Shown here piece by piece: positions 1 through 64,000 of a DNA stretch of 64,000 nucleotides. Numbering within the stretch: position 1 is the first letter of the stretch; the number at the start of each line of letters is the position of its first letter. Made by a program: the position numbers and the translations under genes. The notes beneath the pieces were generated by a model. The model worked only from the letters and a program-made list of their open reading frames with translations, searched no databases and was not told the DNA's origin. The stretch is from NCBI RefSeq assembly GCF_020148005.1, contig NZ_JAGXFD010000001.1, positions 2,197,739-2,261,738 on the forward strand, read 5' to 3'. This stretch comes from Modicisalibacter tunisiensis. Its GTDB lineage: Bacteria > Pseudomonadota > Gammaproteobacteria > Pseudomonadales > Halomonadaceae.

Positions 1-457
1 TGCCATCCTCGGTGAGCGGTACACCCTGGACCTTGACGAAGCCATGGCGGTGCAGGGCCTCGAGCATGGCGAGCAGCGCGCCGTCGTCATCGCGGGCGGC
101 CGCGAAATCGGCCTGTGGCAGCGTCTCGAGCGTCGCATCCCACAGCGTCAGGCCGTCGTCGATGTCGCGATCGGGAGTCGCCTGCGCGAGCAGGCCGTCG
201 AGCGAAAAGGTGGCGCGATGGCCGTCGCTGAACTGCACTTCGAGGCGGTCGCCGTCGATACGGGCCCGGGTCGCGTGGAGATCCAGCGGCAACCGGGCGG
301 CCTCGATCAGGCGCTGCCCCGTGCGCGGGTCGAGGGTGTCGGCATCCGGTGCCCGTTCGCGCAGCCAGAGCGCGGCAAGCTGCTGTTCGCGGCCCGCCAG
401 GCGCAGGGCCAGCTGTCGGCCGTCATCCTTGAGTTCGATCTCGGCTGCTGGGGACAT
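1..457 (-). CDS. Gamma-butyrobetaine dioxygenase-family protein, N-terminal part (cut by window edge)
   Basis: Runs leftwards off the window, so only the first 152 codons are visible. The ATG at 457 follows a weak GAGAGA ribosome-binding site. The visible part has the DGR...LWLRERAP pattern of the N-terminal DUF971-like domain of gamma-butyrobetaine and trimethyllysine dioxygenases. The later stretch LHRHGFVKVQGVPL matches LSHGLVRLRNLPV in the complete paralogue at 1644-2912, where the Fe(II)/2-oxoglutarate dioxygenase domain begins. The iron-binding HxD...H residues lie beyond the edge, so catalytic competence cannot be judged. It is divergent from the GlxA-type regulator at 583. Family assignment is fairly sure; the substrate (gamma-butyrobetaine, trimethyllysine or another quaternary amine) is inference. 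Confidence 0.75.
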   Translation of the reverse strand, partial: MSPAAEIELKDDGRQLALRLAGREQQLAALWLRERAPDADTLDPRTGQRLIEAARLPLDLHATRARIDGDRLEVQFSDGHRATFSLDGLLAQATPDRDIDDGLTLWDATLETLPQADFAAARDDDGALLAMLEALHRHGFVKVQGVPLTEDG

Positions 458-582
458 GGACGATTCTCTCTACGACAATGAAGTGACGAACGAGCGCCAC
501 CGGGCGCCGTCGCTTTTCTACCCTAGGGGGTCGGGACGCAGCGGATTTGCAATAAATGGCCTTTTGATTGATTTTTATAGCC

Positions 583-1626
583 ATGAGCGAATCCCTGATT
601 CCGGAGTGGCCCTATCCACGCCCCGACCAGCCGCCGGTTCCACGGCCCGGCGAGGCGGCCCATACGGTGAGCGTGTGGCTGGTGCCCAAGTTTTCCATGC
701 TGACCCTGTTCTGCCTGCTCGAGCCGCTGCGGGTCGCCAATCGTTTCGGTCGCGAGCTGTTCGCCTGGCAGCTGCTCTCGGCGGACGGCGACGCGGTGGT
801 GGCCAGCAACGGGGTACGCATCGATGTCGACGCCGCGCTGGGCGAGGCGGAGGCGGGCGAGCTGCTGATGGTCATCTCGTCCTACGAGGCCGAGGCCACG
901 GTGACTGCCGCCGACCGTGCCGTGCTGCGTCAGGCGGCGGCGCACGGCGCCCGGGTCGGCGGGCTGGACACCGCGCCCTTCATTCTGGCGCGCGCCGGCC
1001 TGCTGGAGCAGCAGCGGGTGGCGCTGCACTGGGAGAGCGTGCCGGCGTTTCGCGAGGAGTTTCCGCACATCGCGGTGAGCGAGGCCCGCTTCGAGTTTGC
1101 CGACCGGCGGCTGACCGGGTCCGGCGGTGCGGCGGGCATCGACATGATGCTGCAGTGGATCGAGCACGACTACGGGCCGGCCCTGGCCAATGCAGTGGGT
1201 CGCCAGCTGGTCCATCAGCGGGTCAGTGACGAGGAGGCGCGGGAGGCGGCGAGCGCGCGGGCCATGGACAACCTGCCCCGGGTGGTGGTGCGGGCCCTGG
1301 CCATCATGGAGGCCCATCTCGACCAGGCGCTGCCGATTCCGGAGATCTGCCGGCTGGTCGGGCAGTCGCAGCGCCAGCTGACGCGACTGTTCACCGCCGC
1401 GTTCGGCGAGACGCCCAAGCAGTGCTACCTGGGGATGCGGCTTGACCAGGCGCGATGCATCCTCGCCGACAGCCGCTGCCGGGTGACCGAGGCGGCGCTG
1501 GCCTGCGGCTTTACCCAGCTGGCGCACTTCTCCCGCGCCTATCAGGCGCGCTTCGGCGAGCCGCCCAGCCGCACGGCCGAGCGTGGCACGACCGAGCGCG
1601 GCCCGACCGAGCGCGGCCCGACCTGA
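583..1626 (+). CDS. GlxA-family transcriptional regulator (DJ-1/PfpI-like domain plus AraC helix-turn-helix)
   Basis: A 347-residue DNA-binding regulator. Residues about 25-200 form a DJ-1/PfpI amidotransferase-like sensor domain (VWLVPKFSML; GLDTAPFILARAGLL; ALHWESVPAF). Residues about 225-330 are an AraC-type double helix-turn-helix (PEICRLVGQSQRQLTRLF; CGFTQLAHFSRAY). This is the architecture of GbdR and CdhR, the Pseudomonas regulators of glycine-betaine and carnitine catabolism. The neighbouring dioxygenase-family genes suggest a quaternary-amine inducer, which is inference. I chose the ATG at 583 over an in-frame TTG at 568 because MSESLIPEW reads like a normal N-terminus. The protein ends in a TERGP-type repeat tail encoded by a 15-base direct repeat. 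Confidence 0.85.
   Translation: MSESLIPEWPYPRPDQPPVPRPGEAAHTVSVWLVPKFSMLTLFCLLEPLRVANRFGRELFAWQLLSADGDAVVASNGVRIDVDAALGEAEAGELLMVISSYEAEATVTAADRAVLRQAAAHGARVGGLDTAPFILARAGLLEQQRVALHWESVPAFREEFPHIAVSEARFEFADRRLTGSGGAAGIDMMLQWIEHDYGPALANAVGRQLVHQRVSDEEAREAASARAMDNLPRVVVRALAIMEAHLDQALPIPEICRLVGQSQRQLTRLFTAAFGETPKQCYLGMRLDQARCILADSRCRVTEAALACGFTQLAHFSRAYQARFGEPPSRTAERGTTERGPTERGPT
1576..1620 (+). repeat. 15-base in-frame tandem repeat in the 3' end of the regulator gene
   Basis: Two identical copies of ACCGAGCGCGGCCCG (1591-1605 and 1606-1620) follow one degenerate copy (1576-1590). They encode the TERGP repeats just before the stop. The unit is a multiple of three, so copy-number change alters tail length without shifting the frame. 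Confidence 0.8.
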
Positions 1627-1643
1627 GCCGCCGGGGCGAGGGC

Positions 1644-2912
1644 TCAGGAATCCGGGGCACCGCCCGTTTCCAGCGCCGCGGCACGCCGCTGCCGCTCGGC
1701 CCGGTGCAGCATGCGCAGCCGCGACCGCACCTCGTCGCGCTCCAGATAGCAGCCCTGCAGCCAGCGCTGCCCCGAGTCGCCCGCGAAGGCGTCACGGGCA
1801 TGCAGCAGGCGGCGGTTGTCGAAGATCACCAGGTCGCCCGGCCGGTAGGTGAAGCGCATGGCGAAGTGCGGTTCATGCAGCATCCGTTGCAGCGTCATCA
1901 GCGCCGCGTAGGCGGGCTCCACCGCGTCAAACGGGGCCATCAGGGGGCCGCGCAGGAAGTCGGCGATGCGCACCTCGTCCAGCCGCCCGGCCTCGTCGAG
2001 CCGGATCATCGGCGCGTACCAGACATAGTCGGTGGTGCGGGCCGTATTGGCATAGCACCACTTCACCGTCGCGAGCGTCTCGAAGGCGTGCGGGTCGCGC
2101 TCGCGCAGGGCCTCGGCAACGGCGAAGCCGTCCATCATCACCGCCTGGCCGCCCGCGACGCTGTTCTCCAGGCAGTGCAGCAGCTGCAGGCCGGGCTGGT
2201 ATTCGCGGGTGGGCAGGTCGACGTGCGGCGGCAGGGCGATCGAGGTATAGGCGTTGGAGTCCGGCTGGGGCTTGGCGCGCACATCGAACAGGCTGCCGAA
2301 GTTGGTGGCGCGCAGCGGGCCGATGCGCTCGGCGATGCGGGCCAGGGTGCCGGGCTCGACGGGCAGGTTGCGCAGCCGCACCAGGCCGTGGCTCAGCACC
2401 GCAGTCAGCGCCGACTCGAGCAGGGTCCGGGCCTCGACGGTGTCCGGCTCGTGATCGAGCCAGTCGCCGGCATCGAGGCTGCAGGGGGCGTCGAGAGTGT
2501 CGCCGGTCCAGGTGGTGACCGGCACCAGCGGGGCATCGAGGGGTTCGGCGTTCGAGTAATCGTGGGCGCGCAGCCAGCCCGGATGAAAGCGCAGGGTGCG
2601 CTGCTCGGGGGCGAAGGTCACGTTGAGCGCGCCGGTCTCGTCCAGCCAGGCGGCCTCGACGGTAGGCCAGGCGCCGAGCCGTGACAGGTCGAGGGTGCGC
2701 TCGCGGGTCGCCGGGTTGACGGTGCTGGCGTCCGCGGCGTTCTCGCGCAGCCAGACGCTGTGATAGCGGCTCGTCCGCCCGTCCTGCCAGTGCAGCGTGA
2801 TGACATGGGGAGCGGAGTCGACCGCGGCGGGGCGGGTCTCGACCGGCCAGGCGTCGTAGTCGGGTGTCGGCGGCAGCTGGTGCGGGTCAGAGGAATCGAA
2901 CGTGGCGGGCAT
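1644..2912 (-). CDS. Gamma-butyrobetaine dioxygenase-family Fe(II)/2-oxoglutarate hydroxylase
   Basis: A 422-residue enzyme of the family that hydroxylates gamma-butyrobetaine to L-carnitine (or trimethyllysine) using O2, Fe(II) and 2-oxoglutarate. Residues about 35-110 form the DUF971-like N-terminal domain (DGRTSRYHSVWLRENA). The catalytic TauD-like domain follows, with the iron ligands in PPHVDLPT (HxD) and a distal His in RRLLHARDAF; the Arg in QRWLQGCYLERDEV is placed to bind 2-oxoglutarate. The N-terminal domain lacks the Cys residues that bind zinc in some homologues. The ATG at 2912 has a GGAGA site. It lies between two GlxA-type regulators, which suggests carnitine or betaine metabolism useful to an osmotolerant cell. 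Exact substrate is unproven. Confidence 0.85.
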   Translation of the reverse strand: MPATFDSSDPHQLPPTPDYDAWPVETRPAAVDSAPHVITLHWQDGRTSRYHSVWLRENAADASTVNPATRERTLDLSRLGAWPTVEAAWLDETGALNVTFAPEQRTLRFHPGWLRAHDYSNAEPLDAPLVPVTTWTGDTLDAPCSLDAGDWLDHEPDTVEARTLLESALTAVLSHGLVRLRNLPVEPGTLARIAERIGPLRATNFGSLFDVRAKPQPDSNAYTSIALPPHVDLPTREYQPGLQLLHCLENSVAGGQAVMMDGFAVAEALRERDPHAFETLATVKWCYANTARTTDYVWYAPMIRLDEAGRLDEVRIADFLRGPLMAPFDAVEPAYAALMTLQRMLHEPHFAMRFTYRPGDLVIFDNRRLLHARDAFAGDSGQRWLQGCYLERDEVRSRLRMLHRAERQRRAAALETGGAPDS

Positions 2913-3011
2913 CGGGGTCTCCGTCGCGAAGCGGGTATGCCAGTGAGCATGCCGGGGCGTGGCAACGACGGATTCGCCGCGCGCGACACTCTCTTGACAC
3001 GAGTCGTCGTG

Positions 3012-3986
3012 TCAGGGGTCGCCCGGGGCCAGGCGTGTCTGGCGCGGGCTTTCGCCATAGCGCTGGCGATAGGCCCGCGAAAAGCTCGACGCCGAGGTGA
3101 AGCCGCAGGCCAGGCCGATCCCCAGGATGTCGTGGTCGGTCTCCTGCAGCAGCTGGCGAGCGCGCGCCAGGCGCAGGTGGCGATAGTAGTCGCGTGGCCG
3201 GATGCCCAGCTCCTGTTCGAAGAGTCGCTGCAGCTGGCGCAGCGACAGGGCCACCCGCGAGGCGACCCGGTCGAGGGGCAGCGGCGATTCGATATGCCGT
3301 TCCATCAAGGCGACGGCGTCCACCAGCGCCGGCTTGTGGGTGCCCAGGCGCTGCACCAGGGCCTGGCGCTGCTGGTGCTGGGGCGTGCGCCCCTGATCGT
3401 GGATCAGCTGCTCGGTCACGGCCGTGGCCAGTGCCCGACCGTGGCGCCGGGCGATCAGATCGAGCGACATGTCCATGGCCGCCGCGCCGCCGGCGCAGGA
3501 GAAGCCGTGCTCGGCGACCTCGAACAGCGACTCGACGGCGTCGATGTCGGGAAAGCGTTCGCGAAAGGCGGGCAGGCTCTCCCAGTGCAGGGTGACGCGA
3601 CGTCCGGCCAGCAGTCCGGCCCGGGCGAGGATGATGCTGCCGGTATCGATGCCGCCCAGCGCGCAGCCGTCCTCGGCGAGACGATGCAGCCAGCGCAGGG
3701 TGTGCCGGGTCAGCGTCGCCTCGGGCTCGAAGCTGCTGCAGATCGCCAGGCCGGGCAGCCGTGGCGCGGTGTCGGGGGACGCATCGGCGAGCAGGGTCAT
3801 GCCGTTGCTGGCGGTGATCGGCTCGCCGTCCTGGGTGATCACCCGCCAGGCGAACAGCTCGCGGCCCGCGACCCGGTTGGCGATGCGCAGCGGCTCGACG
3901 GCGGAGAAGAACGCGACCATCGCGAAGCGGGGCATCAGCAGGAACCCGAGCGTCTCGGGGAGGGGGCCGGTGTAGTGAAGTCGCAT
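3012..3986 (-). CDS. GlxA-family transcriptional regulator (second copy)
   Basis: A 324-residue paralogue of the regulator at 583-1626, about equally close to GbdR/CdhR in layout. The DJ-1/PfpI-like domain (FLLMPRFAMVAFF; GGIDTGSIILARAGLL; TLHWESLPAF) is followed by an AraC helix-turn-helix (ASRVALSLRQLQRLFEQEL; ACGFTSASSFSRAYRQRYG). The reading frame stays open to 4325 upstream, but that stretch runs into the 5' end of the divergent L,D-transpeptidase gene and looks non-coding, so I start at the ATG at 3986 (MRLHYTGPL). It is transcribed with the dioxygenase downstream of it (1644-2912), 99 bases apart, so the two may be co-transcribed. Inducer unknown. Confidence 0.83.
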   Translation of the reverse strand: MRLHYTGPLPETLGFLLMPRFAMVAFFSAVEPLRIANRVAGRELFAWRVITQDGEPITASNGMTLLADASPDTAPRLPGLAICSSFEPEATLTRHTLRWLHRLAEDGCALGGIDTGSIILARAGLLAGRRVTLHWESLPAFRERFPDIDAVESLFEVAEHGFSCAGGAAAMDMSLDLIARRHGRALATAVTEQLIHDQGRTPQHQQRQALVQRLGTHKPALVDAVALMERHIESPLPLDRVASRVALSLRQLQRLFEQELGIRPRDYYRHLRLARARQLLQETDHDILGIGLACGFTSASSFSRAYRQRYGESPRQTRLAPGDP

Positions 3987-4166
3987 GTCGCCGTCGAAAC
4001 CCTTGGCTGCCTGAAGCGGGCATGGTAACCGATGACCGCCGACAGGCAAGGTGGCGCCGCCGCTAGGCAGCGGCCCCCGCCTTGGCGTATCGTTGCCCGT
4101 TCGTGCCGGCGTGCGGCGCCGCGGCGGCAGCACGGAAACCGGGTGGCTTGCGGGTCGGGAGAGAGC

Positions 4167-4727
4167 ATGAAACGCGCGCTGGGGTTGGTGATTCTGGGAC
4201 TGCTGATTGCCCTGCCGGCATGGGCCCGAGCGGCCTCGGCAACCGACAAGGTCTGGGTGCTGATCGATCATGCCAGTTCGACCCTGACGGTCTATCGAGG
4301 GCAGCAGACAGTCGAGCGTTTTCATCCCATCGCCGTGGGACGACGTGGTGTCACTGATACGCGATTACGGGGCGACATGACCACTCCCGCCGGGGTCTAT
4401 CATGTCACGCGATTCAATTATGATAGTGACTTTCATCTGTTCATCGGACTGGATTTTCCCAACCTCGCGCAGGCCCGTCGGGCGGAGGAAACCGGTGTCC
4501 TGAGCGACCAGGAGTTCGATCGTTACCTGAGCTACTATCGGCGTCACGGGCAGCCGCCACAGGACACGGTGCTGGGCGGCGATATCGGCATTCACGGGCT
4601 GGGTCAGGCCGACCCCGGCATGCATCGTCGCTTCAATTGGACACAGGGTTGCGTCGCCGTGACCAACCCGCAGATCGATCGCCTGGGCGAGCTGGTGCAA
4701 CTTGGCACCAAGGTCATCATCCGCTAG
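4167..4727 (+). CDS. YkuD-type L,D-transpeptidase, exported
   Basis: A 186-residue periplasmic protein. Residues 1-23 are a signal peptide (MKRALGLVILGLLIALPAWARA). The rest is a YkuD domain with the catalytic motif split over IHGLG (His about 143) and RFNWTQGCVAV (Cys about 161). Such enzymes make 3-3 peptidoglycan crosslinks or attach Lpp-type lipoproteins to the wall. The ATG at 4167 sits behind GGGAGAG; an open extension back to 4032 lacks a start with a good site. The next gene, 136 bases on, is an Lpp/OprI-like lipoprotein with a C-terminal Lys, a possible substrate. The specific reaction (crosslinking or anchoring) cannot be told from sequence. Confidence 0.88.
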   Translation: MKRALGLVILGLLIALPAWARAASATDKVWVLIDHASSTLTVYRGQQTVERFHPIAVGRRGVTDTRLRGDMTTPAGVYHVTRFNYDSDFHLFIGLDFPNLAQARRAEETGVLSDQEFDRYLSYYRRHGQPPQDTVLGGDIGIHGLGQADPGMHRRFNWTQGCVAVTNPQIDRLGELVQLGTKVIIR

Positions 4728-4863
4728 TTTCTAGGGTGGAAGTGATGCAGGTTTGCTTGCATCATATAGGCGGGTTTCATGGACGACGACCATCGTTGCC
4801 CTGAAGACCTGCCGAGCAGGAATCCAACGCAAAGAACCAAGGATAGACTCTAAGGAGATCATG

Positions 4864-5127
4864 ATGGCTAACAGCTTCAGCAGCGCTCTCAAGCTTTCCG
4901 CAGTTGGTGCCGCCATGCTGGTCATGGCAGGCTGTGCTGCACAGGGCGGTGAAGAGCAGAGCAAATGGGATCAGATGGATTCCGACGTCGCCGAGGCTCG
5001 CAGCATGTCGAGCGAGGCCCTGAACACCGCCAACCAGGCGCAGCAGACTGCCCAGTCTGCCCTGCAGATGGCGCGTGAAAACCGTCAGGCCATGGATCGC
5101 ATGTTCCAGCAGTCCATGCAGAAGTAA
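4864..5127 (+). CDS. Lpp/OprI-type small alanine-rich outer-membrane lipoprotein
   Basis: An 87-residue lipoprotein precursor. The signal peptide ends in the lipobox LVMAGC (acylated Cys about 24). The mature 64 residues are almost all helix-forming, rich in Ala, Gln and Met with a heptad-like pattern (VAEARSMSSEALNTANQAQQ), and end QSMQK. This matches the trimeric coiled-coil murein lipoproteins Lpp of E. coli and OprI of Pseudomonas, where the C-terminal Lys is linked to peptidoglycan. The AGGAG at 4853-4857 fits the ATG at 4864 better than the in-frame ATG at 4861. A strong hairpin follows, so it is probably an abundant monocistronic message. Confidence 0.87.
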   Translation: MANSFSSALKLSAVGAAMLVMAGCAAQGGEEQSKWDQMDSDVAEARSMSSEALNTANQAQQTAQSALQMARENRQAMDRMFQQSMQK

Positions 5128-5167
5128 TGCGACGATCCTGCCCCTCAGGGAGGCAGTATCTGCATGA

Positions 5168-5201
5168 CGAAGGCCCCGCTATGGCGGGGCCTTCGGCGTT
5201 T
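5168..5201 (+). terminator. Rho-independent terminator-like hairpin after the lipoprotein gene
   Basis: Perfect 12-base stem (CGAAGGCCCCGC, 5168-5179, with its complement 5184-5195) around a TATG loop, followed by GCGTTT. It lies between the lipoprotein gene and the convergent mfd gene and could stop transcription from both sides. The T-tract is weak. Confidence 0.75.
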
Positions 5202-5225
5202 CGGGGCACGCTCGAAGCGTGACGG

Positions 5226-8200
5226 TCAGGCGGCGGCCGCCTTGCGATTCAGGGTCTCGAGCAGGGCTTCGACCGCCGCGAAGCGCCGGGTCTCGTCGGC
5301 CATGTCGGCCTCGAAGCGCAGGGTTTCGGCCCCGTCGAGCCGGTACTGATCGGGGTTCTGCTGAATCAGTTGCACCAGGGTCATGGGGTCGACGGCCGGC
5401 TGATTGCCAAAGATCACGCGTCCGCGTGACTCGCCGGCTTCCAGGCGCACGATGCCCAGCCGCTCGGCGCGCTGGCGCAGTCGGGTCTGGCGCATGAGCG
5501 TCTTGACCGGCGCCGGCAACAGGCCAAAACGGTCGATCATCTCGACCTGCAGTTCCTTGAGCGCGGCCTCGTCCTCGGCATGGCTGATGCGCTTGTACAT
5601 GATCAGCCGCTGCTGGACATCATGCAGGTAGTCGTCGGGAATCAGCGCCGGCAGGTTGAGGCTGATCTCCACGCCTTCCTCGAGCGGCGCCTCGATGTTG
5701 GGCGTCCTGCCGGCACGGATCGCCTTCACCGCCCGGTCGAGCATCTGCATGTAGAGACGGTAGCCGATGGTCTCCATCTGGCCGCTCTGCTCGTCGCCGA
5801 GCAGCTCGCCGGCGCCGCGGATCTCCATGTCGTGGCTGGCCAGGGTGAAGCCGGCACCCAGATCCTCGGCCTGGCCGATCGCCTCGAGTCGTTTCACGGC
5901 ATCCTTGGTCATCGCCCTGGGATGCGGGGTGAGCAGGTAGGCGTAGGCCTGGTGGTGGCTGCGCCCCACGCGGCCGCGCAGCTGGTGCAGCTGGGCCAGG
6001 CCGAACTTGTCGGCGCGCTCGATGACGATGGTGTTGGCGCTGGGCACGTCGATGCCGGTCTCGATGATCGTCGAGCACACCAGCACGTTGAAGCGCTGGT
6101 GATAGAAGTCCGACATGATCCGCTCCAGCGAGCGTTCGGGCAGCTGGCCGTGGGCCACCGCGACCCGGGCCTCGGGCACCAGCTCGCGGATCGCCTCGGC
6201 GCTCTGCTCGATGGTCTTGACCTCGTTGTGCAGCACGTAGGCCTGGCCGCCACGCAGGATCTCGCGCAGCAGCGCTTCCTTGATCACCCCGTCGTCGCGC
6301 TGCTGGACGAAGGTCTTCACCGACAGCCGGCGCGCCGGGGGGGTGGCGATGATCGACAGGTCGCGAATGCCGCTCATGGCCATGTTGAGGGTGCGCGGGA
6401 TCGGCGTGGCGGTCAGCGTGAGGATGTCGACCTCGGCGCGCAGGTTCTTGAGCCGCTCCTTCTGACTGACCCCGAAGCGATGTTCCTCGTCGACGATCAG
6501 AAGGCCCATGTTGGGGAACTTCATCGACTTCGAGAGCAGCTTGTGGGTGCCGATGACGATGTCGGCGCGACCTTCCTCGATGCGCTTCAGGGTCTCGGCC
6601 TGGCCCTTGCCGCCGGTGAAGCGAGAGATCAGCTCGACCTGCACCGCGGTATCGGCGAAGCGGTCGCGGAAGTTGTCGTAATGCTGGCGGGCCAGCAGGG
6701 TGGTGGGCACCAGCACCACCACCTGACGGCCCGAGTGCACGGCGAGGAAGGCGGCGCGCATGGCGACCTCGGTCTTGCCGAAGCCGACATCGCCACAGAC
6801 CACGCGATCCATGGGGCGCGGCGCGGTCATGTCGCCGATCACCGCCTGGATCGCCGCGCGCTGGTCGGGGGTTTCCTCGAACGGGAAGCTGGCGGCGAAG
6901 CGCTGGTAGTCCTCGCCGGGCGGCTCGCAGGCGAAGCCTTCACGGGCCTCGCGGCGCGCATAGATGTCGAGCAGCTCGGCGGCGGTGTCGCGGATGCGCT
7001 CGGCGGCCTTCCTCTTGGCCTTGTCCCAGGTGTCGGAGCCCAGCTTGTGCAGCGGGGCGAGCTCGTCGCTGGCGCCGGCGTAGCGCGAGATCAGGTGCAG
7101 GCTGTCGACCGGCACGTAGAGGCGGGCACCGTCGGCGTACTCGAGCGCCACGAACTCGGCGGCCTGGCCGCCGGCCTCGAGGGTCTCGAGGCCCAGGTAG
7201 CGGCCCACGCCGTGGGCCTGGTGCACCACCGGGGCGCCGGGCCGCAGCTCGGAGAGGTGGCGAATCGCCAGTTCGTTGTCATCGGTGGCCTTCTCGCGGC
7301 GGCGACTCTGACGGACCACGTCGCCGAACAGCTCGGTCTCGGTGATCACCGCCAGTGACGGCGCGTCGAGGCTCAGTCCTTCCTCGAGCAGCCCCTCGGT
7401 GATCGCCAGCGGCGCGTCGTCGTTCAGGAAGGCGTGCCAGCTTTCGGCGTGGGGAATGTCGCGGTGCAGGACGGCGAGGGTTTCCTCCAGGGCCTCGCGG
7501 CGCCCGCGGGATTCGGCGACGAACAGGATGCGCTGGCCGGGATGCGACGTCAGGTGCTGCTCGAGTGCGGCCAGCGGCTGCTGGGCACGGGCGTTGATCG
7601 CCACCTGGGGTGGCGGCTGGGTCGCCGGGTGACGGGCATGGGGGTGCGTCTCGTCGCGGGTCAGCTCGAGACGCGGACGCGCCTTGATGGCGGCGAACAC
7701 CTCGGGCACCGGGATGAAGGCCCGCGAGGGCGGCAGCAGGGGGCGTGTCGGATCGACGCCGAGGTTCTCGTAGCGGCTCTGGATCGCCGCCCAGTGGTGG
7801 TCCGCCGCGTCGTGGACGCCGGGCATCAGGGCGATGCGGGTGCCCTCGGCCAAGTGGTCGAACAGCGTCGCGGTTTCCTCGAAGAACAGCGGCAGGTATT
7901 GCTCGAGCCCCGGCGAGGGAATGCCCTTGATGGCGTCGTTGTACAACGGGCACTGGCGCGGGTCGACATCGAACAGCGTCTCGAAGCCCTCGCGGAAGCA
8001 GGCGATCGCCGAGCGCGTCAGCGAGTACTCGTGGGCGGGCAGCAGCTCGATCGTCTCGACCTTGTCGCCGCTTCTCTGGGTGTCCGGGTCGAAGCGGCGC
8101 AGGGTGTCGATCTCGTCATCGAACAGGTCGATGCGCAGCGGCGTTTCGCTGCCCATCGGGAACAGGTCGATCAACGCGCCGCGCAGGGCGTATTCGCCGG

Positions 8201-8687
8201 GCTCGTAGACGGTCTCCACGGCGCGATAGCCGGCCCGCGAGAGGCGTTCGCGAAAGCCGTCGCGGTCGAGCCGGGCGCCGACTTCCAGGGTCATGACGCG
8301 TCCGGCGATGTAGTCGGTCGGCGGCAGGCGCTGCATCAGGGTGTTGATCGGTACGATGACGATGCCGTCATCGGCGCTCTGCAGTCGGCGCAGGGTGCGC
8401 AGACGCTCGGAGACGATGTCCTGGTGCGGCGAGAAACTGTCGTAGGGCAGCGTCTCCCAGTCGGGGAAGGGCAGCACCGGCACGCTCGCGAAAAAGCGCA
8501 GGGCGCTTTCCAGGCGCTGGGCGCCGGCGGTATCGGCGGTGATCACCAGCAACGGGGCATCGTCGGCGAGTCGCGCCAGGCTCAGCGGCGTGGCGGCCCC
8601 GTGGGGCGCGAGGCAGTAAAGCGTGTCGCGAGCCCCCGAGGGGCGCGGTGGATCGAGTGGCGAAAAGTCAGGCATGTTCGACAACAT
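5226..8687 (-). CDS. mfd: Transcription-repair coupling factor Mfd
   Basis: An 1153-residue ATP-driven DNA translocase that removes RNA polymerase stalled at lesions and recruits UvrA. Order of domains: UvrB-homology N-terminal region, RNA-polymerase interaction domain (PVVHQAHGVGRYLG, about residue 490), RecG-like helicase with Walker A GDVGFGKTE (about 630) and DEEHRFG box (about 732), helicase C domain with the TRG motif region, and the C-terminal TRCF domain. Length equals the E. coli protein. Start at ATG 8687 or ATG 8675 (MPDFS); neither has a strong ribosome-binding site. Divergent from the GAPDH gene. Housekeeping gene, no oddity seen. Confidence 0.96.
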   Translation of the reverse strand: MLSNMPDFSPLDPPRPSGARDTLYCLAPHGAATPLSLARLADDAPLLVITADTAGAQRLESALRFFASVPVLPFPDWETLPYDSFSPHQDIVSERLRTLRRLQSADDGIVIVPINTLMQRLPPTDYIAGRVMTLEVGARLDRDGFRERLSRAGYRAVETVYEPGEYALRGALIDLFPMGSETPLRIDLFDDEIDTLRRFDPDTQRSGDKVETIELLPAHEYSLTRSAIACFREGFETLFDVDPRQCPLYNDAIKGIPSPGLEQYLPLFFEETATLFDHLAEGTRIALMPGVHDAADHHWAAIQSRYENLGVDPTRPLLPPSRAFIPVPEVFAAIKARPRLELTRDETHPHARHPATQPPPQVAINARAQQPLAALEQHLTSHPGQRILFVAESRGRREALEETLAVLHRDIPHAESWHAFLNDDAPLAITEGLLEEGLSLDAPSLAVITETELFGDVVRQSRRREKATDDNELAIRHLSELRPGAPVVHQAHGVGRYLGLETLEAGGQAAEFVALEYADGARLYVPVDSLHLISRYAGASDELAPLHKLGSDTWDKAKRKAAERIRDTAAELLDIYARREAREGFACEPPGEDYQRFAASFPFEETPDQRAAIQAVIGDMTAPRPMDRVVCGDVGFGKTEVAMRAAFLAVHSGRQVVVLVPTTLLARQHYDNFRDRFADTAVQVELISRFTGGKGQAETLKRIEEGRADIVIGTHKLLSKSMKFPNMGLLIVDEEHRFGVSQKERLKNLRAEVDILTLTATPIPRTLNMAMSGIRDLSIIATPPARRLSVKTFVQQRDDGVIKEALLREILRGGQAYVLHNEVKTIEQSAEAIRELVPEARVAVAHGQLPERSLERIMSDFYHQRFNVLVCSTIIETGIDVPSANTIVIERADKFGLAQLHQLRGRVGRSHHQAYAYLLTPHPRAMTKDAVKRLEAIGQAEDLGAGFTLASHDMEIRGAGELLGDEQSGQMETIGYRLYMQMLDRAVKAIRAGRTPNIEAPLEEGVEISLNLPALIPDDYLHDVQQRLIMYKRISHAEDEAALKELQVEMIDRFGLLPAPVKTLMRQTRLRQRAERLGIVRLEAGESRGRVIFGNQPAVDPMTLVQLIQQNPDQYRLDGAETLRFEADMADETRRFAAVEALLETLNRKAAAA

Positions 8688-8847
8688 TTCGACGTGGCGA
8701 CGGTGCAGCGATCATAACAGTTGCGAGTGCCTGCCGGGAAAAGCGTGAGCCTTGCACCTCGCCAGCCCGCGGCACAGGCCGATTTGGCGCTTGTAGTCAA
8801 CCCTCGATTTCTGTAGTGGGCCTACAGCAAGTGCGACCATACAGCGA

Positions 8848-8877
8848 TTGCAGTCCTGTCTCAGCGGCACGGATAAT
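8848..8877 (+). promoter_or_regulatory. Candidate sigma-70 promoter for the GAPDH gene
   Basis: TTGCAG at 8848-8853 and GATAAT at 8872-8877 with an 18-base spacer, 41 bases before the GTG start. Four of six and five of six matches to consensus. It sits in the 231-base divergent region between mfd and gap. Confidence 0.5.
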
Positions 8878-8918
8878 ACGCGGGTCATTATCCACGCGAT
8901 TCCGTAAGGGGCGACTAC

Positions 8919-10373
8919 GTGAGTCAAGACAAGCTCGATACCTGTTTCCAGGAATGGCAGGACAACGAGGCACTGGCCGAAGAGATGATTCCGCTGCTCG
9001 GCCAGCTGTACCGCAAGTACAATGTGGTGCCTTCGCTGTACGGCCGCTCGCTGATCATCCGTTCGGTGATCCGGATTCTCAAGAACCACCGCTACGTGAA
9101 GAAGGTCGAGGGTACCGAGCTGTCCGTGCGGGATACCCTGCCGATGGTTCGCGCCATGCTGAACCTGGAACTGGGGCCGGCGCACATTGACCTGGGCAAG
9201 CTCGCGGTCGCCTTCAAGCGCAGCGGGCGCAGCGACGTCGAAGCCTTCCTGCGCGAGGAACTGGCCGAGATCGTCGGTGGCCACGAGACCAACGGCATGG
9301 GCGGCGAGCCCAAGGATGTCGTGCTCTACGGTTTCGGCCGTATCGGGCGCATCCTGGCCCGCATCCTGATCGAGAAGGCCGGCGGCGGCAACCTGCTGCG
9401 CCTGCGCGCCATCGTGGTCCGCGGCGGCGGCGACGACCTCGAGAAGCGCGCGAGTCTGCTGCGTCGCGACTCGGTCCACGGGCCGTTCTCCGGCTCGATC
9501 AGCGTCGACCACGAGAACAGCGCCCTGATCGCCAACGGGCACTATATCAAGGTGATTCACGCCGACTCGCCCGCCGAGATCGACTACACCGCCTACGGTA
9601 TCGACAACGCCATCGTCGTCGACAACACCGGCAAGTGGCGCGACGAGGAAGGGCTATCCCAGCACCTGGCGAGCAAGGGCGTCGCCAAGGTGCTGCTGAC
9701 CGCGCCGGGCAAGGGCGATCTCAAGAACATCGTCTACGGCATCAACCACGGTGACATCGGCGACGAGGACCGGATCATCTCCGCGGCGTCGTGCACCACC
9801 AACGCTATCGTGCCGGTGCTCAAGGCCATCAACGACGAGTTCGGCATCGCCAACGGCCACGTCGAGACGGTGCACTCCTACACCAACGATCAGAACCTGA
9901 TCGACAACTACCACAAAGGCGATCGTCGCGGCCGCAGCGCGCCGCTCAACATGGTGTTGACCGAGACCGGGGCGGCCAAGGCCGTGGCCAAGGCGCTGCC
10001 GGAGCTGTCCGGCAAGCTCACCGGCAACGCGATTCGCGTGCCGACCCCCAACGTCTCCATGGCGATCCTCAACCTGAACCTGACGCGCGAGGCCGACCGG
10101 CAGACCCTCAACGACTATCTGCGTCGTATCTCGCTGGACTCGCCGCTGCAGAAGCAGATCGACTACGTCGACTCGCCCGAGGTGGTGTCCTCGGACTTCG
10201 TCGGCAACCGCCATGCCGGCATCGTCGACGCCAAGGCGACCATCGCCGACGGCACCAACGCCGTGCTCTACGTCTGGTACGACAACGAGTTCGGCTACAG
10301 CTGCCAGGTGGTGCGCATCCTCCAGTCCATGTCCAACGTGCGTTTCCGCTACCTGCCTCGCGCCCGCGACTGA
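8919..10373 (+). CDS. gap: Glyceraldehyde-3-phosphate dehydrogenase, long form
   Basis: A 484-residue NAD(P)-dependent enzyme interconverting glyceraldehyde-3-phosphate and 1,3-bisphosphoglycerate. The first 130 residues form an extra helical extension (QEWQDNEALAEEMIPLLGQL) not found in ordinary 330-residue GAPDH. The Rossmann motif YGFGRIGR is at about 137 and the catalytic Cys is in SAASCTTNA (about 290), then HSYTNDQNL and YDNEFGYSCQ. This long form is known in Pseudomonas and other marine gammaproteobacteria, often thought gluconeogenic. The start is GTG at 8919 behind TAAGGGGCG. The active-site segment differs from the common SNASCTTNC. Monocistronic: its own promoter, and a hairpin follows. 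Confidence 0.92.
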   Translation: MSQDKLDTCFQEWQDNEALAEEMIPLLGQLYRKYNVVPSLYGRSLIIRSVIRILKNHRYVKKVEGTELSVRDTLPMVRAMLNLELGPAHIDLGKLAVAFKRSGRSDVEAFLREELAEIVGGHETNGMGGEPKDVVLYGFGRIGRILARILIEKAGGGNLLRLRAIVVRGGGDDLEKRASLLRRDSVHGPFSGSISVDHENSALIANGHYIKVIHADSPAEIDYTAYGIDNAIVVDNTGKWRDEEGLSQHLASKGVAKVLLTAPGKGDLKNIVYGINHGDIGDEDRIISAASCTTNAIVPVLKAINDEFGIANGHVETVHSYTNDQNLIDNYHKGDRRGRSAPLNMVLTETGAAKAVAKALPELSGKLTGNAIRVPTPNVSMAILNLNLTREADRQTLNDYLRRISLDSPLQKQIDYVDSPEVVSSDFVGNRHAGIVDAKATIADGTNAVLYVWYDNEFGYSCQVVRILQSMSNVRFRYLPRARD

Positions 10374-10382
10374 CGGGCCTTT

Positions 10383-10406
10383 GCGGCGCCCCGCCCGGGG
10401 CGCCGC
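10383..10406 (+). terminator. Hairpin after the GAPDH gene, possible terminator
   Basis: Perfect 10-base GC stem GCGGCGCCCC / GGGGCGCCGC around GCCC, ten bases after the stop codon. No T-tract follows, so it may be a weak terminator or an mRNA 3'-end stabiliser. Confidence 0.5.
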
Positions 10407-10443
10407 CGGTCTCTTGCCGGCGTCGTCACTCTACGGCTGCTGG

Positions 10444-10472
10444 TGGCCTTTCGATCGGTGTCTCTTTATAAT
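10444..10472 (+). promoter_or_regulatory. Candidate promoter for the nqr operon
   Basis: A perfect TATAAT at 10467-10472 with only a poor -35 (TGGCCT) at 17 bases spacing. It lies 185 bases upstream of nqrA, leaving a long leader. The 284-base gap otherwise holds the GAPDH hairpin and no convincing gene. Confidence 0.4.
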
Positions 10473-10657
10473 GGCTGCGTTTTTTTGGGCGCGGTCCGTA
10501 TGGCCACGGGCTGTACATATCACAATATTCTGACAAGAAAGTTTTCGAGCACCGTGACTGTTGCCGCTCACGACGCAGGCCTGCGCGTCGGAGTCATTGC
10601 CATGCCGTGCGTCGAACCCCTTTCCTTGCTAATCAGATTCGATAACTGGGCGAGACT

Positions 10658-12010
10658 ATGATCGAAGTCAAACGAGGCCTGGATCTCCCCATCGCGGGGG
10701 CGCCCGAGCAGCGTATCGAGGATGCGCGGCCGGTGCGCCACGTGGCCGTCCTGGGCACCGACTACGTCGGCATGAAGCCGACGATGGAAGTCCGGGAGGG
10801 GGATCGGGTGAAGCTGGGGCAGAGCCTCTTCACCGACAAGAAGATCCCGGGGGTGACCTTCACCTCGCCGGCGGCCGGCGAGGTGGTCGAAATCAACCGT
10901 GGCGAGCGGCGTCGCCTGCTGTCGGTAGTGATCAAGGTCGATGATGCCGAGGAGCAGGTGGCGTTCACCGCCCATGGTGCCGATGCCCTGGAGCGGCTCG
11001 AACGCCAGACGGTGGTCGATCAACTGATCGAGTCCGGGCTGTGGACCGCGCTGCGCACCCGGCCCTTCTCGCGCACGCCGGCACCGGATGCCGAGCCGGC
11101 CAGCATCTTTGTCACGGCCATCGACACCCATCCGCTGGCGGCCGACCCCGCGCTGATCATCAACGAGCAGCCCGAGGCGTTCACCAACGGCTTGAAGGTG
11201 CTGGGGCGTCTCACTCAGGGCAAGGTGTTCCTGTGCCACGCACCGGATGCCAGCCTGCCCGGTGCCGACGTGGCCGGTGTGCAGGCCGAGAGCTTCAAGG
11301 GGGCGCACCCGGCGGGCCTGGTCGGCACGCATATCCACCATCTGTCGCCGGTCAGCCTGACGCGCCAGGTCTGGCACCTGGGCTATCAGGACGTGATCGC
11401 CATCGGCAAGCTGTTCGTCGAGGGCAAGCTCGATGTCAGCCGGGTGATCGCGCTGGGCGGGCCGCGTGCCGAAAAGCCGCGCCTGGTCCGCACCCGGGTG
11501 GGGGCGAGCTGCCGCGAGCTGCTCGACGGTGAAATCGCCCGGGCCGACAACGACACCCGCGTGATCTCGGGCTCGGTGTTCGGCGGCAAGGTCGCCGAGG
11601 GCGCGCTGAGCTACCTGGGGCGCTTTCACCAGCAGATCAGCCTGCTCGAGGAAGGCAACAAGCGCAGCTTCATGGGCTGGCTGTCGCCGGGGCGCAACCG
11701 CCACTCGGTACTGGGCATCTACCTGTCGCGGCTGACCGGCCTGCACGACTATGCGCCGACCACCACGACCAACGGGTCCGAGCGCGCCATGGTGCCGGTG
11801 GGCGCCTACGAGGCGGTGATGCCGCTGGATATCCTGCCGACCCAGCTGCTGCGGTCGCTGATCGTCGGCGACATCGAAACGGCCATGCAGCTCGGCTGCC
11901 TCGAGCTGGATGAGGAAGACCTCGCGCTGTGCACCTATGTGTGCCCCGGCAAGTACGAGTACGGCCCCATCCTGCGCGACAATCTCACCACGATCGAGAA
12001 AGAGGCTTGA
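10658..12010 (+). CDS. nqrA: Na+-translocating NADH:ubiquinone reductase subunit A
   Basis: A 450-residue cytoplasmic-side subunit of Na+-NQR, which couples NADH oxidation by quinone to sodium export. NqrA binds no redox cofactor of its own but is implicated in quinone binding. The N-terminus [14 protein letters not shown] and the following TPAAGEV-like segment ([18 protein letters not shown]) closely match Vibrio NqrA, and the length is typical. First gene of the nqrABCDEF-apbE-nqrM run; its TGA overlaps the ATG of nqrB. The sodium pump fits a marine or halophilic host. Confidence 0.96.
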
Positions 12011-13242
12011 TGATGGGCATCCGACAGACACTCGACAATCTCGAGCCGCACTTTCACAAGGGAGGCAAGTACGAGAAGTTCTACGCGCTCTACGAAGCCG
12101 TGGACACCATCTTCTACTCGCCCCCCGACGTCACCCGTACCACAGCGCACATCCGTGACGGCATCGATCTCAAGCGGATCATGATCACGGTGTGGTTGTG
12201 CACCTTCCCGGCGATGTTCTTCGGCATGTACAACGTCGGCCTGCAGGCCAACCAGGCCATCGCCGACGGCTACAGCGCCCTGGGCGGCTGGCGTGAGGCG
12301 GTGACCATGCTGCTGGCCAGCGGCAACGATCCGGCGAACTGGTGGGACAACTTCGTGCTGGGCGCCACCTACTTCCTGCCGATCTATTTCGTGACCTTCG
12401 TGGTCGGCGGTTTCTGGGAAGTGCTGTTCGCCGTCAAGCGTGGCCACGAGGTCAACGAGGGCTTCTTCGTCACCTCGGTGCTCTATGCCCTGATCCTGCC
12501 GGCGACCATCCCGCTGTGGCAGGTGGCGCTGGGCATCACCTTCGGTGTGGTGATCGGCAAGGAGGTCTTCGGCGGTACCGGCAAGAACTTCCTCAACCCG
12601 GCACTCACCGGCCGTGCCTTCCTGTACTTCGCCTACCCGGCGCAGATTTCCGGTGACTCCGTGTGGGTGCCGGCGGACGGCTACACCGGCGCCACTGCGC
12701 TGTCCACGGCCCACGGTGATGGCATGATGGCCCTGCACCAGCAGATGAGCTGGACCGATGCCTTCCTGGGTTTCATCCCCGGTTCGATCGGCGAAGTCTC
12801 GACCCTGGCGATCCTGATCGGCGCCGCGGTGCTGCTGTGGACCAAGATCGCCTCCTGGCGGATCATGCTCGGTGTGTTCCTGGGCATGGTGGCGACCAGC
12901 TCGCTGTTCAACGTCATCGGGTCCGACACCAACGCCCTGTTCGCCATGCCCTGGTACTGGCATCTGGTGATCGGCGGCTTCGCCTTCGGCATGGTGTTCA
13001 TGGCCACCGACCCGGTGTCCGCCTCGATGACTGACACCGGCAAGTGGGTGTTCGGCGCCCTGATCGGCGTCATGACCGTGCTGATCCGCGTGGTGAACCC
13101 GGCGTTCCCCGAGGGCATCATGCTGGCGATCCTGTTCGCCAACCTGTTCGCCCCGCTGATCGACCACTTCGTGGTGCAGGCCAACATCAAGCGTCGGCAG
13201 AAGCGTGAAGCCGCTGTCACGATGAGCAAGGAGACCGCCTGA
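12010..13242 (+). CDS. nqrB: Na+-translocating NADH:ubiquinone reductase subunit B
   Basis: A 410-residue membrane subunit with about ten transmembrane helices. It carries a covalent FMN on Thr in the motif [10 protein letters not shown] (about residue 228; Vibrio has SGAT, here TGAT) and binds riboflavin. The motifs [20 protein letters not shown] and [20 protein letters not shown] are family hallmarks. ATG at 12010 overlaps the nqrA stop (ATGA); a second ATG at 12013 is equally possible. NqrB with NqrD and NqrE forms the sodium path. The attached flavin is supplied by ApbE, encoded in the same operon. Confidence 0.96.
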
Positions 13243-14027
13243 TGGCCAGCAACAACTCCATCAAGAAGACCCTCACGGTCGCGTTCGCGCTGTGTATCGT
13301 CTGTTCCGTCGTGGTGGCCTCGGCGGCGGTCGTGCTGCGCCCCACCCAGCAGAAGAACCAGGCGCAGGATCGCATGCGCAACCTGCTCCAGGTGGCCGAG
13401 CTCTACAAGCCCGGCAAGGATATCCGCGACCTGTACGACGAGCTGATCACCCCGCGCGTGGTCAACCTGAAGACCGGGGAGTACGCCGAGGACAAGAACC
13501 CCGAGACCTTCAACCAGTTCGAGGCCGCCAAGGACCCGGCGCAGTCGATCACCCTGTCCGGCAGTGACGACATCGCGGGTATCGGTCGTCGCGAGAACTA
13601 CGCTACGGTATATCTGGTGGGGGATCCCGACAGTCCCGACGAGATCATCGTGCCGGTCCGCGGGCAGGGGCTGTGGTCGCTGATGTCCGGCTACCTGGCC
13701 CTCAAGGGCGACGGCAATACCGTCGTCGGCCTGTCCTTCTACGACCAGGGGGAAACCCCGGGGCTCGGCGGCGAGGTCGACAACCCCAAGTGGAAGGCCC
13801 TGTGGGACGGCAAGAAGATCTATCCGGAAGACAGCATGGATCCGGCCATCAAGCTGGTGAAGGGCGGTGTCGGCCCCCAGACGCCGGACGCCATCCACAA
13901 GGTGGACGCGCTCTCCGGGGCGACGCTGACCAGCAAGGGGGTCACCCATCTGCTGCAATTCTGGCTGAGTGACGAAGGCTTCGCCGAGTACTTGGCCCGG
14001 TTCCGCGACAAGACGCAAGGAGCGTAA
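13242..14027 (+). CDS. nqrC: Na+-translocating NADH:ubiquinone reductase subunit C
   Basis: A 261-residue subunit with one N-terminal membrane helix (about residues 12-34) and a periplasmic FMN-binding domain. The covalent flavin site is the Thr in LSGATLTSKGV (about residue 226), the ApbE recognition motif. It passes electrons between the 2Fe-2S centre area and NqrB. ATG at 13242 overlaps the nqrB stop (TGATG). Length and motifs are standard. Confidence 0.96.
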   Translation: MASNNSIKKTLTVAFALCIVCSVVVASAAVVLRPTQQKNQAQDRMRNLLQVAELYKPGKDIRDLYDELITPRVVNLKTGEYAEDKNPETFNQFEAAKDPAQSITLSGSDDIAGIGRRENYATVYLVGDPDSPDEIIVPVRGQGLWSLMSGYLALKGDGNTVVGLSFYDQGETPGLGGEVDNPKWKALWDGKKIYPEDSMDPAIKLVKGGVGPQTPDAIHKVDALSGATLTSKGVTHLLQFWLSDEGFAEYLARFRDKTQGA

Positions 14028-14030
14028 GCC

Positions 14031-14699
14031 ATGGCTGCCTATACGCCCAAAGGCGTGCTGACCACGCCGATCTTCAAGAACAACCCGATCGCCCTGCAGA
14101 TCCTGGGGATCTGCTCCGCGCTGGCGGTCACCAACTCCATGAGCACCTCGCTGGTCATGGGGCTGGCGGTCATCGCGGTCACGGCGTTCTCGAGTTTCTT
14201 CGTTTCGCTGATTCGCCACCAGATCCCGTCATCGATCCGCATCATCGTGCAGATGACGATCATCGCCTCGCTGGTCATCGTGGTCGACCAGGTGCTCAAG
14301 GCCTACGCCTACGAGATCTCCAAGCAGCTCTCGGTGTTCGTCGGCCTGATCATCACCAACTGCATCGTGATGGGCCGTGCCGAGGCCTTCGCCATGCAGA
14401 ACGGGCCGGTGATGAGCTTCCTCGACGGTGTCGGCAACGGTCTGGGCTATGCGGTGATGCTGCTGGCCGTGGGCTTCTTCCGTGAGCTGTTCGGCTCCGG
14501 CAGCGTGTTCGGCCTGACCATCCTGCAGCCGGTCAACGACGGTGGCTGGTACGTCACCAACGGCCTGCTGCTGCTGCCGCCCTCGGCGTTCTTCGTCATC
14601 GGCCTGATCATCTGGGGGCTGCGCAGCCTGAACCCGGAACAGGTCGAGGAAAACGAGTTCAAGATCACGGCCAACACCAAGGCCAAGGAGGCAGTGTAA
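14031..14699 (+). CDS. nqrD: Na+-translocating NADH:ubiquinone reductase subunit D
   Basis: A 222-residue integral membrane subunit of the NqrDE/RnfAE family with six predicted helices. Together with NqrE it holds an intramembrane iron centre through conserved Cys; GICSALAVT and [15 protein letters not shown] carry the two Cys. Start ATG at 14031, preceded by AAGGAG. Ends one base before nqrE begins. Confidence 0.95.
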
Positions 14700-15320
14700 A
14701 TGTTCGAACATTACCTGAGCCTGTTCGTCAAGGCCGTGTTCGTCGAGAACATGGCGCTGGCCTTCTTCCTGGGCATGTGTACCTTCATGGCGGTGTCCAA
14801 GAAGGTCTCCTCGGCCATCGGGCTGGGGGTCGCGGTCGTCGTGGTGCTGACGATCACCGTGCCGGTCAACAACCTGATCCTGCACTACCTGCTGCAGGAA
14901 GGTGCCCTGAGCTGGACCGGCATCGCGGGGGCCGAGAACATCGACCTGTCGTTCCTCGGCCTGCTCAGCTACATCGGCGTGATCGCGGCGATCGTGCAGA
15001 TCCTCGAGATGTTCCTCGACAAGTTCGTGCCCACGCTCTATAACGCGCTGGGCGTGTTCCTGCCGCTGATCACGGTCAACTGCGCGATCATGGGTGCCTC
15101 GCTGTTCATGGTGCAGCGTGACTACAGCTTCGGTGAATCGGTGATCTACGGCTTCGGTGCCGGTGCCGGCTGGGCCCTGGCGATCACCGCGCTGGCAGGC
15201 ATCCGCGAGAAGCTCAAGTACAGCGACGTGCCGGCCGGCCTGCAGGGGCTGGGCATCACCTTCCTCACCGTGGGGTTGATGTCGCTGGGCTTCATGTCCT
15301 TCTCCGGCATCCAGCTGTAA
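14700..15320 (+). CDS. nqrE: Na+-translocating NADH:ubiquinone reductase subunit E
   Basis: A 206-residue membrane partner and homologue of NqrD, with six helices in inverted topology. The iron-ligating Cys are in [10 protein letters not shown] and [10 protein letters not shown]. The ATG at 14700 follows directly after the nqrD TAA, behind AAGGAGG. Length and motifs are standard. Confidence 0.95.
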
Positions 15321-15346
15321 GCACAACACGACAATAGGAAACCGAC

Positions 15347-16579
15347 ATGGTCGATACATCGATTATCGTGCTCGGCGTCGTCATGTTCACCGTGATCGTC
15401 ATTGGCCTGGTGGCGATCATCCTGGCGGCGCGCAGCCGGCTGGTGAGCAGCGGTGACGTGACCATCGAGATCAACGACGATCCCGAGAACACCCTGACCA
15501 CCCAGGCCGGCGGCAAGCTGCTGCAGACCCTGGCCTCCAACGGCATCTTCCTGTCCTCCGCCTGCGGCGGCGGGGGGTCCTGCGCCCAGTGCAAGTGCCG
15601 GGTGACCGAGGGGGGCGGGTCGATCCTGCCCACCGAGGAATCCCACTTCACCATGGGCGAGAAGAAGGAAGGCTGGCGGCTTTCCTGCCAGGTGCCGGTG
15701 AAGCAGAACATGAAGATCGAGGTTCCCGAGGAGGTCTTCGGCGTCAAGAAGTGGGAATGCGAGGTCATCGAGAACCCCAACGTCGCCACCTTCATCAAGG
15801 AACTCAACCTCAAGCTGCCGGAAGGCGAGGAGGTCGCCTTCCGTGCCGGTGGCTACGTGCAGCTGGTGGCGCCGCCCTATGACGTCAAGTTCTCCGACTT
15901 CGACATCGAGGAGGAGTACCGGGGCGACTGGGAGAAGTTCGGCCTGTTCAACATCGCCCACAAGAGCGACGAGGAGGTCATCCGTGCCTACTCGATGGCC
16001 AACTATCCGGAAGAGAAGGGCATCCTCAAGTTCAACATCCGTATCGCCACGCCGCCGCCCAACACCAGCCATCCGCCGGGCGTGATGTCGACCTACGTCT
16101 TCAGTCTCAAGCCGGGCGACAAGGTCACGGTGATGGGGCCGTTCGGCGAGTTCTTCGCCAAGGACACCGACGCCGAGATGGTGTTCATCGGCGGGGGGGC
16201 CGGCATGGCGCCGATGCGCAGCCACATCTTCGACCAGCTCAAGCGTCTGGATACCCGGCGCAAGATCTCGTTCTGGTACGGGGCGCGTTCCTGGCGCGAG
16301 ACCTTCTACAACGAGGAATACGACAAGCTGGCCGAGGAGCACGAGAATTTCGAGTGGCACCTGGCGCTCTCCGACCCGCAGCCGGAGGACAACTGGACCG
16401 GGTACACGGGTTTCATCCATAATGTGCTCTATGAGAACTATCTCAAGGACCACCCGGCGCCCGAGGACTGCGAGTACTACATGTGCGGGCCGCCCATGAT
16501 GAACGCGTCGGTGATCAAGATGCTGACCGACCTGGGGGTGGAGCCGGAGAACATCCTCCTGGATGACTTCGGCGGATGA
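15347..16579 (+). CDS. nqrF: Na+-translocating NADH:ubiquinone reductase subunit F
   Basis: A 410-residue NADH-oxidising subunit. After one N-terminal membrane helix comes a plant-type 2Fe-2S ferredoxin domain with Cys in [14 protein letters not shown] (about residues 71-82) and LSCQ (about 114). A ferredoxin-reductase module follows, with the FAD motif RAYSMANYP (about 213) and the NADH motif [12 protein letters not shown] (about 282), then YMCGPPMM near the C-terminus. Entry point for electrons from NADH. Its stop overlaps the apbE start (ATGA). Confidence 0.96.
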
Positions 16580-17643
16580 TCCCGCCAAGCCGACCGACCG
16601 CAACAGGGCCGCTTCAGGCCCTGTTGTCGGTAGTGGCCCTGGTGATTCTGCTGGTCGGCTGCGACGGCCGTCCGGAGGTGGCGGCTCATCGCTTCCAGGG
16701 GCCGATCTTCGGCACCGGCTATCACGTCACCGTCTATGCCGCGCTCGACGAAACCGAGCAGAAGCGACTGGGGCAGGGCATTCGCGACACGCTCGCACAT
16801 GTCGACCATCTGATGTCCACCTACAAGCCGGACTCGGAACTGTCGCGCTTCAACCGTTACCCGGTCGGCGTGCCGTTCTTTCTCTCGCCACAGACGGCCG
16901 AGGTGATCCGCGAGGCCCTGCGCATCGCCCGGCTCTCCAACGATGCCTTCGACGTCACCGTGGGGCCCGCGGTCAACCTGTGGGGCTTCGGCCCCGACGG
17001 GCGCCCGGATCGGGTGCCCGACCCGGACGCGCTCGCCGCGGCGTTGGCGCGGATCGACATTCATGCCCTCGAGCTCGACGGCGATACCCTGACCAAGCGC
17101 AAGCCGGTGTACGTCGACCTGTCGGCGATCGCCAAGGGCTATGGCACCGACCAGGTCGCCGACTACCTGGAGCAGCAGGGCATCGACAGCTATCTGGTCG
17201 AGGTCGGGGGCGAGATCCGCACCCGCGGGCACAAGCCGGAGGGCAGCGAATGGCGAATCGCCGTCGAGAAGCCGGTCTCCCGCGAGCGCAGCGTGCAGCG
17301 GGTCATCGACCTGGGGACCTCGGCGGTGGCCACGTCCGGCGATTATCGCAACTACTTCGAGCAGGACGGGGTGCGCTACTCGCATACCATCGACCCGCGG
17401 ACCGGGCGGCCGATCACCAATCACGTCGCCTCGGTGACGGTGATCAGCGAGCGCTGTGCCACGGCGGATGCGCTGGCCACGGCGCTGACGGTGATGGGCG
17501 AGCGGGCGGCGCTGGATCTGGCCGAACGGGAAAACCTGGCGGTCTACTTGATTGTCAGAACGGATGAGGGTTTTGACATTCGCATGAGCTCGGCCTTCGC
17601 GTCCTATCTCGAAGGGGCGACGACGGCCGGCAAGGAGGAGTGA
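16576..17643 (+). CDS. apbE: FAD:protein FMN transferase ApbE, lipoprotein
   Basis: A 355-residue Mg-dependent flavin transferase. It moves FMN from FAD onto Thr of the SGAT-type motifs in NqrB and NqrC. The signal peptide ends in LLVGC, a lipobox (Cys about 33), so it should be a membrane-anchored periplasmic protein. The core motifs [43 protein letters not shown] and [12 protein letters not shown] are those of the family. ATGA overlap with nqrF, so co-transcribed with its substrates. Standard length. Confidence 0.95.
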
Positions 17644-17644
17644 G

Positions 17645-17902
17645 ATGACGACCTGGTTACTGGTACTGGGGGCCATGCTGCTGCTGGTGGCCGCGATGTC
17701 GGTAGGGGTGCTGCTCGGCCGCAAGCCGATCAGCGGCTCCTGCGGCGGGCTCAATAACCTCGGGCTCAAGGAAGGCTGCGATATCTGCGGCGGCAAGGAC
17801 GAGGTCTGCGAGGAGGAGAATCGCAAGCGCCGGAGCGATGTCCGCCGCCAGGCCGACGAGCAGCGTGGCCTGGACCTGGGGTACGACGCGACCCGCCGGT
17901 GA
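17645..17902 (+). CDS. nqrM: Na+-NQR maturation protein NqrM
   Basis: An 85-residue membrane protein needed to place the iron centre in the NqrD/NqrE subunits. One N-terminal helix (residues about 4-24) is followed by a cytoplasmic tail with four Cys in SCGG, GCDICGG and VCEE, which fits a metal-delivery role. Starts one base after the apbE stop. The C-terminal half is highly charged. Last gene of the nqr operon; 70 bases separate it from sthA. Confidence 0.92.
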
Positions 17903-17908
17903 GCGACG

Positions 17909-17932
17909 CCGGCTCGTCGGGCGGCGAGCCGG
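17909..17932 (+). terminator. Hairpin between nqrM and sthA
   Basis: Eight-base stem CCGGCTCG / CGAGCCGG with an 8-base loop, six bases after the nqrM stop. No T-tract. It could mark the end of the nqr operon or protect its mRNA. Confidence 0.35.
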
Positions 17933-17972
17933 TGAGTCATTTGTCAGAACCAACGAGGAGACGCGAGAGCTG

Positions 17973-19364
17973 ATGGCAGTCCATAACTACGATGTGGTGG
18001 TGATCGGTACCGGGCCGGCTGGAGAGAGTGCGGCGATCAATGCGGCCAAGCACGGCAAGCGGGTGGCCATCATCGAGAAGCAGCCGGCCGTGGGCGGCAA
18101 CTGCACGCACTGGGGCACGATTCCGTCCAAGGCGCTGCGCCATCAGGTCAAGCAGATCATGCAGTTCAACACCAACCGCATGTTCCGCGACATCGGCGAG
18201 CCTCGCTGGTTCTCGTTTCCCCGGGTGCTGGAGCGCTCGCGGGTCACCATCGATCAGCAGGTGGAGATGCGCACCAACTTTTACTCCCGCAACCGCATCG
18301 ACCTGTTCTTCGGTCTGGCCCGCTTCAAGGATGAGCACACCGTGGTGGTGCGCGACAACCATGAGGGCGCCGAGGAGCTCTGCGCCCAGAAGATCGTCGT
18401 CGCCACCGGCTCGCGGCCCTATCGGCCGGGGGATGTCAACTTTCGGCATCCGCGCATCTACTGCTCGGACACCATCCTGGGGCTCTCGCACACGCCGCGC
18501 ACGCTGATCATCTACGGGGCCGGGGTGATCGGTTCGGAATATGCCTCGATCTTCTCCGGGCTGGGGGTCAAGGTCGACCTGATCGACACGCGTGACCGTC
18601 TGCTGTCGTTTCTCGACGACGAGATCAGCGACGCGCTGTCGTACCATCTGCGCCAGCATGGCGTACTGGTCCGCCACAACGAGGAGTACGAGCGGGTCGA
18701 GGGCGACGAGTCCGGCGTGGTGGTACACCTGAAGTCGGGCAAGAAGCTGCGTGCCGATGCCTTCCTGTGGGCCAACGGACGTACCGGCAACACCGACGAA
18801 CTGGGCCTGGAGACCATCGGCCTGGAAGCCAATGGCCGCGGGCAGCTGACCGTCGACGACCATTACCGCACGGCGATCCCGCACATCTATGCCGTGGGTG
18901 ACGTGATCGGCTGGCCGAGCCTGGCCAGCGCCGCCTACGACCAGGGGCGCAGCGCCAGCGACGAGTTCCTCGACGAGCCGTTTCGCTTCGTCACCGAGAT
19001 CCCCACCGGGATCTACACGATTCCCGAGATCAGCTCGGTGGGGCGCACCGAGAGCGAGCTCACCGAGGCGAAGGTGCCCTACGAGGTGGCCCAGGCCTTC
19101 TTCAAGGATACCGCCCGTGCCCAGATCACCGGCGATACCGTGGGCATGCTGAAGATTCTCTTCCATCGCGAGACACTGGAGATCCTGGGCATCCACTGCT
19201 TCGGCGACCAGGCCTCCGAGATCGTTCACATCGGCCAGGCGATCATGCAGCAGCCGGGCGAGGCCAACAGCCTCAAGTACTTCATCAATACCACCTTCAA
19301 CTATCCCACCATGGCGGAAGCCTACCGGGTGGCCGCCCAGAACGGGCTCAATCGCCTGTTCTGA
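17973..19364 (+). CDS. sthA: Soluble pyridine nucleotide transhydrogenase
   Basis: A 463-residue flavoprotein that equilibrates NADPH and NADH in the cytoplasm. It belongs to the lipoamide-dehydrogenase family: FAD motif [14 protein letters not shown] at the N-terminus, second Rossmann motif [13 protein letters not shown] (about 180) and the C-terminal dimer domain. The redox disulfide motif is degenerate, [11 protein letters not shown] with Thr for the second Cys, which separates SthA from lipoamide dehydrogenase. ATG at 17973 is chosen because [12 protein letters not shown] matches the family; the frame is open 135 bases further upstream inside nqrM. Next to the Na+-NQR, so this stretch handles NADH balance. 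Confidence 0.95.
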
Positions 19365-19393
19365 GCCGCAGGCCGTTTTCGGGCAAAGCGTCG

Positions 19394-19416
19394 AGCCCGC
19401 CGTCGTGCGGGCTTTC
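19394..19416 (+). terminator. Rho-independent terminator-like hairpin after sthA
   Basis: Stem AGCCCGC (19394-19400) with GCGGGCT (19407-19413) around CGTCGT, followed by TTC. Thirty bases after the sthA stop. Confidence 0.6.
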
Positions 19417-19446
19417 ATGTTCATCTCATCGCGACAGGAGGTCAGG

Positions 19447-19731
19447 ATGCGCAAGGAACGTGACCCGCAGAGCAGTGACTGGATCTTCACCATCGGCCAC
19501 GAGGAGCTGGTGATCCACCGGCGCTACGAGGTCCTGAGCATCATCAACGATGCCATGCTGGGGATCTGGTTCACCGTCGGCAGCATCTGCTTCTTCTACG
19601 AAGGGACGCTCAAGACGCTGGGCGTCTGGCTGTTCGTGATCGGCAGTGTCCAGCTGCTGATTCGTCCCATGATCCGCCTGCATCGCTACGTATACTTCAA
19701 GCGGATGCCCGATACCGACCAGGACTACTGA
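19447..19731 (+). CDS. YrhK-domain small membrane protein
   Basis: A 94-residue protein of unknown function. It has a charged N-terminus, then two predicted membrane helices (about residues 33-51, NDAMLGIWFTVGSICFFYE, and 56-75, LGVWLFVIGSVQLLIR), and a basic-then-acidic tail ending DTDQDY. The segment HEELVIHRRYEVLSIIND is characteristic of the YrhK-like domain. The ATG at 19447 is preceded by AGGAGGT at 19436-19442. It stands alone after the sthA terminator and converges on the Tus-like gene. Confidence 0.8.
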   Translation: MRKERDPQSSDWIFTIGHEELVIHRRYEVLSIINDAMLGIWFTVGSICFFYEGTLKTLGVWLFVIGSVQLLIRPMIRLHRYVYFKRMPDTDQDY

Positions 19732-19738
19732 CCGCCGC

Positions 19739-20605
19739 TTACCGGCTGCGGTAACGGTAGACGCGCAGGCTGGGCAGGAAGACGTCGTCCTCGAGGCGCT
19801 CGTCGCTGCGCCTGGCCCGGGTCCGGCCTTCCGGCGGGCGGGGCAGCGGCGTGTTGTGGCGTGGCAGCCGGGCGTCCGGGGTCGGGATGAACAGCGGCAG
19901 GGGCAGGTTCATGGCGCGCCGCTCGCGACCGTCGGCGAGCGGCTCGGCGAAGAACAGGTTGGCGCGCATCACCGGCGCCTGCTTCTGCACCTGGGCCAGT
20001 GGTTCGCTCGACGGCAGCCCGGCGAGCCGCTCCAGCTGGATGCGGATATGCGGTGCTTCGCTGTCCATCGTCAGCAGCCGTTGCTCGGCCTCGCGCACGC
20101 TGAGCCGCTTGATCGAGCGGCCGCTCGAGTACCAGGCCAGGCGCACCCGGGACAGCGGGGCGTCGGCGACGGGGATGTGCCGCCAGCACTGCTTGAGATG
20201 CAGGCGGGCCAGCCCCTGGCCGCGCAGGTGCTGGTGCAGGGCCGGGTGGCGGAAGGGCAGCACGGCCTTGGCCTCGGGAATCAGCCCGGCGGCCTGGTCG
20301 CGGATCTCTGCCAGCGTGGCGGCGAACGCGCTCTTGCGGCGGTTGACCTCGCCCACGGCGTCGAGCAGCGCGTCATCGGCGGCGATCAGGCCCACGTAGC
20401 TGCGCGTGACCCGGCCATCCTGGCCGTCGTGATACCAGAAGTCGAAGAGGGCACCCTGCAGCCAGTCGCGATCCGGTGTCGGCGTCTCCAGCGCCCAGGC
20501 CTCGCGAGGCGCGTCGGCGTAGATGTCGAGCAGCCGGTGAGTGGCGTCGATCAACGCATCGAAGGCGACTTCGAGTTCGGCCATCAGCCGGTACTGGGCT
20601 TCCAT
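19739..20605 (-). CDS. tus: Tus-like DNA replication terminus site-binding protein
   Basis: A 288-residue protein resembling E. coli Tus (309 residues), which binds Ter sites and stops forks from one side. Aligned by eye from memory: VRLAWYSSGRSIKRLSVREA with Tus RFGWANKHIIKNLHRDEV; the stretch KQAPVMRANLFF...LPLFIP with VKVQPIARVWY...TPLIALI; and the end FLPSLRVYRYRSR with IIPRLHLYVAD. The C-terminal half is Arg-rich (RTRARRSDERLEDD), fitting DNA binding. The ATG at 20605 has AAGGAG. No E. coli-type Ter core could be found in its promoter, where E. coli keeps TerB. Assignment is likely but rests on eye alignment. Confidence 0.75.
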   Translation of the reverse strand: MEAQYRLMAELEVAFDALIDATHRLLDIYADAPREAWALETPTPDRDWLQGALFDFWYHDGQDGRVTRSYVGLIAADDALLDAVGEVNRRKSAFAATLAEIRDQAAGLIPEAKAVLPFRHPALHQHLRGQGLARLHLKQCWRHIPVADAPLSRVRLAWYSSGRSIKRLSVREAEQRLLTMDSEAPHIRIQLERLAGLPSSEPLAQVQKQAPVMRANLFFAEPLADGRERRAMNLPLPLFIPTPDARLPRHNTPLPRPPEGRTRARRSDERLEDDVFLPSLRVYRYRSR

Positions 20606-20670
20606 CGGTGGCTCCTTTTTATACCGTTATCTTGATGTGCCCAGAATAGCCATTGGGCCATCAGCTGTCA

Positions 20671-20701
20671 CGCCGCCCGCCGGCATGGCGAGCGGGCGGC
20701 G
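20671..20701 (-). terminator. Hairpin downstream of trhO
   Basis: Ten-base perfect stem CGCCGCCCGC / GCGGGCGGCG with an 11-base loop, ten bases after the trhO stop and before the tus promoter. No T-tract follows on the minus strand. Confidence 0.5.
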
Positions 20702-20710
20702 AGCCGTCTA

Positions 20711-21649
20711 TCAGGATTCGACGAGTTCCCGAGGATCACGGCCGATCGGGTGGGGCTCCCGGCGTGCCCTGGCCAGCTCGATCTGGCGCTGGCGCTCGGC
20801 GGCGCGTGCCCGGGTCTTCTCCGAGAGCGAATCCCAGCAGTGCGGGCAGCTCACGCCGGGTTCGTACTTCTCGGACGCCCGGTCGGCCTCGGAGATGGGG
20901 CGGCGGCAGGCATGACACTGGTCGTATTCGCCCTCGCTGAGATCGTGCCGAACGGTCACGCGGTTGTCGAAGACGAAGCAGTCGCCCCGCCACAGTGACT
21001 GTTCTTCGGGGACTTTCTCGAGATAGTTGAGGATGCCGCCCTTGAGGTGGTAGACCTTTTCGAATCCGGCGTCGAGCATGAAGCTCGAGGCCTTCTCGCA
21101 GCGAATGCCGCCGGTGCAGAACATGGCCACCTTCTTGTGGCGGCTGGGGTCGTAGTGCGCCTTGACGTACTCGGGGAACTCGCGGAACGACTTGGTTCGC
21201 GGGTCGACGGCGCCCTCGAAGCTGCCGATTTCCACCTCGTAGTCGTTGCGGGTGTCGATCACCAGCACCTCGGGGTCACTGATCACGTCGTTCCAGCGTT
21301 CGGGATCGACGTAGGTGCCCACCTGGCGGCTGGGATCGACGCCGGGCACGCCGAGGGTGACGATCTCGCGCTTGAGCTTGACCTTGGTGCGATAGAAGGG
21401 GTGCGCCTCGCAGTAGGACTCCTTGTGGTCGAGCCCGGCCAGGCGCGGGTCCGCCTTGAGCCAGGCGAGCAGGGCGTCGATGCCCTCGCGAGGGGCGGAG
21501 ACGGTGCCGTTGATGCCTTCCTCGGCAAGCAGCAGCGTCCCCTTGACGTCGTTGGCCTTCATTACCGCGAGCAGCGGCTCGCGCAGTTCCTGGTAATCGG
21601 TGAGCGTGACGAACTTGTACATCGCCGCCACGACGATGGAATCACTCAT
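20711..21649 (-). CDS. trhO: tRNA uridine(34) hydroxylase TrhO (YceA)
   Basis: A 312-residue rhodanese-family enzyme that makes 5-hydroxyuridine at the wobble position of several tRNAs. An N-terminal acylphosphatase-like domain ([16 protein letters not shown]) is followed by a rhodanese domain with the catalytic Cys in [13 protein letters not shown], then a Cys-rich tail ([17 protein letters not shown]) typical of the long YceA form. The ATG at 21649 follows GGAG; the frame is open to 21724 but without a convincing start. Standard length, probably monocistronic. Confidence 0.92.
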
Positions 21650-21827
21650 GCAGAAGCTCCAGTCAGTCGTCCGCGTAAAGGACGGTCCGGATGGGTAACA
21701 GGGGCGGTGGACACCGCGCGGCAATATTCTACGGCAAACGGCCGAGGCGTGCAGCGCGGCGGGGTGTCGCTGGGGCAGGACGGGCGATGCCGGAGCCGTC
21801 GCCCGCCAGGAAACGGAAGACGGTCGA

Positions 21828-22727
21828 TCAGCGGTCGCGATAGCGCCGGGTCAGGTCGCCGTAGGCATCGATGCGCCGGTCGCGCAGGTAGGGCCACATG
21901 CGGCGGACATTCTCGCTGCCGCGCATGTCGAGTTCGACCAGCAGGTTCTCGGGCTCGTCGCCGGCATGGGCCAGCAGCTCGCCCTGGGGACCGCAGATGA
22001 AGCTGCCGCCCCAGAAGTCGATGCCGGGCGTGACCTCGCTGTGGTCGGCCTCGTGACCGACCCGGTTGGCCACCAGCACCGGCAGGCCGTTGGCCACACC
22101 GTGAGCGCGCTGGATCAGCGTCCAGGCGTCCTTCTGACGGCCCTTCTCCGGCAGGTCGTCGGGCGGATGCCAGCCGATGGCGGTCGGGTAGAGCAGCAGT
22201 TCGGCGCCGGCCAGCGCCATCAGGCGTGCGGCTTCGGGGTACCATTGATCCCAGCAGACCAGCACGCCGAGCCGGCCCACCGAGGTATCGATGGGCTCGA
22301 AACCCTGTCCGGCATCGGCGTCACCCGGGGTGAAGTAGAACTTCTCGTAGAAGCCGGGGTCGTCGGGGATGTGCATCTTGCGGTAGTGGCCGACCCGACC
22401 GCGGGCCCGGTCCATCACCACGGCGGTGTTATGGTAAACCCCGGCAGCACGCCGCTCGAAGATCGAGCCGACCAGCACGATGTCCAGCTCCCGGGCCAGT
22501 TCGGCCAGGCGTGTGGCGGTGGGGCCGTCCAGGGGCTCGGCCAGGTCGAACAGCTCCGCGTCCTCGTACTGGCAGAAGTAGTGCGTGGCGTGCAGCTCCT
22601 GGAGCAGCACCAGTTCGGCGCCCCGGGCGGCCAGGTCGCGAATGCCGGCTTCGCTGGCGGCCAGGCTGCGCGCCTTGTCGGGCCAGGCGGCCTGCTGGAC
22701 CAGGCCGACCTTGAGGGTCTCTTGCAT
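21828..22727 (-). CDS. aguB: N-carbamoylputrescine amidase
   Basis: A 299-residue nitrilase-superfamily enzyme that hydrolyses N-carbamoylputrescine to putrescine, CO2 and ammonia. The catalytic triad is visible: Glu 44 in [11 protein letters not shown], Lys in [11 protein letters not shown] (about 120) and Cys in [13 protein letters not shown] (about 157). The stretch FYFTPGD and the C-terminal [11 protein letters not shown] match the family. The ATG at 22727 has GAGGAG before it, one base after the aguA stop (TGAGATG), so the two are translated together. Product feeds the polyamine routes encoded at 48-62 kb. Confidence 0.93.
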
Positions 22728-22728
22728 C

Positions 22729-23796
22729 TCAACGCTCCTCTTCAAGTGGCGTCGCGTCGGCGGCGCTCAGGCTGCCTTGCGGTAACTGCATGGTCAGGCA
22801 GTGTAGGCTGCCATGCTGGCGAATCACACTGCGGCAGTCGATGGGCACGATGTCCCGGTCGGGGAAGGCCTCGGCCAGCGCGGCCAGTGCCCGGGCATCG
22901 GCCGGATCGGCGTAGGTGGGCACCAGCACGGCCCCATCGAGAATCAGGAAGTTGGCATAGGTCGCCGGCAGCCGGTGGCCGTCGTCCGGATCGAAGCAGG
23001 GCCGCGGCCAGGGCAGCGGCACCAGTCGGTAGGGCGAGCCGTCGCGCCGGCGCAATGCCTGAAGTTCGCGTTCCATCGCCTGCAGTGCGCCGTGGTGCGG
23101 ATCCTGCGGGTCGTCGCAGCGCACATAGGCGATGGTCCGGGCGTCGCAGAAGCGCGCCAGGGTGTCGATGTGGCTGTCGGTATCGTCGCCCTCGAGATGG
23201 CCGTGACGCAGCCAGAGCACCCGGTCGATGCCGAAGTCCTCGTGCAGGCGCGCCTCGACTGCTGCCCGATCGAGCGTCGGGTTGCGGTTGGGGTTGAGCA
23301 GGCAGGCCTCGGTGGTCAGCAGCGTGCCTTCGCCGTCGGTCTCGATGGCACCGCCCTCGAGCACCAGGTCGCGGGATTCCACCGGAACGGCGAAACAGCC
23401 GGTCTCGGCCAGGCGGCGGGTCAGGGCGTCGTCACGCGCGGCGGGGAACTTGCCGCCCCAGCCGGTGAAACGGTAGTCCAGCAGTACCACGCGACCGTCG
23501 CGCTCGACGGCGATGGGGCCGTGATCGCGGGCCCAGGTGTCGTCGCTGGGGGCCACGGCGAAACGCAGGCGAGCGGCGGCCACGCCGAGGTGCGCGAAGC
23601 GCGTCGTCAGGCGTTCCCGGGTGGCGGTGTCGGCCACCGTGATCAGCACGGCCTGATGGCGGGCGATGGCCACCGTGATGGCTTCCAGCGTCGCCTCGAT
23701 GCACGCCAGCAGGGGCGCCCAGTCGCTCTCGGCGGTGGGCCAGGTAAGCTGAATGGCATCCTGCGGGTGCCATTCGGGGAACAGACGCTGCGTCAT
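22729..23796 (-). CDS. aguA: Agmatine deiminase
   Basis: A 355-residue enzyme of the peptidyl-arginine-deiminase fold that converts agmatine to N-carbamoylputrescine. Motifs: DDTWARDHGPI, GWGGKF, LEGGAIETDGEGTLLTTE, WLRHGHLEGDDTDSHIDT, and the nucleophilic Cys in HGSLHCLTMQLP, where many homologues have GGNIHC. First gene of a two-gene operon with aguB. Divergent from lolC across a 155-base gap. Length is typical. Confidence 0.93.
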   Translation of the reverse strand: MTQRLFPEWHPQDAIQLTWPTAESDWAPLLACIEATLEAITVAIARHQAVLITVADTATRERLTTRFAHLGVAAARLRFAVAPSDDTWARDHGPIAVERDGRVVLLDYRFTGWGGKFPAARDDALTRRLAETGCFAVPVESRDLVLEGGAIETDGEGTLLTTEACLLNPNRNPTLDRAAVEARLHEDFGIDRVLWLRHGHLEGDDTDSHIDTLARFCDARTIAYVRCDDPQDPHHGALQAMERELQALRRRDGSPYRLVPLPWPRPCFDPDDGHRLPATYANFLILDGAVLVPTYADPADARALAALAEAFPDRDIVPIDCRSVIRQHGSLHCLTMQLPQGSLSAADATPLEEER

Positions 23797-23951
23797 GGTG
23801 TCTCCTGAAGCCGAGAACGCGCCCCGGGGGCGGGCGGCGGCATTGTAGATCGCGCCGTGTGCGTTGCAAGCCTTTCGTCGCGTCGGGGCTCGATGCGTCG
23901 GCGCCGAAAAAACCGTACCATGGGTCGCCTGTCGACAAGGAACCGAAGTTG

Positions 23952-25193
23952 ATGCTGGATCGCCTACCTTTTCTGATCGGATTGCGCTATGTGCGCGCCA
24001 AGCGCCGCAATCACTTCATCTCGTTCATCTCGCTGACCTCGATGCTGGGCCTGACGCTGGGCGTGGCGGTGCTGATCCTGGTGCTGTCGGTGATGAACGG
24101 CTTCGACCACGAGCTGCGTACCCGGGTGCTGGGCATGGTGCCCCACACACGCATCGAGAAGCCCGCCGGGATGAGCGACTGGAAGCCGCTCGCCGAGCGG
24201 CTGACCCGACGCAAGCATGTCGTCGCGGCGGCCCCCTACGTGGAACAGCAGGGCATGCTGGCGGCCGGCGGCAACACCCAGGGCGCGCTGGTATGGGGCA
24301 TCCAGCCCGACTACGAGAAGCGCGTGTCGATCATCGACCAGCACATGCAGCAGGGCAGCCTCGATGACCTCAAGCCCGGCGAATGGCACGTCGTGCTCGG
24401 CGATCTGCTGGCACGCAACCTGGGCGTGGGGGTCGGCGATCGGGTGACACTGCTGGTGCCCGAGGCCTCGATCACCCCGGGGGGGGTCTTCCCGCGCATG
24501 AAGCGCTTCACGGTCAGCGGCATCTTCAAGGTCGGCGCCGACCTCGATGCGCGTCTGGCCTATGCCAACATCCAGGACATGCAGAAGCTGGCACGCATGG
24601 GCGACAACGTCGGCGGGCTGCGCCTCGAACTCGACGACCTGTTCCTGGCGGGCAGCGTCACCCAGTCGATCCTCAACGAGCTGGGCTACGGCTATCGCGG
24701 CATGGACTGGACCTACACCCACGGCAACCTGTTCCAGGCGATCCAGATGGAGAAGCGCATGATCGGGCTGCTGCTGATGGTGATCGTCGCCGTGGCGGCC
24801 TTCAACATCGTCTCGACGCTGGTGATGGTGGTGACCGACAAGCACGCCGACATCGCCATCCTGCGCACCATCGGCGCCACGCCGCGCACCATCATGGGCA
24901 TCTTCATCGTCCAGGGGCTGGCCATCGGCCTGATCGGCATCCTCATCGGCGTGGGGCTGGGCATCGCCCTGGCGCTGTCGGTGTCCGACATCATCAGCTG
25001 GTTCGAGTCGGTCACCGGCATCCAGTTCCTGGACCCCAACGTCTACTTCATCAGCTACCTGCCCTCGCGGCTCGAGTGGAGCGACGTGGGCCTCATCGTC
25101 GCCACGGCCTTCGGGCTGAGCTTCCTGTCGACGCTGTATCCCGCCTGGCGGGCGTCACGCGTGCAACCCGCGGAGGTCCTGCGCTATGAGTGA
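23952..25193 (+). CDS. lolC: Lipoprotein-releasing ABC transporter permease, LolC/LolE family
   Basis: A 413-residue inner-membrane permease that extracts mature lipoproteins and hands them to LolA. It has one N-terminal helix (LGVAVLILVLSVMNGF), a large periplasmic domain (about residues 45-265) and three C-terminal helices in the FtsX fold (LLLMVIVAVAAFNIVS onwards). The N-terminus FLIGLRYVRAKRRNHFISFIS is a family hallmark. I start at ATG 23952; the frame is open back to 23859 without a good site. It overlaps lolD by 8 bases. No second permease gene follows, so it may act as a homodimer of the LolF type. Confidence 0.92.
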   Translation: MLDRLPFLIGLRYVRAKRRNHFISFISLTSMLGLTLGVAVLILVLSVMNGFDHELRTRVLGMVPHTRIEKPAGMSDWKPLAERLTRRKHVVAAAPYVEQQGMLAAGGNTQGALVWGIQPDYEKRVSIIDQHMQQGSLDDLKPGEWHVVLGDLLARNLGVGVGDRVTLLVPEASITPGGVFPRMKRFTVSGIFKVGADLDARLAYANIQDMQKLARMGDNVGGLRLELDDLFLAGSVTQSILNELGYGYRGMDWTYTHGNLFQAIQMEKRMIGLLLMVIVAVAAFNIVSTLVMVVTDKHADIAILRTIGATPRTIMGIFIVQGLAIGLIGILIGVGLGIALALSVSDIISWFESVTGIQFLDPNVYFISYLPSRLEWSDVGLIVATAFGLSFLSTLYPAWRASRVQPAEVLRYE

Positions 25194-25908
25194 TCCGGTT
25201 TCTTCCGTCGCCACACCCGACACGGCGGAGCGCGAGGTCATGCTGGCCTGCGCGGGGCTGACCAAGGTCTACCGCGAGGGGCCCCAGGACGTCACCGTGC
25301 TCAACGGGCTCGACCTGTCGGTGCGCGCCGGCGAGCGTGTCGCCGTGGTGGGCAGTTCCGGCTCCGGCAAGACCACGCTGCTCAACCTGCTGGGCGGGCT
25401 CGACCGGCCCACCGCAGGCACGGTGCGGGTCGCCGGCCAGTCGCTGGCCGAGCTGGGCGAGGCGGCCCTGGGGCGTTTCCGCAACCGGCATATCGGCTTC
25501 GTCTACCAGTTTCACCACCTGCTGGCCGAGTTCACCGCCTGCGAGAACGTGGCCCTGCCGTTGATGATCCGGGGCTGGAAACGTCGCGAGGCCCAGCAGC
25601 GGGCCGCCGACATCCTCGAGCGGGTCGGCATGGCGCCACGCGCCGATCACAAGCCCGGCGAACTCTCCGGCGGCGAACGCCAGCGGGTGGCGATCGCCCG
25701 GGCCCTGATCACCGATCCGAGCCTGATGCTGATGGACGAGCCCACCGGCAACCTCGACCAGACCACCGCGGCGAGCATCCTCGGTCTGATGGATGAGCTG
25801 GCGGCGACGGCGGCCTGCGCCTTCGTGGTGGTGACTCACGACCCGGGGCTGGCCGCCCATCAGGATCGGGTGCTGCACCTTGATCTGGGCCACCTGACCG
25901 AGACCTGA
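25186..25908 (+). CDS. lolD: Lipoprotein-releasing ABC transporter ATPase LolD
   Basis: A 240-residue cytoplasmic ATPase that drives lipoprotein release. Walker [10 protein letters not shown] (about 56), Q-loop region [12 protein letters not shown], signature LSGGERQR (about 159), Walker [13 protein letters not shown]. The Q-loop context FQFHHLLPEF is typical of LolD. The first 20 residues are a non-conserved extension. Overlaps the lolC end. Confidence 0.95.
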
Positions 25909-25939
25909 CGGAGGCGGGCCGCGACGGGGCGCCAGAGTC

Positions 25940-26494
25940 TCAGGCGGAAGGCGGTCGTCCGGCGTGGGCCGTCCGGGCCCGCCGCCGGCGGCGCTGGCGA
26001 CGCCGCCAGCTGCGCGCCACGTGCCAGCGCCAGATCAGGCGGATCGCCACGTTGGCCACCACCCCGGTGACCACCGCGGCGACCAGCGAGCCGAGCAGCA
26101 GCGGCGGCAGGATCTCGGCCATCTTGGCGGCGATCCAGTGAGTGCTGAACTGGTCGGGAGCGGGGCGTGCCGGGGTGTTCAGAAGCCAGGCACCCAGCCG
26201 ATAGTTGCCGTAGAAGATCAGCGGCATGGTCAGCGGGTTGGTCAGCCAGACCAGCCCGACCGACAGCGGCAGGTTGCAGCGCAGCAGCCAGGCGCCGGCG
26301 GCGGCGACCACCATCTGGAAGGGCATCGGCAGCAGGGCGCAGAACAGGCCGACCATGAAGGCATTGCCCACCGAGCGGCGGGTCAGCATCCACAGCGTGG
26401 CGTTGCCGATCAGGTGGCTCATGAAACGCAGCGAGCGATTGCGCTGCAGGGTTTCCGGGTGAGGCATGTAGCGCTGGAGAAGACGGCGCGGCAT
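25940..26494 (-). CDS. DUF2062 membrane protein
   Basis: A 184-residue inner-membrane protein of unknown function. Start MPRRLLQRYMPHPETLQ and the central segment GLFCALLPMPFQMVVAA, LVWLTNPLTMPLIFYGNY are DUF2062 hallmarks. Two to three membrane helices are followed by a very basic tail (SWRRRQRRRRRARTAH). The frame begins at ATG 26524, but the ATG at 26494 matches where the family begins. Convergent with lolD and divergent from comEC. The tail may bind anionic lipid or nucleic acid; no role can be assigned. Confidence 0.82.
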   Translation of the reverse strand: MPRRLLQRYMPHPETLQRNRSLRFMSHLIGNATLWMLTRRSVGNAFMVGLFCALLPMPFQMVVAAAGAWLLRCNLPLSVGLVWLTNPLTMPLIFYGNYRLGAWLLNTPARPAPDQFSTHWIAAKMAEILPPLLLGSLVAAVVTGVVANVAIRLIWRWHVARSWRRRQRRRRRARTAHAGRPPSA

Positions 26495-26589
26495 GGTATC
26501 GCTCGCTGTATCGGGTTCGGTCATTATCCATAGTTGGCCCGCCTTCTGCCATGGCCGCGTGTCAGTGAGGAGCGTCGTTCATCGTCTCG

Positions 26590-28917
26590 TTGCACTTCCC
26601 TCGTTTCCCTGGGGCGAGCCTGGCCGCCGGCCTGGCGCTGGCCGCCGTGTCGGGCAGCCTGGCGGGCTGGCTGGCGCTTCCCGGGCTGCCGGAGTTGCTG
26701 GCGCTCGCCGTACTGCTCGCCCTGTCGGCGGGCCGCCACCGGCTGGTTGTGCTGTTGCTGGTGATGGCCCTGACGGCACTGGCGATCGGCGAGGCGCGAC
26801 AAGCGCAGCTGCCCGAGGGGCTGTCGCGCCAGGACCTGCGGGTGAAGGCCACCGTCACCCGGTGGCAGCGCGACGGGTCGCTGGCCCGGCTGCGCCTGGC
26901 CGTCGCGGACTGCCGGCCGCTGGCGGCGGTACGCCCGGCCTGCCGGGACCTCGGGCGGGTGCGGGTCAGCTGGTACGATCCGCCGCCGCTGGCGACGGGC
27001 GACGTCTGGTCCCTGACGCTGCGGCTGCGACCGCCGGCCGGCTTCGCCAATCCTCACACCTTCGACTACGGTGCCTGGCTGTGGCGCGAGGGCATCGGCG
27101 CCACCGGCTATGTGCGTGACGCGCCACCGCCGCGGCGGCTGGCGGACGGCAAGCCCGGGCTGCGTGACGCGGCGCTGGCGCACCTGGATCGCCGGATCGA
27201 CGATCCGCTGACCCGGCGCTGGCTGGGGGCGCTGACCCTGGGGGCTTCCGAGCGGCTGACGGAGGCCGACTGGGCTCTGCTCAATGCCACCGGTACCACG
27301 CATGTCATGGTGATCTCGGGGCTGCACGTGGGGCTCGTCGCGACGCTGATGCTGTGGCTGGCGCGCGGGGCGGCCAGGCTGGTCACGCCCGGCCGCTGGC
27401 GGCTGGCGGTATGGCCCTGGTGGGCGGCGGCGATGGCCGCGGTGGGCTACGGGGGGCTGGCGGGGCTCGAGCCACCCACGCTGCGCGCCATGATCATGAC
27501 CCTGATCGGCCTGTGGGTGGCCAGCGGCCGCCATGCGCCGGGCCCCTGGCAGGGCTGGTGGCTGGCGCTCGCGCTGGTGGTGGCGATCGACCCGCTGTCG
27601 CTGTGGCGACCGGGGCTGTGGCTGTCGTTCACCGCCGTGGCGCTGCTCATCCTGGCCTGGCAGGGGCGCCGACGGCCCGCCGGCTGGCGAGGCTGGTGTC
27701 TGGCTCTGCTGCGTACCCAGCTGCTGCTGTCACCGCTGATGGCGGCGGCCGTGCTGCTCGCCTTCGGTCGCCTGGCGCCGGCGGCGCCCCTGGTCAACCT
27801 GCTGATCGTGCCGCTGGTCGGCAGCCTGCTGGTGCCCCTGGGGCTGGCCGGCTGGGCGGCGGCGCCCGTGCCGCCGCTGGCGTCGCTGTGCTGGCAGGGC
27901 TTCGCCTGGCTGGCCCATGGGCTGCAGGCCGCCCTGGCGGCGATGGCCGACACCGTTCCGCTGTGGGAGCCACCGGGCTGGGCGATCTGGCCGACGGCGC
28001 TGGCGCTGATTCTGGTCACGCTGCTCTGGGCGCTGCCGGGGGTCACGGCGGCGCCCCGCTGGCTGGGCAGCCTGACGCTGGCCGTGCTGGTCGTGACGCT
28101 CACCCCGCCCGACATGGCGAAGGGCCAGTTGCGCCTGCGGGTGCAGGATGTCGGCCAGGGGCAGCTGGTCGAGCTGCGCACGGCCCATCATCGGCTGCTC
28201 TATGATACCGGGCCACGCTTTCGTTCCGGCTTCATGCCGTTGTCCACCCTCTGGCCGGCGGGGCAGCAGTTCGATGCCGTGATCGTCAGCCACGGGGATC
28301 GCGACCATGCCGGCGGCGTCCCCGCGCTGGTGGCCCAGCATGAGGTCGCGCGCTGGTACTCGCCGCTGGCGGACCGGCCGTCGGCCGCTGGCGGGGAGGC
28401 TGATCGTCAGCCCTGTCGGGCCGGGCGTGGATGGCGCTGGGATGGTGTGCGCTTCCGGTTCCTGTGGCCGCGCGGGACGCCCCCCGACAGGCCCCGCAAC
28501 GACCGCTCCTGCGTGCTGCTGGTGACGGCGGCCAACGGCGAGCGGGCCCTGATCAGCGGCGATGCCACCACGGCCGTCGAGGCACGCCTGCTGGATGCCG
28601 TGCCCGAGGGCGTGACGGTGCTGGTGGCCGGGCATCACGGCAGTGCCACCAGTTCGTCGTCGGCCTGGGTGGCGGCGACCCGGCCGCGACAGGTCGTGTT
28701 CAGCGCCGGGCGGGACAATCCCCACGGCCACCCCCGGCCCGCGGTGGTGAGACGCTACCGGCGCGCCGGCAGCTGCCTGTGGAACACGGCGCTGGATGGC
28801 GCGGTGACCCTGTGGCTGGGCGGCGCGCACGCGCCGGCGCTGGCCGTCCGGCGAGCCCTGCCGGGCGGGGTCGAGAGTGTCGAAGGGGGCTGCCATACGG
28901 TAGAATCGCCGCACTGA
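26590..28917 (+). CDS. comEC: ComEC/Rec2-family DNA internalisation protein
   Basis: A 775-residue multispanning protein forming the inner-membrane DNA channel in natural transformation. An N-terminal membrane region and OB-like domain (LRVKATVTRWQRD) are followed by the Competence domain with TTHVMVISGLHVGLV, many helices, then a C-terminal metallo-beta-lactamase domain (QDVGQGQLVEL; VSHGDRDHAGG; VAGHHGSATSSSSAWV). The earliest start in frame is TTG at 26590, with AGGAG rather far upstream, so the exact start is uncertain. No other competence genes are nearby; the gene is widespread in bacteria not known to be transformable. Confidence 0.88.
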   Translation: MHFPRFPGASLAAGLALAAVSGSLAGWLALPGLPELLALAVLLALSAGRHRLVVLLLVMALTALAIGEARQAQLPEGLSRQDLRVKATVTRWQRDGSLARLRLAVADCRPLAAVRPACRDLGRVRVSWYDPPPLATGDVWSLTLRLRPPAGFANPHTFDYGAWLWREGIGATGYVRDAPPPRRLADGKPGLRDAALAHLDRRIDDPLTRRWLGALTLGASERLTEADWALLNATGTTHVMVISGLHVGLVATLMLWLARGAARLVTPGRWRLAVWPWWAAAMAAVGYGGLAGLEPPTLRAMIMTLIGLWVASGRHAPGPWQGWWLALALVVAIDPLSLWRPGLWLSFTAVALLILAWQGRRRPAGWRGWCLALLRTQLLLSPLMAAAVLLAFGRLAPAAPLVNLLIVPLVGSLLVPLGLAGWAAAPVPPLASLCWQGFAWLAHGLQAALAAMADTVPLWEPPGWAIWPTALALILVTLLWALPGVTAAPRWLGSLTLAVLVVTLTPPDMAKGQLRLRVQDVGQGQLVELRTAHHRLLYDTGPRFRSGFMPLSTLWPAGQQFDAVIVSHGDRDHAGGVPALVAQHEVARWYSPLADRPSAAGGEADRQPCRAGRGWRWDGVRFRFLWPRGTPPDRPRNDRSCVLLVTAANGERALISGDATTAVEARLLDAVPEGVTVLVAGHHGSATSSSSAWVAATRPRQVVFSAGRDNPHGHPRPAVVRRYRRAGSCLWNTALDGAVTLWLGGAHAPALAVRRALPGGVESVEGGCHTVESPH

Positions 28918-28955
28918 AATCGGCGTTGCCTTCACGAATCGGGAGACGGGACGCA

Positions 28956-29609
28956 ATGAACGTTTACGACACCCTGGTGGCCGGCGGGGTCCTGATGATT
29001 CCCATCCTCGGCTGTTCGCTGCTGGCGACGATGATCATCATCGAGCGGCTGTGGAGCCTGCGGGCCTCGCGCATCGCGCCGCCGAGCCTGGCCGAGGAGG
29101 TCTGCGAGCTGATCCAGCAGGGGCAGGTCAACCTGTTCTGGCTGGAAAGCCACTCGCCGCTGGGCGGTGTGCTGGCGGCCGGGCTGCGCAATGCCCGGCT
29201 GGGCCAGGATGCCGTGCGCGCGCGCCTCCAGGAGTCGGCCACGGCGGTGATCCATGACATGGAACGCTTCCTCAGCCCGCTGGGCACCATCGCCTCGATC
29301 ACGCCGCTGATCGGCCTGCTGGGCACCGTGGTGGGCATGATCCAGGTCTTCGCGGTGATCGTCGGTGCCGAGGGCGCGCAGCGGACCAGCGAACTGGCCG
29401 GCGGCATTTCCCAGGCGCTGGTGACCACGGCGGCGGGGCTGGCGGTGGCGATCCCGGCGCTGATGTTCCACCGCTACTTCCAGCGCCGCGTCGAGGCGAT
29501 CACCGTGCGCATGGAAGAGCAGGCCGGGCGCATGGTCGAGTTTCTCGCCCATCATTCGGGGGACCTGACCCTGGCGGAGCGCCACGAGCCGCGGGGCGAG
29601 CGGGCATGA
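28956..29609 (+). CDS. exbB: ExbB/TolQ-family proton-channel protein
   Basis: A 217-residue inner-membrane protein with three helices (residues about 8-28, 108-130 and 150-172). The MotA/TolQ/ExbB signature is seen in SITPLIGLLGTVVGMIQVF and TTAAGLAVAIPALMFHRYF. With the following ExbD it uses the proton gradient to energise a TonB-like partner or a cell-envelope process. Start ATG at 28956 behind GGGAGACGGG. Overlaps exbD by four bases. The pair beside msbA-lpxK is a common gammaproteobacterial arrangement and suggests an envelope role; no tonB is present here. Confidence 0.88.
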   Translation: MNVYDTLVAGGVLMIPILGCSLLATMIIIERLWSLRASRIAPPSLAEEVCELIQQGQVNLFWLESHSPLGGVLAAGLRNARLGQDAVRARLQESATAVIHDMERFLSPLGTIASITPLIGLLGTVVGMIQVFAVIVGAEGAQRTSELAGGISQALVTTAAGLAVAIPALMFHRYFQRRVEAITVRMEEQAGRMVEFLAHHSGDLTLAERHEPRGERA

Positions 29610-30037
29610 AGTTTCCGCGCCGCCAGCGCGACCCGGTGGAGGTCAACCTGACGCCGCTGATCGACGTGGTGTTCCTGCTGTTGATCTTCTTCATGGTCTC
29701 GACCACCTTCGCGCCCCGTCAGGCGCTGGAGCTGAGCCTGCCCGCCGGCGACCATGCCGCCCGGCTCGAGTCGAGCCCGGTGACCCTGGTGGTCACCCGG
29801 GACGGGACCTACCGGCTCGATGCGCAGGCGCTGGCCTCGCGTGATGCCCTGCATCGCGCCCTGGCCCAGCACGCCGACGCCGCCCGGGAGCAGGGCCTGG
29901 TCATCGAGGCCGACGGCCGGGCGACGCATGCCGCCGTGGTGGCGGCGCTCGACCAGGCGGCGGCGCTGAACATTCGGCAGGTCCGCATCGCCACGCGGCC
30001 CTCGGCCGCCTCGCAACCGCAAACGGAGACGCCGTGA
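29606..30037 (+). CDS. exbD: ExbD/TolR-family protein
   Basis: A 143-residue partner of the ExbB-type protein. One membrane helix near the N-terminus (residues about 14-34) contains the conserved Asp in NLTPLIDVVFLLLIFFMV, essential for proton use in the family, followed by a periplasmic domain. Starts in a 4-base overlap with exbB and ends in a 4-base overlap with msbA (GTGA). Confidence 0.9.
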   Translation: MKFPRRQRDPVEVNLTPLIDVVFLLLIFFMVSTTFAPRQALELSLPAGDHAARLESSPVTLVVTRDGTYRLDAQALASRDALHRALAQHADAAREQGLVIEADGRATHAAVVAALDQAAALNIRQVRIATRPSAASQPQTETP

Positions 30038-31776
30038 CACAACCCGACAGCCTGACCCTGTACCGGCGCCTGCTGGGCTATGTGAAGCCCCACTGGCGGC
30101 AGTTCGCCGTCGCCGTGCTGGGCTACGCCATCTACGCGGCCTCGAGCACGGCGCTGGCCGAGATGATGAAGCGGCTGATCGACGGCATTCGCGATCCGGA
30201 TGCCGCCTTCCGGCTGTACCTGCCGCTGTTCGTGATCGTCATGTTCGCGGCGCGCGGCCTGGGCACCTTCCTGGGCACCTATTTCATGAGCGGCGTGGCG
30301 CGCAACGTGGTGCACGCCCTGCGCTGCAACGTGTTCAATCACATGCTCCACCTGCCGGGGTCCTTCTTCGACGCCCACTCCAGCGGGCACCTGATCTCGC
30401 GGGTCACCTACCACGTCGAGCAGGTCACCGGCGCGGCGAGCAACGCCATCACCGTCATCCTGCGCGAGGGGCTGTTCGTCATCGGGTTGATCCTCTACCT
30501 GCTGTGGACCAACTGGATGCTGACCCTGCTGTTTCTCGCCGTGACGCCGCTGATCGGCGGCGTGGTGCGCTACGCCAGCAAGCGCTTCCGGGAGATCTCG
30601 CGGCGCATCCAGAACTCCATGGGCGATGTCACCCATGTTGCCTCCGAGGCGCTGACCGGCTACAAGGTGGTGCGCACCCACGGGGCGGAAGACTACGAGA
30701 AGCGCCGCTTCGCCGCGGCCAGTGCCTACAACCGCGACCAGAGCATGAAGGAGGCGCTGACCAAGGCGGTCAGCACGCCGGTGATCCAGCTGTCGGTGGC
30801 CATCTCGCTGGCGGCGCTGGTGTGGCTGGCCATGGCGCCCGAGCTGATGGAGGACATGACGCCGGGCGAGTTCGTGGCCTTCATCACCGCCGCCTCGCTG
30901 ATGGCCAAGCCCATCAAGTCGCTGACCGATGTCAACTCGGTGATCCAGAAGGGGCTGGCCGCCTCCGACGAGCTGTTCCGCCTGCTCGAGGAACCCGCCG
31001 AGATCGACGCGGGCTATCGCGACCCCCAGAGCGTGCGCGGCGAGGTGCGCTTCGAGGGCGTGCGCTTCGCCTATGGCAGCGATCAGCCCGAGGTGCTCAA
31101 GGGCATCGAGCTGACGGTGGCCCCCGGCGAGATGATCGCCATCGTCGGTCGCTCGGGCAGCGGCAAGTCGACTCTGGTCAACCTGCTGCCGCGCTTCTAT
31201 CGTCCCACGCAGGGGCGGGTGACCCTGGACGGGGTGCCGCTCGACGCGTACCGGCTGTCGCCGCTGCGCCGCCAGATCGCGCTGGTCTCGCAGCAGGTCA
31301 CGCTGTTCAACACCACGGTGGCCGACAACATCGCCTACGGCGTGCCCGGCGCCGATCGCGAGGCCGTCGCCGCGGCGGCGCGCGCGGCCTACGCCGACGA
31401 TTTCATCCGGCGCCTGCCGAATGGCTACGACACCGTGATCGGCGACAACGGGGTGATGCTCTCGGGCGGCCAGCGCCAGCGCCTGGCGATCGCCCGGGCG
31501 ATCTTCAAGGATGCCCCGCTGCTGGTGCTCGACGAGGCCACCTCGGCCCTGGACACCGAGTCGGAACGCTACATCCAGCAGGCGCTGGAAACGGTCTGCC
31601 GCGGACGCACCACCTTTGTCATCGCCCACCGGCTGTCGACCATCGAGCGCGCCGATCGCATCCTGGTGATGGAGCAGGGCGAGATCGTCGAGAGCGGCAC
31701 CCACGGCGAGCTCATCGAGCGTGACGGCGCCTACGCGGCACTCCACCGCCTGCAGTTCCAGGAGGTGACGGCATGA
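30034..31776 (+). CDS. msbA: Lipid A export ATP-binding/permease protein MsbA
   Basis: A 580-residue half-transporter, acting as homodimer, that flips lipid A-core across the inner membrane. Six N-terminal helices (about 1-320) precede the nucleotide-binding domain: Walker [10 protein letters not shown] (about 374), signature [15 protein letters not shown] (about 476), Walker [13 protein letters not shown] (about 500) and the switch His in IAHRLST. Start is GTG at 30034, overlapping the exbD stop. It overlaps lpxK in turn, as in many gammaproteobacteria. Confidence 0.95.
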
Positions 31777-32810
31777 GCCGCTGGGTGGACGCCTGGTACC
31801 GTGATGCCGGCTGGCTGCAGGCGCTGCGCCCGCTGGCCTGGCTCTATCGCCGCGGTGTCGAGGCACGACAGCGGGCCTATGCCGCCGGGCGGTACACGGT
31901 GTGGCGCTCGCCGGTGCCGGTGGTGGTGGTCGGCAACCTGACCCTGGGCGGCACCGGCAAGTCGCCGCTGGTCGCCTGGCTGGCGCGCTGGCTGGGCGAG
32001 CAGGGCTGGCGGCCGGGCATCGTCTCCCGGGGCTACGGCGGCCAGGCGCCGCGCTATCCGCTCTACGTCAATACCGACAGCGACCCCGCCCACAGCGGCG
32101 ACGAGCCGCTGATGCTCGCCCAGCAGACCGGGCGACCGGTGGTGGTCGACCCCGACCGCCCGCGCGGTGCCCGCAAGCTGATCGCCGCCGGCTGCGACAT
32201 CATCATCGCCGACGACGGCCTGCAGCACCTGGCGCTGGGGCGCGATCTCGAACTGGTGGTGGTCGATGGCGCCCTGGGCTTCGGCAACGGCCGCTGCCTG
32301 CCGGCCGGCCCTCTGCGCGAGCCGCTGTCGCGGCTGGACTCGGTGGATGCGGTGATCGTCAACGGGGCGCAAGGCGCCGAGCGTGCGGTCGCCGGTCACG
32401 CCATGCACCTCGAGCCGGCACGCTGGCGCCACCTCACCGATGACGCCTGCTATCCCATCGCGCGGGTGCCGTTCTCCGGACGGGTGCATGCCTTGGCCGG
32501 CATCGGCCATCCGGCCCGGTTCTTCGCCACGCTGACGGCGCTGGGCGTGGCGCACGATGCGCACCCGCTGGCCGACCATCACCGCTACAGCGCCGAGGAC
32601 CTGCGCTTCGCCGACAACCGCCCGGTGGTGATGACCGCCAAGGATGCGGTGAAATGCCGACGCTTCGCCAACGAGCGCTGCTGGGCGCTGGACGTCGAGG
32701 CCGTGCCGGACCCGGCCTTCGCCGACTGGCTGCGCGAGCGCCTGGCGACGCTCGTCGCCGAGCGACACGACACGCTACAACCCGCCACCTGCGAGGTAAA
32801 CGATGGATAA
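31773..32810 (+). CDS. lpxK: Tetraacyldisaccharide 4'-kinase LpxK
   Basis: A 345-residue membrane-associated P-loop kinase that phosphorylates the 4' position of the lipid A precursor, the sixth step of the Raetz pathway. Walker A is GNLTLGGTGKSPLV (about residue 55-66); Walker-B-like segment DIIIADDGLQHLAL; the substrate region RGYGGQAPRYPL. N-terminal amphipathic helix for membrane contact. ATGA overlap with msbA and overlap with the next gene by 8 bases. Confidence 0.95.
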   Translation: MSRWVDAWYRDAGWLQALRPLAWLYRRGVEARQRAYAAGRYTVWRSPVPVVVVGNLTLGGTGKSPLVAWLARWLGEQGWRPGIVSRGYGGQAPRYPLYVNTDSDPAHSGDEPLMLAQQTGRPVVVDPDRPRGARKLIAAGCDIIIADDGLQHLALGRDLELVVVDGALGFGNGRCLPAGPLREPLSRLDSVDAVIVNGAQGAERAVAGHAMHLEPARWRHLTDDACYPIARVPFSGRVHALAGIGHPARFFATLTALGVAHDAHPLADHHRYSAEDLRFADNRPVVMTAKDAVKCRRFANERCWALDVEAVPDPAFADWLRERLATLVAERHDTLQPATCEVNDG

Positions 32811-33018
32811 GGAACTGCTGGCCATGCTGGTCTGCCCGCTGTGTCAGGGCAAGCTGGCCTACGACCGCGAGCGCGGTGAGCTCAAGTGCCTGTATGACGG
32901 CCTGGCCTTCCCGATACGCGACGACATCCCGGTGATGCTCGAGGAGGAGGCGCGGGTGATGGATGCCGAGGAGAAGCTGGGCGAGCGCCTCGGCCCGGCG
33001 CCGGGGCCGAATGCATGA
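32803..33018 (+). CDS. ycaR: Trm112-like (YcaR) zinc-ribbon small protein
   Basis: A 71-residue protein of the UPF0434/Trm112 family. It begins [18 protein letters not shown], with a CxxC pair, then [20 protein letters not shown], the family core. Eukaryotic and archaeal Trm112 activate methyltransferases; the bacterial role is not settled. The usual partner Cys in the second half is single here. It sits in the conserved order lpxK-ycaR-kdsB with overlaps on both sides. Confidence 0.9.
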
Positions 33019-33788
33019 GCGAGTTCGTGGTGGTGATTCCGGCGCGCTACGCGGCCAGCCGCCTGCCGGGCAAGCCGCTGGCCGACATCGCCGGCGTGCC
33101 GATGGTGGTGCGTGTCTGGCAGCGCGCCTGTCTCAGCGGTGCCGCCCGCGTGGTGGTGGCCAGCGACGATGCGCGCGTCTGCCGGGCGGTGGAAGCCGCC
33201 GGCGGCGAGGCGCTGATGACCCGCGACGACCACCCCTCGGGGACCGATCGGCTGGCCGAGGTGGCGCAGGCGCTCGCGCTGCCCGCCGAGACCATCGTGG
33301 TCAACGTCCAGGGGGACGAGCCGCTGCTGCCGCCGGCGTCGATCGCCCAGGTGGCCGCGCGGCTGGCCGACGACCCCGAGGCCTCGATCGCCACGCTGGC
33401 GGCCCCGATCAGCGACGTCGAGACCCTGCTCAACCCCAACGCCGTCAAGGTGGTGCGCGACGTGCGCGGCCGGGCGCTGTACTTCTCGCGGGCGCCGATC
33501 CCCTGGGACCGGGCGCACTTCAGCGAGCGCCCGCAGGCGCTCGCCACCGATGCCTGGCTGCGGCATATCGGCCTGTATGCCTATCGGGCGGGCTTTCTCG
33601 CCGACTTCGTCAACTGGCTGCCCAGCCCGCTCGAGCAGCTCGAGCAGCTCGAGCAGCTGCGTGCCCTGCATCACGGCCATCACATCCAGGTGGCGCTGGC
33701 CCGCGACGTGCATCCCGCCGGGGTGGACAGCGCCGAGGATCTGGAGCGGGTGCGCCGTCAGATCGTCGAACAGGAGGGAGCCTCATGA
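33015..33788 (+). CDS. kdsB: 3-deoxy-manno-octulosonate cytidylyltransferase
   Basis: A 257-residue enzyme that activates Kdo with CTP to CMP-Kdo for LPS inner core. N-terminal motif [17 protein letters not shown] binds the nucleotide; [13 protein letters not shown] and IPWDR are family marks. A slippage-prone run of three LEQ codon triplets lies at 33630-33656. ATGA overlap with ycaR and TGATG overlap with the next gene. Confidence 0.95.
33630..33656 (+). repeat. Three copies of a 9-base repeat inside kdsB
   Basis: CTCGAGCAG occurs three times in tandem and in frame, giving LEQLEQLEQ before LRALHHG. Family members usually have a related but non-repetitive E/L/Q stretch here, so one or two units may be a local expansion. 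Length changes would keep the frame. Confidence 0.75.
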
Positions 33789-34258
33789 TGCGCGTGCTGT
33801 TCGTGTGCCTGGGCAACATCTGCCGCTCGCCGAGCGCCGAGGGCGTGTTCCGCGAGCAGCTGCGCCAGGCGGGGCTGGCCGACCGGGTCGAGGTCGACTC
33901 CTGCGGCATCGGCCACTGGCATGTCGGCAAGGCGCCGGATCGGCGGGCGCAGGCGGCGGCGGGTCAGCGGGGCATCGATCTCTCCGCGCTGCGCGCCCGC
34001 ATGCTGGAGGCCGAGGATTTCGAGCGCTTCGACTATATCCTGGCCATGGATCACGACAACCTCGCCGCGATCGAGGCGCGCAGGCCCGCGGGTTGCCGGG
34101 CACGAATTGATCTTTTCCTGAGCTATGCCGGCCGTCCCGACGAGGCCGTGCCCGATCCCTATTTCGGCGGCGATGACGGCTTCGAACACGTGCTCGACCT
34201 CATCGAGGCGGCGAGTCGGGGGCTGATCGACGCGCTGCGGCGGCAGCTGTCGGCATGA
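33785..34258 (+). CDS. Low-molecular-weight protein-tyrosine phosphatase
   Basis: A 157-residue phosphatase. The active-site loop CLGNICRSP (Cys 8 to Arg 14, CX5R) stands at the N-terminus and the general-acid Asp in AVPDPYFGG near the C-terminus, the standard layout. In many bacteria such enzymes (Wzb, Etp) dephosphorylate capsule tyrosine kinases, but no kinase gene is near; the order kdsB-phosphatase-murB is common in Pseudomonas-type genomes. A second ATG at 33788 is possible. Confidence 0.92.
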
Positions 34259-35283
34259 AGGTACTGCGTGAGGTCGACCTCCAGGCGCTGAACACGCTGG
34301 GGCTGCCCGCCACGGCGGAATCACTGACCCGGGTGGCATCGGTCGACGAGGCGCGTGACGCCCTCGCCTGGGCCGAGGTGCGGGGCTGCTCGCTGACGGT
34401 GATCGGTGGTGGCAGTAATCTGGTGCTTCAGCCCTGGCTGCCGGGGCTGGTGGTGGTGCCGAGCGGCACGGACTGGCATCTCGAGCCGCTGGCCGGCGAT
34501 GACGTCCGCGTGCAGGTGGCGGCCGGTGTGAACTGGCACCGGCTGGTCGTGGCGCTGGCCGAGCAGGGGCTGTGGGGCACCGAGAATCTGGCCCTGATCC
34601 CCGGCCTGGCGGGCGCGGCGCCCATCCAGAACATCGGCGCCTACGGCGTCGAGCTGGCGGAGGTGCTCGAGGCGGTGCACCTGATCGAGCGCGACACCCT
34701 CGAGGCGCGCGTGCTGACCCGCGAGGAGTGCGCCTTCGGCTATCGGGACAGCGTCTTCAAGCAGGCCCTGGCCGGGCGAGTGATCATCACGCGACTGGTG
34801 CTGCGGGTGTCGCGGCGCCCGCGGCCGCGGCTCGACTACGGCGATCTTGCCGCGCGCGTTCCCGCCTCCCCCTCCGCCGCCGATGTCGTCGCCGCCGTCA
34901 GCGCGGTGCGGCGCGAGAAACTGCCGGATCCGGCGGTGCTCGGCAATGCCGGCAGCTTCTTCACCAACCCGGTCATCGACGTGGCGAGGGCGCAGCGGCT
35001 GCTGGACGAGTGGCCCGGCATGCCGCACTTCCCGCTGGCCGATGGCCGCGTCAAGCTTGCCGCCGGCTGGCTGATCGATCGCAGCGGTCTCAAGGGACTG
35101 CGCGATGGCCACGTCGGCGTGCACGACCGGCAGGCTCTGGTACTGGTGCATCACGGGGGCGGGAGCGCCGCGGAGCTGCTGGCGCTCGCCGAGCGGGTGG
35201 CGGCGATGGTGGAGGCGCGTTTCGGTGTACGCCTGACGCGCGAGCCGCGGGTGCTGGGGGAAGCCGTGCCCGGCAAGGCGTAA
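34255..35283 (+). CDS. murB: UDP-N-acetylenolpyruvoylglucosamine reductase MurB
   Basis: A 342-residue FAD enzyme that reduces UDP-GlcNAc-enolpyruvate to UDP-MurNAc with NADPH. It is the type I form with the FAD-binding region (VIGGGSNLVLQPWLPG; GLAGAAPIQNIGAYG), the catalytic Arg in FGYRDSVFK, the proton-donor Ser in GNAGSFFTNPVI and the C-terminal Glu in TREPRVLG. Last gene of the overlapping envelope run that starts at exbB. Confidence 0.95.
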   Translation: MKVLREVDLQALNTLGLPATAESLTRVASVDEARDALAWAEVRGCSLTVIGGGSNLVLQPWLPGLVVVPSGTDWHLEPLAGDDVRVQVAAGVNWHRLVVALAEQGLWGTENLALIPGLAGAAPIQNIGAYGVELAEVLEAVHLIERDTLEARVLTREECAFGYRDSVFKQALAGRVIITRLVLRVSRRPRPRLDYGDLAARVPASPSAADVVAAVSAVRREKLPDPAVLGNAGSFFTNPVIDVARAQRLLDEWPGMPHFPLADGRVKLAAGWLIDRSGLKGLRDGHVGVHDRQALVLVHHGGGSAAELLALAERVAAMVEARFGVRLTREPRVLGEAVPGKA

Positions 35284-35317
35284 GCGGGGGCATGGGGTTC
35301 AATCGACGCAACACGAA

Positions 35318-35348
35318 AAGGGCCCGTCGGCAAAACCGACGGGCCCTT
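35318..35348 (-). terminator. Rho-independent terminator of the tRNA-Met gene
   Basis: Perfect 13-base stem AAGGGCCCGTCGG (35318-35330) with its complement 35336-35348. Read on the minus strand it has loop TTTTG and is followed by TTCGTGTT, ten bases after the tRNA 3' end. It may also stop murB transcription from the other side. Confidence 0.8.
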
Positions 35349-35357
35349 CGCGTATTC

Positions 35358-35434
35358 TGGTGGCTACGCCCTGATTCGAACAGGGGACCCCATCATTATG
35401 AGTGATGTGCTCTAACCAGCTGAGCTACGTAGCC
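35358..35434 (-). tRNA. tRNA-Met (CAU), elongator
   Basis: 77 bases with an encoded CCA end. Acceptor GGCTACG pairs with CGTAGCC; the D-arm AGCTCAGCTGGTTAGAGC, anticodon stem CATCA/TGATG with loop CTCATAA (anticodon CAT), and T-arm CCCTG TTCGAAT CAGGG are all canonical. It begins with a G-C pair and the arm sequences match E. coli elongator tRNA-Met rather than the initiator. The CAT anticodon could also be lysidine-modified Ile, but the close match argues for Met. Confidence 0.95.
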
Positions 35435-35529
35435 GTTCAACGAGGGCGAATACTACGCTCAAGATACTGAGCTGTCAATGAATATCGCACTGACTGGAAA
35501 ACGGCGCCTGTCTGATCCCAAGGGGCCCT

Positions 35530-35617
35530 GGGGACAAGCTGCAGAGGAGGTCCGACGCCAGGGAGGGCGTCGGTAGCCTACAAGGATGTATTCATGGCGC
35601 CTCATCGCAAGCTTGTC
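35530..35617. repeat. Structured intergenic element with nested inverted repeats
   Basis: Outer arms GACAAGCT (35533-35540) and AGCTTGTC (35610-35617) enclose two hairpins: an 8-base stem CCGACGCC/GGCGTCGG with loop AGGGAG (35552-35573), and TACA/TGTA with loop AGGA (35579-35590). Both loops share AGG(G)A. This resembles short palindromic intergenic repeats with a stem-AGGGATG-stem pattern that I recall from Halomonas and Marinobacter genomes; that comparison is from memory. It lies between tRNA-Met and ychF, and only one copy was noticed here. Confidence 0.55.
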
Positions 35618-35661
35618 GACAGGTCAGCCCCGAGCGCCATGGTACTTTCCGACGAGATCAG

Positions 35662-36753
35662 TCAGACGTTGAAGCGGAAGTGGATGACATCGCCATCGGC
35701 GACGATGTAATCCTTGCCTTCCAGTCGCCACTTGCCGGCTTCCTTGGCGCCGGACTCGCCACCCAGCGTGACGAAGTCGTCGTAGGCGACCACTTCGGCG
35801 CGGATGAAGCCCTTCTCGAAGTCGGTGTGGATGACGCCAGCGGCCTGCGGGGCGGTGGCGCCGACCTTGACCGTCCAGGCGCGGACTTCCTTGACGCCCG
35901 CGGTGAAGTAGGTCTGCAGGCCGAGAAGGTGGTAGCCGGCACGAATCACCCGGTCGAGTCCCGGCTCCTCCATGCCCATCTCGTCGAGGAACATCGCCCG
36001 CTCCTCGTCCTCCAGCTCGGCGATCTCGGCTTCCAGTTGGTTGCAGACCGGCACCACCACGGCGCCTTCCTCGGCGGCGATCTCGTGGACCGTGTCGAGG
36101 TGCGGGTTGTTCTCGAAGCCGTCCTCGTTGACGTTGGCGATGTACATGGTCGGCTTGAGCGTCAGGAAGCCGTAGCTCTTGAGCTGGCGCTTCTCGTCGT
36201 CGGACAGGTCGAAGCTGCGCAGCGGCAGGCCCTCGGCCAGGTGCGGCTGGATGCGCTCGAGAATCGCCTTGGTGGCGATCGCCTCCTTGTCGCCGCCCTT
36301 GACCACCCGGATCAGGCGCTGGATGGCGCGCTCGACGCTGTCCAGGTCGGCCAGCGCCAGTTCCAGGTTGATGGTCTCGATGTCGGCGCGCGGATCGACC
36401 TGGTTGGCCACGTGGATGACGTTGTCGTTGTCGAAGCAGCGCACCACGTGGGCGATGGCATCGGTCTCGCGGATGTTGGCGAGGAACTGGTTGCCCAGGC
36501 CCTCGCCCTTGGAGGCGCCCGCCACCAGCCCGGCGATGTCGACGAACTCCATGGTGGTGGGCACGACCTTCTCGGGCTTGACGATCTCGGCGAGCTTGTC
36601 GAGCCGCGGGTCGGGCATCGGCACGATGCCGGTATTGGGCTCGATGGTGCAGAAGGGGAAGTTCTCGGCGTCGATGCCGGACTTGGTGAGCGCATTGAAG
36701 AGCGTGGACTTGCCGACGTTGGGCAAGCCGACGATGCCGCAGTTGAATCCCAT
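35662..36753 (-). CDS. ychF: Ribosome-associated ATPase YchF (OLA1 family)
   Basis: A 363-residue P-loop protein of the Obg superfamily that hydrolyses ATP rather than GTP and affects stress responses. G1 motif GLPNVGKST (9-17), switch region near [19 protein letters not shown], and the altered specificity motif NVNEDGF in place of NKxD, typical of YchF. A TGS domain closes the protein (GWRV-type segment [15 protein letters not shown]...[14 protein letters not shown]). Length equals E. coli YchF. The pth gene is 166 bases upstream, separated by the 7-base tandem repeat. Confidence 0.96.
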
Positions 36754-36834
36754 GGGTGTTCCTGACGATGAGAAGAGCGAGTGAACGAATGGCGGGCATT
36801 CTACGGGACACCGCGGGCGGGGGCCATACTCTCA

Positions 36835-36925
36835 GCTACGGGCTACGGGCTACGGGCTACGGGCTACGGGCTACGGGCTACGGGCTACGGGCTACGGGCT
36901 ACGGGCTACGGGCTACGGGCTACGG
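36835..36925. repeat. Heptanucleotide tandem repeat, 13 perfect copies
   Basis: GCTACGG is repeated 13 times without a mismatch across 91 bases between the start of ychF and the end of pth. The last copy includes the pth stop codon (TAG on the minus strand). A unit of seven changes the frame with every copy gained or lost, but here it lies at or beyond a stop, so the coding effect should be small; leader length of ychF mRNA would change. Such arrays arise by slippage and often vary between strains. Confidence 0.95.
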
Positions 36926-37504
36926 CGTGAAACTGTGCAGCCGGTTCATCGCCCGGGCCCAGTCGCCGGCGAGGGCGTCGGGCAGGGTGGCGAGGCATTC
37001 GTCGAGGGCGGCGTCGATGGCCTGACGCTCGGCCTTGCCGGGGCGACCCAGCACGTAGTTGGTGACCTGCCTGGCGTTGCCGGGGTGGCCGATGCCGATG
37101 CGCAGGCGGTGGAAGTCCTTGCGGTTGCCCAGCGCGCTGATGGTATCGCGCAGGCCGTTGTGGCCGCCGTGACCGCCGCCGGTCTTGTAGCGGGCGGTGC
37201 CGGGGGCGATGTCGAGCTCGTCGTGGGCGACGAGCAGTTCATCGGGGGAGAGCTTGAAGAACTGGCAGAGCGCGGCGACAGCGGCGCCGCTGCGATTCAT
37301 GAAGGTGGTCGGGTTGAGCAGATGCACATCCCGACCGGCGAAGTGGACCTTGGCGTACTGGCCGAGGAACTTCTTCTCCATGCGCAGCGGCGCGTGGCTG
37401 TCGCGCGCGATGGCTTCCACCAGCCAGGCGCCCGCATTGTGACGGGTGTCGGCGTACTCGGGGCCGGGGTTGCCCAGGCCGATGATCGCTTTCACTTGAC
37501 TCAT
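36920..37504 (-). CDS. pth: Peptidyl-tRNA hydrolase
   Basis: A 194-residue enzyme that frees tRNA from prematurely released peptidyl-tRNA. The catalytic His 22 is in YADTRHNAGAW; FMNRSGAAVAAL, VAHDELDIAPG and GGHGGHNGLRD are the other conserved motifs. Length is typical. The stop codon lies inside the last unit of the heptamer array. Follows rplY by 42 bases, as in other gammaproteobacteria. Confidence 0.95.
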   Translation of the reverse strand: MSQVKAIIGLGNPGPEYADTRHNAGAWLVEAIARDSHAPLRMEKKFLGQYAKVHFAGRDVHLLNPTTFMNRSGAAVAALCQFFKLSPDELLVAHDELDIAPGTARYKTGGGHGGHNGLRDTISALGNRKDFHRLRIGIGHPGNARQVTNYVLGRPGKAERQAIDAALDECLATLPDALAGDWARAMNRLHSFTP

Positions 37505-37546
37505 GCGGGGCCTTGTCTCGCGGGTGGTTGCCGGGCGTCCGACGTC

Positions 37547-38203
37547 TTACTCTTCGGACTGGCCTTCTTCGCCGCCTTCACCTTCAGCGGCTTCCTCGTC
37601 GCTGCCTTCGCTCGCAGTACCGCGGGTCGGGCGGGTGATGCTGACCACACCGGCGTCGTGCGACTCGCCGTGGCTCAGCTCGACCAGGGTCACGCCGGCC
37701 GGCAGCGTGAGGTCGGACAGGTGCAGGGTCTCGCCCAGGCCCAGGCCGCTGACGTCGACCTCGAGGTACTCCGGCAGGTCCTTCGGCAGGCAGCTGATCT
37801 GGACTTCGGTGGCCAGCACGTGGAGGACGCCGCCGTCTTCCTTGATGCCCTTGCACTCGTCCTCGCCCAGCACGTGCAGCGGGACGTTCAGGGTCATGGC
37901 GTGGGTGGCGTCGACACGCAGGAAGTCGGCGTGGGTGATCAGCGCCTTGTACGGATGGCGCTGCAGGTCACGGATGACAACCTGCTCCTTGGTGCCGTCG
38001 ACGTCGATGTTGATGATCGAGGAGAAGAAGGCTTCCTCTTCGAGCGCCTTGTAGAAGGCCGGCTTGTCGATGGTGATCGGCTGCGGGGCCTTCTCGCCGC
38101 CGTAGATGATGGCGGCGACTTGCTGGTTCTCGCGACGCAGGCGGCGGCTCGCACCTTTCCCCAGGTCGGTTCGAACGTTGGCGGTCAGTTGATAGTCGGA
38201 CAT
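37547..38203 (-). CDS. rplY: 50S ribosomal protein L25, long Ctc form
   Basis: A 218-residue 5S-rRNA-binding ribosomal protein. The N-terminal L25 domain ([20 protein letters not shown]...AIIYGGE) is followed by the TL5/Ctc C-terminal domain, absent from the 94-residue E. coli protein, and a strongly acidic tail ([20 protein letters not shown]), as often seen in salt-loving bacteria. The ATG at 38203 has GAGAGG upstream; a longer open frame to 38287 has no good start. Between prs and pth, the conserved order. Confidence 0.94.
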
Positions 38204-38317
38204 GGTTAACCTCTCGGGGTCGAAATAAGGAAGCGGCATCGCCCGCGACCAGACGATGCCGTTTCCGATCAGCGCCTCACGGCGCACGTTCGGGGCGAAA
38301 TGCCCCGCTGCAAGCGC

Positions 38318-39259
38318 TCAGTGGAACATCGCGCTCACGGATTCCTCGTTGCTGACCCGGCGGATGGCCTCGGCGATCAGCCCGGCCACCGACAGCTGGC
38401 GAATCTTGCCGCTGCGGCGCGCCGGCTCGGAAAGCGGAATGGTATCGGCCACGACGAGTTCGTCAAGTACCGAGCCGCTGATGTTGTCGACGGCCGGGCC
38501 CGACAGGATCGGGTGCGTGGCGTAGGCGACGACGCGACGGGCACCGTGATCCTTGAGCGCCTCGGCGGCCTTGCACAGGGTGCCGGCGGTGTCGACCATG
38601 TCGTCGACCACCACGCAGGTGCGGTCGTCGATGTCGCCGATGATGTGCATGACCTGGGCCTGGTTGGCCTGCGGGCGGCGCTTGTCGATGATCGCCAGGT
38701 CGGCGTTGAGCTGCTTGGCGATGGCGCGGGCCCGCACCACGCCGCCGACGTCCGGCGAGACCACCACCAGGTCGTCGTAGTTCTGGCGCTCGATGTCGTC
38801 GAGCAGGATCGGCGAGCCGTAGACGTTGTCCACCGGCACGTCGAAGAAGCCCTGGATCTGGTCGGCGTGCAGGTCCATGGTCATCACCCGGTCGACACCG
38901 GCCTTGACCATCATGTCGGCGACCACCTTGGCGGAGATCGGCACGCGGGCGGAGCGCACCCGGCGATCCTGACGGGCGTAGCCGAAGTAGGGCACCACAG
39001 CGGTGATCCGGGTGGCGGACGCGCGACGCAGGGCGTCCACCATGAGGATCAGTTCCATCAGGTTGTCGTTGGTCGGGGCGCAGGTGGACTGCAGGATGAA
39101 GACGTCCTTGCCGCGAACGTTCTCGTTGATCTCGACCGCGATCTCGCCGTCGCTGAACTGGCCGACCGTGGCGTGGCCCAGCCGATTGTCGAGGGCCTCG
39201 GCTACCTTGCGGGCGAGTTCGGGATTGGCGTTCCCGGCGAAAACCATCAATTTAGACAC
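38318..39259 (-). CDS. prs: Ribose-phosphate pyrophosphokinase
   Basis: A 313-residue enzyme making PRPP from ribose-5-phosphate and ATP for nucleotide, His and Trp synthesis. Motifs: [17 protein letters not shown]-type region (residue about 36-53), [26 protein letters not shown] (about 130-146), and the PRPP-binding loop [12 protein letters not shown] (about 218). Length close to E. coli Prs (315). tRNA-Gln stands 66 bases upstream. Probably heads the prs-rplY transcript. Confidence 0.96.
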
Positions 39260-39325
39260 GCGCAGCCACCTTTGGAGTCTTGGGGGATCTCAGGAGCGGG
39301 ATTGTGCGGTCGCGTTCGGAAGGAA

Positions 39326-39400
39326 TGGCTGGGGTACCAGGATTCGAACCTGGGAATGGCGGTACCAGAAACCGCTGCCTTACCACTTGGCTATACCCCA
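39326..39400 (-). tRNA. tRNA-Gln (CUG)
   Basis: 75 bases with an encoded CCA. Acceptor TGGGGTA/TACCCCA, a three-pair D stem (GCC/GGC), anticodon stem GCGGT/ACCGC with loop TTCTGGT, T-arm CCAGG TTCGAAT CCTGG, discriminator G. Anticodon positions 34-36 read CTG. Position 37 is G, whereas E. coli tRNA-Gln has A there. Identity elements (U1-A72, G73, the U35/G36) fit glutaminyl-tRNA synthetase. Lies between ispE and prs, a common gammaproteobacterial position. Confidence 0.93.
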
Positions 39401-39471
39401 GTAGTCATGACTTCCAGAACTCATCGCGACATCGGGTCGCGATTGCAACCACGGTAGCGCCGGCAAGCCGT

Positions 39472-40323
39472 TCAGAGCAGGCCCAGCGCCCGATGGAGGG
39501 GTGAGGTGTCGCAGCCGCGAGCCTTGAAGGCCTGCCAGCCCTCGCCGACACGGGACAGTATCCTATCGGCCTCGGATTCCTGCGTCAAATGGCAGAACAC
39601 GCAGGCGCCGGTGCCGGTCAGCAGGCTCGGTGCATGGTGCGACAGCCAGTCGAGTGCCTCGCCCACGGCCGGGTATAGCGCGCGAACGGTCGGCTGGCAG
39701 TCGTTGCGCCAGGCGATCGGCCCCTCCTGCAATGCGCGCGCCATGGTAATGGGGGGGGTGTCACGTGTCAATTCGGGCGCCTGAAACACCGCCGGCGTGG
39801 ACACCGCGACGCCGGGGTGAATGACCACGAACCAGCCGGCGTCGAGGGACACCGGGACGAGGCGCTCGCCGATGCCCTCGGCCCAGGCGGAGCGGCCGCG
39901 CACGAAGACCGGCACATCGGCGCCCAGCGTCAGGCCCAGACCGGCCAGGTCGTCGAGGTCGAGCCCCAGCCCCCAGAGCCGGTCGAGCCCCAGCAGGGTG
40001 GTCGCCGCGTTGGAGCTTCCGCCGCCCAGCCCGCCGCCCATCGGCAGGCGCTTGTCGAGGCGGATGTCGGCGCCGCGGCGACAGCCGCTGGCCTGTTGCA
40101 GCAGGGTGGCGGCACGTACCACCAGGTTGTCCGCGTGGGCCACGCCGGGCACGGCCGGCGAGAGGGTGATGCGGCCGTCGTCACGGGGCGTGAAATGCAG
40201 GGTGTCGCCGGTGTCGAGCAGCTGGAACAGCGTCTGCAGCTCGTGGTAGCCGTCGGCGCGGCGCCCGGTGATGTGCAGCAGGCGATTGAGCTTGGCCGGC
40301 GCCGGCAGGCTCAGTGACGTCAT
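39472..40323 (-). CDS. ispE: 4-diphosphocytidyl-2-C-methyl-D-erythritol kinase
   Basis: A 283-residue GHMP kinase of the MEP isoprenoid pathway. Substrate-site Lys in LPAPAKLNRLLHITGRRADGYH-type N-terminus (split here: PAPAKLNRLL and GRRADGYHEL); ATP loop LPMGGGLGGGSSNAATTL. The ATG at 40323 overlaps the lolB stop (ATGA), while the open frame extends to 40410 inside lolB. A run of eight G bases (39751-39758, C on the coding strand) within the gene is a slippage-prone site. Confidence 0.95.
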   Translation of the reverse strand: MTSLSLPAPAKLNRLLHITGRRADGYHELQTLFQLLDTGDTLHFTPRDDGRITLSPAVPGVAHADNLVVRAATLLQQASGCRRGADIRLDKRLPMGGGLGGGSSNAATTLLGLDRLWGLGLDLDDLAGLGLTLGADVPVFVRGRSAWAEGIGERLVPVSLDAGWFVVIHPGVAVSTPAVFQAPELTRDTPPITMARALQEGPIAWRNDCQPTVRALYPAVGEALDWLSHHAPSLLTGTGACVFCHLTQESEADRILSRVGEGWQAFKARGCDTSPLHRALGLL

Positions 40324-40931
40324 GAGGACTCCGGATTCGGATGCCATTCCTTGACCACCAGGGTGGCGCGCAGCCCGGGAAAGGTCATCACCACGCGGCT
40401 GGGCAGCCACAGGCCGCCGGCGCGGGTCCAGTCACGGTAGTCGATGGTCCAGCCGGCCTGGTGCAGCTGCAGGGGAAAGCCCCGGTCGTCGCGGGTCAGG
40501 CGGTGCGCGACGATCGGCGCCGGCAGGCCGCGCACCCAGTCGTCGAGCGCCGAGACGGGCAGCGACCAGCCGAGCTGCTGTTCCATCAGCCGTTCCGGGG
40601 TGTCGGCGGTGAAACGGCCCTTGCCGGTGGTCAGCACGACCCCGTCGGGGCCGCCCTCGAGGACGCTGCGACCGCTGCCGAAGGGGCCGCTGATCAGCAT
40701 GTGGTAGCGCGAGGCGCGCTGGACCCAGTCGAGGTTGGCGCTGGTGGCGTCATCGGGCGTGCGCAGGCCGACCTTGCCGGCCAGGCGCCAGTGGTCGAAG
40801 GCTTCCAGCCGGGCCTTCTGGGCGTCCCAGTCGCCGCGCTCGCGGGGCTGTTCCGGCGACGGGGCCTGGCTGGCGCAGCCCGCCAGCGTCAGCAGGGCGA
40901 GCAGCAGGGCGGGAAAGGCGAGAGATCGCAT
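40320..40931 (-). CDS. lolB: Outer-membrane lipoprotein receptor LolB
   Basis: A 203-residue lipoprotein that accepts lipoproteins from LolA and inserts them into the outer membrane. Signal peptide with lipobox LLTLAGC (Cys 19), then AFDHWRLAGKVGLRTPDD and ANLDWVQRASRYHMLISGPFG, where the LolB core begins. LPVSALDDWVRGLPAP is the second conserved segment. Sits in the conserved lolB-ispE-tRNA-Gln-prs order; overlaps ispE. Partner of LolC/LolD encoded at 24-26 kb. Confidence 0.93.
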   Translation of the reverse strand: MRSLAFPALLLALLTLAGCASQAPSPEQPRERGDWDAQKARLEAFDHWRLAGKVGLRTPDDATSANLDWVQRASRYHMLISGPFGSGRSVLEGGPDGVVLTTGKGRFTADTPERLMEQQLGWSLPVSALDDWVRGLPAPIVAHRLTRDDRGFPLQLHQAGWTIDYRDWTRAGGLWLPSRVVMTFPGLRATLVVKEWHPNPESS

Positions 40932-40934
40932 GGG

Positions 40935-42653
40935 TCACTCCGGTCGGGCATGGGTGGGTGCGAGGGCCGGGATGCGCTGGATCAGCGCCTCGATCTGGGG
41001 CCGCGAGTCGAAGCGTTCGAGGGCCTCGGCCACCAGGCGGCGGGCCTCCGCGCGCCGGCCCTGTTGCCACAGCACTTCCGCCAGGTGGGCGGCGATCTCC
41101 TGGTCGGGCTGGCGCCGATAGGCCTCGCGCAGGTGCACCAGCGCCTGCTGCGGCCGGCCGAGCTTGTACTGCAGCCAGCCCATGCTGTCGATGACCGCCG
41201 GATTGTCGGGCGCAAGGCGGTAGGCCTTCTCGATCAGCGGGCGCGCCTCGTCGAGACGCTCGGTCTCGTCGAGCAGGGTGTAGCCCAGGGCGTTGAGGGC
41301 TGCGGCGTCCTCGGGCTGCTGCTCGAGGATGCGGCGCAGGTCGCTCTCCATGCCGGCGATGTCGCCCTGCTGGTAGCGGCGCATGCCGCGCATGAAGCGC
41401 AGTTGCGTGTCGTCGGGACGACGCTTCAGGGCGCGGTCGAGCAGGGCGTCGGCCTCGGTCTCCTGGTGATGCTCGCTCAGCAGCTGGACCTCGATCGCCG
41501 CCAGCTCGCCGTAGGACTCGGGATGTCGCAGGCGTTCGACGTGCAGGAAGGTCCGGGCGTCGGGCAGCCGGTCGTGCTCGGCCAGCATCTGCGCGGCCCG
41601 CCGGCGGGCGTCGAGGAAGCCGTCGCCGGGCGGGACCTGGCGATAGTAGAGCAGGGCATTGTCCACCTCGCCTTCGGTCTCGGCGATCATGCCCAGCAGG
41701 ATGAAGGCCGCCGGCGAGGCGTCGTCCTGTTCGATGAGCGGCAGCAGCAGGCGCTTGGCCGGGGCCGGGTAGCCCTCCTCGAGGTACAGGCGGGCCAGGG
41801 CCAGGCGCAGTTGCGGGGCGTCGGCATGGCGCTCGAGCAGCGTGTCGATGCGCGACTCGGCGGCGTCGACGTTGCCCAGGCGCAGCTGCGCCTGGGCCAG
41901 CAGCAGGGTCAGGCGGCTGTCGTCGGGCGCCGCCTCGAGCCCGCGACGGGCGGCGTCGCGGGCGGCGGCGTAGCGGTCTTCCTGCAGGGCGAGGCGCGTG
42001 CGGGCCAGCCACAGCCCCGGGAGCTCGGGATGGCGCTCGGCGAGTCGCGACAGACGGGTCTCGGCGCGCCGGGTGTCGCCGCCGGCGGCCTCCAGCAGGG
42101 CCGTGGCCAGTTGCGCCTGCGGCTGGTCGTCGTACTCGGCGAGGAAGTCCTGCAGGCGTGCGATCAGCGGGGCCGGGGCGACGTTCTGCTCGATGGCGGT
42201 CTCGGCGAAGCCGGTGAGATCCCCCTGGCCGCCACGTGCCGCCAGGGTCAGGCGCTGGTTCAGGCTGTCCAGCCAGTCGCCGCGTTCCATGGCCAGGCCG
42301 GCGAGCAGGCGGGCGGGCGCCTCGGCGTCCGGCGCCAGCGACTGCCAGCGGCGCGCGGCCTGCTCGAGCAGGTCGCGGTCGTCGGTGTAGCGGGCGGCGA
42401 GGGTGGCGCGCTCGGCCAGGGCCGCGGAGTGATAGCGTTGCGCGGCGTCCAGGTAGCCCCGGGTGGCGCGGGCGAAATCACCCCGCTGGCCGGCCAGCTC
42501 GGCGCTGATCAGGGTGGTCAGGCCCGCGGCGTCCAGCCCCGATTCCACGGGCGGGGCCGAGGCCATGGGATCCGCCGGCGGGGGCGGTGAAAGGGTCTGG
42601 CAGCCCGCCAGCCAGGTGGCGGTCAGTGTCGTCACAAGCCAGCGTGCGTGCAT
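40935..42653 (-). CDS. TPR-repeat lipoprotein of unknown function
   Basis: A 572-residue lipoprotein (lipobox TATWLAGC, Cys 18) made almost wholly of tetratricopeptide repeats; for example ALNALGYTLLDETERLDEAR and AVIDSMGWLQYKLGRPQQAL near residue 430-490, typical TPR pairs. A homologue stands upstream of lolB in Pseudomonas (PA4667 by memory), so the neighbourhood is conserved. TPR arrays bind proteins; the lipid anchor places it at the periplasmic face of a membrane. Three bases separate it from lolB, so co-transcription is likely and a link to outer-membrane assembly is a reasonable guess. Confidence 0.85.
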   Translation of the reverse strand: MHARWLVTTLTATWLAGCQTLSPPPPADPMASAPPVESGLDAAGLTTLISAELAGQRGDFARATRGYLDAAQRYHSAALAERATLAARYTDDRDLLEQAARRWQSLAPDAEAPARLLAGLAMERGDWLDSLNQRLTLAARGGQGDLTGFAETAIEQNVAPAPLIARLQDFLAEYDDQPQAQLATALLEAAGGDTRRAETRLSRLAERHPELPGLWLARTRLALQEDRYAAARDAARRGLEAAPDDSRLTLLLAQAQLRLGNVDAAESRIDTLLERHADAPQLRLALARLYLEEGYPAPAKRLLLPLIEQDDASPAAFILLGMIAETEGEVDNALLYYRQVPPGDGFLDARRRAAQMLAEHDRLPDARTFLHVERLRHPESYGELAAIEVQLLSEHHQETEADALLDRALKRRPDDTQLRFMRGMRRYQQGDIAGMESDLRRILEQQPEDAAALNALGYTLLDETERLDEARPLIEKAYRLAPDNPAVIDSMGWLQYKLGRPQQALVHLREAYRRQPDQEIAAHLAEVLWQQGRRAEARRLVAEALERFDSRPQIEALIQRIPALAPTHARPE

Positions 42654-42987
42654 GCCGTCCTCTATGTCGTGAACCGCTCGTCGCGGGCCTTCCCCGGGGG
42701 CCCCGGAACGCCTCCCTGCCGGCAGGGCCGGGCCGAGCTGTCAGCATACCGGTTCGCCGGGGGCGGGCAAAGTCGTGGCGGGCCGGGTGGGGGCGTCGGG
42801 GGTTGCGTGTCGCCGGGCGCGTCCCCATGTCGGGGCGTGCTGTGATAGACTGGGGCGCCGAAAACGGCCAGTCACTCAAGGTCATGCCGCATGACCGCGC
42901 CGCCAGGTCGTGCCGTGAGCCCGTGTGGCTCCTGCCGTCCGACCCGGGGTGTTCTCGATCGCCTAGGACTCAACGACCCTGACTGCA
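42654..42987. other. 334-base divergent intergenic region before hemA
   Basis: Very GC-rich and without a convincing gene. The best promoter signal toward hemA is an extended -10, TG-A-TAGACT at 42843-42851, with no good -35. A GC hairpin-like stretch (TGCCGGCA, 42717-42724) lies on the TPR-gene side. No riboswitch fold was recognised. Confidence 0.4.
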
Positions 42988-44262
42988 ATGACCCTTCTCG
43001 CTCTGGGAATCAATCACAAGACCGCGGACGTGGCGGTACGCGAACAGGTCGCCTTCACGCCCGAGCAGCTGGAAGCCGCCCTGGCGCAGCTCAAGGCGTT
43101 GCCGGTGGTCGACGAAGCCGCGGTGCTCTCGACCTGCAATCGCACCGAACTCTACTGCGTCATTCAGTCGCAGGGCGAGCGGCCGCTGCTGGAGTGGCTC
43201 GGTGGCTTTCACGGCCTGCCGGTCGAATCACTGATGCGCTGCGCCTACCACTACCTCGACGACGCCGCGGCCCGGCATCTGATGCGTGTCGCCTCGGGGC
43301 TGGACTCGATGGTGCTGGGCGAGCCGCAGATCCTCGGCCAGATCAAGGATGCCTACCAGCAGGCGCGCCAGGTCAAGGGGCTGGGTGGCGAGCTCGAGCG
43401 GTTGTTCCAGCACACCTTCGCGGTGGCCAAGCAGGTGCGCACCGAGACCGGCATCGGCGAGAACCCGGTGTCGGTGGCCTATGCCGCGGTCAGCCTGGCG
43501 AGCCGCATCTTCGACGACTTCTCGCGTTCCCGGGCGCTGCTGGTGGGGGCCGGCGAGACCATCGAGCTGGTCGCGCGCCACCTCCATGAAGCGGGCGTGC
43601 GGGAGCTGACCGTGGCCAACCGCACCCGCGAGCGGGCCGAGCAGCTGGCCGGCGAGTTCGGCGCCGAGGCCATCGCCCTGGGCGAGATCCCGCGTGCCCT
43701 GGAGCAGGCCGACATCGTCATCACCTCCACGGCGGCCCCGCTGCCGATTCTCGGCAAGGGCATGGTCGAGCGGGCGCTCAAGGTGCGTCGTCATCGCCCG
43801 ATCTTCATGGTCGACATCGCCGTGCCGCGGGACATCGAGCCCCAGGTGGGCGAGCTCGACGATGTCTTCCTCTATACCGTCGACAATCTTCACGAAGTGA
43901 TCGAGGAGAACCGCCGGCACCGCCAGGTCGCGGCCCGTCAGGCCGAGGAGCTGATCGACCAGGGCGTGGGGCAGTGGCTTCACGAGCGCCGGGTGCGGGG
44001 CGCGGGCGACCTGATCCGCCGCTACCGCGAGCAGGGCGAGGCGCAGCGCCAGGCCGCCGAGGCCCAGGCGCTGGCCCAGCTGGCGCGGGGCGGCGACCCG
44101 GAGAAGGTCCTGCGCCGGCTCAGCCAGCAGCTCACCAATCGCCTGCTGCACGGGCCGACCCTGCGCCTGCGCGAGGCCTCCGGTGCCGAGCGACACGACC
44201 TCATCCAGGCGGCCGAAAGCCTGCTGCTCGACCCCGCCGCGCCCTCCCAGGACCCGGAATAG
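42988..44262 (+). CDS. hemA: Glutamyl-tRNA reductase
   Basis: A 424-residue enzyme that reduces glutamyl-tRNA to glutamate-1-semialdehyde, the first committed step of tetrapyrrole synthesis. N-terminal [19 protein letters not shown], the nucleophilic Cys in [11 protein letters not shown] (about 49), NADPH Rossmann segment [17 protein letters not shown] (about 180) and C-terminal dimer domain. Length standard. Leads hemA-prfA-prmC with 8 bases to prfA. No strong Shine-Dalgarno was seen. Confidence 0.95.
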
Positions 44263-44270
44263 GACACTGC

Positions 44271-45355
<1,085 letters not shown>

Positions 45356-45356
<1 letters not shown>

Positions 45357-46210
45357 TGCGCATCGACCGCCTGCTGGCCGCGGCCACGACACGCCTGACG
45401 GCGGCCGGTTCGCCGACGCCGCGCCTCGATGCCGAGGTGCTGCTGGCCCACGTGCTGGGGCGCGACCGGACCTGGCTGTATACCTGGGGCGACCGCGAGC
45501 TCGACGGCTTCGAGCGGGCGCGCTTCGAGGCCCTGGTGGCGGCGCGCGACGGCGGGCAGCCGGTGGCCTACCTGACCGGGGAACGCGAGTTCTGGGGGCT
45601 GCCCCTGCTGACCGAGGCGACCACGCTGATCCCGCGTCCCGACACGGAAACCCTGGTCGAGGCGGCGCTGGCCGGCGACACGCCCGAGTCGGCGGCGGTG
45701 CTCGACCTCGGCACCGGCAGCGGCGCGATCGCCCTGGCATTGGCCAGCGAGCGACCGGGCTGGGAGGTTACCGGGGTCGACCGGGTCCCGGCGGCCGTGG
45801 CCCTGGCGCGGCGCAACGCCGAGCGGTTGGGCATCTTGAATGCGGCCTTTCACGAGAGCCACTGGTTCGACGCCCTGGCCGGGCGACGCTTTGCGCTGAT
45901 CGTGGCCAATCCGCCCTACCTGGCCGTCGACGACCCCCACCTGGCGCGCGGCGACGTGCGCTTCGAGCCGGCTTCGGCGCTGGTTGCCGAGGACCGGGGG
46001 CGGGCGGATCTCCTGCACCTGATCGACACGGCCCGCGGCCATCTGCTGGCCGGCGGACGCCTGCTGCTGGAGCACGGCATGGCGCAGGACGAGTGGCTGC
46101 GCGAGGCGTTCCGGGCCGCCGGCTTCGCGACGGTTCACACGCATGCCGATCTGGCCGGGCTGCCTCGAGTGACCGAGGGGCGCTGGCCGGGATCCGTCGA
46201 CGGGGCGTGA
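45356..46210 (+). CDS. prmC: Release factor glutamine methyltransferase PrmC (HemK)
   Basis: A 284-residue SAM-dependent enzyme that methylates the GGQ glutamine of release factors. N-terminal helical domain, then LIPRPDTETLVEAAL, SAM motif VLDLGTGSGAIALALA and the catalytic NPPY in LIVANPPYLAVDDPHL. Start overlaps the prfA stop. Standard length. A 171-base gap with an inverted repeat follows. Confidence 0.95.
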
Positions 46211-46303
46211 CTGGCCCCCCTTCCCGGGAATGTGATATGAGTGTGTGGCGGCCGTGTGCCGGCATGGTGAATTCGGCTGCCCTCATGTCCTTTCGTGTGA
46301 TGT

Positions 46304-46336
46304 ATTTGCCGCCGGCTGCCCTGCCGGGCGGCAAAT
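46304..46336 (+). terminator. Perfect inverted repeat between prmC and lrp
   Basis: ATTTGCCGCC (46304-46313) and GGCGGCAAAT (46327-46336) enclose 13 bases, GGCTGCCCTGCCG. It may end the hemA-prfA-prmC transcript or act in the lrp leader, 46 bases before the lrp ATG. Only short T/A ends and no T-run. Confidence 0.45.
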
Positions 46337-46381
46337 TCAGATGATCATTCTGCCGGTTGGCAGCGGGGAATCGACCCAACA

Positions 46382-46882
46382 ATGAAAGCCAAGACCCGAT
46401 CGCTGGACCGTATCGACCTCAATATCCTGCGCTGCCTGCAGGAAAACGCCCGTATCTCCTATGTCGACCTGGCATCGCAGGTCGGCCTGTCCACCACGCC
46501 CTGCCTGGAGCGCGTCAAGCGCCTGGAGCGGGCCGGCATCATCCGCGGCTATCGGGCCGTGCTCGATCCGCGGGCGCTCAAGGCCAACCTGCTGGTGTTC
46601 GTCGAGATCTGCCTGGAAACCCAGTCGCCGACGGTCTTCGACGAGTTTCGCCGGGCGGTGGCCAAGCTGCCGCAGATCCAGGAGTGCCATCTGGTCTCCG
46701 GTCAGTTCGACTACATCCTCAAGTGCCGGATTCCGGAGATGTCCGCCTATCGCCAGCTGCTCGGCGACGTGGTGCTGACCCTGCCCGGGGTCAAGGAATC
46801 GAAGAGCTACGTGGTGATGGAGGAGGTCAAGGAGGAGTTTGTCCTGCACGTCCCCGAGCTCGAGCAACTCGACGAGAAATAG
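46382..46882 (+). CDS. lrp: Leucine-responsive regulatory protein Lrp
   Basis: A 166-residue global regulator, very close to E. coli Lrp (164). N-terminal helix-turn-helix (LDRIDLNILRCLQENARIS; LASQVGLSTTPCLERVKRLE) and C-terminal RAM ligand domain (IQECHLVSGQFDYILKCR; LPGVKESKSYVVMEEVKEE). The tail FVLHVPELEQLDEK differs from E. coli. It is inserted between prmC and moeB, which are usually adjacent, and lies just upstream of the polyamine locus. A role in polyamine or amino-acid control is inference from position. Confidence 0.92.
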   Translation: MKAKTRSLDRIDLNILRCLQENARISYVDLASQVGLSTTPCLERVKRLERAGIIRGYRAVLDPRALKANLLVFVEICLETQSPTVFDEFRRAVAKLPQIQECHLVSGQFDYILKCRIPEMSAYRQLLGDVVLTLPGVKESKSYVVMEEVKEEFVLHVPELEQLDEK

Positions 46883-46905
46883 CCACCCAGCCTGGTGCCC
46901 CTGTC

Positions 46906-47655
46906 ATGAACGATGAATCCCTGCTGCGCTACAGTCGCCATATCATGCTCGATGCCATCGACATCGCCGGGCAGGAGCGGCTGCTGGCCGGCCATGCCCT
47001 GGTGATCGGCGCCGGCGGGCTGGGCTCGCCCGTGGCCCTCTATCTGGCCGCGGCCGGGGTGGGGCGGCTGACCTTGGCGGACGCCGACCGCGTCGACCTG
47101 ACCAACCTGCAGCGCCAGATCGCCCACGGCGAGGCGGATGTCGGGCGCAACAAGGCCGAGTCCGCCGCCGCGGCGGTGCAGCGGCTCAACCCCCATTGCG
47201 AGGTGCGCCCCCTGGGTCATCATCTCGAGGGCGAGGCACTTGACGCGGCGGTGGCCGAGGCCGACGTGGTGCTCGACTGCACGGATCGCTTCGCCAGTCG
47301 CTATGCCATCAACCGGGCCTGCCTGGCCGCCGGTCGGCCGCTGGTGTCGGGCGCGGCGATCCGCTTTTCCGGGCAGCTGGCGGTGTTCGACCCGCGCCGC
47401 GCGGACTCGCCCTGCTACGCCTGTCTCTATCCCCCCGAGGCGGGGGAGGAGGAAGAGCTGCGCTGCGCGGAAAGCGGCGTGGCGGGGCCGCTGGTGGGGG
47501 TCATCGGCACCTTTCAGGCGCTCGAGGCGGTCAAGCTGCTCAGCGGCGCGGGCCACGTGCACCAGGGGCTGTCCACCTTCGACGGCCTGCGGGGGGAATG
47601 GCGGCGCTTCAACATCGCGCGCGACCCCGCCTGTCCGGACTGTGGCGGGCGCTGA
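46906..47655 (+). CDS. moeB: MoeB/ThiF-family sulfur-carrier adenylyltransferase
   Basis: A 249-residue E1-like enzyme that adenylates the C-terminus of MoaD (molybdopterin) or ThiS. Nucleotide motif VIGAGGLGSPVALYLAAAGVG (about 30-50), DLTNLQRQI, and two zinc CxxC pairs, SPCYACLYP and CPDCGGR at the end. MoeB fits the hemA-prfA-prmC-moeB neighbourhood of gammaproteobacteria, but MoeB and ThiF cannot be told apart securely by eye. ATG at 46906, 23 bases after lrp. Confidence 0.9.
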   Translation: MNDESLLRYSRHIMLDAIDIAGQERLLAGHALVIGAGGLGSPVALYLAAAGVGRLTLADADRVDLTNLQRQIAHGEADVGRNKAESAAAAVQRLNPHCEVRPLGHHLEGEALDAAVAEADVVLDCTDRFASRYAINRACLAAGRPLVSGAAIRFSGQLAVFDPRRADSPCYACLYPPEAGEEEELRCAESGVAGPLVGVIGTFQALEAVKLLSGAGHVHQGLSTFDGLRGEWRRFNIARDPACPDCGGR

Positions 47656-47692
47656 GGCTACCGGCGCCAGGTCGTTATCTGTTATTGAATAC

Positions 47693-47722
47693 TTGACATT
47701 CGACGTCTTGGTGGTGTCAGAC
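47693..47722 (+). promoter_or_regulatory. Candidate promoter of the polyamine locus
   Basis: Perfect -35 TTGACA at 47693-47698 and a weak -10 TCAGAC at 47717-47722 with an 18-base spacer. It lies 94 bases before the first oxidoreductase ATG, in an AT-richer pocket after moeB. Confidence 0.45.
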
Positions 47723-47737
47723 TAGGCGTCAATTGCT

Positions 47738-47753
47738 GCGGTATTGATACCGC
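47738..47753 (+). promoter_or_regulatory. Perfect 16-base palindrome, candidate operator
   Basis: GCGGTATTGATACCGC is an inverted repeat of two 7-base arms around TG. It sits just downstream of the candidate promoter at 47693-47722, where a repressor would block initiation. Regulator unknown. Confidence 0.5.
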
Positions 47754-47815
47754 CTGGTAAAAGAATTCAACAACAATCAGGCCAACGGGATGGCCGACCT
47801 ACCGGGATACTCGCG

Positions 47816-49105
47816 ATGACTGCCGCCGCCTTGCGACGCCCTGAGTCCTACTACAATGCCAGCGTGGCCGTCAGCCTCGCGCCGACGCCTCCCCTGGACG
47901 GCGAGGCCCGGGCCGATGTCTGCGTGATCGGCGGCGGCGTCACCGGCTGCTCGGCGGCGCTGCACCTGGCCGAGCGCGGTCACCGTGTGGTGCTGCTCGA
48001 GGCCGGCGAGGTCGGCTACGGCGCCTCGGGGCGCAGCGGCGGCCAGATCCTGCCCGGGCTGGGCACCGACATCGGCGTGATCGAGAAGGCGCTGGGGCTC
48101 GAACGCGCGCGGGCCATCTGGGAGATGAGTCGCGAAGCGGTGCGCCTGACCGCCTCCCTCGTCGAGCGACACGCCATCCCCTGCGACCTGACCTGGGGCT
48201 ACCTGCACGCCGCGGTCAAGCCGCGTCACGTGCGCGAGCTGCGCCATTTCCGCGACATCCTGGCCGAGCGCTACGACTATCCGGCGCTGTCGCTGCTCGA
48301 GGGCGAGGCGCTGCGCGAACACGTGGTCACCGATGCCTACCCGGCCGCGCTCCATGATGCCGAAGGCGGCCACCTGCATCCGCTCAACTACACGCTGGGC
48401 CTGGCGCGCGCCGCCCAGCGTGCCGGTGTCACCCTCCACGAGCACAGTCCCGTCGTCGCCATCGAACGCGGCGAGCCGATTCGCGTGCGCACGCCGCAGG
48501 GGCGGGTCAGCGCGGATCGGGTGGTGCTGGCCGCCAACGCCTATCAGCAGGGGCTGGTGCCGGAACTCTCCGGACGCATCATGCGCGCCGCCAACTACAT
48601 CGTCGCCACCGAGCCGCTCGGCGAGGCCCGGGCGGCCCGGGTCCTGCCGCACAACGATGCGCTGTCCGATGCCAACTTCGTGCTCGACTACTATCGTCTC
48701 TCGGCGGATCGCCGGCTGATCTACGGCGGCGAGGTGAGCTACAACGGTCGCGAGCCGCGCGGGCTCCAGGCACGCATGGATGCCAAGATCGCGCGGCTCT
48801 TTCCGGTACTCGAGGGCGTGCGCATCGACTACCGCTGGGGCGGGGACGTGGCCATCACCCGCAACCGGGCGCCCGATTTCGGCTGTCTCGACGGCAACCT
48901 GTTCTACGCTCAAGGCTATTCGGGCCACGGCATGGCACTGGCCGGGCTGGCCGGGCAGCTGCTGGCCGACGCCGTCGAGGGACGCCGCGAGCGTTTCGAG
49001 CACTTCGCCGCCATGCCGCATCGCGCCTTTCCGGGCGGGGAGTGGCTGCGTACGCCGCTGCTGGTGCTGGCGACCAGCTTCTACAAGTTGCGCGATCGGC
49101 TCTGA
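47816..49105 (+). CDS. PuuB-type FAD-dependent gamma-glutamylputrescine oxidase (copy 1)
   Basis: A 429-residue amine oxidase of the DAO (glycine oxidase) fold, expected to oxidise gamma-glutamylputrescine to gamma-glutamyl-aminobutyraldehyde with H2O2 release. FAD motif VCVIGGGVTGCSAALHL at about 35-51, then VGYGASGRSGGQILPG, ALHDAEGGHLHPLNY, and the C-terminal AITRNRAPDFGC and YSGHGMALAGL. Start at ATG 47816 with no strong site; the upstream open frame to 47744 lacks one too. It heads a run with the ABC transporter and a paralogue at 55737. Exact substrate is inferred from context. Confidence 0.87.
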   Translation: MTAAALRRPESYYNASVAVSLAPTPPLDGEARADVCVIGGGVTGCSAALHLAERGHRVVLLEAGEVGYGASGRSGGQILPGLGTDIGVIEKALGLERARAIWEMSREAVRLTASLVERHAIPCDLTWGYLHAAVKPRHVRELRHFRDILAERYDYPALSLLEGEALREHVVTDAYPAALHDAEGGHLHPLNYTLGLARAAQRAGVTLHEHSPVVAIERGEPIRVRTPQGRVSADRVVLAANAYQQGLVPELSGRIMRAANYIVATEPLGEARAARVLPHNDALSDANFVLDYYRLSADRRLIYGGEVSYNGREPRGLQARMDAKIARLFPVLEGVRIDYRWGGDVAITRNRAPDFGCLDGNLFYAQGYSGHGMALAGLAGQLLADAVEGRRERFEHFAAMPHRAFPGGEWLRTPLLVLATSFYKLRDRL

Positions 49106-49179
49106 ACCGGACCGTGGACTTTCCCCCGGCACCGGTGACGGCATCGCGGCAGTCCGACAACAACAAGGGGAGTAGCGCG

Positions 49180-50310
49180 ATGAGTGATTCGACCCCGGCG
49201 GTCACCCGAGAGGCGGCGGAAACGGCCGCGGCCGATGGCGGGGCTCCGCCGCGCGAGGCTTCATCGATACGTCTCGAGGGGCTGCACAAGCGTTTCGGCA
49301 GGGACACCGTGGCGCTCGATGGCGTCGACCTGACCATCGAGGCGGGGGAGTTCTTCACCCTGCTGGGACCGTCCGGCTGCGGCAAGACCACCCTGCTGCG
49401 GATTCTCGCCGGCCTCGAGGAGCCCAACGACGGCCGCTTGCTGATCGGCGGCCGGGACGTCACCGATACCCCGCCGCACCGGCGCAGCGTCAATACCGTC
49501 TTCCAGTCCTACGCGCTGTTCCCCCACCTGTCGGTGCGCGACAACCTGGCCTTCGGCCTGCGCATGCGGGGTGAATCGGCCGCCGAGCGCGAGCGCAAGG
49601 TGGCCGAGGTGGCCGAGTTCATCCAGCTCGGCTCGCTGGTCGAGCGGCGCGTCGACCAGCTCTCGGGCGGGCAGAAGCAGCGCATTGCCCTGGCCCGGGC
49701 GCTGGTCTGCGAGCCCGACGTGCTGCTGCTCGACGAGCCGCTGTCGGCGCTCGACGCGGGCCTGCGCAGCCAGCTTCAGGTCGAGCTGCAGCGCCTGCAG
49801 AAACGCCTGGGCATGACCTTCGTGTTCGTCACCCACGATCAGGACGAGGCGATGGTGATGTCGGATCGCATCGCCGTGCTCGACGGCGGGGTCATCCAGC
49901 AGGTGGGCACGCCCAGCGAGGTCTACGAGCACCCGGCCAACGCCTTCGTGGCTCGCTTCATGGGCCACGACAACCTGTTCGCCATCACCGCGGTCGACGG
50001 CGATCGGGTGGAGACCCGGCTGGGGCGGCTGCGGCTCGACCCTGCCGAGCAGCGCGCCGAGTCGGATGGCTGGCTGCTGATCCGCCCCGAGACGCTGGTG
50101 CTCGGCGACACGCTGCCGGCGGGCTACAACCGCCTCGAGGGCACCGTCGAGGAACGCCTCTATCGCGGCAGCCGCATCGAGTATCGGCTGGCGGTCAACG
50201 GCCAGCCGCTGATGGTTGTGGCCAGCAACCTGGGGCAGCGCATGCATGCTGTCGGTGATCGAGTGGTCATCGGCGTCTGTCCCGAGGACCTGGTGCGTGT
50301 CGCGGCCTGA
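49180..50310 (+). CDS. potA: Polyamine ABC transporter ATP-binding protein (PotA/PotG type)
   Basis: A 376-residue ATPase for spermidine/putrescine import. After a 30-residue variable extension: Walker A GPSGCGKTT (about residue 66), signature LSGGQKQRIALARAL, Walker B LLLDEPLSALD, then a C-terminal TOBE domain (VEERLYRGSRIEYRLAV). SVNTVFQSYALFPHLSV is characteristic of PotA/PotG. ATG at 49180 is preceded by AAGGGGAG. Followed after 15 bases by the first permease. Confidence 0.93.
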   Translation: MSDSTPAVTREAAETAAADGGAPPREASSIRLEGLHKRFGRDTVALDGVDLTIEAGEFFTLLGPSGCGKTTLLRILAGLEEPNDGRLLIGGRDVTDTPPHRRSVNTVFQSYALFPHLSVRDNLAFGLRMRGESAAERERKVAEVAEFIQLGSLVERRVDQLSGGQKQRIALARALVCEPDVLLLDEPLSALDAGLRSQLQVELQRLQKRLGMTFVFVTHDQDEAMVMSDRIAVLDGGVIQQVGTPSEVYEHPANAFVARFMGHDNLFAITAVDGDRVETRLGRLRLDPAEQRAESDGWLLIRPETLVLGDTLPAGYNRLEGTVEERLYRGSRIEYRLAVNGQPLMVVASNLGQRMHAVGDRVVIGVCPEDLVRVAA

Positions 50311-50325
50311 GGAGGGCAACATAAC

Positions 50326-51246
50326 ATGGTGGAATCGTCCCTGACGGCGTCGCGACGGCGCGCGGTGGTCGGCGAAACCCGGCATCTGCTGTTCAGCGTG
50401 ACGCCGGGCGCTGCGTGGATCACGGTCTTTCTGGTCCTGCCCAGTCTCTACCTGATGGCGGTGGCCTTCATGACCAACGGCCCCTACGGCCTGCCGGAAA
50501 TGCCGCTGTCGCTGGACGCCTTCCGGCAGCTCGCCGGGTTCGGCTTTCTGGGCTGGAGCCCGGGGAACGCCTACACGCTGCTGCGTTCGCTGTGGCAGAC
50601 CTTCGTGTCGACGGCACTGGTCGTCATCGTCGCCTACCCGCTGGCCTACTACATCACCACTTGCCGCGAGAAGTGGCGGCCGCTGATGCTGCTGGCCGTG
50701 GTGGTGCCCTCCTGGACCAATCAGGTGATTCGCACCTTCGGCTGGATGAACCTGCTGGCGCCGGGCACGCCGCTTTCCGATCTGGCCGAGTCGCTGGGCC
50801 TGATCGGCCCGCACATGGGCCTGTACCCCTCAGACTTCGCGGTGACACTGGGGCTGGTCTACAACTTCCTTCCGTTCATGGTGCTGCCGCTCTACGCCGC
50901 CTTCGAGAAGCTCGACGTCGCCCAGGTGCAGGCCGCCCAGGATCTCTACGCTTCGCCGGTACGGGCCTTTTGGCATGCCGTATTTCCGCAGACCCTGCCC
51001 GGGCTGCTGGCGGGCACCGTGCTGGTGGCGATTCCGGCCTTCGGCATGTACGTGATTCCCGAGCTGCTGGGCGGCGGCAAGAGCATGATGCTCGGCAATC
51101 TGGTGGCGCGGCAGTTCTCGGGCGGCTCCAACTGGCCGCTGGGGGCCGCCGGGGCGATTCTCATGCTGCTGGCGACCTTCGTCGGCCTCTACGCCATGCG
51201 CCGTATCGGTCGCCGGCTGGGCGGCGGCGAGGAGGTGGTGATATGA
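50326..51246 (+). CDS. potB: Polyamine ABC transporter permease 1 (PotB/PotH type)
   Basis: A 306-residue inner-membrane permease with six helices. The EAA-type coupling loop is seen in VAQVQAAQDLYASPVRAFWHAVFPQTLPG, read in parts AAQDLYASP and VFPQTLPGLL. The stretch SWTNQVIRTFGWMNLL resembles PotB/PotH. It overlaps the second permease by four bases (ATGA). Confidence 0.93.
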   Translation: MVESSLTASRRRAVVGETRHLLFSVTPGAAWITVFLVLPSLYLMAVAFMTNGPYGLPEMPLSLDAFRQLAGFGFLGWSPGNAYTLLRSLWQTFVSTALVVIVAYPLAYYITTCREKWRPLMLLAVVVPSWTNQVIRTFGWMNLLAPGTPLSDLAESLGLIGPHMGLYPSDFAVTLGLVYNFLPFMVLPLYAAFEKLDVAQVQAAQDLYASPVRAFWHAVFPQTLPGLLAGTVLVAIPAFGMYVIPELLGGGKSMMLGNLVARQFSGGSNWPLGAAGAILMLLATFVGLYAMRRIGRRLGGGEEVVI

Positions 51247-52040
51247 GAAAGCGCACCCTCAATCGCGGGCTGGCCGGCTTCTGGTGGCTGACGCTGGCCT
51301 TTCTCTACCTGCCGCTGGCGGTGGTGGTGCTGTTCTCCTTCAACTCGGTGAACAGTGCCGCGCACTTCGCCGATGTTTCGCTGCGCTGGTACCACCAGCT
51401 GCTGGGCAACGAACAGATCCTCTCGGCGTTTCGCAACAGCCTGATCCTGGCGATCGTCTCCTCGGTGATCGCCCTGGTGATCGGCTGTTTGATCGGCTAC
51501 GGCATGTATCGTCACCGGCATCGCAAGCTGGGCTGGCTGATCGTGCTGATCTACCTGCCGATCGTGCTGCCGGACATCGTCTTCGGCATCTCCGAGATGG
51601 CCTTCTTCGTGCAGATCAACCGCGCGACCGGGCTGCTGGAGCCGGGGCTGGGCACCATGATCATTGCCCATGTCACCTTCCAGATCCCCTTCGTGGCGCT
51701 GATCGTCTATTCGCGGTTCGTGGGGCTCGACCCGACGCTGTTCGAGGCGGCCAAGGACCTCTACGCCTCGCCGTTCAAGCGGGCCCTGCACTTTCTGATC
51801 CCCACGCTCAAGCCGGCGCTGATCTCGGCATTCTTTCTGTCCTTCACGCTGTCGATCGACGACTTCGTGATCAGCTTCTTCACCGCCGGGCCGGAAAGCG
51901 CCACGCTGCCGATCTACATCTGGGGGGCGATCAAGAAGGGCGTGACGCCGGAGATCAACGCCATCGCCTCGCTGATGATCGGTGCCGTGCTGCTGGCGGC
52001 GCTGGTCAGCCTGCTGTTCAACCGACCGCGGCGCCGCTGA
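51243..52040 (+). CDS. potC: Polyamine ABC transporter permease 2 (PotC/PotI type)
   Basis: A 265-residue permease with six helices. Family marks: FNSVNSAAHFADVSLRWY, the EAA loop FEAAKDLYASPFKRALHFLI, and SFTLSIDDFVISFFTAGP. Partner of potB within the importer. The start overlaps the potB stop and the gene ends 38 bases before the binding-protein gene. Confidence 0.93.
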   Translation: MRKRTLNRGLAGFWWLTLAFLYLPLAVVVLFSFNSVNSAAHFADVSLRWYHQLLGNEQILSAFRNSLILAIVSSVIALVIGCLIGYGMYRHRHRKLGWLIVLIYLPIVLPDIVFGISEMAFFVQINRATGLLEPGLGTMIIAHVTFQIPFVALIVYSRFVGLDPTLFEAAKDLYASPFKRALHFLIPTLKPALISAFFLSFTLSIDDFVISFFTAGPESATLPIYIWGAIKKGVTPEINAIASLMIGAVLLAALVSLLFNRPRRR

Positions 52041-52078
52041 GCGTCGATGACCCTGAAACCCGAGGAGAGAGCGACACC

Positions 52079-53143
52079 ATGACAACAATCAAGACGCGTC
52101 TCGTGGCCGCCCTGGGCGGTCTCCTGCTGGCCGGTGGCGCCCAGGCGGCATCGGAGAAGCTGTATCTGTTCAACTGGACGCAGTACATGGACCCGGCCAT
52201 CATCCAGGCCTTCGAGGACAAGTACGACGTCGAGGTGGTGCAGAACTACTTCAACTCGCTGCCCGAGATGTTCGCCAAGCTCAAGGCCGGCGGGGTCTCC
52301 CAGTACGACATCATCGTGCCCTCCAACTACTATGTGCCGCGGTTGATCCAGACCGGCATGGTGCAGAAGCTCGACAAGTCGAAGATTCCCAACTTCGACA
52401 ACATCATGGACAAGTTCCGCGACACGTCCTACGACCCGGGCAGCGATTACACCGCCGCCTACCAGTACGGCGTCACCGGCATCGTCTACAATGCCGAGAC
52501 CTTCCCTGACGCGCCCAAGAGCTGGTCGCTGCTGTTCGATCCCGAGGTCAACCCGAGCTATCCGTTCGGCATGATGGGCGACGGCCAGGTGAGCATGGGT
52601 GCCGCCTGCGCCTATCTGGGGAATGGCTATGACTGCACCGATATCGATGCCTGGAAGGAGAGTGCCAAGCTGCTGCTCAAGACCAAGCAGCGCAGCAACT
52701 TCAGCGGCTTCGTCGACGGTACTCCGGCGCTGCAGCAGCTCGCCCGCGGGGTGACTCACGTCTCGCTTTCCTACAACGGTGACTATCTCTTCTACAAGGA
52801 AGAGAATCCCGATACCTTCAAGAACATCAAGTTCATGATCCCCGACGAGGGCACCGAGCTCTGGGTCGATTCGATGATGATTCCGGCCCAGGCACCGCAC
52901 CCGGAGCTGGCCCACAAGTTCATCAACTTCATCCTCGACCCCGAGATCGGCGCCCAGCTGTCCAACTACAACTACTACTCGAGCCCCAACGCCGCGGCGC
53001 AGCCCTACCTCGACAAGGTGCTGACCGAGCCGCCGGTGACGCCCGCCGAGAGTGACATCGACAAGCTGCACTTCACGCCGAGCCTCGAGGGCGACAAGCT
53101 GCAGACCTTCAACCAGCTATGGACCGAAGTGCAATCCCGCTGA
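52079..53143 (+). CDS. Periplasmic polyamine-binding protein (PotD/PotF family, copy 1)
   Basis: A 354-residue solute-binding protein with a signal peptide (LVAALGGLLLAGGAQAAS, cleavage after about 23). Core motifs LYLFNWTQYMDPAII, YDIIVPSNYYVPRLI, DKSKIPNFDNI, and ELWVDSMMIPAQAPHPE are like PotD and PotF. Two Cys in ACAYLGNGYDC are shared with the paralogue at 54604 and may form a disulfide. It follows the permeases, so it should serve the adjacent transporter. Putrescine or spermidine preference cannot be decided by eye. Confidence 0.92.
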   Translation: MTTIKTRLVAALGGLLLAGGAQAASEKLYLFNWTQYMDPAIIQAFEDKYDVEVVQNYFNSLPEMFAKLKAGGVSQYDIIVPSNYYVPRLIQTGMVQKLDKSKIPNFDNIMDKFRDTSYDPGSDYTAAYQYGVTGIVYNAETFPDAPKSWSLLFDPEVNPSYPFGMMGDGQVSMGAACAYLGNGYDCTDIDAWKESAKLLLKTKQRSNFSGFVDGTPALQQLARGVTHVSLSYNGDYLFYKEENPDTFKNIKFMIPDEGTELWVDSMMIPAQAPHPELAHKFINFILDPEIGAQLSNYNYYSSPNAAAQPYLDKVLTEPPVTPAESDIDKLHFTPSLEGDKLQTFNQLWTEVQSR

Positions 53144-53208
53144 CGTGTCCCGCCGCGGCGACCCGGGTCGTCGCGGCCGGTACCGGCCTTTCGAGCAAGG
53201 ATATTCCG

Positions 53209-54573
53209 ATGAGCGAGCGTAACGGCCATGAACTCAGTGAATGGTTCCATGCGCATGGCATCACCGAAGTGGAGTGCCTGGTCAGCGACCTGACCGGGAT
53301 TCTCAAGGGCAAGATCATGCCCGCCGGCAAGTATCTCAACGGCGGGCGGCCGCGTCTGCCCGACTCGATCTTCATCCAGACCGTCACCGGCGGCTACCCG
53401 GACGACGAGGACATCCGCTTCTGGAACCCCGCCGAGCGGGACATGGAGCTGGTACCCGATCCCGGTGCCGTCTATCTGGTGCCCTGGGCCGACGACCCCA
53501 CCGCGCAGATCATCCATGACTGCTACTACCTGACCGGCGAGCCGGTGGAGCTGTCGCCGCGCAGCGTGCTCAAGCGCGTGCTGGGGCTCTACGCGGCCCG
53601 TGGCTGGCGGCCGGTGGTGGCCCCCGAGGTGGAGTTCTACCTGGTCAAGACCAACACCGATTCCGACTACCCGCTGGAGCCGCCGATCGGCCGCAGCGGT
53701 CGCCAGGAGAGCAGTCGTCAGTCGTTCTCGATCGATGCGGTCAACGAGTTCGATCCGCTGTTCGAGGAGATGTACGACTACTGCGAGGCCATGAATCTGG
53801 ACCTGGATACGCTGATCCACGAGGAGGGCGCCGGCCAGATGGAGGTCAACTTCCAGCACGGCGACCCGCTCAAGCTGGCCGACCAGGTGGTGATCTTCAA
53901 GCGTACCCTGCGCGAGGTGGCGCTGCGCCACGGCATGTATGCCACCTTCATGGCCAAGCCGATGGCCAATGAACCGGGCAGTTCCATGCACATTCACCAG
54001 AGCCTGGTGGCGATCGGCACGGGCCGGAACCTGTTCTCCGGCGAGGACAACGAGCCCAGCAAGCTGTTCCACCACTATGTGGGCGGCCTGCAGGAGTATC
54101 TGCCGGCGGCGATGCCGTTTTTCGCCCCCAACGTCAACTCCTACCGCCGACTGATGCGCAGCGAGAGCAGCGGTTCGGCACCGATCAATATCGAGTGGGG
54201 CTTCGACAATCGTACGGTGGGGCTGCGTGTGCCGGTGGGGGCGGCCGAGGCGACCCGCGTCGAGAATCGGCTGGGCGGCGCCGACGCCAACCCCTATCTG
54301 GCGATGGCCGCCTCGCTGGCCTGCGGCTATCTGGGCATGCTCGCCCAGATCGACCCGCGCCCGCCGATGGTCGGCTCGGCCTGGTCGGCCGGCCACAAGC
54401 TGCCCGACGACATCGGCCCGGCACTGGCCGCGCTGCGCGAATGCGGGCCATTGTCGGACCTGCTCGGTGAACGCTTTACCAACAGTTATCTGGCGGTCAA
54501 GCGGGCCGAGCACTCGGCGTATTTCGGGGTAATCAGTTCCTGGGAACGCGAACACCTGCTGCTGCGGGTGTGA
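53209..54573 (+). CDS. Glutamine synthetase-family gamma-glutamylpolyamine ligase (PuuA/SpuB-like, copy 1)
   Basis: A 454-residue ATP-dependent ligase expected to join glutamate to putrescine or another polyamine. It has the glutamine synthetase layout: N-terminal beta-Grasp (ECLVSDLTGILKGKIMPAG), catalytic Glu in APEVEFYLV, EEGAGQMEVNFQHG, the ATP-site SSMHIHQSLV, and Arg-bearing NVNSYRRLM and GFDNRTVGLRVP. The adenylylation Tyr region of true GlnA is absent. Start ATG 53209, behind AAGGA. Placed between two binding-protein genes, which argues for polyamine rather than ammonia as substrate. Confidence 0.9.
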   Translation: MSERNGHELSEWFHAHGITEVECLVSDLTGILKGKIMPAGKYLNGGRPRLPDSIFIQTVTGGYPDDEDIRFWNPAERDMELVPDPGAVYLVPWADDPTAQIIHDCYYLTGEPVELSPRSVLKRVLGLYAARGWRPVVAPEVEFYLVKTNTDSDYPLEPPIGRSGRQESSRQSFSIDAVNEFDPLFEEMYDYCEAMNLDLDTLIHEEGAGQMEVNFQHGDPLKLADQVVIFKRTLREVALRHGMYATFMAKPMANEPGSSMHIHQSLVAIGTGRNLFSGEDNEPSKLFHHYVGGLQEYLPAAMPFFAPNVNSYRRLMRSESSGSAPINIEWGFDNRTVGLRVPVGAAEATRVENRLGGADANPYLAMAASLACGYLGMLAQIDPRPPMVGSAWSAGHKLPDDIGPALAALRECGPLSDLLGERFTNSYLAVKRAEHSAYFGVISSWEREHLLLRV

Positions 54574-54603
54574 CGCAACGCATAACAACACAAGGAGACA
54601 GGC

Positions 54604-55677
54604 ATGCAAGGTTACGGCTGGAAGGGATTGCTGGGGATGGGGCTGCTGGGCGTGGCGCTGCCGGCGATGGCGGCCGGGCAGCAGCTCAACCTGTTCAACT
54701 GGTCGGACTACATGGACCCTGCGATCATCGCCGACTTCGAGCAGGAAACCGGCATCGATGTGGTGCAGAACTACTACAATTCCAACGCGGAGCTGTTCGC
54801 CAAGCTCAACGCCGGCGGCGATTCGCAGTATGACGTGATCGTGCCCTCCGGCTACTTCATGCCGCGGCTGATCCAGGCCGGGCTGGTACAGCCGCTGGCC
54901 CCGGAAGGGCAGAGTCTGGCCGGCCGCGAGGCGATCCTCGAGGAGTTCCGCAAGCCGGCCTATGATCCCGAGGGGCGCTATACCGTGCCCTACCTGTGGG
55001 GCACCACCGGCATCGTCTACAACACCGAGATCTGGCCGGACCCCGAGCCGAGCTGGTCGCTGCTCTACGATCCCGAGGTCAACCCCGACCAGCCGTTCGC
55101 GCTGCTCAAGGGCGATGCCCAGTTCACCTTCGGCACGGCCTGCGCCTACCTCGGCGAGGGCTTCGACTGTGTCGGCCAGGACCCCTGGAAGAAGGCCGCC
55201 AGGCAGGTGATCGAGACCCGCCATCGCGACAACTTCGTGGGCTTCGTCGATGCCACGGCGACCATCGAGCAACTCGCGCGCGGCGTGATCCAGGCGGGGA
55301 TCGCCTACAATGGCGACCTGGCCTCGAAGCAGGCGGAAAACCCCGACGTCTATGGCAAGATCGGCTTCTTCATCCCCCGCGAGGGCTCGCAGAGCTGGGT
55401 CGACGTCATGGCGATCCCTGCCCGGGCGCCGCACCCCGAGGCCGCGCGGGCCTTCGTGCGTTACATGCTGAAGCCGGCGGTGGCCGCCCGGCTGGCCAAT
55501 TACAACTACTACACCACGCCCAATGCGGCGGCGCTCGAGCAGGTCGACGACGTGCTGCGCCGGCCGCCGGTGATGCCCGATGCCGAGGCGCGGCAGGCCC
55601 TGCACTTCGCCCCGTCGGTCCAGGGCAAGCAGCTGCAGTGGCTTCAGCAGCTCTGGTCCGAGGCGTTGAGTCGCTGA
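54604..55677 (+). CDS. Periplasmic polyamine-binding protein (PotD/PotF family, copy 2)
   Basis: A 357-residue paralogue of the protein at 52079. Signal peptide GLLGMGLLGVALPAMAA, then LNLFNWSDYMDPAIIADFE, YDVIVPSGYFMPRLIQ and SQSWVDVMAIPARAPHPE. It keeps the Cys pair ACAYLGEGFDC. There is no second set of permeases, so both binding proteins probably serve the one transporter with different ligands, as SpuD (putrescine) and SpuE (spermidine) do in Pseudomonas. Which binds which is unknown. Confidence 0.92.
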   Translation: MQGYGWKGLLGMGLLGVALPAMAAGQQLNLFNWSDYMDPAIIADFEQETGIDVVQNYYNSNAELFAKLNAGGDSQYDVIVPSGYFMPRLIQAGLVQPLAPEGQSLAGREAILEEFRKPAYDPEGRYTVPYLWGTTGIVYNTEIWPDPEPSWSLLYDPEVNPDQPFALLKGDAQFTFGTACAYLGEGFDCVGQDPWKKAARQVIETRHRDNFVGFVDATATIEQLARGVIQAGIAYNGDLASKQAENPDVYGKIGFFIPREGSQSWVDVMAIPARAPHPEAARAFVRYMLKPAVAARLANYNYYTTPNAAALEQVDDVLRRPPVMPDAEARQALHFAPSVQGKQLQWLQQLWSEALSR

Positions 55678-55736
55678 AGGCGTCACGCCCGTTCGCGTTT
55701 CGCCATCACTCATCCTGTGCTTTCTGGAGACTTGCC

Positions 55737-57029
55737 ATGCCGGCATCCGCCGCTACCGACCACGTCGCTTCCTACTACGCCGCGTCCGCCAATCCGGCTC
55801 CCGAGCGCCCGGCGCTGGCGGGCGAGACCTGCTGCGATGTCTGCGTGGTGGGGGCCGGCTTCACCGGGATCTCCGCCGCCCTGCACCTGGCCGAGCAGGG
55901 GCGGCGCGTGGTGGTGCTCGAGGCGACCCGGGTCGGCTTCGGCGCCTCGGGGCGCAACGGCGGGCAGATCGTCAACAGCTACAGTCGCGACATGGATGTC
56001 ATCGAGTCGCGCTACGGCGCCGACACGGCCCGCGCGCTGGGCGACATGGCCTTCGAGGGCAACCGCATCATCCGCGAGCGCGTCGCGCACTACGGCATCG
56101 CCTGCGATCTCAAGGAGGGCAACCTGTTCGCGGCCTGCAACGCCCGGCAGTTCCAGGCGCTGGTCGAGCACCAGGCGCTCTGGGAACGCTACGGCAACGA
56201 TCGGCTCGAGCTGCTCGAGGGCAGGGCCTACCGGCGCGAGATCGGCAGTGAGCGCTACGTGGGCGCGCTGCTGGACCATTCCGGCGGCCACCTGCATCCG
56301 CTCAACCTGGTGCTCGGCGAGGCGGCGGCGCTGGAGTCGCTGGGCGGGGTGATCCACGAGCACACGCCGGTGACGCGCATCGAGCACGGCGAGCCGGTGC
56401 GTCTGCACACACCGCAGGGCAGGGTCGTCGCCGATCGGGTGGTGCTGGCCGGCAACGCCTACATGACGGGGCTGCTGCCGCCGCTGGAGGGCAGGTCGAT
56501 GCCCGCCAGTACCCAGGTGGTCGCCACCGCGCCGCTCGACGAGGCTAGTGCCCGCGAGATCCTGCCCACCGACCGGGCCGTCGAGGATGGCAACTACCTG
56601 CTCGACTACTATCGGCTGTCGGCCGACCGGCGGCTGATCTACGGCGGCGGCGTGAACTACGGTGGCCAGGACCCGGCCAGCATCGAGGGCGCGATCCGGC
56701 CCAAGCTGGAGACGACCTTCCCGCAGCTCCGGGGCGTGGCGATCGACTACGCCTGGGGCGGGACCTTCCTGCTGACCATGAATCGCCTGCCCCAGTTCGG
56801 ACGTCTCAACGCCAACGTCTACTACGCCCAGGGCTACTCCGGGCATGGCGTGACCTGCTCCCATCTGGCCGGGCGCCTGATCGCCGAGGTCATGGCCGGG
56901 CACGGCGAGCGCTTCGACGCCTTCGCCGGGATTCCGCACCTGCCGTTCCCCGGCGGGCGCCTGCTGCGGGTCCCGCTCACCCGCCTGGGCGCCTGGTACT
57001 ACCGGCTGCGCGATGCGCTGGGCCGCTGA
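55737..57029 (+). CDS. PuuB-type FAD-dependent gamma-glutamylputrescine oxidase (copy 2)
   Basis: A 430-residue paralogue of the enzyme at 47816. FAD motif VCVVGAGFTGISAALHLAEQG, VGFGASGRNGGQIVNSY, HSGGHLHPLNLVLGE, and the C-terminal LTMNRLPQFGRLN and YSGHGVTCSHLAGR. Asn replaces the Ser in GASGRSGGQ of copy 1. Start ATG 55737 after GGAGA. The two copies may act on different glutamylated amines or under different control; this is inference. Ends the plus-strand run; a 209-base gap follows. Confidence 0.88.
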   Translation: MPASAATDHVASYYAASANPAPERPALAGETCCDVCVVGAGFTGISAALHLAEQGRRVVVLEATRVGFGASGRNGGQIVNSYSRDMDVIESRYGADTARALGDMAFEGNRIIRERVAHYGIACDLKEGNLFAACNARQFQALVEHQALWERYGNDRLELLEGRAYRREIGSERYVGALLDHSGGHLHPLNLVLGEAAALESLGGVIHEHTPVTRIEHGEPVRLHTPQGRVVADRVVLAGNAYMTGLLPPLEGRSMPASTQVVATAPLDEASAREILPTDRAVEDGNYLLDYYRLSADRRLIYGGGVNYGGQDPASIEGAIRPKLETTFPQLRGVAIDYAWGGTFLLTMNRLPQFGRLNANVYYAQGYSGHGVTCSHLAGRLIAEVMAGHGERFDAFAGIPHLPFPGGRLLRVPLTRLGAWYYRLRDALGR

Positions 57030-57238
57030 CGGCCCGGCCGGCCAGTAATCAAACGTTGTTCGATAACTTGTTCTGGGGTATCCTTCCACTGTCTTATCGC
57101 GGCGGCGCCGACGAGCCCGGCGCCGTGCGCACATCGCCTTGCCGCAGACGCCGGATCGGTGGTCGTGTGTGTTGTCTGTTCGAAGACGGCGCGCCACGGC
57201 CATGACAATGACGTCAGTCCTGACGGAAAGGAGGCGAC

Positions 57239-57796
57239 ATGAACAAGTCCATCATCATCGGCACCACACTGTCGGTACTCGGCCTGGGTGGCCTGGCCTT
57301 CGGTGCCTATCAGATACGCGAGGCCGATCAGGGGCCGAAGTTCGCTCAGGTGACCCAGGTCGACAAGGTGACCCAGAGCGTCGCGTCGCCGCGCCAGGTC
57401 TGCAAGGACGTGGCGGTGACGCACAGCCGTCCGGCCAAGGACCCCAACCGGGTCGCCGGCACGGCCGTGGGCGCCATCGTTGGCGGTGTCGTGGGCAATC
57501 AGTTCGGCGGCGGTACCGGCAAGAAGCTGATGACCGCCGCCGGGGCCGTGGCGGGCGGCTTTGCCGGTCGCGAGGTGCAGGGGCGCATGCAGCAGGGCGA
57601 TACCTACACCACGACCGAACGGCGTTGTCACGAGGTCAACGATACCCGGGAAAAGGTGGTCGGCTATGACGTCGAGTACCGCGTCGATGGCCAGTCCTAT
57701 CGCACACGCCTGGACGAGGCCCCCGCGCGCCAGCAGGTCCCGCTGATCGACGGCCAGCCCCAATGGAAGGCCGAGGTGGTCGATACCCGCGGCTGA
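57239..57796 (+). CDS. Glycine-zipper 2TM-domain protein
   Basis: A 185-residue envelope protein. An N-terminal hydrophobic segment (IIIGTTLSVLGLGGLAFGAY) anchors or exports it. Then comes a Rick_17kDa/glycine-zipper block with VAGTAVGAIVGGVVGNQFGG and LMTAAGAVAGGFAGREVQG, and a polar C-terminal domain with two Cys positions (VCKDV and RRCHEV). Strong site AAAGGAGG before ATG 57239. Function unknown; homologues are often stress-induced envelope proteins. It interrupts the polyamine locus and may have no part in it. Confidence 0.85.
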   Translation: MNKSIIIGTTLSVLGLGGLAFGAYQIREADQGPKFAQVTQVDKVTQSVASPRQVCKDVAVTHSRPAKDPNRVAGTAVGAIVGGVVGNQFGGGTGKKLMTAAGAVAGGFAGREVQGRMQQGDTYTTTERRCHEVNDTREKVVGYDVEYRVDGQSYRTRLDEAPARQQVPLIDGQPQWKAEVVDTRG

Positions 57797-57824
57797 GGCC
57801 GCCCCCCCTCCGGCACCAATCATC

Positions 57825-57849
57825 GACGCCCGCCATGCCGGCGGGCGTC
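57825..57849. terminator. Hairpin between convergent genes
   Basis: Ten-base perfect stem GACGCCCGCC / GGCGGGCGTC around ATGCC, between the glycine-zipper gene and the convergent ligase gene. Could serve both directions. No clear T-tract. Confidence 0.55.
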
Positions 57850-57860
57850 GCCTGCCGTCG

Positions 57861-59240
57861 TCAGACGTTTCTCAGATACCACTCGTATTCCAGCGGACTG
57901 ACCGTGCGCATGGCCGCATCGCGCTCGGCCTGCCGATTGGCCAGGTAGACGTGGACGAACGCCTGGCCCAGCCGCTCGTTCAGCGGCGCACAGGCCGCCA
58001 GCAGGTCGAGGGCCTTCTGCCAGCTGTTGGTGAGGCTCGCCGGGAGCTGCTCGTAGGCATTGCCCTCGATGGGCGCGTCCGGCCCGCAGCGATGCGTCAG
58101 GCCATGCTGGATCGAGGCGAGCAGGGTCGCCACCAGCAGGTAGGGGTTGACATCGGCCCCGGCGACCCGGTGTTCCAGGCGTCGCGCGACATTGGGGCCG
58201 GAGGGGATGCGCACCGCCACCGAGCGGTTGTCGTAGCCCCAGGCGGGCGCCATGGGCACGTAGAGGCCGGGCTGGAAGCGTCGGAAGGCGTTGAGGTTGG
58301 GGGCGAACAGCGCCATCGAGGCCGGCATCAATTCCAGCAGGCCGCCCACGGCATGGCGCAGCAGCGCCGTGCCCAGCGGGTGCTCGTCGTCGCTGGCGAA
58401 CACGTTGCGTCCGGTGTCATCGACCAGGCTGATGTGCACGTGGGCGCCGCTGCCGGCCTCGTCGCCATAGGGCTTGGCCATGAAGGTGGCCTCGAAGCCG
58501 TGGTTGAGCGCCACGCCCCGGATCAGGCGCTTGAGCAGCACGGCGCTGTCGGCGGCGAACAGGGCGTCGTCGCTGTGCAGCAGATTGATCTCGAACTGCC
58601 CGGGGGCACACTCCTTCAGGGCGGTGTCCAGCGGCAGCCCTTGGGCCCGGGCGGCCTGCTGGATCTCGTCGAGGAAGTCGGCGTAGTCGTCCAGCTCGTT
58701 GATCGAGTAGAGCTGGCTCTGGGTGGCGCGCTCGCCGGTACCGGGCGACAGCGGCGGCCGGGCCAGTCCGCTGTCGTCGCGTCGCCGGTCGACCAGGTAG
58801 AACTCCAGCTCCAGGGCGACCACCGGCGTCAGCCCCTGGTCGCGCAGCTGTGTCAGCTGTCGGCGAAGCAGCTGGCGCGGGTCGGCGAAGAAGGGCGAGC
58901 CGTCGCGCTCTTCCATGGTCATCAGCAGCTGGGCCTGGCGGCCGTCGCGTAGCCAGGGCGTGGTCATCAGCGTGCCGGGAATCGGCCGGCAGACCCGGTC
59001 GCTGTCGCCCGAGGCCAGCCCCAGGCCGGTTTCCTCGATGGTATTGCCGTTGATGTCGAGGGCGAAGATCGACGCCGGCAGGTTGATGCCGTGGCGATAG
59101 GCCTTGCGCAGATTGTCCCGCGGGATGCGCTTGCCACGCAGCACGCCGTTCATGTCACTGATCAGCAGATCCACCGTCTCGATGTCCGGGTGCTGTTCAA
59201 GGAAGGCGCGCGCCTCGGCCGGGTCGGTGGCGGACGACAT
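57861..59240 (-). CDS. Glutamine synthetase-family gamma-glutamylpolyamine ligase (PuuA-like, copy 2)
   Basis: A 459-residue ligase, distant paralogue of the one at 53209. N-terminal VDLLISDMNGVLRGKRIPRD, catalytic ALELEFYLVDRR, KECAPGQFEINLLHSDD, SGAHVHISLVDDTGRN, NLNAFRRFQPG and WGYDNRSVAVRIP. The motif GKRIP and the EINLLHS segment are closer to E. coli PuuA than copy 1 is. ATG at 59240 follows GAGGAAA; the open frame to 59495 lacks such a site. Divergent from the leader ORF and spuC, sharing a 199-base control region. Confidence 0.9.
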   Translation of the reverse strand: MSSATDPAEARAFLEQHPDIETVDLLISDMNGVLRGKRIPRDNLRKAYRHGINLPASIFALDINGNTIEETGLGLASGDSDRVCRPIPGTLMTTPWLRDGRQAQLLMTMEERDGSPFFADPRQLLRRQLTQLRDQGLTPVVALELEFYLVDRRRDDSGLARPPLSPGTGERATQSQLYSINELDDYADFLDEIQQAARAQGLPLDTALKECAPGQFEINLLHSDDALFAADSAVLLKRLIRGVALNHGFEATFMAKPYGDEAGSGAHVHISLVDDTGRNVFASDDEHPLGTALLRHAVGGLLELMPASMALFAPNLNAFRRFQPGLYVPMAPAWGYDNRSVAVRIPSGPNVARRLEHRVAGADVNPYLLVATLLASIQHGLTHRCGPDAPIEGNAYEQLPASLTNSWQKALDLLAACAPLNERLGQAFVHVYLANRQAERDAAMRTVSPLEYEWYLRNV

Positions 59241-59438
59241 GATCGATTTCCTCTGCTGGCGGCGAGTGGCTCGTGCTTCATCTTTTCGTTGCCGGAAAGT
59301 GTTGTCAAATCCTTTACGGTTGCAGGGGCGCGACTGGCAGGTGGAATGACAAGCGTCAGTGGCTGTCGGAAGTGGCATTCCCGGTCCATGGTCGTTATGT
59401 TGAAAATATGGCAACACGGTTCTGGAAAGGAGCGGACC

Positions 59439-59492
59439 ATGATCGAACGTTTCCGTGTCGGCATCACCGCGTGTCACCGTGAGCGCGCGTGA
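59439..59492 (+). CDS. 17-residue leader peptide upstream of spuC
   Basis: ATG at 59439 follows a strong GGAAAGGAG (59424-59432) and encodes MIERFRVGITACHRERA, stop TGA at 59490-59492. The spuC ATG begins one base after it (TGACATG) and has no good Shine-Dalgarno of its own. The layout suggests translational coupling or an attenuating leader. The peptide is basic with four Arg. No family is known to me, and the start of the plus strand transcript is not established. Confidence 0.55.
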   Translation: MIERFRVGITACHRERA

Positions 59493-59493
59493 C

Positions 59494-60888
59494 ATGAGCT
59501 CGACGACTCGCGAATGGCAGGCCCTCGATCGGGCGCACTACCTGCACCCCTTCACCGACCACCAGGCGCTCGGCGAGGAGGGCAGTCGCGTCATCACCCG
59601 GGCCGAGGGCGTGTACATCCACGACAGCGAGGGGCGGCGCCTGCTCGACGGCATGGCCGGCCTGTGGTGCGTCAACCTGGGTTACGGCCGCCGGGAGCTG
59701 GCCGAGGTCGCCGCCGAACAGCTGCGCGAGCTGCCCTACTACAACAGCTTCTTCAAGACCACCCACCCACCGGCGGTGCGGCTGGCCGAGAAGCTCTGCG
59801 CGCTGGCGCCGGACCACGTCAACCGGGTGTTCTTCACCGGCTCGGGCTCCGAGGCCAACGATACCGCGCTGCGCATGGTGCGCCACTACTGGGCGCTGAA
59901 GGGAAAGCCGCGCAAGCAGGTCGTGATCGCCCGCGACAATGCCTACCACGGCTCCACCGTGGCGGGCATGAGCCTGGGCGGCATGGCGCCGATGCAGGGG
60001 CAGGGCGGGCCCGGCGTGCCGGGCATCGTGCATGTGCCCCAGCCCTACTGGTTCGGCGAGGGGCGCGAGCGCACGCCGGCGGCCTTCGGGCGTGAATGCG
60101 CCGCGGCGCTGGAGGCCAAGATCCTCGAGCTCGGCGAGGAGAACGTCGCCGCCTTCATCGCCGAGCCGGTCCAGGGCGCCGGCGGGGCGATCATTCCCCC
60201 CGACAGCTACTGGCCGGAGGTCAGGGCCGTGCTGGCCCGGTACGATATCCTGCTGGTGGTGGACGAGGTGATCTGCGGCTTCGGCCGGCTGGGCGAATGG
60301 TTCGGCAGCCAGCACTACGGTCTGCAACCCGACCTGATGCCGATCGCCAAGGGGCTGTCCTCGGGCTACCTGCCGATCGGCGGCGTGCTGGTGAGCGACC
60401 GGGTGGCCGAGACGCTGATCGAGGCCGGCGGCGAGTTCTTCCACGGCTTCACCTACTCGGGGCATCCGGTCTGCGCGGCGGTAGCGCTCAAGAATCTCGA
60501 GCTGCTCGAGGCCGAGGGGGTGGTCGAACGCGTGCGCGACGACCTCGGCCCCTACCTGGCCGAGCGCTGGACGCGTCTCGCCACGCATCCGCTGGTCGGC
60601 GAGGCGCGCAGCCTGGGGCTGATCGGCGCGCTGGAACTGGTCGCCGACAAGGCGAGTGGCCGGCGCTTCGACAAGGCGCTGGCCGTGGGCAACCTGTGCC
60701 GCGACCTGAGCCTCGAGGCGGGGCTGGTGATGCGCTCGGTGGGTGACACCCTGATCATCTCGCCGCCGCTGGTCATCACCCGCGATCAGATCGATGAACT
60801 GGTGACGCGGGCCCGCCGCGCGCTGGACGAAGCGGCGCGACGGCTGACTGCCGTCGATCACGGACCTTCTGTCGGGAGAGTGTCATGA
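59494..60888 (+). CDS. spuC: Putrescine/polyamine:pyruvate aminotransferase SpuC
   Basis: A 464-residue class-III PLP aminotransferase that converts putrescine to 4-aminobutyraldehyde using pyruvate. Very close to Pseudomonas SpuC by eye: TREWQALDRAHYLHPFTDH, GMAGLWCVNLGYGR, FFTGSGSEANDTALRMVRHYW, NAYHGSTVAGMSLGGM, the PLP Asp in VVDEVICGFGR, and the Lys in PIAKGLSSGYLPIGG. The ATG at 59494 gives the family N-terminus. A GTG at 59455 in frame is less likely. It overlaps the aldehyde dehydrogenase gene by four bases, which would use the aminoaldehyde product. Confidence 0.94.
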   Translation: MSSTTREWQALDRAHYLHPFTDHQALGEEGSRVITRAEGVYIHDSEGRRLLDGMAGLWCVNLGYGRRELAEVAAEQLRELPYYNSFFKTTHPPAVRLAEKLCALAPDHVNRVFFTGSGSEANDTALRMVRHYWALKGKPRKQVVIARDNAYHGSTVAGMSLGGMAPMQGQGGPGVPGIVHVPQPYWFGEGRERTPAAFGRECAAALEAKILELGEENVAAFIAEPVQGAGGAIIPPDSYWPEVRAVLARYDILLVVDEVICGFGRLGEWFGSQHYGLQPDLMPIAKGLSSGYLPIGGVLVSDRVAETLIEAGGEFFHGFTYSGHPVCAAVALKNLELLEAEGVVERVRDDLGPYLAERWTRLATHPLVGEARSLGLIGALELVADKASGRRFDKALAVGNLCRDLSLEAGLVMRSVGDTLIISPPLVITRDQIDELVTRARRALDEAARRLTAVDHGPSVGRVS

Positions 60889-62378
60889 GTCATCCGTTTA
60901 CCCATGCCGACTGGCAACGCCTGGCCGGCGAGTTGACCTTCGAGACCCGCGCCTGGCTCGGGGAAGCCTTCGTCGAGGCGGCCGGCGGCGAGCGCTTCGC
61001 CACCGTCAATCCCGCCACCGGCGAGATGCTCGCCGAAGTGGCCGCCTGCGATGCCCCGGAGGCCGAGGCCGCGGTGCGCCATGCCCGGGCCGCCGTGGAA
61101 CGCGGAGACTGGGCCCGGGCGGCACCGGCCGAACGCAAGCGCATTCTGCTGCGCCTGGCCGAACTGATGGAGGCCCACAAGAACGAGCTGGCGCTAATCG
61201 ATACCCTGGACATGGGCAAGCCGATCACCAGCTCGCTGGGCGACCTGAGCGGGGCGATCAACTGCATTCGCTACAATGCCGAGTCGATCGACAAGGTCTA
61301 CGGCGAGGTTGCGCCCACCGGCGAGGAGAGCCTGGGTCTGGTGCTGCGCGAGCCGCTCGGCGTGGTGGTGGCCATCGTGCCGTGGAACTTCCCGCTGATG
61401 ATGACCGCCTGGAAGATCGGCCCGGCGCTGGCCGCCGGCAACAGCGTGATCCTCAAGCCTTCCGAGAAGTCGCCGCTGTCCGCGCTGCGTCTCGCCCGGC
61501 TGGCGAAGGAAGCCGGCCTGCCCGATGGCGTGTTCCAGGTGCTGCCCGGCTTCGGCCATACCGTGGGCAAGGCGCTGGCGCTGTCCATGGGCGTCGACTG
61601 CCTGGCCTTCACCGGCTCTACCGCGGTGGGCAAGCAGCTGATGCAGTATGCCGGCCAGTCCAACCTGAAGCGGGTGTATCTCGAGTGCGGCGGCAAGAGT
61701 CCCAACCTGGTGTTCGCCGACTGCCGGGATCTCGACGCCGTGGCCCGCCACGCCGCCGAGGCGATCTTCCACAACCAGGGCGAGGTGTGCATCGCCGGAT
61801 CCAGGCTGCTGGTCGACAATGCGATCCGCGAGGCGTTCGTCGACAAGCTGCTGGCGGCGGCCGAGACCATGCAGCCCGGCGACCCGCTCGATCCGGCCAG
61901 CTTCATGGGCGCGATCGTCGATCGTACCCAGTACGAGCGAGTGCTCGACTACATCCGCCGCGGCGTGGCGGAGGGCGCGGTACTGCGCCGCGGCGGCGAG
62001 CCGCTGGAGGGGGCCGGGCTGTTCATTCCGCCGACGGTGTTCGATGGCGTGACCCCGGCGATGGCGATCGGCCGCGAGGAGGTGTTCGGCCCGGTGCTGG
62101 CGGTGTTCGGCTTCGACAGCGAGGACCAGGCCGTGCACCTGGCCAACGACAGCGAGTACGGGCTGGCCGCCGGGCTCTGGAGTCAGGATATCGACCGCAT
62201 CATGCGTGTCGCCCGGCGGCTGCAGTCGGGCCAGGTGTTCGTCAACAACTGGGCCGGGGGCGACATGACGGTGCCCTTCGGCGGCGTCAAGCAGTCGGGC
62301 AACGGCCGCGACAAGTCGCACCACTCGCTGGCGGAGTATTCCGAGCTGAAGACGGTATGGATGACGCTCGCGCCCTGA
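60885..62378 (+). CDS. puuC: Gamma-glutamyl-gamma-aminobutyraldehyde / aminobutyraldehyde dehydrogenase (PuuC type)
   Basis: A 497-residue NAD(P)-dependent aldehyde dehydrogenase. Close to E. coli PuuC: VPWNFPLMMTAWKIGPALAA, LKPSEKSPLSALRLARLAKE, the general-base Glu in LECGGKSPNLV, the nucleophile in NQGEVCIAGSRLL, and the end DMTVPFGGVKQSGNGRDKS. It can act on the PuuB product or on the SpuC product. ATGA overlap with spuC. Last member of the polyamine run. Confidence 0.93.
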   Translation: MSHPFTHADWQRLAGELTFETRAWLGEAFVEAAGGERFATVNPATGEMLAEVAACDAPEAEAAVRHARAAVERGDWARAAPAERKRILLRLAELMEAHKNELALIDTLDMGKPITSSLGDLSGAINCIRYNAESIDKVYGEVAPTGEESLGLVLREPLGVVVAIVPWNFPLMMTAWKIGPALAAGNSVILKPSEKSPLSALRLARLAKEAGLPDGVFQVLPGFGHTVGKALALSMGVDCLAFTGSTAVGKQLMQYAGQSNLKRVYLECGGKSPNLVFADCRDLDAVARHAAEAIFHNQGEVCIAGSRLLVDNAIREAFVDKLLAAAETMQPGDPLDPASFMGAIVDRTQYERVLDYIRRGVAEGAVLRRGGEPLEGAGLFIPPTVFDGVTPAMAIGREEVFGPVLAVFGFDSEDQAVHLANDSEYGLAAGLWSQDIDRIMRVARRLQSGQVFVNNWAGGDMTVPFGGVKQSGNGRDKSHHSLAEYSELKTVWMTLAP

Positions 62379-62498
62379 GGCGCCCTCGGCCTGGAGAGGA
62401 CTGCGGCCTTTGGTCGAGGGTGTTTCAGACGCCGCCCGATGAGCGATCCGCTACCCTGAAAGCCAGCGTCGGGGCAGCGTTGAGGGAGAGGCGAGCGC

Positions 62499-64000
62499 AT
62501 GCGCAATGGCATCGGGGTGACGGTCGTTCTGGGGGTGATGGCCGTGCTGGGGATTGCGGGGCGTGCCGGCGCGGCCGATGACGCTGCCGCCGTCGACCTG
62601 CTGGCGTATGACTGGTCGCACCTCGACGGCGCCGTGGTTGCCGCCGACGGCGTGCGGGTCAGCGGGCTGGGGCGGGCCATCGTGCCGCCGGCGGACATGG
62701 CCGATACGCCGCCGACCGCCAACCCGCCGATCAACCTGCGCGGGCCGGTGCTGACCCTGGCGGGGGATTTCGCGCTGACGGCTCGCCTGCGCCTGGGCAC
62801 GGACGGCCCGCCGCAGGCACGGCTGACGCTCTACGGGGCGTTGCCGGTGATCCAGGACGAGTGGCGCCAGCCCGGCGAGGCGATGACTCTGGCGGTGGAG
62901 GGCGACACGCTGCGTCTGGTCGTGCAGCATGTCTCGGGCGAGCGCGAGACGTACACCCGCGCCTGGCGTCCGGCGGATTCGGTCATCCTGGCCCTGGCGC
63001 GCCGGGGCGAGCGGCTGGCGCTGAATGTGAACGGTGCCCCCGCGGTCACGATGCCGGCGCCGGCGGTGCTGGCGCGCAAGCGGCTGTGGCTCGGGCTCGA
63101 TACCGGCGTCGGCCATGCCTTCACGCTGGAGAATCTGCGCCTTCGCCCGCTCGGTGAGGCGTCACGGGTCGCGGTGGCGCCCGCCACCCTGGTGAGCACG
63201 CCGCCCGCGCCGGACGGATTGCGGGCACTGGCCGCGCGCAACGCGCCGCACCTGGCGATCGGCACGGCGGTAGCGACGAACCCGCTGCTCGGCGATCCCG
63301 GCTATGCGCGAGTGCTGGCCCGCGAGTTCAGCATGGTCACGCCCGAGAACGCCATGAAGTTCCAGTTCATCCACCCCCGGCCCGGGCGCTACGCCTTCGC
63401 CGAGGCCGATGCCATCGTCGACTTCGCCGAACACAATGGCATGGCGGTGCACGGCCACACCCTGGCCTGGGGCGAGGCGCTGCCGCGCTGGCTGAGCCGG
63501 GGTGACTACAGCGACGGTGAGCTGCGCGAGATTCTGGCCGACCACATCGCCACCGTGGTGGGGCGCTACAAGGGGCGCGTCGCCGGCTGGGACGTGGTCA
63601 ACGAACCGCTCGAGCCGTTCGGCCCCGGGCTGCGCCGCGACTCGCCCTGGTATCGGGCGATGGGGGCCGACTACATCGCCTTCGCCCTGCGGGCGGCGCA
63701 TCGTGCCGACCCCGACGCGGCGCTCTACATCAACGAATTCGCCTGCGAGGAACGCAACGCCAAGTCGGATGCGCTCTATCGGCTGGCCCGGGGCCTGCTG
63801 GCCGACGGCGTGCCGCTGGATGGCATCGGCTTCCAGCTCCACGAGGACCTGACCGACGACTATCGGCCGGTCACTGCCGCGGCCTTTCGCGACAACGTCC
63901 GGCGGTTCATCGACCTGGGGCTTGCGGTGCGCATCTCGGAGATGGACGTCAACCTGCACGACGACGCCTCGCCCGCGCGTCTGCAGCAACAGGCCGCGTA
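62499..64000 (+). CDS. GH10 xylanase-family secreted protein with extra N-terminal domain (cut by window edge)
   Basis: An open frame of 500 visible codons running off the right edge. A signal peptide (GVTVVLGVMAVLGIAGRAGA) is followed by a beta-rich region of about 210 residues with no clear match (LRGPVLTLAGDFALTARLRL; KRLWLGLDTGVGHAFTLENL), likely lectin- or carbohydrate-binding-module-like. The GH10 barrel starts near residue 245 with TPENAMKFQFIHP and has the acid/base Glu 369 in WDVVNEPLE and the nucleophile Glu 481 in RISEMDVNL. The usual HTLVWH is HTLAWG. Both catalytic Glu are present, so it is probably active on a beta-1,4-glycan; beta-xylan is a guess. Confidence 0.83.
   Translation, partial: MRNGIGVTVVLGVMAVLGIAGRAGAADDAAAVDLLAYDWSHLDGAVVAADGVRVSGLGRAIVPPADMADTPPTANPPINLRGPVLTLAGDFALTARLRLGTDGPPQARLTLYGALPVIQDEWRQPGEAMTLAVEGDTLRLVVQHVSGERETYTRAWRPADSVILALARRGERLALNVNGAPAVTMPAPAVLARKRLWLGLDTGVGHAFTLENLRLRPLGEASRVAVAPATLVSTPPAPDGLRALAARNAPHLAIGTAVATNPLLGDPGYARVLAREFSMVTPENAMKFQFIHPRPGRYAFAEADAIVDFAEHNGMAVHGHTLAWGEALPRWLSRGDYSDGELREILADHIATVVGRYKGRVAGWDVVNEPLEPFGPGLRRDSPWYRAMGADYIAFALRAAHRADPDAALYINEFACEERNAKSDALYRLARGLLADGVPLDGIGFQLHEDLTDDYRPVTAAAFRDNVRRFIDLGLAVRISEMDVNLHDDASPARLQQQAA

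Follow-up and report, generated by a model that had tools for sequence, protein, structure and literature searches.

A thirteen-unit heptanucleotide array at the pth stop codon of Modicisalibacter tunisiensis and a dispersed family of RGCY-core repeats

Thirteen perfect copies of a 7-base unit lie between pth and ychF in a 64,000-nucleotide stretch of the Modicisalibacter tunisiensis genome (the window). Here, we describe this array as one of a family of dispersed intergenic heptamer arrays that have an RGCY core, often in the form RGCTNCG. We consider it reasonably probable, at about 0.65, that the array is a heptanucleotide repeat grown by slippage, a member of this RGCY family, that fills tolerated space between the pth stop codon and a promoter of ychF. 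Replication slippage and exchange between units would make the array grow and keep its units uniform, within limits set by selection. The array would thus occupy a change-tolerant stretch, from the pth stop, now provided by the first unit, to just before the likely ychF promoter, and in this lineage it would have taken the place of an inverted-heptamer hairpin found in relatives. We infer slippage as the motor of array growth.

The array and its two neighbouring genes

The features of the locus are as follows.

36835–36925, minus strand: heptamer array of 13 perfect units, GCTACGG on the plus strand and CCGTAGC in the direction of pth and ychF
36920–37504, minus strand: pth, peptidyl-tRNA hydrolase (TIGR00447, above the NCBIfam cut-off)
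36920–36922, minus strand: pth stop codon TAG, within the first repeat unit (36919–36925)
35662–36753, minus strand: ychF (TIGR00092, above the NCBIfam cut-off)
36760–36763, minus strand: AGGA, candidate ychF ribosome-binding site, read from the sequence
36798–36803, minus strand: TAGAAT, candidate −10 hexamer of a ychF promoter, 50 nt before the ATG, proposed from conservation in relatives
36821–36826, minus strand: TGGCCC, weak candidate −35, 17 nt before TAGAAT, proposed by eye
36840–36919, plus strand: quadruplex-type motif in the array, 12 GGG runs with 4-nt loops, recognised by pattern only

Tandem Repeats Finder confirms the thirteen perfect copies from which this work started, with period 7, 13.0 copies and 100% matches at 36835–36925 and a score of 182, the highest of 26 tandem-repeat rows in the window. 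Three exact units, (GCTACGG)3, are found at a single site in the whole 3.55 Mb genome. Exact period-7 arrays of at least three copies number five in 464 kb of real genome sequence and zero in one Markov-1 simulation of 464 kb. An assembly error is excluded, as the separately assembled genome of Halomonadaceae bacterium T82-2 has an array at the same place. A plus-strand open reading frame (36756–37025) crosses the array antisense to the end of pth and would encode LRATGYG repeats; it is most likely a product of chance. Elsewhere in the window, inside kdsB (33629–33658), a perfect 9-base repeat of 3.3 copies encodes a 10-letter protein stretch.

The array does reach the pth stop codon, as had been noticed, and TAG is made of letters of the first unit: the first CCGTAGC begins with the last codon and stop of pth (CCG TAG), which take up six of its seven bases. 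The original prediction went on to propose that loss or gain of copies can alter the end of pth, which is not borne out. After removal or addition of whole units CCG TAG still adjoins ...TTC ACG, given at least one unit left, and the C-terminus of Pth stays constant because whichever unit comes first provides CCG TAG. Judged from the sequence, the end of Pth would be affected only if the entire array were lost. The accompanying statement that the array forms most of the ychF leader does not hold either. It contributes 85 nt (51%) of the 166-nt spacer between the genes (36754–36919), ends 81 nt from the ychF start, and TAGAAT sits between it and ychF.

What speaks for TAGAAT as a promoter element? 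The start of ychF is readable in 79 of the 80 relatives. Of these, 51 have TAGAAT within 75 nt upstream of ychF, and the number rises to 56 when TAAAAT and TAAGAT are added, against a background of 152 in 5839 ordinary 75-nt windows. The hexamer lies 50 nt from the ATG in 24 of these 56 relatives and 50–51 nt from it in 32; the remaining 23 of the 79 have no hexamer of this type near ychF. A consensus scan gave no sigma-70 match near ychF, and TGGCCC-N17-TAGAAT was also seen by eye at two Salinicola loci (L063 and L110). We infer that TAGAAT is probably the −10 element of ychF. The array, which ends about 32 nt upstream of TAGAAT and adjoins the −35 region, would then lie upstream of the likely promoter, beyond its predicted −10/−35 core and outside the leader, and would likely enter ychF mRNA only on read-through from pth. 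Unit changes at this position shift no reading frame.

In the available text of work on Escherichia coli, ychF is co-transcribed with pth, the ychF transcript is reported to stabilise pth mRNA, and the ychF promoter has already been used in fusions (PMC8138138). Given both co-transcription and a ychF promoter in E. coli, the array may still be part of a read-through transcript. Neither neighbouring protein is probably changed by the array, and a strong effect of it on Pth or YchF seems unlikely. In practical terms, whole-unit changes in copy number should leave Pth, and likely the ychF leader, unaltered.

The pth–ychF spacer in sister and related genomes

T82-2 is the nearest genome, with 96.3% DNA identity over 5.6 kb. 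Its array lies between the same two borders and has 14 units, of which unit 6 is a CCGTACC variant, and the 81 nt from array to ychF are identical in the two genomes. Because both share the array, it must be older than their split. From the divergence of the flanks, 91 nt should have collected 3.4 differences; at most one would be seen with P = 0.15, so that a very recent event is not strongly indicated by the perfection of the array. The recent expansion that had been deduced from perfect identity is thereby weakened, the more so as the array predates the split. The slippage signal stands, in that the array is slippage-prone and copy number varies between related genomes, with 13 and 14 units in the two species compared.

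In the wider set, exact heptamer arrays of at least three units are present in the pth–ychF spacer of 11 of 80 relatives, mostly with other units, and 69 have none. The unit is CCGTAGC in T82-2, GCTCGTA in L050 and L052, and CGTAAGC in L057; the others are AGACGGA, AGCTGGA (two relatives), AGCTCGG with AGCTCGA, AGCTCGT (two relatives) and TCGTTCG. A ychF tree built quickly from 83 rows, a weak tree with 12 of 78 inner branches starred and L057 left out, requires at least nine changes to account for the presence of arrays. Among six congeners compared, only this genome and T82-2 have the array. Contig NZ_CANLFS010000008.1, the source of L057, stops within its CGTAAGC array after 11 copies; heptamer arrays may break assemblies. 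In Halomonas sp. M20 (L044), the same spacer has, directly after the pth stop, 7 near-perfect copies of the 12-base unit TTCAAGGGCTAG.

Might the array be a phase-variation switch, set immediately upstream of the ychF promoter, whose copy number adjusts the transcription of ychF? The place of the array beside the −35 region and the one-unit difference between the sister genomes would fit such a switch. However, the 81 nt to ychF are the same in both genomes, so a copy change only moves DNA further upstream, the 69 relatives without an exact array manage without one, and ychF and pth are housekeeping genes. We therefore regard a switch as very unlikely.

The spacers of other relatives have a different organisation. 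In the four remaining congeners (G019, G083, G098 and G038) two inverted arms are made up of degenerate heptamers, and in an alignment of nine arm-bearing spacers, picked for having degenerate arms, GC or GCTT is invariant every 7 nt and the bases between are variable. Eight of these nine were folded and are more stable than shuffles, with z from −3.0 to −7.0, and L176 reaches z −2.3. Overall 14 loci were folded, selected because they have arms or arrays, and in 12 of them z lies between −1.9 and −9.1. On the transcript side the window and T82-2 fold less stably than shuffles (z +2.6 and +2.5), and no inverted repeat was found within the array. Three relatives whose perfect arrays consist of AGCT units nevertheless fold well (L085, z −4.2; L089, z −9.1; L099, z −1.9), so that loss of structure depends on the unit and not on being an array. 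In the 69 spacers without a perfect array there are 35 pairs of RGCY cores at a distance of 7 nt, where 4.2 would be expected. By the same spacing test the RCGY core is in excess at 14 nt (27 against 6.2) and not at 7 nt.

These observations invite a functional reading, in which RGCY heptamers every 7 nt serve at 3′ ends as binding sites or RNA-structure modules that influence the next promoter, the stability of the mRNA or transcription termination, with the array as their homogenised form. The invariant columns, the stable folds of the arm-bearing spacers, the excess of RGCY pairs and the reported stabilisation of pth mRNA in E. coli all point in this direction. However, the window and T82-2 fold worse than shuffles, chains of at least three in-phase cores are found in only 6 of the 69 spacers, and covariation is of no help, as 3 of 24 hairpin pairs changed on both sides (term +1.69) and thus add no support. 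A consensus scan found no intrinsic terminator in 36700–37000 of the window or in L059, and the orientation of arrays relative to the gene is not constant. On balance a 3′-end element of this kind appears unlikely, without being negligible. Somewhat easier to accept, and still doubtful, is a combined reading in which Halomonadaceae have a gene-end element of RGCY cores exactly 7 nt apart, which in some species forms a hairpin of two inverted degenerate arms behind a stop codon, and whose single units repeatedly expand into perfect arrays and replace the hairpin. Function or the copying mechanism would keep the core across the family, and elements would pass in turn through structure, expansion and decay, with the array at one of these stages.

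Returning to a slippage-grown array in tolerated space, the relatives form a natural series: in one conserved spacer, arrays of different units came and went, and empty, degenerate and perfect states occur in close relatives. With such a series, both the mechanism of growth and whatever effect there is on gene ends become open to test. If the hairpin of relatives limits read-through, more co-transcription of pth and ychF would be expected in this lineage.

A dispersed family and its placement near genes

How far does the family extend? The genome of M. tunisiensis itself has nine RGCT arrays (at least four cores) at seven places, with the units GGCTGCG, GGCTTCG, GGCTCGT, GGCTTAC and GGCTACG, and GGCTTCG is found at four places. 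Of 151 Halomonadaceae genomes, 80 have RGCT arrays of five cores. In a class-wide draw 22 of 274 genomes have them; two of those 22 are Halomonadaceae, which leaves 20 of 272 others. The enrichment of the family over the class has a Fisher P of about 1e-25, with relatedness not corrected for. A control with the pattern read backwards is confounded, since units of the AGCTCGA type match it. The backwards control alone is matched by 4 of 274 genomes of the class sample, where 22 match the pattern, and by 2 of 151 of the family (G049 and G137), where 80 do. G019 and G083 match the window array, with 81–100% identity, at 11 and 9 other places, respectively.

The period of 7 stands out among approximate repeats. 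In 464 kb of the own genome there are four of period 7 and 0, 1, 0 and 0 of periods 5, 8, 10 and 11; in 400 kb of G083 the count is seven against 0, 0, 0 and 1, and at 80 pth loci 15 against 0, 2, 0 and 0. Periods 9, 12 and 15 (5, 6 and 6 in the own genome) are as frequent as period 7, and presumably stem from codons.

The core was not preset, and RGCY is nevertheless part of the unit in 13 of the 15 arrays at the 80 pth loci, where 17% is expected. The other palindromic core types tried show no excess at these loci save AGCT, itself part of RGCY. Because 13 of these 15 arrays share one spacer of related species, we also counted once per inferred change, which gives 7 of 9 (P = 1e-4). Grid samples of two genomes, with the window's own array left out, give 7 of 10 (P = 3e-4). 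Five arrays lack RGCY, two at the pth–ychF spacer (L066 and L110) and three in the grids (L139, L146 and L203). Within arrays the core G varied least when decay was counted by phase (chi-square P = 0.01), a result contaminated by array edges and pattern-fetched loci; in the G100 sample, 8 of 20 stretches had been picked on arrays.

With respect to genes, called here with a home-made simple codon-model caller, the 61 exact heptamer arrays over the examined loci form 50 blocks, and the overlap of an array with a called gene is 12 nt at most. When the pth set is left aside, 35 blocks have both neighbours, and 12 of them cover a stop codon or come within 2 nt of one, where random placement predicts 1.35; with an orthologous pair counted once the figure is 11 of 34, and the window array is among them. 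None of the 35 blocks lies between divergent genes, as compared with 20.5% of sampled spacers of at least 60 nt, and none of 33 blocks next to a start codon touches it. In tandem spacers 22 of 33 blocks are nearer the stop than the start, but without the pth set only 12 of 23 are. Nearness to the stop is thus not general, whereas touching it is.

Turnover is not confined to the pth–ychF spacer. Orthologous sites in congeners are empty, carry a remnant, repeat the same units a different number of times, or are built of other units altogether. At the L029 site the own genome has (GGCTTCG)10 and (GGCTCGT)13, G083 has the same two units in fewer copies, and T82-2 is near-empty; at the L180 site G083 retains a single unit. 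At two unlinked places of the own genome, L026 (193118–193235) and L029 (1568696–1568863), (GGCTTCG)n is followed by a short spacer and (GGCTCGT)n, in the same order and beside a stop codon. In L208, L207 and L205, which are orthologues of the L012 site, and at pth of G019 (L174), a short inverted repeat includes the last codons and the stop, and its downstream arm matches the end of that same gene. It is followed by RGCY heptamers in L207, L205 and L174 and by a GGAAGA-type stretch in L208.

Local slippage from chance seeds does not explain why like units are found at unlinked loci and in many genera, and slippage does not explain the RGCY core. Either copying between loci, or an aid to expansion from the self-complementary RGCY, or function could account for the like units. 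Like units at many unlinked loci could also come from a mobile element that targets stop codons and carries ready-made arrays from place to place, and the 12 of 35 blocks at a stop codon and the repeated two-array order at L026 and L029 would suit it. Yet inspection by eye of L178–L181, L183 and the window showed no sequence in common beyond the arrays, and the single-unit remnant that G083 has at the L180 site could equally well be a product of decay or a seed. Such an element seems highly improbable to us.

Could a G-quadruplex be the common denominator? On the strand opposite pth and ychF it might influence replication or transcription. Such an action has been proposed for GGGNATC repeats, whose geometry the 12 GGG runs and 4-nt loops of the plus strand reproduce. 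By pattern alone the window has nine quadruplex-type motifs on the plus strand and one on the minus strand, and six of the eight exact arrays read at named loci of the own genome have GGG or CCC in the unit. However, an RNA energy model that allows quadruplexes prefers an ordinary hairpin on the plus strand, and at relatives' pth–ychF spacers only T82-2 has a GGG or CCC unit. Across the exact arrays only 24 of 61 have one, so quadruplex formation cannot be a common feature of the family. A quadruplex may be relevant at the window locus; as an explanation of the array we rate it the most improbable of those considered. A slippage-grown member of the RGCY family in tolerated space remains our preferred reading.

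Comparison with known repeat systems

The STRR repeats of cyanobacteria are short tandemly repeated heptanucleotides, with several unit types per genome. The arrays described here resemble them in having tandem 7-nt units, above chance, at several unlinked intergenic loci, and differ in belonging to another phylum. Phase-variable simple sequence repeats have units of 1–5 nt and lie near genes. Our array is likewise a perfect tandem array near genes in which slippage is expected; unlike them it causes no frame shift, does not lie between the predicted −10 and −35, and neighbours housekeeping genes. A Calothrix heptanucleotide case and phase-variable simple sequence repeats are both mentioned in the accessible part of a study of G-rich heptamers (Rehm et al, 2015; PMC4692102).

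That study describes GGGNATC heptamers, the G-rich repeats of Xanthomonas and Nostoc, and its available text offers the closest parallels. Like GGGNATC, the present repeats have a period of 7, many dispersed intergenic arrays and varying copy number. Downstream GGGNATC arrays mostly lie at most 50 nt from the stop, with some overlapping the stop and some forming inverted pairs, and the same is seen here. Read as GGGCTAC, the window unit has three G and a four-base loop, as GGGNATC does (PMC4692102). The unit itself is a different one, however, and the wider family is set by RGCY, with 37 of 61 exact arrays free of GGG or CCC. According to that paper, GGGNATC was met in Xanthomonas and not in other gamma-proteobacteria, and 90% of its arrays lie between the same genes in two species, whereas RGCY sites turn over between close species. 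Among bacterial tandem repeats heptamers are over-represented, and for this the paper offers no more than a hypothesis, the length of DNA that contacts the polymerase (PMC4692102).

The TAACTGA repeats of Beggiatoaceae, discussed as possible regulator sites, are dispersed intergenic direct repeats of a heptamer as well (MacGregor, 2015; PMC4679880). As far as they are described there, they have one fixed unit and mostly lie just upstream of starts, in contrast to the several related units found here, often at stops. With another unit, and 81 nt from the ychF start, the window array is not of the TAACTGA type.

In the open-licence literature searched, we found no description of an RGCY heptamer family. 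In conclusion, the array between pth and ychF is of a known kind, heptamer repeats near stop codons that in some cases form inverted pairs, and it is the RGCY core that is different.
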